From NCBI GenBank assembly GCA_029240055.1, contig JARBTT010000008.1:1-37292 (forward strand): DNA of 37,292 bases, in the 5' to 3' direction. Under the pieces are notes generated by a model. It saw only the letters and a list, made by a program, of their open reading frames with translations. It ran no database searches and was not told the DNA's origin. How positions within the stretch are numbered: the first letter of the stretch is position 1; each line of letters starts with the position of its first letter. A program made the position numbers and the translations under genes. Source of the DNA: Anaerosinus sp. (lineage in GTDB: Bacteria; Bacillota; Negativicutes; JARBTT01). This document shows, piece by piece, positions 1 to 37,292 of this stretch.

Positions 1-981
1 GGCGAAGGCGGCTATGCAACCAGAACTCCAGAAATCGTTCTATCTAAAGTTACAACCTCTGGCGTAACTACTTTAGTTGGCTGTCTTGGAACGGATGGCA
101 CAACACGCCACATGGAAAGTTTACTTGCCAAAGCACGCGGGCTTGAAGAGGAAGGACTTTCCACTTATATTTATACTGGATCTTACGAAATTCCTACCCC
201 AACAATTACAGGCAGTGTACGCAAAGATATTATCATCATCGATAAAATTATCGGTACTGGAGAAATCGCCATGTCCGATCATCGTTCAGCGCAACCAACA
301 AAAAGTGAATATCAAAAATTAGCTGCTGAAGCAAGGGTTGGTGGCATGTTAAGCGGTAAAGCTGGCATTATTGATATGCATCTTGGCGACGGAGCCGATG
401 GTATGAAACTCTTATACGAAATTACAGCAAATGGTGAAATTCCTAAAGCTCAGTTTTTACCAACTCACGTAAATCGTAACGCTAAGTTACTAGATGAAAG
501 TATCGTATGGGCTAAACAAGGTGGCATGATGGATATCACCTCTGGTGTCAGCCCAGCAAGCGGATCGGCAAAAGCAATCAAACCAAGTGCCGCGGTGAAA
601 AAGGCACTAGCTGCTGGCGTTCCATTAACACAAATTACAATGAGTTCTGACGGCAACGGCAGTATGCCAATTTTCGATGAGAAAGGCAACACCATCGGCG
701 TAGGTGTTGCCAGCCAAGTTTCCATGCTTGAAGAAGTTCGTGATATGGTACAAACCGAAGGAATTAGCCTTAGTGATGCTGTTCAAATCATTACAAGTAA
801 TGTAGCTAACGTTTTAAAACTACGACATAAGGGAACGATTACAATCGGTGCGGATGCTGATATTCTCGTAATCAATAAAGAATTTCATTTAAAAAATGTT
901 TGGGCGAAAGGTAAGCATATGGTAGAAGACGGTAAACCAATTGTTTTTGGTACCTTTGAGGCCAGACCAATCAAATCTTAG
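1..981 (+). CDS. iadA: Isoaspartyl dipeptidase IadA (5' end outside window)
   Basis: Frame 1 is open from the first base, so the gene enters from the left; by comparison with E. coli IadA about 75 N-terminal residues (including the HxH metal motif) are missing. It hydrolyses beta-aspartyl dipeptides left from damaged proteins and is a cytoplasmic amidohydrolase-superfamily metalloenzyme. Visible landmarks: EGGYATRTPE (substrate-binding Glu77 equivalent), TGSYEIP (Tyr137 equivalent), SDHRSAQP, MHLGDG (His201), PTHVNRN (His230) and SSDGNGS (Asp285). The carbamylated Lys162 of E. coli is replaced by Glu (GEIAMSDH against VKCAISDH), as far as I recall a known variant in which a carboxylate side chain bridges the two zincs. 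The gene ends in a strong terminator and converges on an Lrp-type gene. The ATG at 112 is an internal Met, not the start. Confidence 0.95.
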   Translation, partial: GEGGYATRTPEIVLSKVTTSGVTTLVGCLGTDGTTRHMESLLAKARGLEEEGLSTYIYTGSYEIPTPTITGSVRKDIIIIDKIIGTGEIAMSDHRSAQPTKSEYQKLAAEARVGGMLSGKAGIIDMHLGDGADGMKLLYEITANGEIPKAQFLPTHVNRNAKLLDESIVWAKQGGMMDITSGVSPASGSAKAIKPSAAVKKALAAGVPLTQITMSSDGNGSMPIFDEKGNTIGVGVASQVSMLEEVRDMVQTEGISLSDAVQIITSNVANVLKLRHKGTITIGADADILVINKEFHLKNVWAKGKHMVEDGKPIVFGTFEARPIKS

Positions 982-992
982 ATTTTACACAG

Positions 993-1032
993 TGGATGTT
1001 GCAGAATAAAGTTTCTGCAACATCCATTTTTT
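993..1032 (+). terminator. Rho-independent terminator of iadA
   Basis: Arms TGGATGTTGCAGAA (993-1006) and TTCTGCAACATCCA (1013-1026) pair perfectly over 14 bp with a 6-nt loop and are followed by a T run. It lies 11 bases after the iadA stop. Confidence 0.92.
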
Positions 1033-1065
1033 ATCTCTATAGCCTCTATAATCAAAAACACGATT

Positions 1066-1521
1066 TTAAATCAGTAAAGCACCCCGTTCTTTATAACGTG
1101 TGATAAGAAATTCAGATTCAACACTAGTAATTCCATCAATTTCTCGTAGCTTCTGAACGTAAGAGCTCGCATGGTCTTGATCGTCAAATAATGCATGCAC
1201 GTGTAAATGAGGCCTACCACTCATTTGATATACATTGGTGATTTCTTCAGAATCTAAAAGCTCTTGTGCGATCTGATCAATTTTAGACCATTCTACACAA
1301 ATGTTAAAATAAATTGAAAGATTCTTCCCTGCCTTTAATGGATTTACGACAATGGTAAAATGACTAATAATCCCGTGCTCAACAAGTTGGGCAACTCGTT
1401 CACGGACTGCGGCGCGGGTTAATCCCACGAGCCGTCCAAGCTCAGCATGGCTCAACCGTCCATTCGAAGATAAGTGTTTTAGAATTTGCCGATCGATTTC
1501 ATCGAGATTTTTAAATTGCAT
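1066..1521 (-). CDS. Lrp/AsnC family transcriptional regulator
   Basis: A 151-residue protein, the usual Lrp/AsnC length. The N-terminal winged HTH has the family opening (LDEIDRQILKHL, then GRLSHAELGRLVGLTRAAVRERVAQL). The C-terminal RAM/AsnC effector domain follows, with the pattern SGRPHLHVHALFDD near residues 100-115. I chose the ATG at 1521 (MQFKNLDE) because AAAGGAAG lies 10 bases upstream; the longer reading from 1548 would bury that SD. Family members sense amino acids and often control transport or peptide catabolism. It is divergent from the TauE/SafE exporter and convergent with iadA, so either could be a target; the ligand cannot be read from the sequence. Confidence 0.9.
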   Translation of the reverse strand: MQFKNLDEIDRQILKHLSSNGRLSHAELGRLVGLTRAAVRERVAQLVEHGIISHFTIVVNPLKAGKNLSIYFNICVEWSKIDQIAQELLDSEEITNVYQMSGRPHLHVHALFDDQDHASSYVQKLREIDGITSVESEFLITRYKERGALLI

Positions 1522-1579
1522 GGTTATAAGTCTTCCTTTCAGAATCATACTTTACATTGTAAAATAACGAATAAAAATA

Positions 1580-1608
1580 TTGAACGATTGTATATTTTAT
1601 ATTATACT
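1580..1608 (+). promoter_or_regulatory. SigmaA-type promoter for the TauE/SafE-DUF1634 pair
   Basis: TTGAAC (1580-1585), a 17-base spacer, then TATACT (1603-1608). The predicted start near 1615 leaves a leader of about 100 bases that contains the hairpin at 1653-1676. It lies in the divergent region shared with the Lrp-type gene. Confidence 0.6.
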
Positions 1609-1652
1609 TGTGAATGAGATTAAAGTACATATTATAGAGAAATGTTATTACA

Positions 1653-1676
1653 CTGGTAAATTTATTACTTTACCAG
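1653..1676 (+). promoter_or_regulatory. Leader hairpin or palindromic operator upstream of the exporter
   Basis: CTGGTAAA (1653-1660) and TTTACCAG (1669-1676) form a perfect 8-bp inverted repeat with an 8-base AT-rich gap, 38 bases before the GTG start. Downstream is CTTTTATT rather than a clean T run, so a terminator is doubtful. A protein-binding palindrome (for instance for the adjacent Lrp-type protein) or an mRNA structure is equally possible. Confidence 0.4.
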
Positions 1677-1713
1677 CTTTTATTGGGAAACAGAAAGATT
1701 GGAGTGATTGAAT

Positions 1714-2553
1714 GTGGAGATTGTAGCTTTAAAGATCTTGCTCATTGCAATTTCAGCAGGAATTATGGGGGCTATCTTGGGACTTGGCGGAGGAATTATT
1801 ATGACGCCTGCCTTAACATTTTTGTTTGGAGTAGATATTCAGTATGCCATTGGGGCTAGTCTGATTTCAGTAATTGCTACTTCAAGTGGCGCAGCCATTG
1901 CTTATATTCGTGATGGTATCACCAACATTCGCGTTGGTATGTTTTTGGAAATTGCCACAACGGTTGGTGCCATTACGGGAGCCATTATCGGTGGAATCAT
2001 TGCACCAAATTTATTATATTCTATTTTTGGTGTATTTTTAGTCTACTCAGCGATATTAATGTTGAAGAAAGTAAAACAAGAATTGCCGGGTGAGGTGACA
2101 GAGCACCCGATGGCAAAAACGCTTAAATTACAGGGCCAATACTATGATAAAGCGCTAAAAAAACAGATTTCCTATAAAGCAGCCAATGTATACAGTGGCT
2201 TTGGCGTTATGTATGGAGCTGGCGTTATTTCTGGCCTTTTGGGAATCGGCAGTGGGAGCTTCAAAGTCATGGCAATGGATATTTTCATGAAACTTCCATT
2301 AAAAGTATCAAGCGCAACGAGCAACTTTATGATGGGCGTAACTGGCGCCGCTAGTGCTGCAATTTACTTATATCGTGGAGATATTGACCCTGTAATATCG
2401 GCTCCGGTAGCACTTGGTGTTCTAATAGGGTCAACCATTGGCGCACGACTTATGCAGAAGTTGAAGAGCAAAACGATTCGCAAATTATTTATCCCTGTTC
2501 TGATGTACATTGGTATGCAAATGATATTACAAGGATTGGGGGTTAAATTATAA
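1714..2553 (+). CDS. TauE/SafE family membrane exporter
   Basis: A 279-residue polytopic membrane protein. The first segment carries the family signature GAILGLGGGIIMTPAL, and the second half repeats it as SGLLGIGSGSFKVMAMD, the two-fold internal repeat typical of TauE/SafE (PF01925). Relatives export sulfite, sulfoacetate or related organic anions; the substrate here is unknown. I chose the GTG at 1714 because GGAG at 1701-1704 is then 9 bases away; the TTG at 1708 would leave only 3. The stop overlaps the start of the next gene by one base (TAATG), so the two are probably translationally coupled. Confidence 0.88.
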   Translation: MEIVALKILLIAISAGIMGAILGLGGGIIMTPALTFLFGVDIQYAIGASLISVIATSSGAAIAYIRDGITNIRVGMFLEIATTVGAITGAIIGGIIAPNLLYSIFGVFLVYSAILMLKKVKQELPGEVTEHPMAKTLKLQGQYYDKALKKQISYKAANVYSGFGVMYGAGVISGLLGIGSGSFKVMAMDIFMKLPLKVSSATSNFMMGVTGAASAAIYLYRGDIDPVISAPVALGVLIGSTIGARLMQKLKSKTIRKLFIPVLMYIGMQMILQGLGVKL

Positions 2554-2927
2554 TGGCAGAACATCAAAGTGAGTCCTCTCAACATGCAATTAATAAAGCG
2601 GAGCTATTTGTAAGTTATTCTTTACGTATTGGTGTGCTACTCAGCGCAACCGTAATTCTAGTGGGAATGGTACGTTTCTTCATGACTGGAGAGGGCGGAT
2701 ATATTGGACATTCCTATCCAACGAAGCTTGGTGATATTATCGCTGGCGCCTTTACATTTAAGCCTTTTGGCATAATTATGTTCGGGCTGGTGTTACTCAT
2801 TTTAACACCTATCATGCGGGTCGGGGTTTCGGCGATCGTTTTTATTACAGAAAAAGATTGGCTATACGTGGGCATATCAACCATCGTTTTTCTGATACTT
2901 GTTAGTAGTTTCTTCTTTGGGAAATAG
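2553..2927 (+). CDS. DUF1634 membrane protein, partner of TauE/SafE
   Basis: A 124-residue protein with three hydrophobic segments (about residues 25-45, 70-92 and 98-120). DUF1634 proteins are commonly encoded directly after TauE/SafE exporters, as here, with a TAATG overlap. The function is unknown; an accessory subunit of the exporter is the natural guess from the pairing. Transcription ends at the hairpin at 3047-3090, about 120 bases downstream. Confidence 0.8.
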   Translation: MAEHQSESSQHAINKAELFVSYSLRIGVLLSATVILVGMVRFFMTGEGGYIGHSYPTKLGDIIAGAFTFKPFGIIMFGLVLLILTPIMRVGVSAIVFITEKDWLYVGISTIVFLILVSSFFFGK

Positions 2928-3046
2928 CGTGATCATAAGCAAATATTACTGAATGAACATTGAAATTAATCGAAGAAGCATCTTGCTTATGCTAAAGCAC
3001 TTCCCATTTTTTAAAGAAAGCTAACGTAAATACCGCAAATTTTAAA

Positions 3047-3090
3047 AGAGCCTAAAACCATTAAATAAACGGTTTTAGGCTCTAAATTTT
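3047..3090. terminator. Bidirectional terminator between DUF1634 gene and yidC
   Basis: AGAGCCTAAAACC (3047-3059) pairs with GGTTTTAGGCTCT (3071-3083), 13 bp with an 11-base loop, followed by AAATTTTT on the plus strand and an AAAATTT flank on the other. It sits between convergent genes. A looser inverted repeat (CATAAGCAA 2934-2942 with TTGCTTATG 2983-2991) lies just upstream. Confidence 0.8.
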
Positions 3091-3183
3091 TAACATTCTT
3101 TATTCCGCCACTTACCTGCTACGTGTTGTTATCGCATTTTGCGTAACAGCTCTCTTTAGCTAAGCTAGGAAACATAATTCATA

Positions 3184-3831
3184 CTACGAAATCGCAAGTT
3201 CTTTTCTTTGTAGTAATCGTTGCTGCACTATTTGCATCAGATTACTAACAACCCAATACAAACCTAGTCCAGCGGGAAAATGTAAGGTCATATATCCGAT
3301 AAAAAGCGGCATAACAAATACTACTACCTTACCAGCGGGATTTGCATTTTCGGAAGTTGCCATACTACTTTGCTTTGATGACAAATAGGTGGTCAATGCT
3401 GCCAATATCGGTAAAATATAAAAATGATCTACGGCCGATAGATTTTTTATCCAGAGGAATCCAGGGTGACTCAAATATTTATAGCTTCTCAAAGCATAGA
3501 ACATTCCACTCAGAATAGGCATTTGCACAATGAGAGGTAAGCATCCAGCCAAAGGATTGATACCAGTTTCTTTATATAAATCAGCAACCGCTTTTTGTTG
3601 GGCGGTTTTATCATTTTTATATTTATCTTGTACTGTTTTTAATTGAGGGCCGATTTCTTTCATCGCTTTCATTGATTTTATCTGTTTCGCCGTTAAAGGA
3701 AATAATAAACTCTTAATCACAACGGTGAATAAAATAATGGCTATGCCATAATTGGGGAATCCAAAATCTGCGGTAATATCATAAAAAAAGGTTACCATCG
3801 ATTGCATAAATTCAATAAAATAATCGAACAA
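3184..3831 (-). CDS. yidC: YidC/Oxa1 family membrane protein insertase
   Basis: A 215-residue protein, the compact Firmicute form without the large periplasmic domain of E. coli YidC. Core landmarks: PNYGIAIILFTVVIKSLLFPLTAKQ (split here as NYGIAIILF and FPLTAKQ), the cytoplasmic helical hairpin MKAMKEIGPQLKTVQDKYKND, NPLAGCLPLIVQMPI, and FPAGLGLYWVVSNL near the C-terminus. The charged residue of the substrate groove is Lys (IKSLL) rather than Arg. Start choice: AAGGATGTGA is a near-perfect SD that swallows the GTG at 3840, so the TTG at 3831, 5 bases after it, is the more likely initiator. It is monocistronic and not in the usual rnpA-yidC-jag cluster, so it may be a second copy. Confidence 0.92.
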   Translation of the reverse strand: MFDYFIEFMQSMVTFFYDITADFGFPNYGIAIILFTVVIKSLLFPLTAKQIKSMKAMKEIGPQLKTVQDKYKNDKTAQQKAVADLYKETGINPLAGCLPLIVQMPILSGMFYALRSYKYLSHPGFLWIKNLSAVDHFYILPILAALTTYLSSKQSSMATSENANPAGKVVVFVMPLFIGYMTLHFPAGLGLYWVVSNLMQIVQQRLLQRKELAIS

Positions 3832-3930
3832 AAACTTCACATCCTTTATCTTTTAAAATTAAATAGCTCCAAAACTCTGCGTTAAACTCCAACTTCAGTC
3901 TGTGACTGTTTTAAATCTTTTGGCAACTAA

Positions 3931-3967
3931 AAAAGACTTCTGCATAAAAATCCTTCAGAAGTCTTTT
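3931..3967. terminator. Hairpin with U-tails, upstream of yidC
   Basis: AAAAGACTTCTG (3931-3942) pairs with CAGAAGTCTTTT (3956-3967), 12 bp with a 13-base loop. On the minus strand it is followed by TTTTTTAG, on the plus strand by CTT. It lies about 100 bases before the yidC start, so on the minus strand it would stop read-through into yidC or act as a leader attenuator. Otherwise, the gap between yidC and the staygreen relic (3832-4154) shows nothing recognisable. Confidence 0.65.
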
Positions 3968-4154
3968 CTTCTTACGAAATCTATTTAATTTAGTCTAGCT
4001 AAAGAATACTCCCTTGAAGCACCCTTGTCAATATGCTTCATTTTCTATTTCTTCGATCTTACACATGAAGGCATTTCTTTAAATTTTACTTAGTCATGAA
4101 TGGTCTTTTTATTCATAAAATACACAAAGCATCTTAAGCTGTGGAGGTATACAG

Positions 4155-4607
4155 ATGAATAGATTAGATCCCAATAAACTATATGTTCGCTTTTATCCCG
4201 GAGTCACACCGAAAAAGACAATTACCTTTAGGCACTACACACTAACACATTCGGATGAGACCGGAGATTTATTTCTCTCAATTGCGTTAGAGTATGCCTA
4301 TAGTGAAATTACTTCCATGCGCGACGAAGTGTTGGCTGAATGGCTTTATCAAGAAAATCAGTACCGTTTATTAGTCAACATTCATGTTGATAGTTAACCA
4401 GTAAAAGATCTTGCTGATTCGACCTTTCGCTATCATATTTTCAAAAGAGAGCTCCCCTTAGCACTAGAAGCAATCCGCTATGGAGATCAAGTGCTATTTG
4501 ATCTATATCCATCACTAAATTCCGTCCTTATTCAAATACACTTCGACTCCGTTTATTCAACGCTCTGCAAAACCGAATACTGGGGTACATTCGTTGATTA
4601 TCGCTGA
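4155..4607 (+). pseudogene. Staygreen (SGR) family protein, interrupted by an in-frame TAA
   Basis: The first 80 codons (4155-4394) end at TAA 4395-4397, but the same frame continues for 69 more codons to TGA 4605-4607, and the two parts read as one bacterial staygreen protein of about 150 residues. Part 1 has FYPGVTPKKTITFRHYTLTHSD, here noted as RHYTLTHSDETGDLFLSI, and RDEVLAEW. Part 2 has FRYHIFKRELPLALEAIRYG, then IHFDSVYST and YWGTFVDYR. All are hallmarks of the SGR domain (plant SGR is the chlorophyll Mg-dechelatase; bacterial homologues are widespread in anaerobes). A CAA to TAA change is the simplest explanation. An SD TGGAGG precedes the ATG. Either a recent pseudogene or a sequencing error; the 80-residue fragment alone would lack half the domain. 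Confidence 0.8.
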
Positions 4608-4690
4608 TGATTTCACTACACTGCCAACTTAAATTTCTGTATGCCGATAAAAAACTAAGATACAGTTAGCCATTTCTGTGTAATAAAAAT

Positions 4691-5575
4691 TCAAGAAGAA
4701 GTTATAGTTGTATTTGTTTGTTTTTGGAGATTGCTTTTAGTATCCGCTTCTTTATCTTTAACGTCTTTCTGCTGTTTGGTTAATTCTGTTGTTTGATATT
4801 GCGATGTAGAGTTTTCAGGTTGGTCTGTTAGAATATCATCATGAACAATTTCACCAATTTCGCCTTCAATGTTCTGTGCGATATTTCTGAGTTCATGAAT
4901 TTCACCCTGACGCTTTTTTATAATTTCTGGATCTCTTAAAACCAATGGAGATTCCTCTGGATTTGCAACTGGATAATGCATTGCGTAATAAAGATCCCTT
5001 GCTTTTACATTAGCCAGACTATTCATTTTTTCTCCAGTAGTATGTAATGTTTGTACCTTATCTAGAGCGGCATCTGTCGAAAGTAGGGCAGAAGTAGTTT
5101 TATTAAGGGCATCTTGAGGAGATACTTGATTCTCTGGTGGTGTCTGTTCGTTAGATGTTGTTTTATTTTGTTTATTTGGTGTTTTCGCGTTCGTTGGTGT
5201 TTGTGTATCTTTTTCTGGTGTGGTATCTGAAGTATTTGCTTCTTCTGATTTTAAAGACTCCTGCTCGTTTAGCTGCATTTTTAATTCACTGAGCGTTTCA
5301 TTCAAATTGCGAATTTGTTCTTTTTTATCATCCGGGTTGATATTTTCATTGTCTTCAAGCTCTAAGATACGATCTTGGGTTGCCATGATATTTTTTTGCA
5401 ATGGATTTAATTTTGATTCATCATAATCAGAAGATTTTGAGTGCTTGAATATAGCTGCAATAGTAGTATCTTTATCATCAGTTCCTCTTACGTGCATTGA
5501 GGGTGCTTTCGTTTGATTTGCCGAAAACATTGGTCGAATTGTATTATGAGTGTTTTTTGTAGCGATTCCTTGCAT
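4691..5575 (-). CDS. Unrecognised Thr/Gln/Asn-rich protein, MQG(I/V)A N-terminus (a)
   Basis: A 294-residue hydrophilic protein with no signal peptide or membrane segment; I recognise no domain. It begins MQGIATKNTHN. Residues about 55-105 are predicted coiled coil (NPLQKNIMATQDRILELEDN and following heptads). A low-complexity linker rich in Thr, Pro, Asn and Gln runs from about 110 to 155, and a conserved-looking segment (ARDLYYAMHYPVANPEESP) follows near 190-210. The C-terminus is again Thr/Gln rich. The start is supported by AAGGAGGAA at the right distance. The 14 bases ATTTCAAGGAGGAA before it are identical to those before the gene at 5890-6879, whose protein also starts MQG(I/V)A, so the two are probably co-inherited. 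A surface or filament-associated protein is conceivable, but that is a guess. Confidence 0.6.
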   Translation of the reverse strand: MQGIATKNTHNTIRPMFSANQTKAPSMHVRGTDDKDTTIAAIFKHSKSSDYDESKLNPLQKNIMATQDRILELEDNENINPDDKKEQIRNLNETLSELKMQLNEQESLKSEEANTSDTTPEKDTQTPTNAKTPNKQNKTTSNEQTPPENQVSPQDALNKTTSALLSTDAALDKVQTLHTTGEKMNSLANVKARDLYYAMHYPVANPEESPLVLRDPEIIKKRQGEIHELRNIAQNIEGEIGEIVHDDILTDQPENSTSQYQTTELTKQQKDVKDKEADTKSNLQKQTNTTITSS

Positions 5576-5889
5576 TGTACTTCCTCCTTGAAATTTAAAT
5601 ATACATATTCACTTGTAGCATACAACAAAAAATTTATATCCCACTTGATGCTAAACCATAACATGTAATAAATGTTAAAACATCCTATATTAGTTATATC
5701 GAATTTTTTCCATAATTTATAAGTATTTTTACAAATTTTTTATATGCAGTAGATGTTTATTTTTACTGTGTTTTAAATGAAAGCATTGACGTTGATTCAA
5801 ATAAAAAAAGAGCAAAAGACATTATCTATCACTCTTCACCCATCATTACTTATTTAAATTCAATATTCATTCTCTTTAATATACAAACT
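5576..5889. other. AT-rich intergenic region
   Basis: 314 bases without a convincing ORF. The minus strand carries AAGAG...CTCTTTTTTT (around 5805-5842), a weak 5-bp hairpin with a U run that could end the upstream gene. The rest is the leader of the 4691-5575 gene, with the shared SD segment at its end. No clear promoter boxes were found. Confidence 0.4.
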
Positions 5890-6879
5890 CTATATTTCTA
5901 CATCAACAGCAGTTCCTGCAGGCATTCTATTGAGTTGTCTCTTTAAAGTTTCCATTTGATCGTTCTTTTCCTCACTAGCTTGTGAGGTTTTCTGGTTGAC
6001 TAGCATACCTATATCTGATTGAGATTCAGCCTTTTTAGGTGTATCTTCTTTTTTGGATAGATTAAGTTCTTTAATAAAATCATCAGTAATTTCTTTTATT
6101 GATTTTGACTTTAACAGTATGCCAAAATATTTCTCTATCGATGACTGCCCTAAAGCCTTATTAAAGGTTTTACTGGTTCCAGCACCTTTCACCTTGGCAT
6201 CGGCTAGACTAAGTCCACCAAAACAGTCATCAAATGCTTGTCCAGCCACTTTCGCTTGCTTATCGTCATACTCAATTCGTTGTCCACTGGCGGATGTATT
6301 GATTAAACTCTTGATGTAGCTGACAGCACTATTCTTGTGATCAGGGTCTATAGTATCTAGTTTCTCCGTCAATTCTTTATAATAACTGTCACCAGCTCCA
6401 AAGAAATCTAAATAAGCATTTAACTCTCCGCTAAGCTGATAAGTCGCCCATTTAAAATTATCTTCAGCGTGTTGATGATTGCTAAACGGATTTAACATAT
6501 CTCCAATTTGAGTTTCTATATTTCCCCTTATAAAAGCTTTTCCTACAGTATCATTAAAATTTTTACGCGCAATTCTCTCATACTCTTCATCTACAGTCTT
6601 AACTTCCAATTTTGTTTGATCTACATTTTTAGGATCAATTCCGTTATCCTTATAAAATTGAGTTAATACGTCATTACCGTTCTCATCTTTATTTGACAAC
6701 TGTAGTATATACGCAGAATTTTCTGTTGAAGCTCCTGCCTGGTTGCTGTCCTGCCCTTTTTCCGTAACGGCTACCTGCCAGCCTAAAATCTGATGATTTT
6801 TCGGATTCTTTATTTGTGAAACCAAATAATCATAACTACTCTGTGCATTAATCGTCCGCAGATTTGCTACTCCTTGCAT
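5890..6879 (-). CDS. Unrecognised protein, MQG(I/V)A N-terminus (b)
   Basis: A 329-residue soluble protein without signal peptide or membrane segment; no family recognised. It starts MQGVANLRTINAQSSYDYLV, then has a mixed alpha/beta region with AVTEKGQDS and AYILQLSNKDENGNDVLTQF (about residues 38-85). Mostly helical segments follow (residues 95-270), and the tail is charged and Gln/Lys rich (KKEDTPKKAESQS, then QMETLKRQLNRMPAG). The last motif resembles the short C-terminal tails of flagellar or export-associated proteins, but this is not diagnostic. The start is supported by AAGGAGGAA and shares 14 identical upstream bases with the gene at 4691-5575. Function unknown. Confidence 0.6.
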   Translation of the reverse strand: MQGVANLRTINAQSSYDYLVSQIKNPKNHQILGWQVAVTEKGQDSNQAGASTENSAYILQLSNKDENGNDVLTQFYKDNGIDPKNVDQTKLEVKTVDEEYERIARKNFNDTVGKAFIRGNIETQIGDMLNPFSNHQHAEDNFKWATYQLSGELNAYLDFFGAGDSYYKELTEKLDTIDPDHKNSAVSYIKSLINTSASGQRIEYDDKQAKVAGQAFDDCFGGLSLADAKVKGAGTSKTFNKALGQSSIEKYFGILLKSKSIKEITDDFIKELNLSKKEDTPKKAESQSDIGMLVNQKTSQASEEKNDQMETLKRQLNRMPAGTAVDVEI

Positions 6880-6970
6880 TGCATTTCCTCCTTGAAATGG
6901 GAATAATTATTATATTTTCAATTATACTCTTCCAATTTTTGCTTTACAATAATTTTTTACAATTTATCAC

Positions 6971-7010
6971 AATAAAAACAGGTAATCGAAAATGATCACC
7001 TGTTTTTATT
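6971..7010 (-). terminator. Terminator of the PPC-domain gene
   Basis: AATAAAAACAGGT (6971-6983) pairs with ACCTGTTTTTATT (6998-7010), 13 bp, within 6 bases of the stop of the minus-strand gene at 7016. U-rich flanks on both sides. Confidence 0.75.
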
Positions 7011-7015
7011 GATTA

Positions 7016-8722
7016 TTATTTTATAGACATCATTTTGTTATTACAATCACGCACTTCCCCCAAAAGACTGTCACCAGTTATGATAAGTACCGGACTTTCT
7101 TTCCAACTATATGCCCCATAACCATCAAGATCATTAATGCCATAAAACCAATTTTGATATAACAAATCGGCTACTTCTCCTGTATCCAAATTAACAATAA
7201 AAGTTAAAGTTACAGGATTAGGACTGATCCAAGACCAATACCCTTGATAATACGTCATATGAAATTCATCTGTCCCTGTAATATAACTGCTTGCACCTGC
7301 TAAATCGCTTGGATTATACGTTCGAATGCAGTGATAAGAGCTATAGTACCCATTTGCGCAAATTGCAAGCGCATTTTTCAAACCATTAGGAAAGAGAGTT
7401 GATCCCACATAACGCCCCATTGCAAGTCCACCAATAAAGCTGTCACTACTTACTCTGCCGCTACAATTATGTGTGCCCGTACCAATAGCCCGTCCAGTTT
7501 TGATATTCAATTTTGTATAAATATCAAAATGTTGTCTATCGATAAATAATACAGCAGTTTTTCCCTCAGGCTGCATACGCTCAACAAAGTGTGTTCCATC
7601 TTCTGTTACCCAAAGAGTATATCCATCATCAAAATTTGTTATTTCCGCTGGAATATCTACGAGTACAACCCCATATTCGGCTGTTGGGTCTACTACACCA
7701 TCTGGTGCTAAAACCCTAATGAAATAGCCGCCTTGTGCAACATTTGTGAATACTTGGGCAGTATTTTTCGGTACAGTTGTTAACAGTTTTTGATCCGAAG
7801 ACAGGATTTGTATTTGGTAATTGCACTTATCGGGTACACCGAAAAATTTAATATAGTAATTTCCTACAGCACTTACTAACCAGATTGAGCAATCTTGGTC
7901 AATAGAATTATCTAAGGTTCGTTTCACAATCTTACCTAGTACTTGTTCCGTAGCCAACGACATGCTATCGTCGGCTTCATAAGCATCCCATTTATCTGTC
8001 ACCCTTGCCAATAAACCAAATGTATTAGCCGCAGTACCTGCGTATGCAGAAACACAGACATAGTAAATACCAGGATCGGCAATATAACTCAACAATTCAT
8101 ATATGTCAGCATTATTTTTAGATTGACTGACAGCTTCTAATTGATACGTAGTCGTATTCAATTTAAATAAGTACAAATCATTATCAACCGTAGCATCTGC
8201 GACTGGTGACATGTAGACGGTCAGTTTCTTCTTTTCAGTGATCTGAAAATTATACCAACGTTGATCACCTTTGGCCGCAATAGAATCATTATAGTAGGTT
8301 TCAAAATTGATCGTATAGGCTCCATTTGGATTCGCATTTGACACAGACTGCGTAGTGGTTGTTTCTATAGCACTTGCAGCATACATTCTATCTATATTAC
8401 TTTTTGGTGCCGACTGCGTAGCTACAGTACTTAGAACTTCTTGTGAAGTGTTTTCCATCAAACTTACTACCGGATACAGCGGAATTTCTTTTAACCCAGT
8501 ACTCTTTGCTTTTTCACTGAAATCTACCGTTACAAAATTATTGTGTTTTGTAGAATCCGTATTCACGATTGATGATGCTTCTACAGCATCTGCTATATTT
8601 TTTAAAGCATCTTCTCTTGCTTTCATCAAAGCAACTTCAGGATCAGTCATCTTAGCCTTTAAAGCTTCATCTGTTTGTTTTTTGATTATGCCATCTGGCA
8701 CAGTAATCACACGATTTTCCAT
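7016..8722 (-). CDS. Unrecognised protein with PPC-like beta-sandwich domains
   Basis: 568 residues from the ATG at 8722 (MENRVITVPDG), chosen because AAAGAGGTAAG lies just upstream; 12 codons of the longer reading overlap that SD. No signal peptide is visible despite a sequence that looks extracellular. Residues about 5-55 are helical, 60-130 Ser/Thr rich. Residues about 135-240 resemble a bacterial pre-peptidase C-terminal (PPC) domain: YTINFETYYNDSIA, DNDLYLFKL, then DPGIYYVCVSAYAG and a closing hydrophobic strand. A second related sandwich appears at about 250-365 (GNYYIKFFGVPD, GGYFIRVLAPDG). The C-terminal 200 residues are Trp/Tyr/Gly rich with a few Cys and are not recognised. PPC domains usually assist secreted proteins; how this one would leave the cell is unclear. 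It neighbours the two MQG proteins. Confidence 0.6.
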   Translation of the reverse strand: MENRVITVPDGIIKKQTDEALKAKMTDPEVALMKAREDALKNIADAVEASSIVNTDSTKHNNFVTVDFSEKAKSTGLKEIPLYPVVSLMENTSQEVLSTVATQSAPKSNIDRMYAASAIETTTTQSVSNANPNGAYTINFETYYNDSIAAKGDQRWYNFQITEKKKLTVYMSPVADATVDNDLYLFKLNTTTYQLEAVSQSKNNADIYELLSYIADPGIYYVCVSAYAGTAANTFGLLARVTDKWDAYEADDSMSLATEQVLGKIVKRTLDNSIDQDCSIWLVSAVGNYYIKFFGVPDKCNYQIQILSSDQKLLTTVPKNTAQVFTNVAQGGYFIRVLAPDGVVDPTAEYGVVLVDIPAEITNFDDGYTLWVTEDGTHFVERMQPEGKTAVLFIDRQHFDIYTKLNIKTGRAIGTGTHNCSGRVSSDSFIGGLAMGRYVGSTLFPNGLKNALAICANGYYSSYHCIRTYNPSDLAGASSYITGTDEFHMTYYQGYWSWISPNPVTLTFIVNLDTGEVADLLYQNWFYGINDLDGYGAYSWKESPVLIITGDSLLGEVRDCNNKMMSIK

Positions 8723-8868
8723 AATTCTTACCTCTTTCATTTTTAGTTTCTCACACACTTTTAACTTTGTTTTAGCAAATCAGAAACCTACACCACCGGA
8801 ATCATCCCCTCTCACTTATATACATTCTTTTACTTTTCTTTTTTAAACTCAAAATAAAAAAATAACAT

Positions 8869-8907
8869 AAAAAATCCAGCTGAATTCTAAGTTCAGCTGG
8901 ATTTTTT
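8869..8907. terminator. Terminator closing the exopolysaccharide operon
   Basis: AAAATCCAGCTGAA (from 8871) pairs with TTCAGCTGGATTTT (8892-8905) in a 15-bp stem with a 7-base loop. A-rich and T-rich flanks give a U tail on both strands. It lies about 50 bases after the last gene of the minus-strand operon (GH18 lipoprotein) and also separates it from the PPC-domain gene. The 8723-8868 gap otherwise holds the leader of that gene. Confidence 0.85.
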
Positions 8908-8957
8908 TGTTCTATTATAAATTTTTCCTTATTTAATAACTGTCTCAGGCACAGTTT

Positions 8958-9992
8958 CTATATTATTTTATTGAGATTCATATTTCCACCAAAGCGCCAG
9001 AGGCTGATATGATTTACCCCTTGTTCTTTCGCAATCTTTATCCAATCATTTAAAGTTTTTATATCCGCATACCATACTTGATAGGCAACGCCATTTTCTT
9101 TATAATCAAAAATTACGCATTGGCTTTCTTCATCACGCTGCGTGTCAGCGTGATATTTCACGGCAAGATTTCTTGCTTCCACTTCCGTTACTAATCTTTT
9201 TTCTCCGTTGTCACCCCACACGCAACCGCCGGTTGAAAATGCTACTGATTTTTCACCTGGCAAACCTGCCATTCGTGTTATTGTTTTCTCAATAAAGGCC
9301 TTATTTGCTTTCGGCCCAGGGTCGCTATGCAATCCGTAAAGGTTATAAAGCATCACTACATACTCTGGTCCTTCGAAAAATTGAGCAGAAGAGAAAGGTG
9401 TACTCGGCTCTAGCACAATCCTTAGCTTTAAATCATTATCCAACGCTTTTACATAAAGTTTATTAGCAAATTTCAAAAAAGACTGACCAATGCTTTCATC
9501 TTTCCATATTTTTTCATAATCGATTTCAATGCCATCATAGCCGCCCTGTAAAGTTAGTGCAATGATTTCATCCACATGTTTTTCCATTGATACATCATCA
9601 GAAAATAGTCTGCGGAGAACTTCTATATCTTTTATTGTCGACGATCCGTCATTATTTTGCTTATCATTGACAATCGTAAGATAGGTTTCATATTTAGCTT
9701 TTTTCTTTTTTAATTCATTTCTTTTTTCGCTAAGATCTTGCGGGATAAAAACCTTGTCATTTTCATCAAAATATGCGCCAAAATAAGAAAGTTTATCAAG
9801 CTGCTCTCCTATTTTTTTTAAATCTTTTTCACCTGCACCGATATCCCAATAAACTAACCATCCCGCTCTTTTTGTGGGTTCTTTTGCGCCTGTATTGCCA
9901 GCAGATTGACTATTATAAGTACAGCCTAGCAATATAAGAAAAACAGATGCATATATAGCCACTTTGAATGCTTTATGAATTCTTCTAGACAT
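8958..9992 (-). CDS. GH18-type glycoside hydrolase lipoprotein
   Basis: 344 residues, start supported by AAGGAGGAA before the ATG. A lipoprotein signal (hydrophobic run, then LLGC with Cys24) anchors it to the membrane. The rest is a TIM-barrel of the GH18/chitinase type: GWLVYWDIG opens the barrel (residues 44-52), the catalytic DxxDxDxE motif reads DGIEIDYE (153-160, Glu160 the acid), and VWYADIKTLNDW and HISLWRFGG form the last strands. Last gene of the exopolysaccharide operon, about 100 bases after the preceding gene. In synthase-dependent systems such as PNAG, alginate or Pel, a periplasmic hydrolase trims polymer or clears jams; an equivalent role on a HexNAc-containing polymer is inferred. 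Confidence 0.82.
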   Translation of the reverse strand: MSRRIHKAFKVAIYASVFLILLGCTYNSQSAGNTGAKEPTKRAGWLVYWDIGAGEKDLKKIGEQLDKLSYFGAYFDENDKVFIPQDLSEKRNELKKKKAKYETYLTIVNDKQNNDGSSTIKDIEVLRRLFSDDVSMEKHVDEIIALTLQGGYDGIEIDYEKIWKDESIGQSFLKFANKLYVKALDNDLKLRIVLEPSTPFSSAQFFEGPEYVVMLYNLYGLHSDPGPKANKAFIEKTITRMAGLPGEKSVAFSTGGCVWGDNGEKRLVTEVEARNLAVKYHADTQRDEESQCVIFDYKENGVAYQVWYADIKTLNDWIKIAKEQGVNHISLWRFGGNMNLNKII

Positions 9993-10091
9993 ATGCCAAT
10001 TTCCTCCTTAAATTATACTACGACCAAACACACCAATTTTTCTTATATTTTTTCACTTTAGATATTTGCAATTTGCCAGCTACCCTACTGA

Positions 10092-11963
10092 TTATAACCT
10101 AGTGACAAACCAGTCTATCATTGCTTCCCACAATCGCTTCACTTTAAACTTTATGCCATCAAAGCCTTGTAAGCTGCTGTCGAATAAAATCTTTTCTTTT
10201 TCTACGCCGGTGTTTTCAGTAATCATTAGCTTTTCAAACACGCCGTCATATACATCATCCGCCAAGTTTCTTTGACTCCAGCCATAGCCGCCCCATGCCG
10301 TTTCCAGATAAACAGCCCCTGCTTTCATTTCTGATACTTGTAGATTTTCGACAGCCTCTTTGCCATCTACCGTGACACTAATAAAATTTTCTTTGAGCGA
10401 TACCGCTAGCCTACGGTCACCTTTAGTACTCACAGCAAGGTCGCCTATATATTCTTCTGCGCCTTCGTCTACTGTAGGAGCATCTTCCAAATTCTTATCT
10501 TTCAATCTTTCTGCGTAAATCTTTGCTTTTTCAACAGAAGTGGCATATTTCGTAAAGGTTTCTAATTCTCTCATTTCAGCCGCTTTCTTATCTTCGGGAA
10601 TTGATATACGCTCCTTACCATCATGATTATCTAAGTTTAATTTAAATAATTCTTTTTCAGCGCCGCCAGTTTTTTCCGTAACATATAAAACATTATTAAA
10701 AATGGATACGGATAAAAATCTGTTTAATGCTTCATCGGCACGAAGATATATCTTCTGCAAGCCAAGTTTATTTCCCTTTAATCTTACAGAAAGCTTCATG
10801 TCTTCAAAATCACTACTGTTCTTTAAACGCATTAAACCTTTGTCTTGTGGCAGAGACGTCAAAATCATCGTTTCCTCTTGAAACTCCAATGCCCCTTTCA
10901 GTGTTTCCCATGCTTTCTGTTTCTGTAAATCACCTTTGACAAATTCCAAGTCTTGGTTGATATCATATTTGATACGCATCAGCAAATGATTGGTATACCA
11001 ATATGCCTGTGGCTGCATCCTTGTTAAGTCATAAATAGTGCTGTTTCGCTGATTAAAAGAAAAACCTTCTCTATTGAAGTTCATTTTAAACAATTGTTTC
11101 ATCCAATATTCATTTACCGCACTTACTTTATCATTATTGCCAAAACTTCCTGTATTCGAGTGCATCAATATGTACATTCCTGGAACAAACCCAAGCGACT
11201 GCGTATAAATATCTCGCACAGCTTCGTAATCATAACTGATACGTTCTTTCATTTTGGGATAGCTCTCTTTTGGAATACCATATTCATCTCGAATATAATC
11301 CATCAAATAGTGATTGTATTTGCGTCCTAAATATGGCGCAACGCTAGAGTGTACTAGCGGTTCCAATTCTCCCAAATAATTGTTATACCGATCAAATACA
11401 TTAATAAAGGCAAGCCTATATCCATTCGTACCCATTTCCCAGAAAGTTGTTTTTTCAAGCTCACGTAGTTCATCTGGCATTAAAAATTTAGTATCTTTCT
11501 TTTCAAACTTTTCTGGGTAAGTCAACATTGTTCCTTTAAAGTTCAATTCTTCTAAGATTTTTTGCGAAAAAATTGCAGTATCTCTCCTACCGTCTTCAAA
11601 CATCAGAAATAATGATTTTTCCGGCAGGTCTTTCCCTGATTGATAATAGTCTAAAATATCTTGTTGCGTGATTGTTACATAGCCCAAATCTTTGAGCGCT
11701 TGCAAATGATCATGTAAACGTTCCACACCAATTAAATTTTGATTGCCGATTCTTTCTACCCCAAAATAAGCAAGGGCAACAAAGCCTTTATCCCCTGAAA
11801 TTTTTGTAGTCTGCTTTGTATAAGGTTCATAGGTTTTTAGCGTAAATAATGCGGTTATGCAGATAGCACTCACTGCAAGGAGGATCATAATTTGCGCAAC
11901 TACACGTATCTTTTTTTTACGATCTTTTTGATTCGTATATTTTTCATTTCCCATTGTCATCAT
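10092..11963 (-). CDS. Membrane-anchored polysaccharide deacetylase-like protein, probably inactive, with C-terminal sandwich domain
   Basis: 623 residues from the ATG at 11963, one base after the synthase stop (TAAG-ATG), implying translational coupling; the longer reading from 12011 would overlap the synthase by 47 bases. One membrane anchor spans residues about 21-42. Residues 58-330 follow the NodB/PgaB deacetylase order, but the metal motif is altered: FEDG (122-125) replaces FDDG, and the HxxxH motif expected after the EMG strand is absent (EMGTNGYRLAF). The region about 390-600 alternates beta strands (LGLQKIYLRADE, FLSVSIFNNVLYVTE, AVYLETAWGGYG) around a charged helical insert, resembling a LamG/DUF1080-like sugar-binding sandwich. 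A periplasmic polymer-binding or chaperone subunit seems more likely than an active deacetylase. Confidence 0.72.
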   Translation of the reverse strand: MMTMGNEKYTNQKDRKKKIRVVAQIMILLAVSAICITALFTLKTYEPYTKQTTKISGDKGFVALAYFGVERIGNQNLIGVERLHDHLQALKDLGYVTITQQDILDYYQSGKDLPEKSLFLMFEDGRRDTAIFSQKILEELNFKGTMLTYPEKFEKKDTKFLMPDELRELEKTTFWEMGTNGYRLAFINVFDRYNNYLGELEPLVHSSVAPYLGRKYNHYLMDYIRDEYGIPKESYPKMKERISYDYEAVRDIYTQSLGFVPGMYILMHSNTGSFGNNDKVSAVNEYWMKQLFKMNFNREGFSFNQRNSTIYDLTRMQPQAYWYTNHLLMRIKYDINQDLEFVKGDLQKQKAWETLKGALEFQEETMILTSLPQDKGLMRLKNSSDFEDMKLSVRLKGNKLGLQKIYLRADEALNRFLSVSIFNNVLYVTEKTGGAEKELFKLNLDNHDGKERISIPEDKKAAEMRELETFTKYATSVEKAKIYAERLKDKNLEDAPTVDEGAEEYIGDLAVSTKGDRRLAVSLKENFISVTVDGKEAVENLQVSEMKAGAVYLETAWGGYGWSQRNLADDVYDGVFEKLMITENTGVEKEKILFDSSLQGFDGIKFKVKRLWEAMIDWFVTRL

Positions 11964-11964
11964 C

Positions 11965-13806
11965 TTATACCCGCTGCTGCTTTCCACGATTCTTTTTTTC
12001 CAGCTCCGCAATATCTGCTGGAGTCATGCGCGTTCCCCAGGTCGTTTTCCAAAAAGTAACCCAAGCAATCGGCATTTGCCATAAAAGTACGGCTTCATAA
12101 TATAAGCAAAACCATAACCCATAAATCCAGGTAGAACTTCTCCTAATAAATAATTGCGTCATACTCATCAGCAAGGCCATTAAGCAAATACCGATGATAA
12201 AGGTAAATGGAAACACTCTGTGGATAATCGGAATATAAACCAGATTATAAATGACAATAATCGGTGCCAAGATTGGCACAAACACACCCATATAAAACGA
12301 CAAAGCCATAAACGGTTCTTTTCTCCACATAAAACCAGCGGCAATCAATGATTCTCGAAGCCATGATCGTTTCCAGCGCATCTGTTGTTTCAAAAAAACA
12401 TCATAGCTGTTAGGTACAATCGTATTACATATTGCAGTATCTTGATAAACGGTACGATTTTTTCTTAATATGAAATTAGTCATGCTTCGATCATCGCCAA
12501 AGGTCGCTTTCTGCCTAAAAAATTTTTGGTTTAGCCACGCATCCATATATTTAATGAGTAAATCTTTTCTATAACACGAGAGAGGCCCCGATAAACATGT
12601 CACTGCATCAAAATAACTTTCTGCAGCTTTCATAATACGGAAGGCGATAAAATATCTTACCGCTTGCATCTTGGTAAGTGTGTTTGTATAGGTATTGGCC
12701 ACGTCGGTTCTACCAGAAACACCGCCCATTTTTGCATCTTTAAAGGGCTGGACGATATTACGAATAGCAAAAGGGTCTAAGAAGCTATCTGAATCAACAA
12801 ATACAATCAATTCATGCTGCGCCATGACAGCACCTCTTGCCAAGGCCTCCCGTTTCCCTGCATTTTTTTTCTGGCGAACATATTGCAGTCTACTTTCCAT
12901 ATCATAACGTTTTTCTTTGACTTTTAGTTCTTCAATAATTTCTTCAATTTTTTCAATAGATCGGTCGTCAGAGCAATCATCTACGACAATCACTTCTAAT
13001 TTATGGATTGGATAATCCTGATTAATACAGCCTAAAATGGTTTTTTGTATCCATTCTTCCTCATTGAAACAAGGAATGATAATTGTTACCCCCGGTGTAA
13101 AATCTTTATCGATTGGCACAGGACGGTAAAACGTACCGAATAGATACCTAGTGAGCAAAAAGGTAGCTGCAATAATACTGTACATATACAAGATTTTATT
13201 AAATTTAAAATAAAGTACACTCTCTGTCCTCATCAGCAGAATACAGGCAGTAATAACGAATAAACAAAAGGAGGCTACCGTCAGCATATACCAATTTTTC
13301 TTCTTTGCTCTATACTGCGCTAGTGATTGTAAAAATTCTACTGCACACAGAGTTCTCCCATCTGGATTTTTAATAATGCGGATATATTTAGCTGCAATAT
13401 CGACGTTCATTTCATAGCCTTCTGGCATTGTGCCGGGTACTATACTAAATTTCAACCGAATCTTAGCAGCCGTTTGGCTCAAATCCTCAGCAACATCTGG
13501 TAAAACTTCAAGCAACATCCCTGTAGTCGATATATCAACACCTTTAGCCTGACATGTTACTTTTTTATCAGCAGAAGCATAGTTAAGTGTGACAGCATAC
13601 TCAACCAAATAACGTCTACCCATTTCTTCATTTTTTATAAGCTTGGAGATATCATTTATATCCTCATTGCCCTTTAATCGCCGTCGGTCTAAATTCGTAC
13701 GCACGCCTTCTTTGTCAGGCACTTTAGAAACTAGCCGACGGTCAGGTTTGACGACGAGTAAAATATCCTCTTCTGTTTTTATCTCCAGTTGAAATAATTT
13801 ATTCAT
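11965..13806 (-). CDS. PilZ-GT2 processive polysaccharide synthase (hyaluronan/chitin-synthase type)
   Basis: 613 residues from the ATG at 13806 (MNKLFQLEIK; GGTGGGG 9 bases upstream). Residues about 60-160 are a PilZ-like domain (c-di-GMP receptor family) with DISTTG (91-96) matching DxSxxG; the RxxxR partner is degenerate (RRYLV), so binding is uncertain. Two membrane segments (about 172-191 and 205-224) precede a processive GT2 domain: IIIPCFNEEEW, VVDDCSDD (277-281), VDSD (337-340), FGDDRSMTNF (436-445) and the QQMRWKRSW product-binding motif (474-482). FGDDRxxTN and QQxRW are typical of HasA, NodC and chitin synthases. Three or four C-terminal membrane segments form the translocation channel. 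It polymerises and exports an amino-sugar/uronate-type chain across the inner membrane; the product is inferred from the neighbours. Confidence 0.9.
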   Translation of the reverse strand: MNKLFQLEIKTEEDILLVVKPDRRLVSKVPDKEGVRTNLDRRRLKGNEDINDISKLIKNEEMGRRYLVEYAVTLNYASADKKVTCQAKGVDISTTGMLLEVLPDVAEDLSQTAAKIRLKFSIVPGTMPEGYEMNVDIAAKYIRIIKNPDGRTLCAVEFLQSLAQYRAKKKNWYMLTVASFCLFVITACILLMRTESVLYFKFNKILYMYSIIAATFLLTRYLFGTFYRPVPIDKDFTPGVTIIIPCFNEEEWIQKTILGCINQDYPIHKLEVIVVDDCSDDRSIEKIEEIIEELKVKEKRYDMESRLQYVRQKKNAGKREALARGAVMAQHELIVFVDSDSFLDPFAIRNIVQPFKDAKMGGVSGRTDVANTYTNTLTKMQAVRYFIAFRIMKAAESYFDAVTCLSGPLSCYRKDLLIKYMDAWLNQKFFRQKATFGDDRSMTNFILRKNRTVYQDTAICNTIVPNSYDVFLKQQMRWKRSWLRESLIAAGFMWRKEPFMALSFYMGVFVPILAPIIVIYNLVYIPIIHRVFPFTFIIGICLMALLMSMTQLFIRRSSTWIYGLWFCLYYEAVLLWQMPIAWVTFWKTTWGTRMTPADIAELEKKNRGKQQRV

Positions 13807-13899
13807 CCTACACTTCCCCACCTTTTTTTTAGGCTGCTTGCTTAAACAGCATATAATCAACCGATCTCGTCATTTCCGTGTCGATTATTTATACTGCTG

Positions 13900-16545
13900 C
13901 TACTTTTGCACATTATCATGACTACTTAATTTCAGTGCTTCTTTGCGATTGCTTTGCCAGTAGCCATCTATTAAGTAATCTGATAATCTACCAACTCTAA
14001 ATTTGGATGGATCAGAATCCACTTTTGCTTCATTTGCAGTCAACAATATATCTAAAGCCACTGGAGTATAGATACAACTATCTCCCATATGCATCGTCAA
14101 AATCGCACCTTTTTTTACTTCACCTTGTTTTGTATATACCCCGTCTTTGATTGTTTCTACAAGCTCTGGAACACTTTTAGCTTTATAATCATATGTGCTA
14201 CACGAACCTGAGATAATATATTCATAGCCAGTTTCAAACAAGGTTTCAACTCCCATCTTGCTGATTGCTAACGTTGGTGGACGGAAGAATCTCGTCAAAG
14301 AAGGCTTACCGTTAACAGTTACGTCCCCAGTAACATCTCGCAATTTTTGATATGCTGTTGCAAGGTCTTTACTATATTCTTGCTTATCCTGTGTTTTCAC
14401 TTCTTTGCCTGTTTTTGAATCGCGAACCACCATCGGCTTATGACCATCAGAATGACTGCCGATATCATTTCCTTGCATAGCAATGGAGCGAAGTAAATTG
14501 GGATTATTGAGCACATTATGCGTAAGAACAAAGAATGTTCCTTCAACATGATGCTTGCGCAGAACATACAGTATTTTATTGATTGCCGCATCCGTTCCCC
14601 AGTCATCAAATGTCAGGAAAATAACATTGTCTTCAGTGTGTACCAACCCAGTATTATCAAGACGACGGGCATCCATTTTTGAAAAACCGAGCATGCGGTC
14701 TTCGTAAGTAACATCCCCATTCCCAATATAACGTTTTGCTGCTTCGGTTAGAAAATTATGTTGATCGGTCATTAGCATCGGTTCATCATTTCTTAAACGT
14801 TCTGGAACATTTTGCTTGTCGGCTGGATATTGATACGTAAACTTCGTATTATTAAGAATCTCGCCTATCGGCTTAATCTTATACTGTGAGTCATTCGCCA
14901 AATTGTTTGCGGGATTGTCATAGAATGTTACATAAGCAATATTATCCACCTTGCGTTCTTTGATAAGTTCCAGCAAATCAACAATCAAGTGTTCATTCGT
15001 ATAATAATCCATTCTAAAATGGACAATCTGTCCACGAGCTAACGAAAATGTAGACTTGCCGAAAATCTCCGACATCACTTGAACCGCAGAAGTATACTCT
15101 TTATGTTTGCTTTGTACAACATTAATAGATTGACCAATTAATTTGCAGTCGAGATTTGAAACAGCTTTTTTCATAGCCTCCGTTACCGTACCCCATGGCT
15201 GTTTTATCAAATTCGTGGTCACACCAAACTGTTCTTGTAATTTAGTGCGACACCGCATAATATCGTTTTGGATTTCCTCCGTTGTTTCCCCATCTTTCGG
15301 TCTTATGCCAATCCCAATTTCATGCCCACTTTCAATAATTCGCCTTATATTTTGAGGATTCTTTTGCATTTCTACTTCCATCACGAAGAAAGTACCTTTA
15401 ATACCGAGATCATTCAATTTTCCGAGTACATCATTGACTACTGCTTCTTTGGCTACTCCTCCAAAAGTATAAGCAATTGCCGGCTCTGTTGTTGAAATAA
15501 CCTTAATTTCATTTGCATTATGATCCATATTTTCTGCTGCATATGCTGTCCGGCAAGTAAATAAAGCTGTTATCTGCTCTTTTATGAGATAAGCCATAGC
15601 TTTTGCGCTATTTTGTGAAAAAGTTGTTGCTATCGGCTTTGTTAGTGGATTGCTCGCTGAAAAATTCTCCACATAAGTCGTCGTATACTTTGCTCTTTTA
15701 AGCGCAATTAAAAAGTTTTCCACTGCATTAACAAGTTCTTTGTCTTCCATTTCTACCTGCTCAGGCAGCTCTTTTAGGCCTGGTTGTTTATCTATTGCTG
15801 GCTTTAAGTCTATTGTACCCTGCTCGTTTACAATTGGCTCATTATTGGTTTTTAACTTAATAGAAACAATGCTACCGGCTCTAAGTTTGCCGACAAAATC
15901 GTCCGCTGCCTTACCAGAGTTTACTTTTTTCACATTAAAATAAACATCACTTTTTACAACACTCTTAAAGCCACAAGCTCTGGCCACTTGTAGTAACGCT
16001 TCTGTATAGTTTGTATCATTGCATTTTAAAAGATTGGGGTCTTGGTCAGTGGTCACTTTGATAATTTTTTGCGCACGGCAAAAATCTTTAATCAACCTTT
16101 CTGTAGGGAGCTTTTCCATTTTTCCTAGCCCTGACAATGTGTAATTTTCTATTCTTTGTCCTGCTTTTTTAATATTTACGACAGTTTGTGGATCTTCGGC
16201 TGTCTGCATTCCATCCACAAAAAAAGTTGCTTTAACATCATATTTTTTCAATAAATCCAAAATTTGCTCTACTTTCGTGTGATCGGTCAGACCATCAAAA
16301 GTCAAAGCAATCCTACGCTCACCACTAGCACTATGCGTTATGACTCCTACCTGCTCCTGGCTATTTTTCATCTGCGCCATAGCTTGCGCAATTTCCTCAT
16401 CAGCCTGATAGGAATTTTCTACATCAGTAATATTACGTGAGTAACCACTTGTCTGCATCGTAAAGAAGCCTTTGAAGAAAAATACCCCGATAAGACAAAA
16501 ACCGATCAGTATCACCAGTGATGATACCATTTTCCTTTTCTTCAC
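13900..16545 (-). CDS. Membrane-anchored triple-NodB polysaccharide deacetylase
   Basis: 881 residues from the GTG at 16545, 5 bases after the SD AAGAGGTGA, which swallows the earlier GTG at 16554. One N-terminal membrane anchor (residues about 8-28). Three NodB-type domains in tandem. Domain 1 (about 78-300) has LTFDG with one Asp and no His motif. Domain 2 (about 355-545) has YTFGGV, both Asp lost, though SGHEIGIG and KQPWG keep the fold. Domain 3 (about 640-860) is complete: LTFDDWG (644-650), HSDGH (698-702), RFFRPP and TMHMGD. So one catalytic and two degenerate copies, probably acting on the nascent polymer in the periplasm by removing N-acetyl groups, and possibly binding it. Sixteen bases after the dehydrogenase gene. 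Confidence 0.87.
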   Translation of the reverse strand: MKKRKMVSSLVILIGFCLIGVFFFKGFFTMQTSGYSRNITDVENSYQADEEIAQAMAQMKNSQEQVGVITHSASGERRIALTFDGLTDHTKVEQILDLLKKYDVKATFFVDGMQTAEDPQTVVNIKKAGQRIENYTLSGLGKMEKLPTERLIKDFCRAQKIIKVTTDQDPNLLKCNDTNYTEALLQVARACGFKSVVKSDVYFNVKKVNSGKAADDFVGKLRAGSIVSIKLKTNNEPIVNEQGTIDLKPAIDKQPGLKELPEQVEMEDKELVNAVENFLIALKRAKYTTTYVENFSASNPLTKPIATTFSQNSAKAMAYLIKEQITALFTCRTAYAAENMDHNANEIKVISTTEPAIAYTFGGVAKEAVVNDVLGKLNDLGIKGTFFVMEVEMQKNPQNIRRIIESGHEIGIGIRPKDGETTEEIQNDIMRCRTKLQEQFGVTTNLIKQPWGTVTEAMKKAVSNLDCKLIGQSINVVQSKHKEYTSAVQVMSEIFGKSTFSLARGQIVHFRMDYYTNEHLIVDLLELIKERKVDNIAYVTFYDNPANNLANDSQYKIKPIGEILNNTKFTYQYPADKQNVPERLRNDEPMLMTDQHNFLTEAAKRYIGNGDVTYEDRMLGFSKMDARRLDNTGLVHTEDNVIFLTFDDWGTDAAINKILYVLRKHHVEGTFFVLTHNVLNNPNLLRSIAMQGNDIGSHSDGHKPMVVRDSKTGKEVKTQDKQEYSKDLATAYQKLRDVTGDVTVNGKPSLTRFFRPPTLAISKMGVETLFETGYEYIISGSCSTYDYKAKSVPELVETIKDGVYTKQGEVKKGAILTMHMGDSCIYTPVALDILLTANEAKVDSDPSKFRVGRLSDYLIDGYWQSNRKEALKLSSHDNVQK

Positions 16546-16561
16546 GCATATCACCTCTTAT

Positions 16562-17890
16562 TTAAAGACTCCAATAGGAGTAATTTTTCTTTTCTATGTC
16601 TTTTGGATCAAATATATTTTTGATATCAACAAAGACATGTTTTGTTTGCTCTCTTTGCGGTTTGAACATGCTTTCCAAATCCGCCAATCGCAACTCTCTA
16701 AATTGTTGGTGTGCTACTAAAAACACCAAACAATCAGCATCTCTGACATCTTTAAGATCAACCAATTCCATATTGAATTCTTTTTTAAATTCTGTTTCAT
16801 CAGCAACCGGATCTACCACCTTGACCTCTATTCCATACGTAGCAAAGTGCTTCACAACAGCTGCCGCTTTTGAATTCCGCATATCAGGACAATCTTCTTT
16901 AAAAGTGATTCCCATAACATAAATAGTAGATTGTTTGATATTTTTATTTGCTTCAATCATTTTTTTTATCACATTATCAGCAGTGAAAACCACCATATTA
17001 TCATTTACTTTTCTGCCAGCGGCAATAATCTGCGAATGATATCCTAACATCTCCGCTTGATAAATAAAGTAATATGGATCGACACCGATACAATGTCCGC
17101 CTACCAATCCCGGTGAAAATCCCAAAGCATTCCATTTGGTATTCATGGCATCGATAACATCCTTGGTGTTGATTCCCATTCGATCAAAAGCCATTGCCAA
17201 TTCATTCATAAAGGCAATATTAATATCTCTTTGAGCATTTTCAGCCAGTTTAGCTGCTTCCGCTACTTTAATACTAGAGGCCTTATAAACACCAGCATGA
17301 ATAATCAACTCGTAGATCGCAGCAACGTTTTCCACCGTTTCTTCATCCATCCCCGAAACAATTTTTCGTATGTTTTCAAGTTTGTGCACTTTATCACCTG
17401 GATTAATTCTCTCCGGTGAATACCCAACTTTGAAATCTATTCCATATACCATACCTGATTCTTTTTCTAAAATAGGTACACAAACATCTTCTGTAACCCC
17501 CGGATACACTGTGGACTCAAAAATAATAATACTGCCTTTCGATAAATTTTGTCCTATTATTTTACTGGCATTGATAACAGGTGCCAAATTCGGTGTTTTA
17601 TCTCCATTGACAGGCGTTGGGACAGCAACAATGATGACTTTTGCTTCTTTCAACCTTGTAGCATCAGTGGTAAATTCCAATGTAGTATTTTTGATTTTTT
17701 CATCACCAATTTCATTGGTAGGATCCATTCCCTGCTTGTAAACATTGATTTTTTCTTGGTTAATATCAAACCCCAGCGTTTTGACTTTACCAGCAAATGC
17801 AACAGCAATAGGTAATCCCACATAACCAAGGCCTACAACTGCTAAAAAATCTATTTTTGTCCGAATTCGTTGTAAAATTTCCATCTGCAT
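16562..17890 (-). CDS. UDP-N-acetylhexosamine 6-dehydrogenase (TviB/WbpO type)
   Basis: 442 residues, ATG at 17890 with GGGAG 7 bases upstream. NAD-dependent nucleotide-sugar dehydrogenase making a UDP-HexNAc uronic acid in the cytoplasm. Rossmann motif GLGYVG (20-25), PTPVNGDKTPNL (91-102), GYSPERINPGDK (156-167, typical of TviB/WbpO rather than UDP-glucose dehydrogenase), the catalytic Cys267 in GGHCIGVDPYYF, and GITFKEDCPDMRNSK. Length is normal for the family. It supplies the sugar donor for the synthase, as AlgD does for alginate, so the polymer should contain an N-acetylhexosaminuronic acid; whether Glc, Gal or Man configured cannot be told. Confidence 0.9.
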   Translation of the reverse strand: MQMEILQRIRTKIDFLAVVGLGYVGLPIAVAFAGKVKTLGFDINQEKINVYKQGMDPTNEIGDEKIKNTTLEFTTDATRLKEAKVIIVAVPTPVNGDKTPNLAPVINASKIIGQNLSKGSIIIFESTVYPGVTEDVCVPILEKESGMVYGIDFKVGYSPERINPGDKVHKLENIRKIVSGMDEETVENVAAIYELIIHAGVYKASSIKVAEAAKLAENAQRDINIAFMNELAMAFDRMGINTKDVIDAMNTKWNALGFSPGLVGGHCIGVDPYYFIYQAEMLGYHSQIIAAGRKVNDNMVVFTADNVIKKMIEANKNIKQSTIYVMGITFKEDCPDMRNSKAAAVVKHFATYGIEVKVVDPVADETEFKKEFNMELVDLKDVRDADCLVFLVAHQQFRELRLADLESMFKPQREQTKHVFVDIKNIFDPKDIEKKNYSYWSL

Positions 17891-17913
17891 TCTAGATCTC
17901 CCATTTCATTATT

Positions 17914-19419
17914 CTAAAAATAACGAGTCACATAACTCCACCAAGTTTCGCCTTTTTCTCCAGTAATTTTATCTTCTAAGTTGTAATGTTCTATACCTCC
18001 GACAAGGTTTTCGGCAAAGGTATAGTTTACGCCTACTCCGTAACCTTTAAATCCTTGCATGGAATTCCCCATACCATTCATACCATGTGAAATATAAGTA
18101 CCACTTGGTTGATTGTAATATTTTGCAAAGATATCATATGTTCTTGGTCTATATGGCTTCAAATCACCATAGTTAATACTAAGCACATAGCCATTGTTGT
18201 CCCCTCTGCTATCTTTCTGACTAGAGTGCAAAACCATAGCTCCTACACCAAAATTAGAAAAATTATAAATTCCGCTAAAAGTACCGATTGTATTTTTACT
18301 TTTACTGCTGTCATCAGCCTCATAATGATAGACTCCAGCCTCCAAATTATAATCCAAATCATTGTACCGCGCAGTTGCTATAAATGTTTTTTTCGTGTAA
18401 TCAGTTTTCCCATAACTCAACGTGTATTTCAGCGCTTCACCAAAATCATATCTAGCCCCTTTAAAGGTACTATCATAAATATTTCCCTCTGCCATAAGAT
18501 AGCCAAATGAGCCTACTTTCAGCATTGATTCGCCTATTTTGTGGGTTACATATAAATTTAAAAGTTTGAATTCATTATCATAATTTACTAAGTCTTGTTT
18601 ACCTTCCAACATCCCATAGGCATGCCAGTCCTGATCAAACTCTGCATCAACGCCAAGACGAACACGAATTCCCGAGGAATCCTGTTGCAATTGCTTAGCT
18701 CCGCTATTCGATGCGTAATGAAGACGAATTTCACCGTCCATATTTATTTTATTATCCGCATGATTTCTACGGTCGCTTACATTCATCAATTCATCGATAA
18801 GACCATGATATGTTTCTGGGGCAATATCACTTGTAGGAACGCTTTCCTTTTTAGCAAGATCGACATTATTATCCACGACAATTATTGGTTTTTGCTCAAT
18901 ATCCGCATTATTTCTAAGAAGTATTCCTTTTGACTGGCTGTAGTCATTGCTCCCCTGAAGCATGGTTTTGTTATCTGCATTCATTATGATTTTTGTTGTA
19001 AGCTTTGCTATTTCATAGGAAAATTCGATTTTTGCTTTTTCTACATCTAAATTTTCATCACCAACTATTTTTGTTGTAATCTGTGCCATTTTATAGGCAA
19101 ATTCATCTCTTTCATCGTTAGGCAGAAGTGGCATTACCTTTGTTGTAGCCTCAGCAACAGCATAAGAATATTCCTTTTGAAAATTTTCAATATTTCCGGT
19201 CGTAACAGATACTACCTTCGCTGTAAATTGTGCCATTTCATAGGCAAACTCAGTTTTGAAATTGTCTGCATTTCCCTTTATTGTAGCAATAGACTTAGAA
19301 TAAGACTTTTGCTCACTATTGAGCTTGTTTGCAGCATATACTACGTTTTTCAATGGTCTATCTATAACGATCCCAATAACGATTGCCATTAAAAGCAATA
19401 TACTAAAAACCTTTTTCAC
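17914..19419 (-). CDS. Outer-membrane beta-barrel porin with four N-terminal helical repeats
   Basis: 501 residues from the GTG at 19419 (MKKVFSILLL); the GTG at 19431 lies inside the SD AGGGGGGGTGAA. Signal peptide to about residue 30 (VVYAA). Then four imperfect repeats spaced 23-26 residues: FAYEMAQFTAKVV (58-70), YSYAVAEATTKVM (84-96), FAYKMAQITTKIV (107-119), FSYEIAKLTTKII (133-145), probably helical. From about 220 to the end are amphipathic beta strands ending in aromatic Phe (YVTRYF), the signature of an outer-membrane barrel. No SLH domain is visible, unlike many Negativicutes porins. As the first gene of the operon it is the obvious outer-membrane exit for the polymer; periplasmic helical repeat plus barrel recalls BcsC, PgaA and AlgK/AlgE. 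That analogy is inference. Confidence 0.82.
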   Translation of the reverse strand: MKKVFSILLLMAIVIGIVIDRPLKNVVYAANKLNSEQKSYSKSIATIKGNADNFKTEFAYEMAQFTAKVVSVTTGNIENFQKEYSYAVAEATTKVMPLLPNDERDEFAYKMAQITTKIVGDENLDVEKAKIEFSYEIAKLTTKIIMNADNKTMLQGSNDYSQSKGILLRNNADIEQKPIIVVDNNVDLAKKESVPTSDIAPETYHGLIDELMNVSDRRNHADNKINMDGEIRLHYASNSGAKQLQQDSSGIRVRLGVDAEFDQDWHAYGMLEGKQDLVNYDNEFKLLNLYVTHKIGESMLKVGSFGYLMAEGNIYDSTFKGARYDFGEALKYTLSYGKTDYTKKTFIATARYNDLDYNLEAGVYHYEADDSSKSKNTIGTFSGIYNFSNFGVGAMVLHSSQKDSRGDNNGYVLSINYGDLKPYRPRTYDIFAKYYNQPSGTYISHGMNGMGNSMQGFKGYGVGVNYTFAENLVGGIEHYNLEDKITGEKGETWWSYVTRYF

Positions 19420-19439
19420 TAAAAATTTCACCCCCCCTG

Positions 19440-19501
19440 CTAAACTGTACTTTTAATAGCCATAGTCGACGATCTATTTCATATACTCGTAATCCTCCTT
19501 T
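19440..19501 (-). promoter_or_regulatory. Leader minicistrons between terminator and porin gene
   Basis: The perfect SD AAAGGAGG (19494-19501) is followed 11 bases later by ATG-AAA-TAG (19474-19482), a two-codon ORF. A second mini-ORF, ATG at 19463 reading MAIKSTV, ends in TAG at 19440-19442, directly before the porin SD. Neither has been tested; they could be accidental, or affect translation of the porin. Confidence 0.35.
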
Positions 19502-19530
19502 GAACAACTCACCTTTTCAAATGAAGTAAT

Positions 19531-19589
19531 AAAAAAAATTACCAAGTTGCATTTACAATATACATAGTACTTAAAATGCAACCTGGCAA
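19531..19589 (-). terminator. Riboswitch-controlled intrinsic terminator of the exopolysaccharide operon
   Basis: On the minus-strand RNA, TTGCCAGGTTGCATTT (19589-19574) pairs over all 16 bases (two G-U) with AAATGCAACTTGGTAA (19554-19539), followed by eight U (19538-19531). It lies about 110 bases before the porin start, inside the leader. Its 5' arm is the 3' end of the c-di-GMP aptamer, so aptamer and terminator are mutually exclusive. Confidence 0.85.
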
Positions 19590-19667
19590 TCATAGACTTC
19601 AATCATCCTTAGACCCATAGCTTTGCGCCCCTTATTTTCAAAAGGTTTGCTAGTTATATTCATTTTT
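19573..19667 (-). promoter_or_regulatory. Cyclic di-GMP-I (GEMM) riboswitch aptamer
   Basis: Read on the minus strand from 19667: P1 5' strand AAAATG; GCAAACC (19650-19644); a GAAA tetraloop; GGCGCAAAGC (19629-19620); GGGTCTAAG; a variable hairpin; and TATGATTGCCAGGTTGC. P1 closes with CATTTT (19578-19573). This is the order and sequence of the GEMM-I consensus (GCAAACC, GAAA tetraloop, GACGCAAAGC, GGGUCUAA, GCCAGGUUGC), with one departure, GGCGC for GACGC. The 3' strand of the ligand-bound fold is the 5' arm of the terminator at 19531-19589, so c-di-GMP should block termination (an ON switch). Ligand specificity is known for the family; the direction of switching is inferred. Confidence 0.9.
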
Positions 19668-19748
19668 CATCAAAATTTACGTATTTTAGGATATTCGCCA
19701 TTAGTATACAAATATCCTGCAAAGACGTTATGTCCATAAATAGAATTT

Positions 19749-19779
19749 ATTATAGCATTTAAAATATTAATCACGTTAA
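19749..19779 (-). promoter_or_regulatory. Candidate promoter of the exopolysaccharide operon
   Basis: TATAAT on the minus strand (19754-19749) lies about 80 bases upstream of the aptamer, at a sensible distance for a start near 19742. The best -35 is only TTAACG with a 19-base spacer, so the boxes are weak. Another sigma factor or activator may be needed. Confidence 0.35.
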
Positions 19780-20128
19780 AAATAAATCAGCTTAGTCCGA
19801 CAATAAAAATAGCTTGTCTTATATTAAGAGAATAACTTTTTCAGCACCTCTATTAATTAATTGCTGTTACTAAAAAATTAAAATAATAACTAATAGACAC
19901 TTCAAGTCATTATTCTAACATTATCATACATACCTGACCTTATTTAATAGTACATGATCCCTATACTATCTACCGATAGGTTTGTATCATATTCTACAAT
20001 ATCTATATGTATTATACTACCAAATAGACTGCCCGAAAGTGCAAAGATTCCAGTAGGTTATTTTTAGTGATCCTTTCACTGTATGCTTATTTTTATTCGA
20101 TGATTGAAGCAATCTAATGGGTTCATAC
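19780..20128. other. AT-rich intergenic region upstream of the riboswitch
   Basis: About 350 bases with no coding potential and no recognised RNA. It separates the exopolysaccharide operon from the terminator of the Sia operon and probably holds upstream regulatory sites. No palindrome was convincing. Confidence 0.4.
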
Positions 20129-20159
20129 TAAAAAAAAGTCAGGACACTTGTCCTGACTT
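20129..20159 (-). terminator. Terminator of the Sia operon
   Basis: AAGTCAGGACA (20136-20146) pairs with TGTCCTGACTT (20149-20159), and the minus strand continues into TTTTTTTTAG. It lies 11 bases after the stop of the GGDEF/HD-GYP gene. Confidence 0.88.
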
Positions 20160-20169
20160 AAACAGTTTT

Positions 20170-21774
20170 TTAATCTGCAATAAACTCCAGAAATTTTTTG
20201 GTAAGCGTGGGATCAAAATGGGTTCCACTTTCACTGGAAATTTCCATTAGTGCTTCTTGTTTTCCTAGCGCCGACCGATAGGGACGATCATGGGTTAAAA
20301 CATCATACATATCAATCAACGAAAATATTCGCACTGTAAGTGGTATCTGCTCTTCGTGTAATCCATGAGGATATCCTGTCCCGTCCCACCATTCATGATG
20401 TAAAAGAATAGCCTCTGCCAAAGGAGTTTTTCCAATAGAGTTAGCTAAGCGATACCCTACATCACTATGATTTTTCACAATATCCCATTCCTCATCACTC
20501 AAAACGCCTCTGCGTCCCCAGATATCACTATTAATGGCTACCTTACCAATATCGTGTAGCCTTGCCAAATGGAGTAAAGTCTCTATTTGTAACTGCTCCA
20601 ACGGCACCCCTAAAAAAGCGATAAATTTAGACGTCAACTGCTCTACTCGAGTGCCATGACCATCATTTTCATAACATTGACTATATAATAACCCTTCTAG
20701 GCTGGAAATAAAACCTTGATGCAAGGCAGCTCTTTTAGCTAACTTATCGCTATACATCATACTCTCCGCTTCACTAAACATTTCTGGAAAGCGAAAAGTC
20801 CCTCTCGTTTTCGTAGTCCGACCAATAGCCGCACTAACCTTGATTGGATTGTCTTTTGTTTGAGCACAAGCAGTTTGAATACACTCACAAATTCCTTGGC
20901 AAATCGCAGCGCTCGTCTGTGGCAATACGATCAAAAACTCATCCCCGCCCCAGCGAGCAATAATATCAGTTGGTCGGCAACATTTTTTCATGATATTTGC
21001 AATAGCAATTAGCAGCGTATCCCCCTGCTGATGTCCGAAAACATCATTTACCAGTTTCAATCCATTCATATCAATAATAACAATACTGATTGGCATCGCT
21101 TGGGTTCCTTCAACTTCTGGTAAGACTGTCTCGACATAAGCACGATTATATACCCCTGTCATTTTATCATGATAACTAAGATAATGGATTTCTTTCTCTG
21201 CTAATAATTTTTCTGTAATGTCCGTCAAAATCATCATAATTAAAGGCTCATCACCAAACTCAGATTCAAGCAATTTGCATTCAACCTGAATATCTCTGTC
21301 CTTGATTCGGAACCTCACTGGAAATTGCTGAAGTAACGACTCTGCAAGAGCATTGCTTTCAGCAAAAACCTGCGACAAAATTTTCTCTAATTTAATTTTA
21401 TCTGTATCATTTTCTTGCGTTAAAAGAGAGGTAATTGATAAACCAGCTATCTTCTGACCAAATATCCGAACACATTCCTGGCTATATTGGCGGCCAACTT
21501 TCAAATCCCTAGTAAAAGTTAAAAAGCCTTGATTGGCATTATCAAGTAAGTTCTGCATCTCGGCTTGCTGCCTCTGCAGAACTTTACCCTGACGATCACT
21601 TATATAAAAAGCTTTTTTCGTAATGCGCAACAACTTCTGATATTCTTTAGTCAACCTTGAATACGACGCTAATATTTCCTGTTCATTAGCCGTGGCATGA
21701 GCAATCATAGTCTGTGCCTCTTCTAAAGTCCGATCTTCACCATCAAACAAATGCTTTTCCATTTCTTTTTTCAT
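20170..21774 (-). CDS. PAS-GGDEF-HD-GYP c-di-GMP synthase/hydrolase in the SiaD position
   Basis: 534 residues from the ATG at 21774 (GAGG 5 bases upstream). Residues 1-75 are a coiled-coil stalk ending LTKEYQKLLRITKK...YISDRQGKVLQR, the segment type through which SiaC contacts SiaD in Pseudomonas. Residues about 76-190 are a PAS-like domain. A diguanylate cyclase domain (200-350) has an intact WGGDEF (275-280) and an allosteric RxxD site (RPTD, 267-270). A phosphodiesterase HD-GYP domain (365-530) has HDIGK (407-411) and HHEWWDGTGYP (459-469) intact. Pseudomonas SiaD has only the stalk and GGDEF, so the fused HD-GYP domain is unusual. It may make c-di-GMP when SiaC is bound and degrade it otherwise; the net activity cannot be read from sequence. 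Confidence 0.88.
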   Translation of the reverse strand: MKKEMEKHLFDGEDRTLEEAQTMIAHATANEQEILASYSRLTKEYQKLLRITKKAFYISDRQGKVLQRQQAEMQNLLDNANQGFLTFTRDLKVGRQYSQECVRIFGQKIAGLSITSLLTQENDTDKIKLEKILSQVFAESNALAESLLQQFPVRFRIKDRDIQVECKLLESEFGDEPLIMMILTDITEKLLAEKEIHYLSYHDKMTGVYNRAYVETVLPEVEGTQAMPISIVIIDMNGLKLVNDVFGHQQGDTLLIAIANIMKKCCRPTDIIARWGGDEFLIVLPQTSAAICQGICECIQTACAQTKDNPIKVSAAIGRTTKTRGTFRFPEMFSEAESMMYSDKLAKRAALHQGFISSLEGLLYSQCYENDGHGTRVEQLTSKFIAFLGVPLEQLQIETLLHLARLHDIGKVAINSDIWGRRGVLSDEEWDIVKNHSDVGYRLANSIGKTPLAEAILLHHEWWDGTGYPHGLHEEQIPLTVRIFSLIDMYDVLTHDRPYRSALGKQEALMEISSESGTHFDPTLTKKFLEFIAD

Positions 21775-21810
21775 CAAAACCTCATCTCACCTTCATTCGC
21801 ACATCCAATG

Positions 21811-23640
21811 CTAACGAATAGAAAAACCTAATAAAGTAATATCATCACGCTGTGATTCATCTGCCATATAGTTTCGCAACACTGTCTCAAAATGTGCTGC
21901 TTGACAAGCTACCGCTTCTTGTTGCGCGAGAATTTCTGTAGTAAAATTTTTCTTACCAAAGGAATAATTTTTCTTACCACCATTTTGGTCAATATAACCA
22001 TCTGTTACTAAGTAAAACTGATCGCCAGCCTCAATATCCCAACTCTGACTGGTAAAGGTCAAAGTCTCAGGCGATGCTTTATAGCCGATACTCTTATGAT
22101 CACCTGGTATCGTATGGATTTCCTGATCTCGTCTAACATAAAGTGAAAGTTTAGCCCCAGCAAAACTCAGTCGTGAATGACCTTCAATGGCGCAAATAGC
22201 AATATCTAGGCCATCATCACGAAAAGATTGCTGATGATTACGATGCAAAATTTGCTTCATCTGCAAATTTAATTCTGATAAAATCTGAGCCGGTTCAGTA
22301 TGATTTTGCTCAACAATATGTTTTAAAGCTGAATTCACAGCCATCGTCATAAATGCACCGGGAACACCATGACCAGTACAATCCACAAGAGCAACCAGAC
22401 TTTTTTCCTCACTCACACGCCTCACCCAAAAGAAATCACCACCGACAATATCGCGCGGTCGCCAAAGTACAAAATAAAAACCAAGTACATCCTCAAGTTC
22501 CTCGGAAGTCGGTAATATAGATTCCTGAAGTAGTCTAGCATATTCAATGCTATCCATGATTTTCTCATTACTCTCAGCCAATTCACTCGTCCGCGCTTTT
22601 ACCTGCTGTTCCATTTTTTGTGTAAGTAAAAGGGCACGTTTGAGTGGATTCGCAATTCTACGCGATACCAAATAAAAAACTAGAGTAATCATGAGCACAG
22701 CAATAAGACTGGCAATCGCTGTATTCATTTTAATTGTTTTTAAAACTGCGATACTTTCACTGCGCTTGATTTGGAGTACCACTTTCCAATCGGTAGACTC
22801 AGTTCTCTTATACGCCAAGTCAACGGTTTCTCCAGCTGCGTTTACATATTCCAGTATTTGTGGCTGCGTCTGCTGGCTGTTCGTATCAGCAATAATTTGA
22901 TCAGCAACTGCCGCTGGCATAAAGTCGTTTAAATTTTTACCGTTTTGTTCTACGCTATCCGCTAAATGAATCTTCCCGTTGCCATCCACGAGCCACAAGG
23001 CACTGCTTTCACCGAACTTATACTCTGTAAATTCTTTGGCAATGTCCGCAAGACTCAAACCAACGCCCGCTATGCCACTGGGATGTTTTAAATCACCGAT
23101 TAACGCATTCAAAAAAACATAGGTATTGTCCCTGCCAATATTATAATCAATATTCAAGCTTACCGCTTTATCAGATTTGAGTGTTTCATAAAACCAGTAA
23201 TCATCCGCATTATCTTCGGACATTCTCTGCAGTAGCCTACCTTCTTCAGCCCAGTAATTTCCTGTTACTACACTGACAATAAAGGAATTAACATAGTCGT
23301 AACTTTGGGCCATATCAGTAAGCTTATCCTTTGCATACTTTCCCAATTGTTCATTTTTTTCACCTGAAAGCACCCATTCGTTAACCGCAGAATCCCGCGC
23401 CAGAAGAAGAGACGTCTCACGAGCGCGGGCAATTCTCCCGTCAATTTTTGCTGTTGCCGATTCAATAATATAAACAAGATCCCGTGATTTAAGCTTATCT
23501 ACAACTGCATTACGCGTAATAAAATAACTTATGCTACCTGTAAAAACAACAGCCAAAACAATGATGATACAAGCAAAGCTCACTACCTTCATCGTACTGC
23601 CATCATACATAATATTTTGATCACTCGTTACTTTGCTCAT
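21811..23640 (-). CDS. siaA: SiaA-like membrane sensor PP2C phosphatase
   Basis: 609 residues from the ATG at 23640 (GGGAG 9 bases upstream), chosen over the upstream Met codons, which lack an SD. Two membrane segments (about 19-42 and 306-325) enclose an extracytoplasmic dCache-like sensor domain (about 45-300, with DYWFYETLKSDKAV and TYVFLNALIGD). A helical linker follows (ARTSELAESNEKIMDSIEYA). The cytoplasmic PP2C/SpoIIE phosphatase domain (about 385-605) has GGDFFW (400-405), DCTGHGVPGAF (420-430), DGYIDQNGG and RDDITLLGF, so the metal-binding Asp residues are in place. In Pseudomonas SiaA dephosphorylates SiaC and thereby activates the diguanylate cyclase SiaD. The gene follows siaC by 19 bases. 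Confidence 0.88.
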   Translation of the reverse strand: MSKVTSDQNIMYDGSTMKVVSFACIIIVLAVVFTGSISYFITRNAVVDKLKSRDLVYIIESATAKIDGRIARARETSLLLARDSAVNEWVLSGEKNEQLGKYAKDKLTDMAQSYDYVNSFIVSVVTGNYWAEEGRLLQRMSEDNADDYWFYETLKSDKAVSLNIDYNIGRDNTYVFLNALIGDLKHPSGIAGVGLSLADIAKEFTEYKFGESSALWLVDGNGKIHLADSVEQNGKNLNDFMPAAVADQIIADTNSQQTQPQILEYVNAAGETVDLAYKRTESTDWKVVLQIKRSESIAVLKTIKMNTAIASLIAVLMITLVFYLVSRRIANPLKRALLLTQKMEQQVKARTSELAESNEKIMDSIEYARLLQESILPTSEELEDVLGFYFVLWRPRDIVGGDFFWVRRVSEEKSLVALVDCTGHGVPGAFMTMAVNSALKHIVEQNHTEPAQILSELNLQMKQILHRNHQQSFRDDGLDIAICAIEGHSRLSFAGAKLSLYVRRDQEIHTIPGDHKSIGYKASPETLTFTSQSWDIEAGDQFYLVTDGYIDQNGGKKNYSFGKKNFTTEILAQQEAVACQAAHFETVLRNYMADESQRDDITLLGFSIR

Positions 23641-23659
23641 CCCCAAGTGCTCCCGCTCT

Positions 23660-24052
23660 TTATTCATCATCATCTAAGACAATAAGCTCAAACGGTAACA
23701 TAAGATCTTCCTTAAACTCTTCTGCGCACTCCAATGCGGCCTCATCTTCATGATTATAATACCATTCGATTGCAACTTTTCGCCCTTCCTGATAAGCATT
23801 TTCCATTTTTTCTAGCAGCATCATAATGCACTTAGAACTACTCGTATTTATGTACGGCATATGAAAATATATTTCTAAAACAGTTTCTTTATCTATCTCT
23901 GTCAAATACTGATCCAACCAATTAAAAATTGGTTCATAAAACTTAAAGGCATTTTCCGGATAAGATTGTCCTTCAATCCTCAGCTTATTATTCACAATAT
24001 CAAACTGAATGGTTGGAGTTGACTTTGTTTGCTCTATGCATAAATTTTCCAT
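23660..24052 (-). CDS. siaC: SiaC (DUF1987), phosphorylatable partner of the cyclase
   Basis: 130 residues from the ATG at 24052 (AGGAGG 7 bases upstream); the reading back to 24157 overlaps siaB by nearly 100 bases. DUF1987 landmarks: MENLCIEQTKSTPTIQFD, SYPENAFKFYEPIFNWL (30-46), and YINTSSSK (67-74), which contains the Thr (Thr70, near Thr68 of Pseudomonas SiaC) phosphorylated by SiaB. Acidic C-terminus. In P. aeruginosa unphosphorylated SiaC binds the stalk of SiaD and switches on c-di-GMP synthesis. Same gene context here. Confidence 0.88.
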   Translation of the reverse strand: MENLCIEQTKSTPTIQFDIVNNKLRIEGQSYPENAFKFYEPIFNWLDQYLTEIDKETVLEIYFHMPYINTSSSKCIMMLLEKMENAYQEGRKVAIEWYYNHEDEAALECAEEFKEDLMLPFELIVLDDDE

Positions 24053-24062
24053 GTCTTTCCTC

Positions 24063-24605
24063 CTACACTTGAACCTTAAGAGTAAAAAATGATAATTGCT
24101 CATCAATATCCTGTATAGAATACTGGAGCTTTCCACTAGCACGCCGAGCCATATCAATAAGCCCTAGGCCCGCGCCGGTACTTTCTGGATCAAGAGTTTT
24201 CTTTATTTGTTCCTTATATAGCTTTTTTAGCCCGATCTTATCCAAAGATGTAATCACAGCTAACTTATCTTTAAGCAATTCAACATCAGTAGTAGTCAAC
24301 ATATTTCCTGAAGACACAAAGTACCCTTCCGCGTCTTTGCCAATTGCAACAATCCCCGAATTGGCGATTTTTTCACCATTGGCAAATTCACTTTGACTGC
24401 TGGCATAATTTTTCACATTTTGAGTCTGCTCAATAAAAACAGCAAATACATCATGTGTTTTATGCTGCGTGGATTCTGTCTCCATATACTTTTTTACCGC
24501 ATCCCCAAGTTCCTCAATAATTTCTTGGGTAAAACGACCAGAGAAAGTGATTAGCACACCATTTTTTTGTAAGTGCCTTTGCAAGTCCAGCAAATTTAAA
24601 TTCAT
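24063..24605 (-). CDS. siaB: SiaB (DUF6272), SiaC kinase
   Basis: 180 residues, start with AGGAGG upstream. A GHKL-type small kinase of the DUF6272/SiaB family: FIEQTQNVKNYA (an N-box, about residues 57-68) and GAGLGLIDMARRAS (about 144-157, the G-box). SiaB phosphorylates SiaC, blocking its activation of the cyclase, and opposes SiaA. First gene of the operon siaB-siaC-siaA-GGDEF/HD-GYP; the stop lies 10 bases before siaC. Confidence 0.88.
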   Translation of the reverse strand: MNLNLLDLQRHLQKNGVLITFSGRFTQEIIEELGDAVKKYMETESTQHKTHDVFAVFIEQTQNVKNYASSQSEFANGEKIANSGIVAIGKDAEGYFVSSGNMLTTTDVELLKDKLAVITSLDKIGLKKLYKEQIKKTLDPESTGAGLGLIDMARRASGKLQYSIQDIDEQLSFFTLKVQV

Positions 24606-24779
24606 CTAAGTATTCCTCCTAGAAAATTGGTTTAGGACATTAATTAGATTTTACGACATTTTTCGCCTTTTTCCAATTCTTTTTTCCTTCCCTTCCAAAC
24701 CTTATTTTGGTGATTTTCTATAAATAGCTTAATAACTCCATTCTTCATCACAAAAAACTATTTGTATCCCCCTCTAAGA

Positions 24780-24821
24780 GTACAAAAACTCCTGCTAAAA
24801 TTATATAAATTAGCAGGAGTT
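24780..24821 (-). terminator. Terminator of the TonB-receptor operon
   Basis: AACTCCTGCTAA (24787-24798) pairs with TTAGCAGGAGTT (24810-24821), 12 bp; the minus strand continues into TTTTTG. It separates the iron-uptake operon from siaB. The remaining gap up to siaB (24606-24780) shows only A/T-rich leader sequence. Confidence 0.85.
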
Positions 24822-24876
24822 CTATTTTAATTTTATTAATAATACTTCTATCCTAATCTTAATACGAAGCAAATTG

Positions 24877-26385
24877 TCAGCCTGTATTACCCCAGCGCTT
24901 TTCAAGCATCCAAGCCACTGCCCACAGAGCCACTCCCAACGTAGCAGAAGTCAGATCAACTCCAGCGGTCATCCAATCACCACAAAGCAGTGTTTTAGGC
25001 AGTCCAACCGAAGTCGTCATTTCATTGAGCAGTGGCAGGCAAGCACAAAGCCCTGCGGCCAATTTTAACTGTTCTACCCATGCTTTTTCCTTCGTGCGCC
25101 AAAATGCATGAATAAACATGAGCAGCCAAATGAAAAAGAATGCAATGACCTCTGCGTCAGCTCTCTCCTTTAAAGAAAGAGGCAATAGGCGATTTGCCCA
25201 TAAATAGCTGATAGAAGCAATGATACAGCCAGTGGTTACAGCTACATTGATGGCCTCAACTGCACGAAAAAAATCACGTTTATTGCCCCATTCCTGCTCA
25301 TACTTGGACCGCCTTTTTACCGTAAAAAATACTAGTCCCGTAGCAATCATCACGCAACCGATCAAGCCCAAGATAAAATAGCCCCACGCCATAGGATATC
25401 CGCCAAACTTACCAATATGTAGTCCTACCAATGAACGCACAATCGTCGCCTGCGTATCCCACTTAGTCTTGCTGATAAGCCACTCGCCAGTTACACCATC
25501 AAAAGAGGCTCGATCTGTAATCGCTAGCATGCGGTCATCTACCCGCCGCATAAAGTTAATGAGAGCACTCCGCTTATCTGGCTGTTGTATTTGAACAAAT
25601 CCAATATTTCCTACGCCAAGTTCCTTTTCTGCAGATGGAAGCAGCGCGGTCAAAGGATAAATTTGTACTTTTTCTTGACTCTTTGGACGTTCTACGCCAT
25701 CTAAAAATTCGTTCCAATATCCATTGGACGTTTTATAAAACGTATTGAGCGAAACCGGCATAATATCTTTAAAGGTCATTACCAGTCCTGAATAGGTTAT
25801 CAAGACTACGAACGGCAGTGTAAGAATCCCTGTCATCATATGCACACTAAGCCAATTTTTTCGCCAACGTAGACAAAAGAAATCTTTAATCACATTTCTT
25901 CGAATCATAATACCAGAAATGAGCGCGCCCAGCATCACAAGGCCTGCTATGCTTACCAGCCAAGTTCCTGCATGCTTATGATGCAACTCATAGTGAAAAT
26001 GCGAAAAGAATTCACCGCCATCTGTGCCTCTGCCTTTAATTACATCACCAGTTGTCGGATCAATATAACGATCAAAGGTCTGACCATTCTTTTTCCAAGA
26101 GATTTCTAGCATCGAGGACCGCCCTTGCGGAAGAATAACAAGCCATACATCCGCGTCAGCGGCATTTTTGCGCAAAGCTTTTTCTGCAGCTGCTAGCGAT
26201 TCGCTCGCAGCTACATTTTGCACACGAACCTCTGGATTCATCCAATAGCTGATCTCCGGTTCAAATACTGCAAGCGTACCTGTGAAAAACACAATAAATA
26301 ATACCCAGCCAAAAAAAAGTCCTCCCCAAGTATGAAAATCTCGCATTCGCTGCACCACCGTATGATGCACTGTAAAATTTTTCAC
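24877..26385 (-). CDS. PepSY-associated membrane protein, probable ferric-siderophore reductase
   Basis: 502 residues from a GTG at 26385 (AAAGGAGGAATCGC upstream). PepSY_TM/PiuB-type protein: the first membrane helix carries RMRDFHTWGGLFFGW with the heme-ligand-type His, and further His-bearing helices follow (HFHYELHHKHAG, SVHMMTGILTLPF, GLHIGKFGGYP), with more hydrophobic segments to the C-terminus. Members of this family sit beside TonB-dependent receptors and are thought to reduce ferric siderophore complexes at the inner membrane. Last gene of the Fur-controlled operon, 13 bases after the DUF3649 gene. Confidence 0.87.
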   Translation of the reverse strand: MKNFTVHHTVVQRMRDFHTWGGLFFGWVLFIVFFTGTLAVFEPEISYWMNPEVRVQNVAASESLAAAEKALRKNAADADVWLVILPQGRSSMLEISWKKNGQTFDRYIDPTTGDVIKGRGTDGGEFFSHFHYELHHKHAGTWLVSIAGLVMLGALISGIMIRRNVIKDFFCLRWRKNWLSVHMMTGILTLPFVVLITYSGLVMTFKDIMPVSLNTFYKTSNGYWNEFLDGVERPKSQEKVQIYPLTALLPSAEKELGVGNIGFVQIQQPDKRSALINFMRRVDDRMLAITDRASFDGVTGEWLISKTKWDTQATIVRSLVGLHIGKFGGYPMAWGYFILGLIGCVMIATGLVFFTVKRRSKYEQEWGNKRDFFRAVEAINVAVTTGCIIASISYLWANRLLPLSLKERADAEVIAFFFIWLLMFIHAFWRTKEKAWVEQLKLAAGLCACLPLLNEMTTSVGLPKTLLCGDWMTAGVDLTSATLGVALWAVAWMLEKRWGNTG

Positions 26386-26398
26386 GCGATTCCTCCTT

Positions 26399-26731
26399 TC
26401 ACCGAAAACAACTAGCTATCAATGCGATTCCCCCGACTAGCACAATTCCACTCAACAACACTTTCCACGCATACTGCGCACTTGCAGCAGCAAAAGTCCA
26501 AACGATAGCCGCTAAGTAGACGAGCGGTAATAGCCATTCACAAAAGCTTACCGTTTCCGTATGCTTTTGCCAAGGAAGCAGCAATGATATTGCTTTCATC
26601 AGACTGTAGGTTATACCATAACCGCCAAAGATTGCTGCCAGGAAACGAAGGATCAATTGCATTGCCGGATGCGTGCTTAAAAACAATTCTTTGATGATTT
26701 CCACTTCAGCAGTCATCGTAATCTTTTGCAA
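26399..26731 (-). CDS. DUF3649-type small membrane protein of the iron-uptake operon
   Basis: 110 residues from a TTG at 26731, 7 bases after AGGAGG, which makes TTG the best start. Three to four hydrophobic helices (about residues 28-50, 62-82, 88-108); RFLAAIFGGYGITYSL is the DUF3649-like opening. These proteins are found next to PepSY_TM proteins and TonB receptors in iron loci; function unknown. Confidence 0.7.
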   Translation of the reverse strand: MQKITMTAEVEIIKELFLSTHPAMQLILRFLAAIFGGYGITYSLMKAISLLLPWQKHTETVSFCEWLLPLVYLAAIVWTFAAASAQYAWKVLLSGIVLVGGIALIASCFR

Positions 26732-26750
26732 TCTTATACCTCCTTATGTC

Positions 26751-28991
26751 TTAAATATCTATCGTCATGGATAATTTATAAGTGCGTCCGTTTCCAATGG
26801 TGAGATAACCATCATTAAATGTACCAGACCAATAATTTTTATCCAATAAGTTCTCTACATTGAAACGGAAAGTTGTCGGATTTCCTACCATGGAAGTTTT
26901 GTATTGCACCCCGGCATCATAACGAACCCAGCTAGGAATTTTCGCTAGATTCGTATCACTTACATACTGCGAACCTGTATACACGGCACGGGTATTAAAG
27001 CTTAATCCTTGTACGCTGCTAGAATCGAATTCAAAACCAACATTTGCCTGCCATTTTGGCACGCCATGCACGGTATTGCCCTCATTCTTCCCATTTTGAG
27101 TTTCTACCAGGTTCCCACGCATATAGGTTACCCCACCTAATAGACGCACATTGTCGCTGATTTTTCCAAAGGTATTCCATTCTATACCCCGATTGCGCTG
27201 CATGCCATTCGTATCGTAAATATTAGTAGTGCTATCTAAATAAGCACTAGGTTTTTTTATTTGAAATACACTTAACGTATTTGCATACTGCCCAGCATCC
27301 CATTTTACACCAATTTCTGATTGCTTCGTCTTATAAGGCGCCAACACTTCTCCATAATTAATGGCACTTGTATTGCTTACCGTCTCGCCTGCACTTAAAC
27401 CTTCGATATAATTTGCATATAGCGACACGGATTTATCGGCCCATGGTTTCACGACAAAAGCAACGGCAGGCGTAACGGCATTTTTATTATAACTTTTAGA
27501 CAAAGCGCCAGTAGATTTATAACTTTTTGAGTCAACCTGTTGATTTCGCACACCTAGTATCAATTTGTATTTATCATCGTTAAAAGATAAAGTATCTGCC
27601 AAAGCAACACTGGTAAGCGTATTTTCACTTGTCTTAGGCGCTGCACCTGGGTCAGTCGCCAAAATTGGCGTTACCGGATTATAAATATTTGAAGTATAGG
27701 TAGCCGATGCTTTATTTATCGTACCGCTTTCTATATCAATTTTAGTTGCACTCAATACCATCTGATGATCAACGGCTCCAGTCGTAAATTTTTGCCGCAA
27801 TCCAGCCTCTGATGACACGGCATCCTTATAGCCCCTGAGATAAAACGTTTGACCAGTATAGTTCCCCAATGCATCTGTACTATTCGACCGGGTACCATTG
27901 ATAAAACCTTTATAATTATTTTTTAAATAGCCAATGTTTGCATATGCAGTCAGATTTTCATTAAGATCATACTCACTGCGAAGCATTGCCCCCTTATTAT
28001 TTACCTGGCTATTTGCTCCAGCAAATAAATTGGTATCTCCATCTGGCGCTTCAGGGATACTAGTCGCCAAACTCGAAAATCCAAACATCGCAGACGAACC
28101 GCCTGTAAAATTCTCCTCATCACTAAATGCATCCAAATAAGCCCTAAATTTTTCGGCTTGATAATCTAAATTGATTGACCCAAAAGTACGGGCTTTTTCC
28201 TGATCCTCTACGCCTGTTGCACCATCGTTTCTGGCTACATTGATCCTCATGCCCCATTCTTTATTTTCACCGAAGCGGCGACCGAGATCCAAATGAACTC
28301 CCTTATTCAAGGTGGACGTATATTCTGTCGTCACTCTCGTCAATGGCTCTTCATCTGCTGCTTTCGTCACGACATTCACCGTTCCGCCCAAGGCTCCACC
28401 AGGCGACATTCCATATAAAAGCGCACTCGGACCTTTGAGCACCTCGACGCGTTCCAAAAATTCCGTCGGTACATGATTGCCCGGCGCAAGACCATACATC
28501 CCATTTAAAGCAATCTCAGTCTCGTTTACCTCAAGTCCGCGAATCGAAAAATTTTCACTCATGTGACCACTCGATGTCGTAAAACGAACCGAGGCATCAT
28601 TCATTAGTACATCCGCAAGCGTATGTGCCTGCTGATCTTCTATTGTTTTAGCGGTATAACTCGTAATATTAAACGGTGTATCAAAGATATCGGTATTGCC
28701 TAATATTCCTAGATTTGCACTTTTGGCTACTTGACCGCCTGCATAATCTTCAACAATACCTGATTTTTTCTTTTTTTCTCGTTCTGACAAAACAGTTAAC
28801 CCTTGAAAGGTGAATTCATTTTCATTGGTTTTCGTCGCAGCAGTCTCTGCTGCCTTTTCTTCTGCTTTAGCCGATGCATTCTCGGTTTCTGATTCTGCTG
28901 CATACCCCGTTAACGGTGATTGTAATATCAAAGCACTACCAATCAGCGCATATAAAAGTTTTTTTTTGTGATAAGACATTTTATGTAACAT
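26751..28991 (-). CDS. TonB-dependent siderophore receptor
   Basis: 746 residues from the ATG at 28991 (AAAGGAG 8 bases upstream), rather than the ORF-extended start at 29024. Signal peptide to about residue 32 (PLTGYAA), an Ala/Glu/Lys-rich region, then the plug domain (SARFTTSSGHMSENFSIRGL region, with LNGMYGLAPGNH and EVLKGPSALLYG, typical FhuA/FpvA siderophore-receptor motifs) and a beta-barrel ending GRTYKLSMTIDI. TonB-energised uptake of a ferric siderophore. The promoter carries a Fur box over its -10. The siderophore is unknown and no biosynthesis genes are nearby. Confidence 0.93.
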   Translation of the reverse strand: MLHKMSYHKKKLLYALIGSALILQSPLTGYAAESETENASAKAEEKAAETAATKTNENEFTFQGLTVLSEREKKKKSGIVEDYAGGQVAKSANLGILGNTDIFDTPFNITSYTAKTIEDQQAHTLADVLMNDASVRFTTSSGHMSENFSIRGLEVNETEIALNGMYGLAPGNHVPTEFLERVEVLKGPSALLYGMSPGGALGGTVNVVTKAADEEPLTRVTTEYTSTLNKGVHLDLGRRFGENKEWGMRINVARNDGATGVEDQEKARTFGSINLDYQAEKFRAYLDAFSDEENFTGGSSAMFGFSSLATSIPEAPDGDTNLFAGANSQVNNKGAMLRSEYDLNENLTAYANIGYLKNNYKGFINGTRSNSTDALGNYTGQTFYLRGYKDAVSSEAGLRQKFTTGAVDHQMVLSATKIDIESGTINKASATYTSNIYNPVTPILATDPGAAPKTSENTLTSVALADTLSFNDDKYKLILGVRNQQVDSKSYKSTGALSKSYNKNAVTPAVAFVVKPWADKSVSLYANYIEGLSAGETVSNTSAINYGEVLAPYKTKQSEIGVKWDAGQYANTLSVFQIKKPSAYLDSTTNIYDTNGMQRNRGIEWNTFGKISDNVRLLGGVTYMRGNLVETQNGKNEGNTVHGVPKWQANVGFEFDSSSVQGLSFNTRAVYTGSQYVSDTNLAKIPSWVRYDAGVQYKTSMVGNPTTFRFNVENLLDKNYWSGTFNDGYLTIGNGRTYKLSMTIDI

Positions 28992-29008
28992 CCCCAACTC
29001 TCCTTTTT

Positions 29009-29052
29009 TGATAATGGTTATCAATATTATTTATGTATCGGTAGTGTATCAA
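29009..29052 (-). promoter_or_regulatory. Promoter and Fur box of the siderophore receptor operon
   Basis: On the minus strand TTGATA (29052-29047), a 17-base spacer and TAATAT (29029-29024). The Fur-type box GATAATGGTTATCAATATT (29010-29028) matches the consensus GATAATGATTATCATTATC at 15 of 19 positions and covers the -10 box, so iron-loaded Fur would block initiation. Confidence 0.82.
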
Positions 29053-29154
29053 GCTCTAGTAAAAATGTAAATAGACCATTTTATAAAAAAACCTGCACTT
29101 TTTCCCACTTCACTTGTCAATTTGTTAAGAAAAGAAATACTTTAGTTATAAGTA

Positions 29155-29202
29155 TTGACAAAGCTATTCTTTTCTGGTATTTTGATAACGATTATCATTT
29201 TC
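29155..29202 (+). promoter_or_regulatory. Promoter and Fur box of the AraC-exbB-exbD-tonB operon
   Basis: TTGACA (29155-29160), 17-base spacer and TATTTT (29178-29183). The Fur box GATAACGATTATCATTTTC (29184-29202) lies immediately downstream and matches the consensus at 17 of 19 positions. It is divergent from the receptor promoter. Confidence 0.82.
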
Positions 29203-29236
29203 ATATGTATTTTGATTGAAAGGAGTTTATTGCAGC

Positions 29237-30064
29237 ATGAAAGTGGATATCCATGAACTTGTAAACTATTTTTCTATGTTAAAGTTCCACATTGTAAATG
29301 TTCGTCGTGGTGTAATTGCTCCCGGTGGTAAATGTTTTGGTATAACTACTCCCCCCTTTTCTGGACTCGTATTTCCTCTGCACGGGCGAGCTCGTATGTT
29401 TTTTAACCAAGTTCCTTACGAAATGGAGCAAGGCAAAATCTTTCATTTTGGACCAAATATGTCTTTAGATAAAGAAGTTATAGGCGATGCGTATTGGGAC
29501 TATATTGTAATTCAATATGAGCTAAAAGCAGAAAGTGATGCGACGCAATATTACCTCTGTCATTATGAGGTAGATGCTAGGTTTAGCCCTCGGCTACACG
29601 AAATATTACTGCAAATGTATTTACAGTGCGCCATTCCTAACCAGTTTATCGAGCAAAAAGCAAAAAAAATTTTATTTGATGTTTTAAATGAAAGTTTACC
29701 CGCTACGAGCAACTCTAACCACGAAAATGCCCGTACACTCGTCGATCAAGCAATGAACTTTATAACAACCCACTATATGAATCCTGTAACCATTCCTAAG
29801 TTAGCAGAACATTATGGTCTAAAAACTAAACAGTTCGCCTATTTATTTCACAAATATACAGGTGTAAGTCCTAATGAATATTTAATTGATTACAGAATTC
29901 ACCGTGCCCATGAGCTTCTTTGCCATAGCAAGTGCTCAGTTGCAGAGGTCTCAGCCTGTGTAGGCTATAGTGATCCCTATTATTTCAGTCGATTATTCAA
30001 AAAACGAACGGGATTTTCGCCTAGCATTCTTCGAAATTCTAAACAAACTGCCATTTCTAAATGA
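29237..30064 (+). CDS. AraC family transcriptional regulator
   Basis: 275 residues from the ATG at 29237 (AAAGGAG 11 bases upstream). N-terminal cupin-like effector domain (PPFSGLVFPLHGRARMF, YEMEQGKIFHFGPN). The C-terminal double-HTH domain has TIPKLAEHYGLKTKQFAYLF and the AraC signature SVAEVSACVGYSDPYYFSRLFKKRTGFSPS (shown only in part: VGYSDPYYFSRLFKK). Fur-controlled and divergent from the siderophore receptor, so it probably senses the siderophore or its iron complex and activates the receptor, like PchR/YbtA-type regulators. Confidence 0.88.
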   Translation: MKVDIHELVNYFSMLKFHIVNVRRGVIAPGGKCFGITTPPFSGLVFPLHGRARMFFNQVPYEMEQGKIFHFGPNMSLDKEVIGDAYWDYIVIQYELKAESDATQYYLCHYEVDARFSPRLHEILLQMYLQCAIPNQFIEQKAKKILFDVLNESLPATSNSNHENARTLVDQAMNFITTHYMNPVTIPKLAEHYGLKTKQFAYLFHKYTGVSPNEYLIDYRIHRAHELLCHSKCSVAEVSACVGYSDPYYFSRLFKKRTGFSPSILRNSKQTAISK

Positions 30065-30084
30065 TACACCCCGTATATCCAAAT

Positions 30085-30112
30085 ACTTAGAACAAGAATT
30101 TTTGTTCTAAGT
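30085..30112 (+). promoter_or_regulatory. Hairpin between the AraC gene and exbB
   Basis: ACTTAGAACAA (30085-30095) pairs with TTGTTCTAAGT (30102-30112), 11 bp, followed by AAAAATTTTAAAT rather than a clean T run. Perhaps a weak terminator or an mRNA processing/stability element adjusting ExbB relative to the regulator. Confidence 0.45.
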
Positions 30113-30146
30113 AAAAATTTTAAATATTACATAAAAGGAGATTATT

Positions 30147-30797
30147 ATGGAACTTATAAACCAAACCATTCATTTATTTCATCAAGGTGGCCCAATCATG
30201 TACATTATGGTTGCCTGCTCTTTTTTTGCCGTGGCTATCGCGGTCGAAAGACTATTATACTTCAGAAACATTACGCAAAACTTACCTGAATTTCAGCAAC
30301 AATTTAAACCATTATTAGAAAAAGGTCGTCTTCTAGAAGCGACCGAGCTTTGTGAACAAACTAGCCCTAATGTTTTGGCTGGCATTGCAATTGCTGGCCT
30401 GCAAGCATTTCAGCAAGGCAGTAAACTAGAAACTGCATTAGAAAGCGCAGCTTCATTGGCCGCAGCTCGTATGCGCGAAAGACTCGATGATTTGAGTATG
30501 ATTGTTACCCTTTCACCGCTCTTAGGTCTCTTGGGAACAGTCATTGGGATGATACAATCCTTTAGCGTTCTCCAAGTACAAACTGGTCAGCCTATGGCGA
30601 TTACTGGTGGTGTCGGAGAAGCACTTGTCGCAACCGCGACAGGACTCAGCATTGCTACGCTGGCGCTTCTGCTCCATAATACCTTTTCCCGCAAAGTCAA
30701 TCGCCTAATCACTGAAATAGAGCAAACGGCAGCCTTCATCGTAAGTAACGTTTCCGTAAAAGAAACTGGACGGAGAGATTCACATGAAATTGCGTAG
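30147..30797 (+). CDS. exbB: ExbB/TolQ family proton channel
   Basis: 216 residues with three membrane segments (about 17-35, 115-140, 152-175). AAGGAG precedes the ATG. Family core LSPLLGLLGTVIGMIQSF (residues about 124-141) and GGVGEALVATATGLSIATLA. Forms the inner-membrane motor with ExbD that energises TonB. Overlaps exbD by 14 bases. Confidence 0.93.
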   Translation: MELINQTIHLFHQGGPIMYIMVACSFFAVAIAVERLLYFRNITQNLPEFQQQFKPLLEKGRLLEATELCEQTSPNVLAGIAIAGLQAFQQGSKLETALESAASLAAARMRERLDDLSMIVTLSPLLGLLGTVIGMIQSFSVLQVQTGQPMAITGGVGEALVATATGLSIATLALLLHNTFSRKVNRLITEIEQTAAFIVSNVSVKETGRRDSHEIA

Positions 30798-31188
30798 TCT
30801 TCGTATAGAAAACCAGCCACAACTCATGGTTATTCCGATGATTGACATTATTTTCTTTCTGCTTGTATTCTTTATGATTAGCACTTTGTCCATGGTTCAG
30901 CAGCATACGCTGCCTGTGAATCTGCCACAAGCCTCAACTGCTCAGCACGATACCACAAAAAGCATTTCTCTCACCGTACAATCCAATGGCAACATACTAT
31001 TCGACAGCGAGGAAATACCTGCCAATATTCTAGCAAAACGTGTCGCCCTTGAACTCGGAAAAAATCCTGACCCTATTTTTGTGCTACGTGGGGATAAAGA
31101 CGTGGCGTATGGGCAAATCATCGCTGTCCTAGATTCTCTGAAACAAGCAGGCGCTCAAAAAGTGTCGGTTGCTGTAGAGAAGAGGTAA
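30784..31188 (+). CDS. exbD: ExbD/TolR family protein
   Basis: 134 residues: short cytoplasmic N-terminus, one membrane helix with the proton-carrying Asp (MVIPMIDIIFFLLVFFMI, residues about 17-34) and a periplasmic domain ending DSLKQAGAQKVSVAVEKR. Its start lies within the last codons of exbB, implying coupled translation. Motor partner of ExbB for the TonB receptor. Confidence 0.92.
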   Translation: MKLRSLRIENQPQLMVIPMIDIIFFLLVFFMISTLSMVQQHTLPVNLPQASTAQHDTTKSISLTVQSNGNILFDSEEIPANILAKRVALELGKNPDPIFVLRGDKDVAYGQIIAVLDSLKQAGAQKVSVAVEKR

Positions 31189-31194
31189 ACGACT

Positions 31195-31917
31195 ATGATC
31201 TATACAGTTAAGTGGAAAAAAGCCATGATCGTATCGCTTTTTCTCCATCTCTTGATACTACCGGTGCTTGGCTATTTCACTGCTGGATTAACAGCCGCGC
31301 CTGAAGAACCAGAGGAAACTTTTATCGAAATGACCCTAGACTCTGATCCTACTAACTCTGATTTCAAGGAACAAAAAACAGAGCAAGCACCTAGCATCTC
31401 ACAATCGATGGCAGCAACTCCACCCCGTTCTTTCGAACCTAGTCAACTAGAAGCTGCGATAACACCAGCAGTCACTACCAGCACATTAACCATGACTGAC
31501 GCTGATATTTCAGAGGTTTCAGAAGCGGCTTCAACAGTACGGCAGTCTAGCGCAAGCAATATGGGAGGAGAATCCGTCAGTGGTTCTGCTGGGTCAGCTG
31601 TTAGTACAGGTGGAGGGAATGTAGGATCGTCATTGAATGGCATTGCTAAACCAAGCATTCTTTCTAAAGTAAATCCTGCCTATCCTCCTACAGCTAGACA
31701 AGAGAACATTGAAGGTACCGTTGTAGTGAAAATTCAAATACTAACCAGTGGGAGAACTGGCGAAGTATCCATTGCTCGCTCTAGCGGTTATCCGATCTTA
31801 GATGCCGCTGCCATCGCAGCTGTAGAACAATGGCAATTTATTCCCGCAAAAAATCTAAGCACTGGTCAACCCATTGCCTGTACCATTGTCCAACCAATAT
31901 CATTTCTATTACATTAA
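31195..31917 (+). CDS. tonB: TonB energy transducer
   Basis: 240 residues: N-terminal membrane anchor (about 9-30), a Ser/Thr/Ala/Gly-rich linker (55-150) instead of the usual Pro/Lys-rich one, and a C-terminal TonB domain (KVNPAYPPTARQENIEGTVV, RSSGYPILDAAAIAAVEQW). Six bases after exbD. Links the ExbBD motor to the outer-membrane receptor; terminated by the hairpin at 31956-32020. Confidence 0.92.
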   Translation: MIYTVKWKKAMIVSLFLHLLILPVLGYFTAGLTAAPEEPEETFIEMTLDSDPTNSDFKEQKTEQAPSISQSMAATPPRSFEPSQLEAAITPAVTTSTLTMTDADISEVSEAASTVRQSSASNMGGESVSGSAGSAVSTGGGNVGSSLNGIAKPSILSKVNPAYPPTARQENIEGTVVVKIQILTSGRTGEVSIARSSGYPILDAAAIAAVEQWQFIPAKNLSTGQPIACTIVQPISFLLH

Positions 31918-31955
31918 TAAAAAAGAAACTATATTACGTCTATACTTTAGCAATT

Positions 31956-32020
31956 AAAAATATAAAAACAGGCTTCAGTTCAGCATTATGCAAGAATTTG
32001 AAGCCTGTTTTTATATTTTT
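31956..32020. terminator. Bidirectional terminator between tonB and the molybdopterin oxidoreductase
   Basis: AAATATAAAAACAGGCTTCA (from 31958) pairs with TGAAGCCTGTTTTTATATTT (31999-32018), a stem of about 20 bp with a 21-base loop. Closes two convergent genes. Its right arm belongs to the direct repeat at 31999-32057. Confidence 0.88.
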
Positions 32021-32057
32021 GTTATAACTATTCAATAGTATTATGTACCGATCAAGC
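31999..32057. repeat. Direct repeat copy A (3' end of a Fic-like gene plus terminator arm)
   Basis: Matches 34142-34193; the core taactattcaata to gatcaagc is identical at 28 of 33 positions. Read on the minus strand, the end of this copy translates as LDRYIILLNS, matching the C-terminus LDQYIVILNS of the Fic relic at 34160-34306. So this is also a Fic-gene remnant. Confidence 0.6.
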
Positions 32058-34049
32058 CTCTGCTTTTACCTCTACTTTTACATCATAAAAAGTACTTCCC
32101 TTACCTTGATCTGTAAAACGCTGAGAAGTAAGCGCATTGGCGGAACGATTGCCCGTGGTATTTTCTATTGACCAAACGCCCTCGGCAACGACAACACCGT
32201 CCGGAACTTTATCCGTAATTTTCAGCGTAAACTTTACCTCACCTCGCTCATTATAAGCAATAACAGGCTGATCGTCGATTAAGCTTAGATTACTAGCATC
32301 CTCCGGATTCATTTGTAGTATCATTTTATTGTTTTTTATTAAATCTGCTCTTTCGTTAAAAGACGAGTTTAATAAACGAGCATCGGGCGAATTAATGAAC
32401 CAGAACGCTGCACGATCTCCATGAGGTTTTTTATATTCTGGCAATGGGCTATTTTCACGCGGATTTAGTATTTCAATTTTCCCCGAAGAAGTCTTAAACT
32501 CCATCTTATACCCCTTAGGCAAAGGCAATTCAATTGGTCGCCCTTCAAACAAAGGTTTCAGTAAAGCGTCTGGCAGCCATGGAGACGGATGTTCTAAAAC
32601 ATGATTTATTAAATCATCCGCTGACTGCTTAAAGAAAGTTTTATGTATTCCCATAGCTTCCGCTAACAAACAAAACACTTCCCAATTTGGTTTTGCTTGC
32701 CCGACGGGCGGAATAACACTGTAGGCTCTTTGTATCCCATAATGCCCATACGCACGATACAGATCACTATGCTCTAAAGAAGTAGTTGCTGGTAGAATAA
32801 GATCAGCATATTTTGCCGTATCAGTCATAAAGCGCTCGTGAACCACAGTAAAAAGATCTTCTCGCACCAAGCCTTCTAGTACCCGATTCTGGTCAGGCGC
32901 TACAGCAGCTGGATTTGAAGCATATACATACAGACTCATTACAGGATCTGTTTGCGCATTCAACGCCTGCCCTAATTGATTCATATTAATCATCCGCGTT
33001 GTTTTTTCCTGAAAATCTTCGCGAGTTATAAGTGACGTATCAAGTGCACTTGCGGTAGATGTCCCCCCAAATAAGCCACCGCCAGGTTTACTCCATGCCC
33101 CAACGATTCCGGGCAAACAGGTAATTGTGCGTACGGTCATTGCACCATTTTCATACCGTGATAAACCACTGCCTAGACGAATAAATGGACCTTGCGCTTT
33201 TGCATACTGTCTGGCCATATCTTCAATGGCAGCAACTGAAATCCCCGTAATCTCACTGACTACTTCCGGAGAATAATTCGGCAAAACAGTCGTTTTCAGT
33301 TCTTCATACCCTTGCACATATTGCTGAATAAATGCATGATCAACTAAGTTTTCCCGTTCTATTACATGCATCATACCTAACGCTAACGCACCATCCGTGC
33401 CTGGTCGAATAACAATAACTCGATCAGCAATTTTCGCCGTACTTGTCTCATACGTATCAATGAGCCATACCTTAGCGCCGTTTCTTTTCGCAATATTTAT
33501 ATCCTGCATAATATGAATATTCGTTGCCATCGCATGAATGCCCCATAAAATGATTAGATCACTACTATGAATTTCGTTTGTATGCGGTGCCATCGTTTGT
33601 CCCATGACCGCATTCCAACCATATCCTTTTGCCGGTGAACATATCGTCCGCTCAAGTCGTGCTGCACCTAAACTATAAAAAAATGGATGTCCGGCATTGC
33701 GCTGAACCAGTCCCATCGTTCCCGCATAGGAATAAGGCAATATTGCTTCAGCTCCATATTGATCAATAATTTCAGTCCATCTTCTACGGATATGTTCAAT
33801 CGCTTCCTCCCAAGAAATCGGTACAAACGCACCGCTTCCTTTTGCCCCTGTTCGAAGCAGTGGGGTTTGAATCCTTTTCTCAGAATGGACGCTTCTTTCA
33901 TAATGCGCCATTTTAGGGCAAAGGGACCCTCTAGTAAAGTGATGTTCAGGATCCCCCTGCACTTTGACAGCCTTCCCATCCTCGACATGAACAAGTAATC
34001 CACATGTATCAGGGCAATCATACGGACAAACAGATCGTAAAACTTCCAT
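32052..34049 (-). CDS. Molybdopterin (bis-MGD) oxidoreductase, cytoplasmic
   Basis: 665 residues from the ATG at 34049 (AGGGGG 6 bases upstream); no Tat signal. N-terminal 4Fe-4S motif CPYDCPDTC (residues about 8-16) with its fourth Cys in GSLCPK. Then the molybdopterin domain (PISWEEAIEHIRRRW, AGTMGLVQRNAGHP, TICSPAKGYG, with Ser or Cys as possible Mo ligand) and a C-terminal MGD-binding barrel (SSGKIEILNP, TTGNRSANALTSQRFTD). It belongs to the large DMSO-reductase-type family, uncharacterised branch. No partner subunit gene is adjacent, so the electron donor and substrate are unknown. It sits between two copies of a direct repeat. Confidence 0.88.
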   Translation of the reverse strand: MEVLRSVCPYDCPDTCGLLVHVEDGKAVKVQGDPEHHFTRGSLCPKMAHYERSVHSEKRIQTPLLRTGAKGSGAFVPISWEEAIEHIRRRWTEIIDQYGAEAILPYSYAGTMGLVQRNAGHPFFYSLGAARLERTICSPAKGYGWNAVMGQTMAPHTNEIHSSDLIILWGIHAMATNIHIMQDINIAKRNGAKVWLIDTYETSTAKIADRVIVIRPGTDGALALGMMHVIERENLVDHAFIQQYVQGYEELKTTVLPNYSPEVVSEITGISVAAIEDMARQYAKAQGPFIRLGSGLSRYENGAMTVRTITCLPGIVGAWSKPGGGLFGGTSTASALDTSLITREDFQEKTTRMINMNQLGQALNAQTDPVMSLYVYASNPAAVAPDQNRVLEGLVREDLFTVVHERFMTDTAKYADLILPATTSLEHSDLYRAYGHYGIQRAYSVIPPVGQAKPNWEVFCLLAEAMGIHKTFFKQSADDLINHVLEHPSPWLPDALLKPLFEGRPIELPLPKGYKMEFKTSSGKIEILNPRENSPLPEYKKPHGDRAAFWFINSPDARLLNSSFNERADLIKNNKMILQMNPEDASNLSLIDDQPVIAYNERGEVKFTLKITDKVPDGVVVAEGVWSIENTTGNRSANALTSQRFTDQGKGSTFYDVKVEVKAEA

Positions 34050-34099
34050 GCATATCCCCCTAAAAATAAATATATATTTTGTTACATTTGCCTCGCAAC

Positions 34100-34142
34100 A
34101 AAAAAACTCCTGCCAAATTTCCACATAAATTTAACAAGAGTT
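34100..34142 (-). terminator. Terminator after the Fic relic
   Basis: On the minus strand AACTCTTGTTAAATTT (34142-34127) pairs over 16 positions (four G-U) with AAATTTGGCAGGAGTT (34120-34105), then TTTTT. It would stop transcription from the NUDIX/acyltransferase side before the oxidoreductase gene. Confidence 0.75.
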
Positions 34143-34193
34143 GAAAGCCTGTTTTTAATCTAACTATTCAATATTACAATGTATTGATCAAGC
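34142..34193. repeat. Direct repeat copy B
   Basis: Second copy of the sequence at 31999-32057, spanning the 3' end of the Fic relic and its downstream GAAAGCCTGTTTTT. Together the copies flank the molybdopterin oxidoreductase gene at a distance of about 2.1 kb. Confidence 0.6.
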
Positions 34194-34306
34194 ATTTCCT
34201 CTACATACTCTGCAATCAACTCAATCATTGGCTTTGCGTTATTACCTTCTTCATAAAATTTATGAAAGCACTCATAATACCGCCTTCTATCGGATACATC
34301 GTTGTT
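34160..34306 (-). pseudogene. Fic/DOC-family gene remnant (C-terminal 48 codons)
   Basis: A minus-strand reading of 48 codons before TAG 34162-34160 translates as NNDVSDRRRYYECFHKF, then YEEGNNAKPMIELIAEYVEE and MLDQYIVILNS. The DRRRYYECFHKF and PMIELIAEYVEE pattern matches the C-terminal helices after the Fic core. Upstream it is closed by TGA, with the NUDIX gene starting its 3' end 9 bases further, so the core with the HPFxxGNGR motif is missing. A dead fragment of an AMP-transferase-type gene. Confidence 0.6.
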
Positions 34307-34314
34307 TCATTTTT

Positions 34315-34794
34315 TTATATTGAACGAATAATTGTTCCATTTGTATGAAGCCTTTCATTTAATTCCCATAAAGCATTTTTATTACTATCCCATTTAAGCA
34401 TCTCCATAGCTTTGTCAAAACTGACCCAATTAAATTCCGCATGCTCTTTTGAGATAATAACATTCTGTTCTTTTACATGAACTCCGAAACAATATTCAGG
34501 GATTACATAAGTTTCTGATCCCCATAAAAAATCACCAATCACATATTTAACAGGTATTGTAGCTTTTGAGTCCAATTTGATGAACTGATTGTTGCTAGAT
34601 ATCTGACCTTCTTCTAAAGATTCTCTTTTAGCTGCTTCCAGTGAATTTTCACCAGCATTTCCCCCACCAGCTATACCTTGCCAAATATCTATATCTTTTC
34701 TTCTAAATATCGCATACTCTATTTGACGTCTCGCTGTAATTATATAGTATGGAAGGACCAACACTTGAAATGGTGCTCTTTGTATTTTAGGCAT
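34315..34794 (-). CDS. NUDIX hydrolase
   Basis: 159 residues from the ATG at 34794 (AGAAGG 8 bases upstream). The Nudix box reads GGGNAGENSLEAAKRESLEE plus GQI, fitting GX5EX7REUXEEXGU except that the second-last Gly is Gln. The surrounding IWQGIAGGG and FNWVSFDKAMEML are typical. Hydrolyses a nucleoside diphosphate linked to another group, perhaps a dNTP; the substrate cannot be given. Its 3' end abuts the Fic relic. Confidence 0.8.
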   Translation of the reverse strand: MPKIQRAPFQVLVLPYYIITARRQIEYAIFRRKDIDIWQGIAGGGNAGENSLEAAKRESLEEGQISSNNQFIKLDSKATIPVKYVIGDFLWGSETYVIPEYCFGVHVKEQNVIISKEHAEFNWVSFDKAMEMLKWDSNKNALWELNERLHTNGTIIRSI

Positions 34795-34868
34795 GCTATA
34801 ACCTTCTTTTTTCTTAGTCAACTGATCTCATTTTTCTCAATTAAATTTCACCTTTAAATACCTAATAA

Positions 34869-36005
34869 TCAGAATTTAGTAATGGTACGAAATAGCGGTA
34901 TGATTTTAATAACTTGGGCTATTAAAAACGCTATGGGCAACGCAAGTACGGAAAGTAGTAAAAACTTTAAGATAGGAGGAAGAATCAGCATTTGCATTGC
35001 CAGTGCTAATGAAACAAGAATAGGGGCCTGAAATACGTACACGGCAAATGCACTATCCGATATTTTTTTTAGTAATTTATTCTGCCAATTAAGGTTTTGT
35101 CGAAACCAAGCAATCAGACCTACTGACATGCATACCCCAGTAATAGTTTCCCAAAAATTAAACGCTAGACTTTGCCAATGGAATCCACCCTTAAAAGCAT
35201 CTGAGTTGCCTTCTAAAGCTCCCCCCAAATAAACAATGCTTAGTAAAAATAAGATTCCAGGAACGATGGCCGTTAATATACATTTTTCCCCAAAGAGATA
35301 TTCAATTTTCGATAACCAATTATTTTTCTGCGCATGAATACCGAAAGAAAACAAAATAATGTATTGAGCAAAATAACATAATTGCATATTAAAAACAGAG
35401 GTGTCAAGTGGCGCAACAAGTCGGACAACAAATGTACTGGTCGTGAGCAGAAGAATAAGTTTACCCATTACTTTAACAGAAAACGATTTATCGGAATATC
35501 GAATTTCACAATTTTTGACCTTAATAAGAGCATATACTATTGAGAAGATTAGCAATGCCAAGGCAAACCATAAGGGGCCTGTTCCTTCAAGAAATCGGAG
35601 ACTTAGCACATAGTTGAGGTAGAATTCTATGAACGAAGCTTGTGTCCTAATATTATGCCAATCAATTAAGTAGTACATAAATGGATGAATTGTTAGCATA
35701 TATAGTAACGTCGGAGCTCCTAAACGGATAATACGATCCTTAATGAACTTTGTGCATCCTTTTCGTTCATAGGACATCGATGCAAAATAACCAGCTAATA
35801 GGAACATTAACCCCATAAAATATGCTTGGCTAAATGTCTGGAAAACAAAAAAGCACAGCATCGAAATTAAACTTTGCTCGGGCTGTTCTTTGTAATACCA
35901 ACTTCCTATACCGCTATAGGTAACCGCAGCATGTGTTAAAACGGCAAGGATGATGATGAGAGATTTTAAATTATCAATATAAAGCATTCGTGGCTTTTGT
36001 TGCAT
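34869..36005 (-). CDS. Acyltransferase family 3 membrane protein
   Basis: 378 residues, start with AAGGAG before the ATG. About ten membrane helices, opening with MLYIDNLKSLIIILAVLTHA (the DNLK and catalytic-type His of the acyltransferase_3 / MdoC-OatA family), then FLLAGYFAS and RIIRLGAPTLLY. Such enzymes move acyl groups (acetyl or succinyl) onto extracytoplasmic glycans. Separate from the exopolysaccharide operon; no clear partner gene. Confidence 0.85.
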   Translation of the reverse strand: MQQKPRMLYIDNLKSLIIILAVLTHAAVTYSGIGSWYYKEQPEQSLISMLCFFVFQTFSQAYFMGLMFLLAGYFASMSYERKGCTKFIKDRIIRLGAPTLLYMLTIHPFMYYLIDWHNIRTQASFIEFYLNYVLSLRFLEGTGPLWFALALLIFSIVYALIKVKNCEIRYSDKSFSVKVMGKLILLLTTSTFVVRLVAPLDTSVFNMQLCYFAQYIILFSFGIHAQKNNWLSKIEYLFGEKCILTAIVPGILFLLSIVYLGGALEGNSDAFKGGFHWQSLAFNFWETITGVCMSVGLIAWFRQNLNWQNKLLKKISDSAFAVYVFQAPILVSLALAMQMLILPPILKFLLLSVLALPIAFLIAQVIKIIPLFRTITKF

Positions 36006-36086
36006 TGTAAACTCCTTCTATGCTCTTAATTAAATTCGTCCATACTCAATATTTCATATTTTCATCCATTACTCATAAAAGCAAAA

Positions 36087-36137
36087 TAAAATCAAGATAC
36101 CAAGGAGCATATCAGTACCCATCACATCTGGATTTTA
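36087..36137 (-). terminator. Candidate terminator after the methyltransferase gene
   Basis: TAAAATCAAGAT (36087-36098) and ATCTGGATTTTA (36126-36137) pair with one mismatch over 12 positions and a long 27-base loop; the minus strand ends ATTTTATTTTGC. Weak, but it is the only hairpin between the two minus-strand genes. Confidence 0.35.
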
Positions 36138-36156
36138 TTGTTCACGCAATGGATTT

Positions 36157-36912
36157 TTATCGGATGTTACCCCAATTAATTATTGTCTGGTATTGAAAAG
36201 ATACAAAGCCATTGTCGTTATACTTATCAAAGATATCTTCTAACTCTTTAATCATTGGTTCATAATCGTCATCACCTGGTAATGGGGCACAAGATAATGA
36301 TAATAACCGCCCCTTCAATTGATCGAAATTTAAATATTGGTTGTTTGGAAACATACGAGTATCATACGTATTCTGAAAAAGCTCCTCTAGTTTAGTATTT
36401 CTGGTATTTTCAACACTTATCTTTTTATAGTCTTTGCCGTAATGAATCAGCAACTGTTCATAGTCAATAAAAAGTGGATTGCCTTCCTTTATGCGCCTGT
36501 TCCAAACTAATATAACTTTCCCATTTGGATGAAGAATTCGCGAAAATTCCTTTTTAGCTTTCAGTTCATCAAACCAGTGAAATGCTTGAGCCGAAACAAC
36601 AAAATCAACAGATGACGACGTTAATGTCGTACTTTCCGCAGAACCATTTACAGATATAAAATTTTCATATTTGCTTAGCAAATTTTCGGCTGCTTCCCGC
36701 ATTTTTTTATTTGGTTCAACAGCATATACTTTGTTTTTTTGTGTAAGTATTAGTTTAGTGAAAATACCGGTTCCCGAGCCTATATCAGCAATTGTTGAGT
36801 CCTTGTTTATACCAACATTAGTATATAAAAAATTAATTACTTCGCTAGGATACGATGGACGAAACTTAACATAATTTTCTACCCTATTTGAAAATCTTTT
36901 CGTATTATCCAT
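36157..36912 (-). CDS. Class I SAM-dependent methyltransferase
   Basis: 251 residues from the ATG at 36912, 10 bases after GGAG (the ATG at 36918 is only 4 bases away). SAM-binding motif I IADIGSGTGIFTKLI (about residues 42-56), the acidic AVEPNKKM strand, VVSAQAFHWF and NGKVILVWNRR follow the type 11 methyltransferase order. The AQAFHWF pattern is common in the ubiE/trans-aconitate methyltransferase-like group. Substrate unknown; stands alone. Confidence 0.82.
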   Translation of the reverse strand: MDNTKRFSNRVENYVKFRPSYPSEVINFLYTNVGINKDSTIADIGSGTGIFTKLILTQKNKVYAVEPNKKMREAAENLLSKYENFISVNGSAESTTLTSSSVDFVVSAQAFHWFDELKAKKEFSRILHPNGKVILVWNRRIKEGNPLFIDYEQLLIHYGKDYKKISVENTRNTKLEELFQNTYDTRMFPNNQYLNFDQLKGRLLSLSCAPLPGDDDYEPMIKELEDIFDKYNDNGFVSFQYQTIINWGNIR

Positions 36913-37227
36913 TAGCATTCATCTCCAATAAAAATTTATTGATTTTCTTATAGCTCACTCCGAAATTGAGAGCAAAAAGAGAGACACGGGGAAAGGTTGT
37001 TTTTTCAATTATTAGCAACAGATATCTGTGAACCGATTGCTGACTCTTTAAAGAAGTTAAATTCTCTTATTAACATTTTAAACCATATTATACATTAATT
37101 AAATGATTTTTTGTAAAAATTTAGATTTTAGCATATAAAAAAGAACAATGATTACTACCCTTATTGTCCTCGGAATCTCAAACTGTCCTTTTTACCACCT
37201 ATTCAAAATGGACACACCTAGGTGAGG
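36913..37227. other. AT-rich intergenic region
   Basis: 315 bases without an ORF. It holds the methyltransferase leader and a minus-strand terminator at 37137-37170, nothing else recognised. Confidence 0.45.
37137..37170 (-). terminator. Terminator upstream of the methyltransferase gene
   Basis: On the minus strand AGGACAAT (37170-37163) pairs with ATTGTTCT (37149-37142), 8 bp with one G-U, followed by TTTTT. It would stop transcription coming from the element at the right edge. Confidence 0.6.
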
Positions 37228-37292
37228 TGACCCCTTAAAGTTAGACTTTATAGCGTAGCAGTTTTGGCTGTTACGCTATTTCTTTATGCAGC
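37228..37292. mobile_element. Probable end of an IS3-type insertion sequence (rest outside window)
   Basis: TGACCCCTTAAAGTTAGAC (37228-37246) resembles the terminal inverted repeats of IS3-family elements. It is followed by a hairpin, ATAGCGTAGCAG (37250-37261) with CTGTTACGCTAT (37268-37279), of the kind often found inside IS ends. No transposase is in the window, so the assignment rests on the repeat alone. Confidence 0.45.

Follow-up and report, generated by a model that had tools for sequence, protein, structure and literature searches.

A class-I cyclic-dinucleotide riboswitch and its overlapping terminator as a probable ON switch for an exopolysaccharide operon in Anaerosinus sp.

The leader of a six-gene exopolysaccharide operon in Anaerosinus sp. 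carries a class-I cyclic-dinucleotide riboswitch (RF01051) that probably acts as a transcriptional ON switch, with c-di-GMP as its most likely ligand. The operon lies in the window, by which we mean the whole stretch of 37,292 nucleotides analysed here, on one contig of a 2.86-Mb genome that is 84% complete. What the analysis shows are the sequences themselves, covariation in each of the two folds, gene synteny and folding energies; the ligand, the direction in vivo, the identity of the polymer and the link to a neighboring Sia-type module are inferred. The elements of the leader, all on the minus strand, are as follows.

19749..19757, minus strand: candidate extended -10 element TGCTATAAT, some 90 nt upstream of the aptamer (read from the sequence)
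19574..19661, minus strand: c-di-GMP-I (GEMM-I) riboswitch aptamer with P2 and P3 (RF01051 match and pairing across 17 orthologous leaders)
19651, minus strand: equivalent of Vc2 G20 and pilM A14, the selectivity base, an A in the window (cmscan alignment, pilM numbering)
19578, minus strand: equivalent of Vc2 C92 and pilM C75, the Watson-Crick partner of the ligand, within the 5' arm of the terminator (cmscan alignment; PMC9262584)
19537..19591, minus strand: intrinsic terminator stem-loop whose 5' arm is the 3' strand of the aptamer (18 bp, covariation, folding energies)
19531..19538, minus strand: U8 tract of the terminator, its first two U also paired in the stem (sequence)

The first-pass annotation had assigned the leader to the GEMM-I family, and the Rfam search that it named returned RF01051 at 19661-19574 on the minus strand with 66.6 bits and an E value of 4.4e-11. 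The match spans model positions 1-87, the full length, exceeds the gathering score of 35 bits and is the only Rfam family over its cut-off within the window. Every sequence motif cited in that annotation is present. The GAAA tetraloop, its receptor, the conserved GCAAA and CGCAAAGC segments and the equivalents of A47 and C92 are all found in the window copy, as judged from the cmscan alignment and the alignment of leaders. Base numbering was anchored on pilM, in which J1/2 spans A9-A14 and ends immediately before the C15-G40 pair of P2 (PMC6274999). One detail was not upheld. P1 had been drawn as AAAATG (19666-19661) paired with CATTTT (19578-19573), which occupies C19578, the base expected to pair with the ligand. 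With C19578 taken by the ligand, P1 is left with at most five A-U pairs and is hence weak. By eye, its pairing has no visible conservation in the alignments of orthologues, and Cd1 has likewise been described without P1. For the candidate extended -10 element, we saw no strong -35, and the element is absent from the scan list.

The 3' strand of the aptamer is also the 5' arm of a hairpin with a U8 tail, as the first-pass annotation had proposed; we compute 18 pairs rather than 16, with a stem energy of -24.5 kcal/mol. The 5' arm runs from 19591 to 19574, the 19-nt loop from 19573 to 19555 and the 3' arm from 19554 to 19537. A generic terminator scan missed this hairpin because it takes loops of 3-8 nt only. 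When the downstream sequence was shuffled, none of 300 shuffles reached 60% of the terminator score with at least 8 nt of aptamer overlap. The hairpin ends about 110 nt upstream of the conserved porin start codon, GTG 19419, in agreement with the distance given earlier. Aptamer and terminator share 18 nt in the window leader and are mutually exclusive. In the predicted unliganded fold, the terminator captures C19578. The minimum free energy of the full-length leader is -36.2 kcal/mol with the terminator, versus about -19 with the aptamer enforced, energies that take no account of ligand or of tertiary contacts. The predicted fold changes as the transcript grows: transcripts that end at 19550 or earlier in transcription lack the terminator, while from 19545 the terminator stem wins.

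The two folds are both conserved. We compared 17 Negativicutes leaders, from Pelosinus, Anaerospora, Lucifera, Propionispora and others; the set comprises the leaders whose aptamer match lies immediately before the porin gene. The 5' arm of the terminator overlaps the 3' strand of the aptamer by 11-21 nt in all 17. Across them, 96.0% of aptamer pair cells are formed, with 24 cells changed on both sides, and 96.2% of terminator pair cells are formed, with five covarying pairs. Slid controls paired in 24-52% of cells, against 96% in both real structures. That one strand has stayed complementary to two separate partners is strong evidence for a switch. The conserved overlap and covariation in 17/17 leaders support the ON switch that the first-pass annotation had put forward. 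Some class-I switches, such as Cd1, do the opposite (PMC9262584), and ligand binding could in principle promote termination here as well. In Cd1, however, aptamer and terminator can coexist, whereas those of the window share 18 nt and exclude each other. No separate antiterminator was seen in the window leader by terminator and fold analysis, and the overlap is kept in every leader compared. We therefore consider an OFF switch very improbable.

In the proposed ON mechanism, the aptamer 3' strand, including C19578, would pair downstream in the absence of ligand and form the 18-bp terminator, and RNA polymerase would stop at U8, some 110 nt short of the porin gene. The interval for binding would be roughly 25-30 nt of transcription, from completion of the aptamer to the 3' arm of the terminator. 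If ligand is bound in time, the shared strand would stay in the aptamer and the terminator could not form. Read-through would then allow all six proteins of the operon to be made, from the porin to the GH18-like protein.

Two characterized riboswitches resemble this arrangement. The pilM riboswitch of Geobacter metallireducens shares the class-I fold, an A at the selectivity position, ON behavior and a terminator that pairs with the 3' strand of the aptamer and sequesters the ligand-binding C, C75 (PMC9262584). The same paper reports a binding interval of 25 nt, close to the 25-30 nt estimated here. It differs in that it binds cGAMP, has a stable P1 and other lower P2 pairs, and controls pilus genes. 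Bc2 of Bacillus thuringiensis is also a Firmicute class-I riboswitch with an A at the predicted contact, and reads through an intrinsic terminator on c-di-GMP (PMC4933901). Its target is a collagen adhesin rather than a polysaccharide operon.

Because the base at 19651 is an A, we considered 3',3'-cGAMP as the natural ligand of the window copy, alone or together with c-di-GMP, within an ON switch of GEMM-Ib type. The A at the Vc2-20 position is the variant that selects cGAMP in GEMM-Ib riboswitches of Geobacter, and an A20G change in one of these moves selectivity from cGAMP to c-di-GMP (PMC6456294). However, A20 is common in the class. Exact-pattern searches of 251 Negativicutes genomes gave 308 G20 sites (the sum of per-genome counts), 10 with U or C, and 60 with A20, of which 54 have A and 6 have G at Rfam position 34. 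A is thus found at about 16% of comparable class sites; G is usual, and Rfam accepts the A match. Bc2 responds to c-di-GMP even though A11 is its predicted ligand-contacting base (PMC4933901). The lower P2 of the window is G-C/C-G, in contrast to C15-G40 and a G-U pair in pilM, and orthologous leaders carry G, U or C at position 20. All 14 GGDEF domains found in the 84%-complete genome have the canonical Asp at the selectivity position. Geobacter is known to have a hybrid cyclase to match its riboswitch; in this genome neither a hybrid GGDEF nor a SMODS cyclase was found, and at 84% completeness a cGAMP cyclase could be missed. In an A20-rich relative, none of the GGDEF domains that could be read is a Ser/Thr variant. 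We find cGAMP unlikely. Since A20 is ordinary here, Bc2 responds to c-di-GMP, the GGDEF domains are canonical and no SMODS cyclase was found in the incomplete genome, c-di-GMP is retained as the most likely ligand. The combination of A20 with G at Rfam position 34 was also considered as a mark of a cGAMP subclass and dropped: 24 of 30 readable G34 sites carry G20.

The window copy is the odd one among its orthologues in three respects, having A20, a G at Rfam position 34 and a mismatched U-U pair within P2, and its ligand binding may therefore be weak. It also has the lowest score among the intact riboswitches of its genome, 66.6 bits. The same features would fit a decaying or unresponsive copy that serves mainly as a constitutive attenuator. 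The other conserved core positions, the C92 equivalent, the tetraloop and the receptor are intact, though, and the terminator arms still match; we think decay quite doubtful and keep to the ON switch. Elsewhere in the genome, two of the other riboswitches (L001, L002, L004) precede genes for methyl-accepting chemotaxis proteins (L090, L088), and one further copy precedes a GGDEF gene (L002). The overlapping-terminator form is seen in L001 only, so polarity may differ between riboswitch targets. An identical A20 riboswitch sequence lies near two contig ends (L088, G000:C237; L089, G000:C53), and is probably a repeat or an assembly break.

The base at the Vc2-20 position varies at this operon. 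Among operon-linked leaders, ten have G there, two have A, four have U and two have C (including one locus beyond the 17). Six of the ten U/C20 copies in the 251 genomes are located at this polysaccharide operon, an enrichment with a Fisher p of about 1e-6 that is inflated by shared ancestry. Those loci are L252, L254, L255, L257, L259 and L250, with the riboswitch about 1.5 kb into the locus, or near 0.3 kb in L254. Published mutants disagree on what such a change costs: position-20-type mutants have a small effect in Cd1 (PMC9262584), the Bc2 A11T mutant loses its response (PMC4933901), and a cost of about 30,000-fold for Vc2 is cited in PMC4744006. The cost of changing the ligand-reading base is a clean experimental question.

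Downstream of the leader, the exopolysaccharide operon claimed in the first-pass annotation is borne out, although some of the matches used to name the polymer genes fall below curated cut-offs. Its genes, all on the minus strand, are listed in order of transcription, with the closing hairpin.

17914..19431, minus strand: porin with a helical N-terminus and a 16-stranded OmpM-like beta-barrel (predicted structure); likely start GTG 19419
16562..17890, minus strand: UDP-sugar 6-dehydrogenase, closest to TviB (UDP-GlcNAc C6 dehydrogenase), below the TviB equivalog cut-off
13900..16554, minus strand: polysaccharide deacetylase in which the NodB-type domain is repeated (three stretches matching PF01522, E 2.9e-58)
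11965..13860, minus strand: GT2 polysaccharide synthase, NodC/PgaC-like (PF00535; TIGR04242 NodC 1e-50 and TIGR03937 PgaC 5.5e-32, both below equivalog cut-offs)
10092..12011, minus strand: PgaB-like protein (weakly matching the deacetylase domain of PgaB, and PDB 3vus by profile at 1.8e-6)
8958..9992, minus strand: GH18-like protein, whose gene ends the conserved operon (PF00704 just under its cut-off, E 4.3e-6)
8869..8907, minus strand: strong terminator-like hairpin at the end of the six-gene operon, which can be read on the plus strand as well (sequence scan)

The porin has no match in Pfam or NCBIfam, and an alignment of it found no sequence match among PDB sequences. Its open reading frame is called from 19431, upstream of the conserved start codon. 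The structure model has a mean pLDDT of 63.9, with the barrel region mostly at 70-90, and its best PDB match is Veillonella OmpM1 (8bym, E 2.5e-18). The 16-strand OmpM-like barrel predicted in this model supports the label of porin given earlier. The operon resembles pgaABCD, which directs poly-N-acetylglucosamine, in its processive GT2 synthase, PgaB-like protein, deacetylation and 16-strand outer-membrane barrel. However, the porin is OmpM-like rather than PgaA-like, there is no PgaD match, and the operon also encodes a sugar dehydrogenase, a deacetylase of several domains and a GH18 protein. None of its proteins scores above the equivalog cut-off for PgaC or PgaB.

The order of the six genes is kept in at least 15 Negativicutes, with enzymes roughly 59-84% identical and porin orthologues 49-63% identical. 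Relatives in named genomes were found with an alignment of the PgaB-like protein, and they put the operon within the Negativicutes; the porin alone as query gave none. The riboswitch precedes the porin in most syntenic loci, including Pelosinus fermentans JBW45, P. propionicus, Lucifera, Propionispora and Anaerospora, as detected by RF01051 or by a model built in this analysis. One Pelosinus-type locus (L085) keeps the operon, and no riboswitch was detected there. Sporomusa differs in having a longer porin gene, with open frames of about 1,100 aa, and a riboswitch at a greater distance upstream. PgaB-like relatives (L091-L170) also occur in single-membrane Firmicutes such as Clostridium, Butyrivibrio and Faecalibacterium. 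Near most of these no class-I riboswitch was detected, Acetobacterium L114 being an exception. The same assembly as the window holds a second porin and sugar-dehydrogenase pair with its own U20 riboswitch (L171, G000:C187:1-3695). Its porin is 80% and its dehydrogenase 92% identical to those of Pelosinus propionicus, indicating either a second operon or a contaminated bin.

Upstream of the leader lies a candidate source of c-di-GMP.

24063..24605, minus strand: SiaB-like DUF6272 protein (PF19788, 5.4e-43)
23660..24157, minus strand: SiaC phosphoprotein (PF09345, 1.6e-43)
21811..23673, minus strand: SiaA-like dCache-SpoIIE phosphatase (domain matches)
20170..21777, minus strand: protein with GGDEF and HD-GYP domains, occupying the place of SiaD (RWGGDEF motif canonical, guanine-recognition residue Asp)
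20136..20159, minus strand: terminator after the Sia-type unit (terminator scan)

As in SiaABCD of Pseudomonas aeruginosa (PMC7278518), SiaA, SiaB and SiaC and a GGDEF protein form one adjacent unit, here at 20170-24605. The window cyclase differs in that it also carries HD-GYP and adjoins a riboswitch-controlled operon, and it falls below the SiaD equivalog cut-off. Because a terminator follows the unit, the leader with the riboswitch is probably transcribed separately. The adjacent cyclase module possibly supplies part of the c-di-GMP, a link suggested by its position. Among the compared loci, the module adjoins the operon in two only, the window and Anaerospora L080, and so the link between Sia and the operon is not general.

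Riboswitches of the c-di-GMP-I class whose terminator overlaps the aptamer are already known as a kind. A literature search of partial coverage gave no description of a riboswitch paired with this operon, and the conserved use of the switch on this gene set across Negativicutes seems undescribed. It would tie c-di-GMP signalling, through an RNA switch, to a defined and conserved matrix-polysaccharide operon in Firmicutes with an outer membrane, the Negativicutes. We also raise the idea, improbable as we judge it, that orthologous riboswitches before this operon have changed ligand or affinity between species. If true, some lineages, including that of the window, may sense cGAMP or a different dinucleotide rather than c-di-GMP. 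The variation among G, A, U and C extends to type strains that can be cultured (Pelosinus propionicus, Anaerospora hongkongensis) and provides a ready test case for how far class-I riboswitches tolerate or repurpose their ligand-reading base.

Follow-up and report, generated by a model that had tools for sequence, protein, structure and literature searches.

The SiaABCD system of Pseudomonas aeruginosa, whose SiaABC phosphorylation switch is known from biofilm signalling in Pseudomonas, acts through contacts between SiaC and a stalked diguanylate cyclase: residues S82, D83 and Q86 of PaSiaD touch SiaC T68 and its neighbours, with S82 equivalent to the Ser of an ISD motif (PMC8457831). The T68A form of SiaC stays active, and biofilm formation was restored by all single mutants (PMC8457831). 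Two described HD-GYP proteins are also relevant here. In the phosphodiesterase PmGH, replacement of either H276 or H277 by Ala abolishes activity, and a D183 Ala mutant is inactive (PMC4159591). The HD-GYP domain of DvhD with its HH pair changed to MN binds c-di-GMP but leaves it uncleaved (PMC13090378).

The window analyzed here is a 37,292-nucleotide stretch of Anaerosinus sp. (GCA_029240055.1, contig JARBTT010000008.1). Within it, siaB, siaC, siaA and a gene for a stalk-PAS-GGDEF-HD-GYP protein, hereafter the D gene, form one operon on the minus strand at 20170-24605, in which neighbouring genes overlap or lie a few tens of bases apart (Table 1). All four genes had been proposed in a sequence-only reading of this DNA, and family searches recovered them at those positions and on that strand. 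The operon has its own terminator, so it and the polysaccharide (matrix) operon that follows are probably separate transcription units.

Table 1. Positions in the window of the siaBCA-D operon, the riboswitch and the matrix operon.
Feature	Positions	Strand	Source
siaB, SiaB-family kinase, 180 aa	24063..24605	-	family search
siaC (DUF1987), 130 aa	23660..24052	-	family search
siaA, dCache sensor and PP2C phosphatase, 620 aa, start codon uncertain	21811..23673	-	
D gene, stalk-PAS-GGDEF-HD-GYP, 535 aa, TTG start or ATG at 21774	20170..21777	-	
Stalk helix, aa 33-80, with putative SiaC-docking motif K55..ISD(59-61)xQ63	21538..21681	-	
PAS domain, aa 83-186	21220..21531	-	
GGDEF domain, RWGGDEF, I-site RPTD aa 268-271	20731..21174	-	
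HD-GYP domain, aa 356-533; HH aa 460-461 at 20400-20395	20179..20712	-	
Strong intrinsic terminator of the siaBCA-D operon	20136..20159	-	
c-di-GMP-I riboswitch aptamer RF01051, 66.6 bits (gathering cut-off 35)	19574..19661	-	
Terminator hairpin, -18.8 kcal/mol, 5' arm overlapping 3' strand of aptamer P1	19542..19586	-	
Beta-barrel/porin-like protein, first gene of the matrix operon	17914..19431	-	
Nucleotide-sugar dehydrogenase	16562..17890	-	
Protein with three polysaccharide-deacetylase domains	13900..16554	-	
Family 2 glycosyltransferase	11965..13860	-	
Last part of the matrix operon: 639-aa protein without assigned family, and GH18-like protein	8958..12011	-	

The first three proteins have the residues expected of a SiaABC phospho-switch, an identity that the earlier reading had assigned and that the kinase Glu, the N-T-S phosphosite and the PP2C Asp residues bear out. 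SiaB matches NF038262 at 204 bits (cut-off 85), and its conserved catalytic Glu, E59, is invariant across 56 homologues together with N63. SiaC matches PF09345 at 147.6 bits (cut-off 24.5), and N69-T70-S71, within Y-I-N-T-S-S, aligns to N67-T68-S69 of P. aeruginosa SiaC, where T68 is the phosphosite. SiaA was recognized by family search as dCache plus SpoIIE/PP2C; its PP2C domain aligns to 6k4e (E 5e-46) with the acidic residues kept, and the Asp residues assigned to metal binding (D413, D431, D558/G559, D610/D611) are invariant. Each protein scores under its NCBIfam equivalog cut-off (SiaA 278 of 700, SiaB 150 of 225 and SiaC 127 of 150 bits), and by sequence we class all three as family members rather than strict equivalogs.

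Family search assigns GGDEF and HD_5 to the D protein, and its AlphaFold models (mean pLDDT 85.5 and 83.2) show, in order, a stalk helix of 48 residues (33-80), then a PAS fold (83-186), GGDEF and HD-GYP. Profile-profile comparison with the stalks of short SiaD proteins gave an hhalign probability of 97.9% (E 5e-13), which upholds the earlier description of the stalk as SiaD-type; on this homology, docking of SiaC is predicted. In the family alignment I59 and D61 are invariant and S60 is conserved in at least 90%. The contact made by PaSiaD Q86 is out of register, with Gly64 at that position and a Gln at 63, and the D stalk has a single docking motif versus two per SiaD stalk. Against the SiaD equivalog NF038266 the D protein reaches 106.6 of 290 bits and, with its extra PAS and HD-GYP, it is not a GGDEF-only protein. 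A search with the full model (Foldseek) returned as its top match the GGDEF-EAL hybrid PA0861, which combines PAS, cyclase and a hydrolase-type domain, with SiaD (7e6g) fourth.

The PAS domain between stalk and GGDEF (aa ~83-186) had been overlooked in the sequence-only reading. Pfam made no PAS call on the D protein (best PAS_9, E 0.09), and the identity was settled by structure search, in which aa 1-200 match PAS/LOV structures.

Both the GGDEF motif and the I-site RPTD of the D protein are intact. N244 and D253, which after PleD we take to be the positions expected to recognize guanine, are invariant in the family alignment, and c-di-GMP is for this reason the expected product. A Hypr (cGAMP-type) cyclase was considered as well and rejected on the same invariance.

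The HD-GYP domain had been called apparently complete. It does carry HDIGK, HHEWWDGTGYP and the D..D motif, and it keeps all eight metal ligands of PmGH (E185, H189, H221, D222, H250, H276, H277, D305) along with K225, D308 and GYP; the description falls short at the position of PmGH D183, which is Cys in the window protein and in most relatives. These retained residues, beside an intact GGDEF and I-site, are what a true bifunctional enzyme would have, in which docking of SiaC would switch the window protein from synthesis by GGDEF to hydrolysis by HD-GYP and back. The relatives argue against it. We compared 41 aligned fused-type proteins, 38 of them with an HD-GYP domain. GGDEF is intact in all 41, including the 3 without HD-GYP, and the I-site is kept in most. 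The equivalent of H276 is His in 2 of the 38 only, the window protein and one from Syntrophomonadaceae (L106); in the other 36 it is V, L, M, F or I, and H277 is often Arg; the homologue from Sporomusa ovata DSM 2662 has LH. Unrelated HD-GYP proteins encoded at these loci served as a control: HH is retained in 11 of 11 (10 distinct, L043 and L081 sharing one), and the loss of HH in the fused family relative to these proteins is significant (Fisher p = 3e-10). The D tree nests the window protein (98/93) with an LH relative and a domain-less relative, which leaves three accounts of its HH, encoded by CAT CAT: regain through a single base change (CTN to CAN), rare retention or, with lower probability, an error in the draft sequence. 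Taken together, the loss of HH, the nesting and the Cys at D183 indicate that the family does not conserve hydrolysis, and we consider the bifunctional reading unlikely. With HH lost in 36 of 38 while GGDEF stands in 41 of 41, the SiaC-driven toggle proposed earlier is unsupported as a general mechanism or conserved function.

Two readings confined to the window lineage were weighed on the same residues. In the first, this lineage kept or regained HH although its family has lost it, and SiaC, as an adaptor phosphorylated on Thr, would have a single protein alternate between c-di-GMP synthesis and breakdown, next to a riboswitch that senses this messenger; we hold this to be quite unlikely. In the second, the protein is mainly a phosphodiesterase, with an active HD-GYP and the GGDEF serving as a GTP sensor. 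The complete HH, present also in L106, would suit it, but both the catalytic GGDEF motif and the I-site survive, and the adjoining c-di-GMP-I riboswitch, predicted to be ON with c-di-GMP, is a better fit to a synthase, making this reading highly improbable. The family HD-GYP is best read as serving mostly in regulation or in c-di-GMP binding; the D model superposes on the DvhD structure 9rbz with a target TM of 0.73-0.76. Among all family members, the label "non-catalytic" is least safe for the window protein because its eight metal ligands are all kept.

A natural experiment bears on the direction of control. In two sister genomes (G091 and G093, 99% complete) siaC and D are kept with no adjacent siaA or siaB, and a whole-genome search found SiaB in neither. 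The phosphosite of SiaC is Ala in both, against Thr or Ser in each of the other 58 SiaC proteins. An Ala phosphosite where SiaB is missing is what one would predict for a SiaC that acts in its unphosphorylated state, and the observation fits this state being the one that activates D. Because the genomes are sisters, they represent one evolutionary event.

Surveys were made at the class and phylum levels, the family and order levels yielding only the window's own genome. Of 380 genomes at the class level 25 have SiaC, as do 11 of 398 at the phylum level. Gene neighbourhoods from these surveys were combined with a scan of genome contigs limited to the best 80 loci, from whose lower half the PAS-only proteins unrelated to SiaC, its main content, were set aside; the fused D gene was found at ~40 Bacillota loci among the matches listed, nearly always beside siaC and in the order siaB-siaC-siaA-D or siaA-siaB-siaC-D. 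The pairing of siaBCA with GGDEF-HD-GYP is conserved in many genomes. Hosts include Sporomusa, Pelosinus, Desulfosporosinus, Clostridium homopropionicum, Petroclostridium, Paenibacillus and Cohnella, among others; other genomes carry a short GGDEF-only SiaD. The SiaC tree sorts by partner type beyond taxonomy alone (5 changes versus 17.6 in shuffles), and within one family (f25) the fused-type and PucR-type SiaC of its members fall into different clades. Putative SiaC-docking stalks are also found on histidine kinases and PucR-type regulators, which suggests a general adaptor role for SiaC, with a plug that is portable. The literature searched mentions no SiaC partner with an HD-GYP domain, and the window operon is a real and conserved variant of SiaABCD, apparently undescribed so far.

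Downstream, the 5' arm of the terminator hairpin overlaps the 3' strand of P1, and the riboswitch is for this reason predicted to be an ON switch activated by c-di-GMP. It is one of five RF01051 riboswitches over the cut-off in a genome that also has 14 GGDEF domains. The earlier reading held that signal source and target are linked on the chromosome. That linkage is real in the window, but RF01051 lies within ~9 kb of the operon in 0 of 21 fused-type relatives, and a conserved link between the fused-type operon and the riboswitch was rejected. Across the class the riboswitch-porin-dehydrogenase arrangement is conserved: of 25 fetched loci 21 show the riboswitch, and some of the remainder are cut or masked. 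No Sia genes were seen upstream of the 25 loci in stretches of up to 7-9 kb. Both absences would be expected if the Sia operon and the riboswitch-matrix operon are functionally unrelated chance neighbours, which is compatible with any enzyme reading. Against this, a SiaABC module of another subtype recurs at the same matrix operon: at one locus (L054, genome G292) V4R-SiaA-SiaB-SiaC-(stalk-PucR HTH)-GGDEF precedes RF01051 and the matrix operon, and at another (L053, G303) the same Sia type stands at its other end. Of 7 class genomes that have both a Sia module and this matrix operon, 3 show them linked, with a chance probability roughly estimated, and post hoc, at 3e-6. At Sia loci L051 and L057 the neighbours are other polysaccharide genes, with RF01051 ahead of a BcsB/GT2 operon at L051. 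A chance neighbourhood is a serious possibility, though not the one we lean toward, and the stalk-PucR subtype lends partial independent support to a link of source and target.

We favour, as probable, a SiaABC partner-switch that controls a SiaD-like diguanylate cyclase, with a mainly non-catalytic HD-GYP, synthesis as net output and the riboswitch downstream. Gene order, motifs, conservation, HD-GYP degeneration in relatives, riboswitch and terminator were computed; binding, direction of control and enzymatic activity we infer. By homology, SiaA, through its dCache sensor and PP2C domain, and SiaB would set the phosphorylation of SiaC Thr70. Following the P. aeruginosa SiaC-SiaD structure, unphosphorylated SiaC would dock on the dimeric stalk near I59-S60-D61 and bring the GGDEF domains into an active dimer, with the PAS domain as a possible second input. 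The HD-GYP would act, as in DvhD, mainly as a non-catalytic feedback domain that binds c-di-GMP or controls the dimer. The c-di-GMP made would open this ON switch, and the matrix operon would be expressed more strongly. The likely reach of SiaC control now includes, besides the short SiaD cyclase, a large family in Bacillota that is apparently undescribed, whose natural variants (HH, LH, LR, no HD-GYP; SiaC Ala70) lend themselves to testing the effect of a degenerate HD-GYP on a cyclase.

Like SiaABCD of P. aeruginosa, the window locus joins a SiaB kinase, a PP2C SiaA, a DUF1987 SiaC with N-T-S and a stalked diguanylate cyclase in one operon; it differs in its B-C-A-D order, its dCache-type SiaA and a D protein with a single docking motif and added PAS and HD-GYP, and all four proteins stay under the NCBIfam equivalog cut-offs. 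With the trinuclear phosphodiesterase PmGH (4MCW) the window protein shares the eight metal ligands, K225, D308 and GYP, whereas D183 is replaced by Cys and the relatives lack H276 and often H277. The c-di-GMP receptor DvhD (9RBZ) has a comparable PAS-helix-HD-GYP build, and the metal-binding HH is lost in most of the window family; DvhD, however, is a membrane receptor without GGDEF, and the window protein keeps HH. GGDEF-EAL hybrids such as PA0861 likewise unite PAS, cyclase and a hydrolase-type domain in one chain; they carry EAL where the window protein has HD-GYP, and the window protein comes with a SiaC-type adaptor operon.

The stalk type of the fused D protein, which takes the place of SiaD, was also found on histidine kinases encoded near Sia genes at three loci (L063, L066 and L090), and we suggest that the putative SiaC-docking stalk is portable to other outputs. 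Loci L051, L053, L054 and L057 form a distinct SiaABC subtype that adjoins polysaccharide genes and in which a putative SiaC stalk is carried by a PucR/CdaR-like regulator (containing HTH_30 in L054); a V4R protein precedes SiaABC in L054, with similar proteins in L051 and L053. At four further loci (L122, L125, L129 and L133), siaC is followed by a ∼718-aa protein with PAS and, in L122, Hpt, HATPase_c and CheX-like domains, and siaA and siaB are also present where the contig extends far enough. This protein is highly alike among MAGs labelled Gammaproteobacteria, Bacteroidales and Desulfocapsa, a likeness that probably reflects either recent transfer or binning error.

In sister genomes G093 (L058) and G091 (L059), the SiaC phosphosite is Ala and SiaB is absent genome-wide, and the fused D gene is kept.

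Features in the window, its genome (G000) and related loci
Feature	Location	Remark
Histidine kinase with putative SiaC-docking stalk	L063:6514-7542	near Sia genes; HisKA + HATPase_c
Histidine kinase with putative SiaC-docking stalk	L066:6484-7497	near Sia genes
Histidine kinase with putative SiaC-docking stalk	L090:7941-8918	near Sia genes; HisKA + HATPase_c
Second riboswitch-porin-dehydrogenase copy (L158)	G000:C187:1639-3391	
c-di-GMP-I riboswitch immediately 5′ of GGDEF gene	G000:C120:7296-8611	
TonB receptor, PepSY-TM protein, AraC-like regulator, ExbB/ExbD/TonB-like genes	window:24877-31917	upstream of Sia operon
Matrix glycosyltransferase	window:11965-13860	
Porin	window:17914-19431	

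A tRNA, not Sia genes, lies immediately upstream of the L158 copy, and the riboswitch ahead of the GGDEF gene is a candidate feedback circuit. In the window's matrix operon, the porin carries about four EFAYEMAQ.TTK-like repeats at its N-terminus, ahead of the barrel, with ∼1,100-aa versions in some relatives. By eye, the N-terminal part of the glycosyltransferase looks PilZ-like (DISTTG), and Pfam reported no PilZ in this protein; if genuine, this part would provide a second c-di-GMP control point. The gene cluster upstream of the Sia operon is a probable iron or siderophore uptake cluster.
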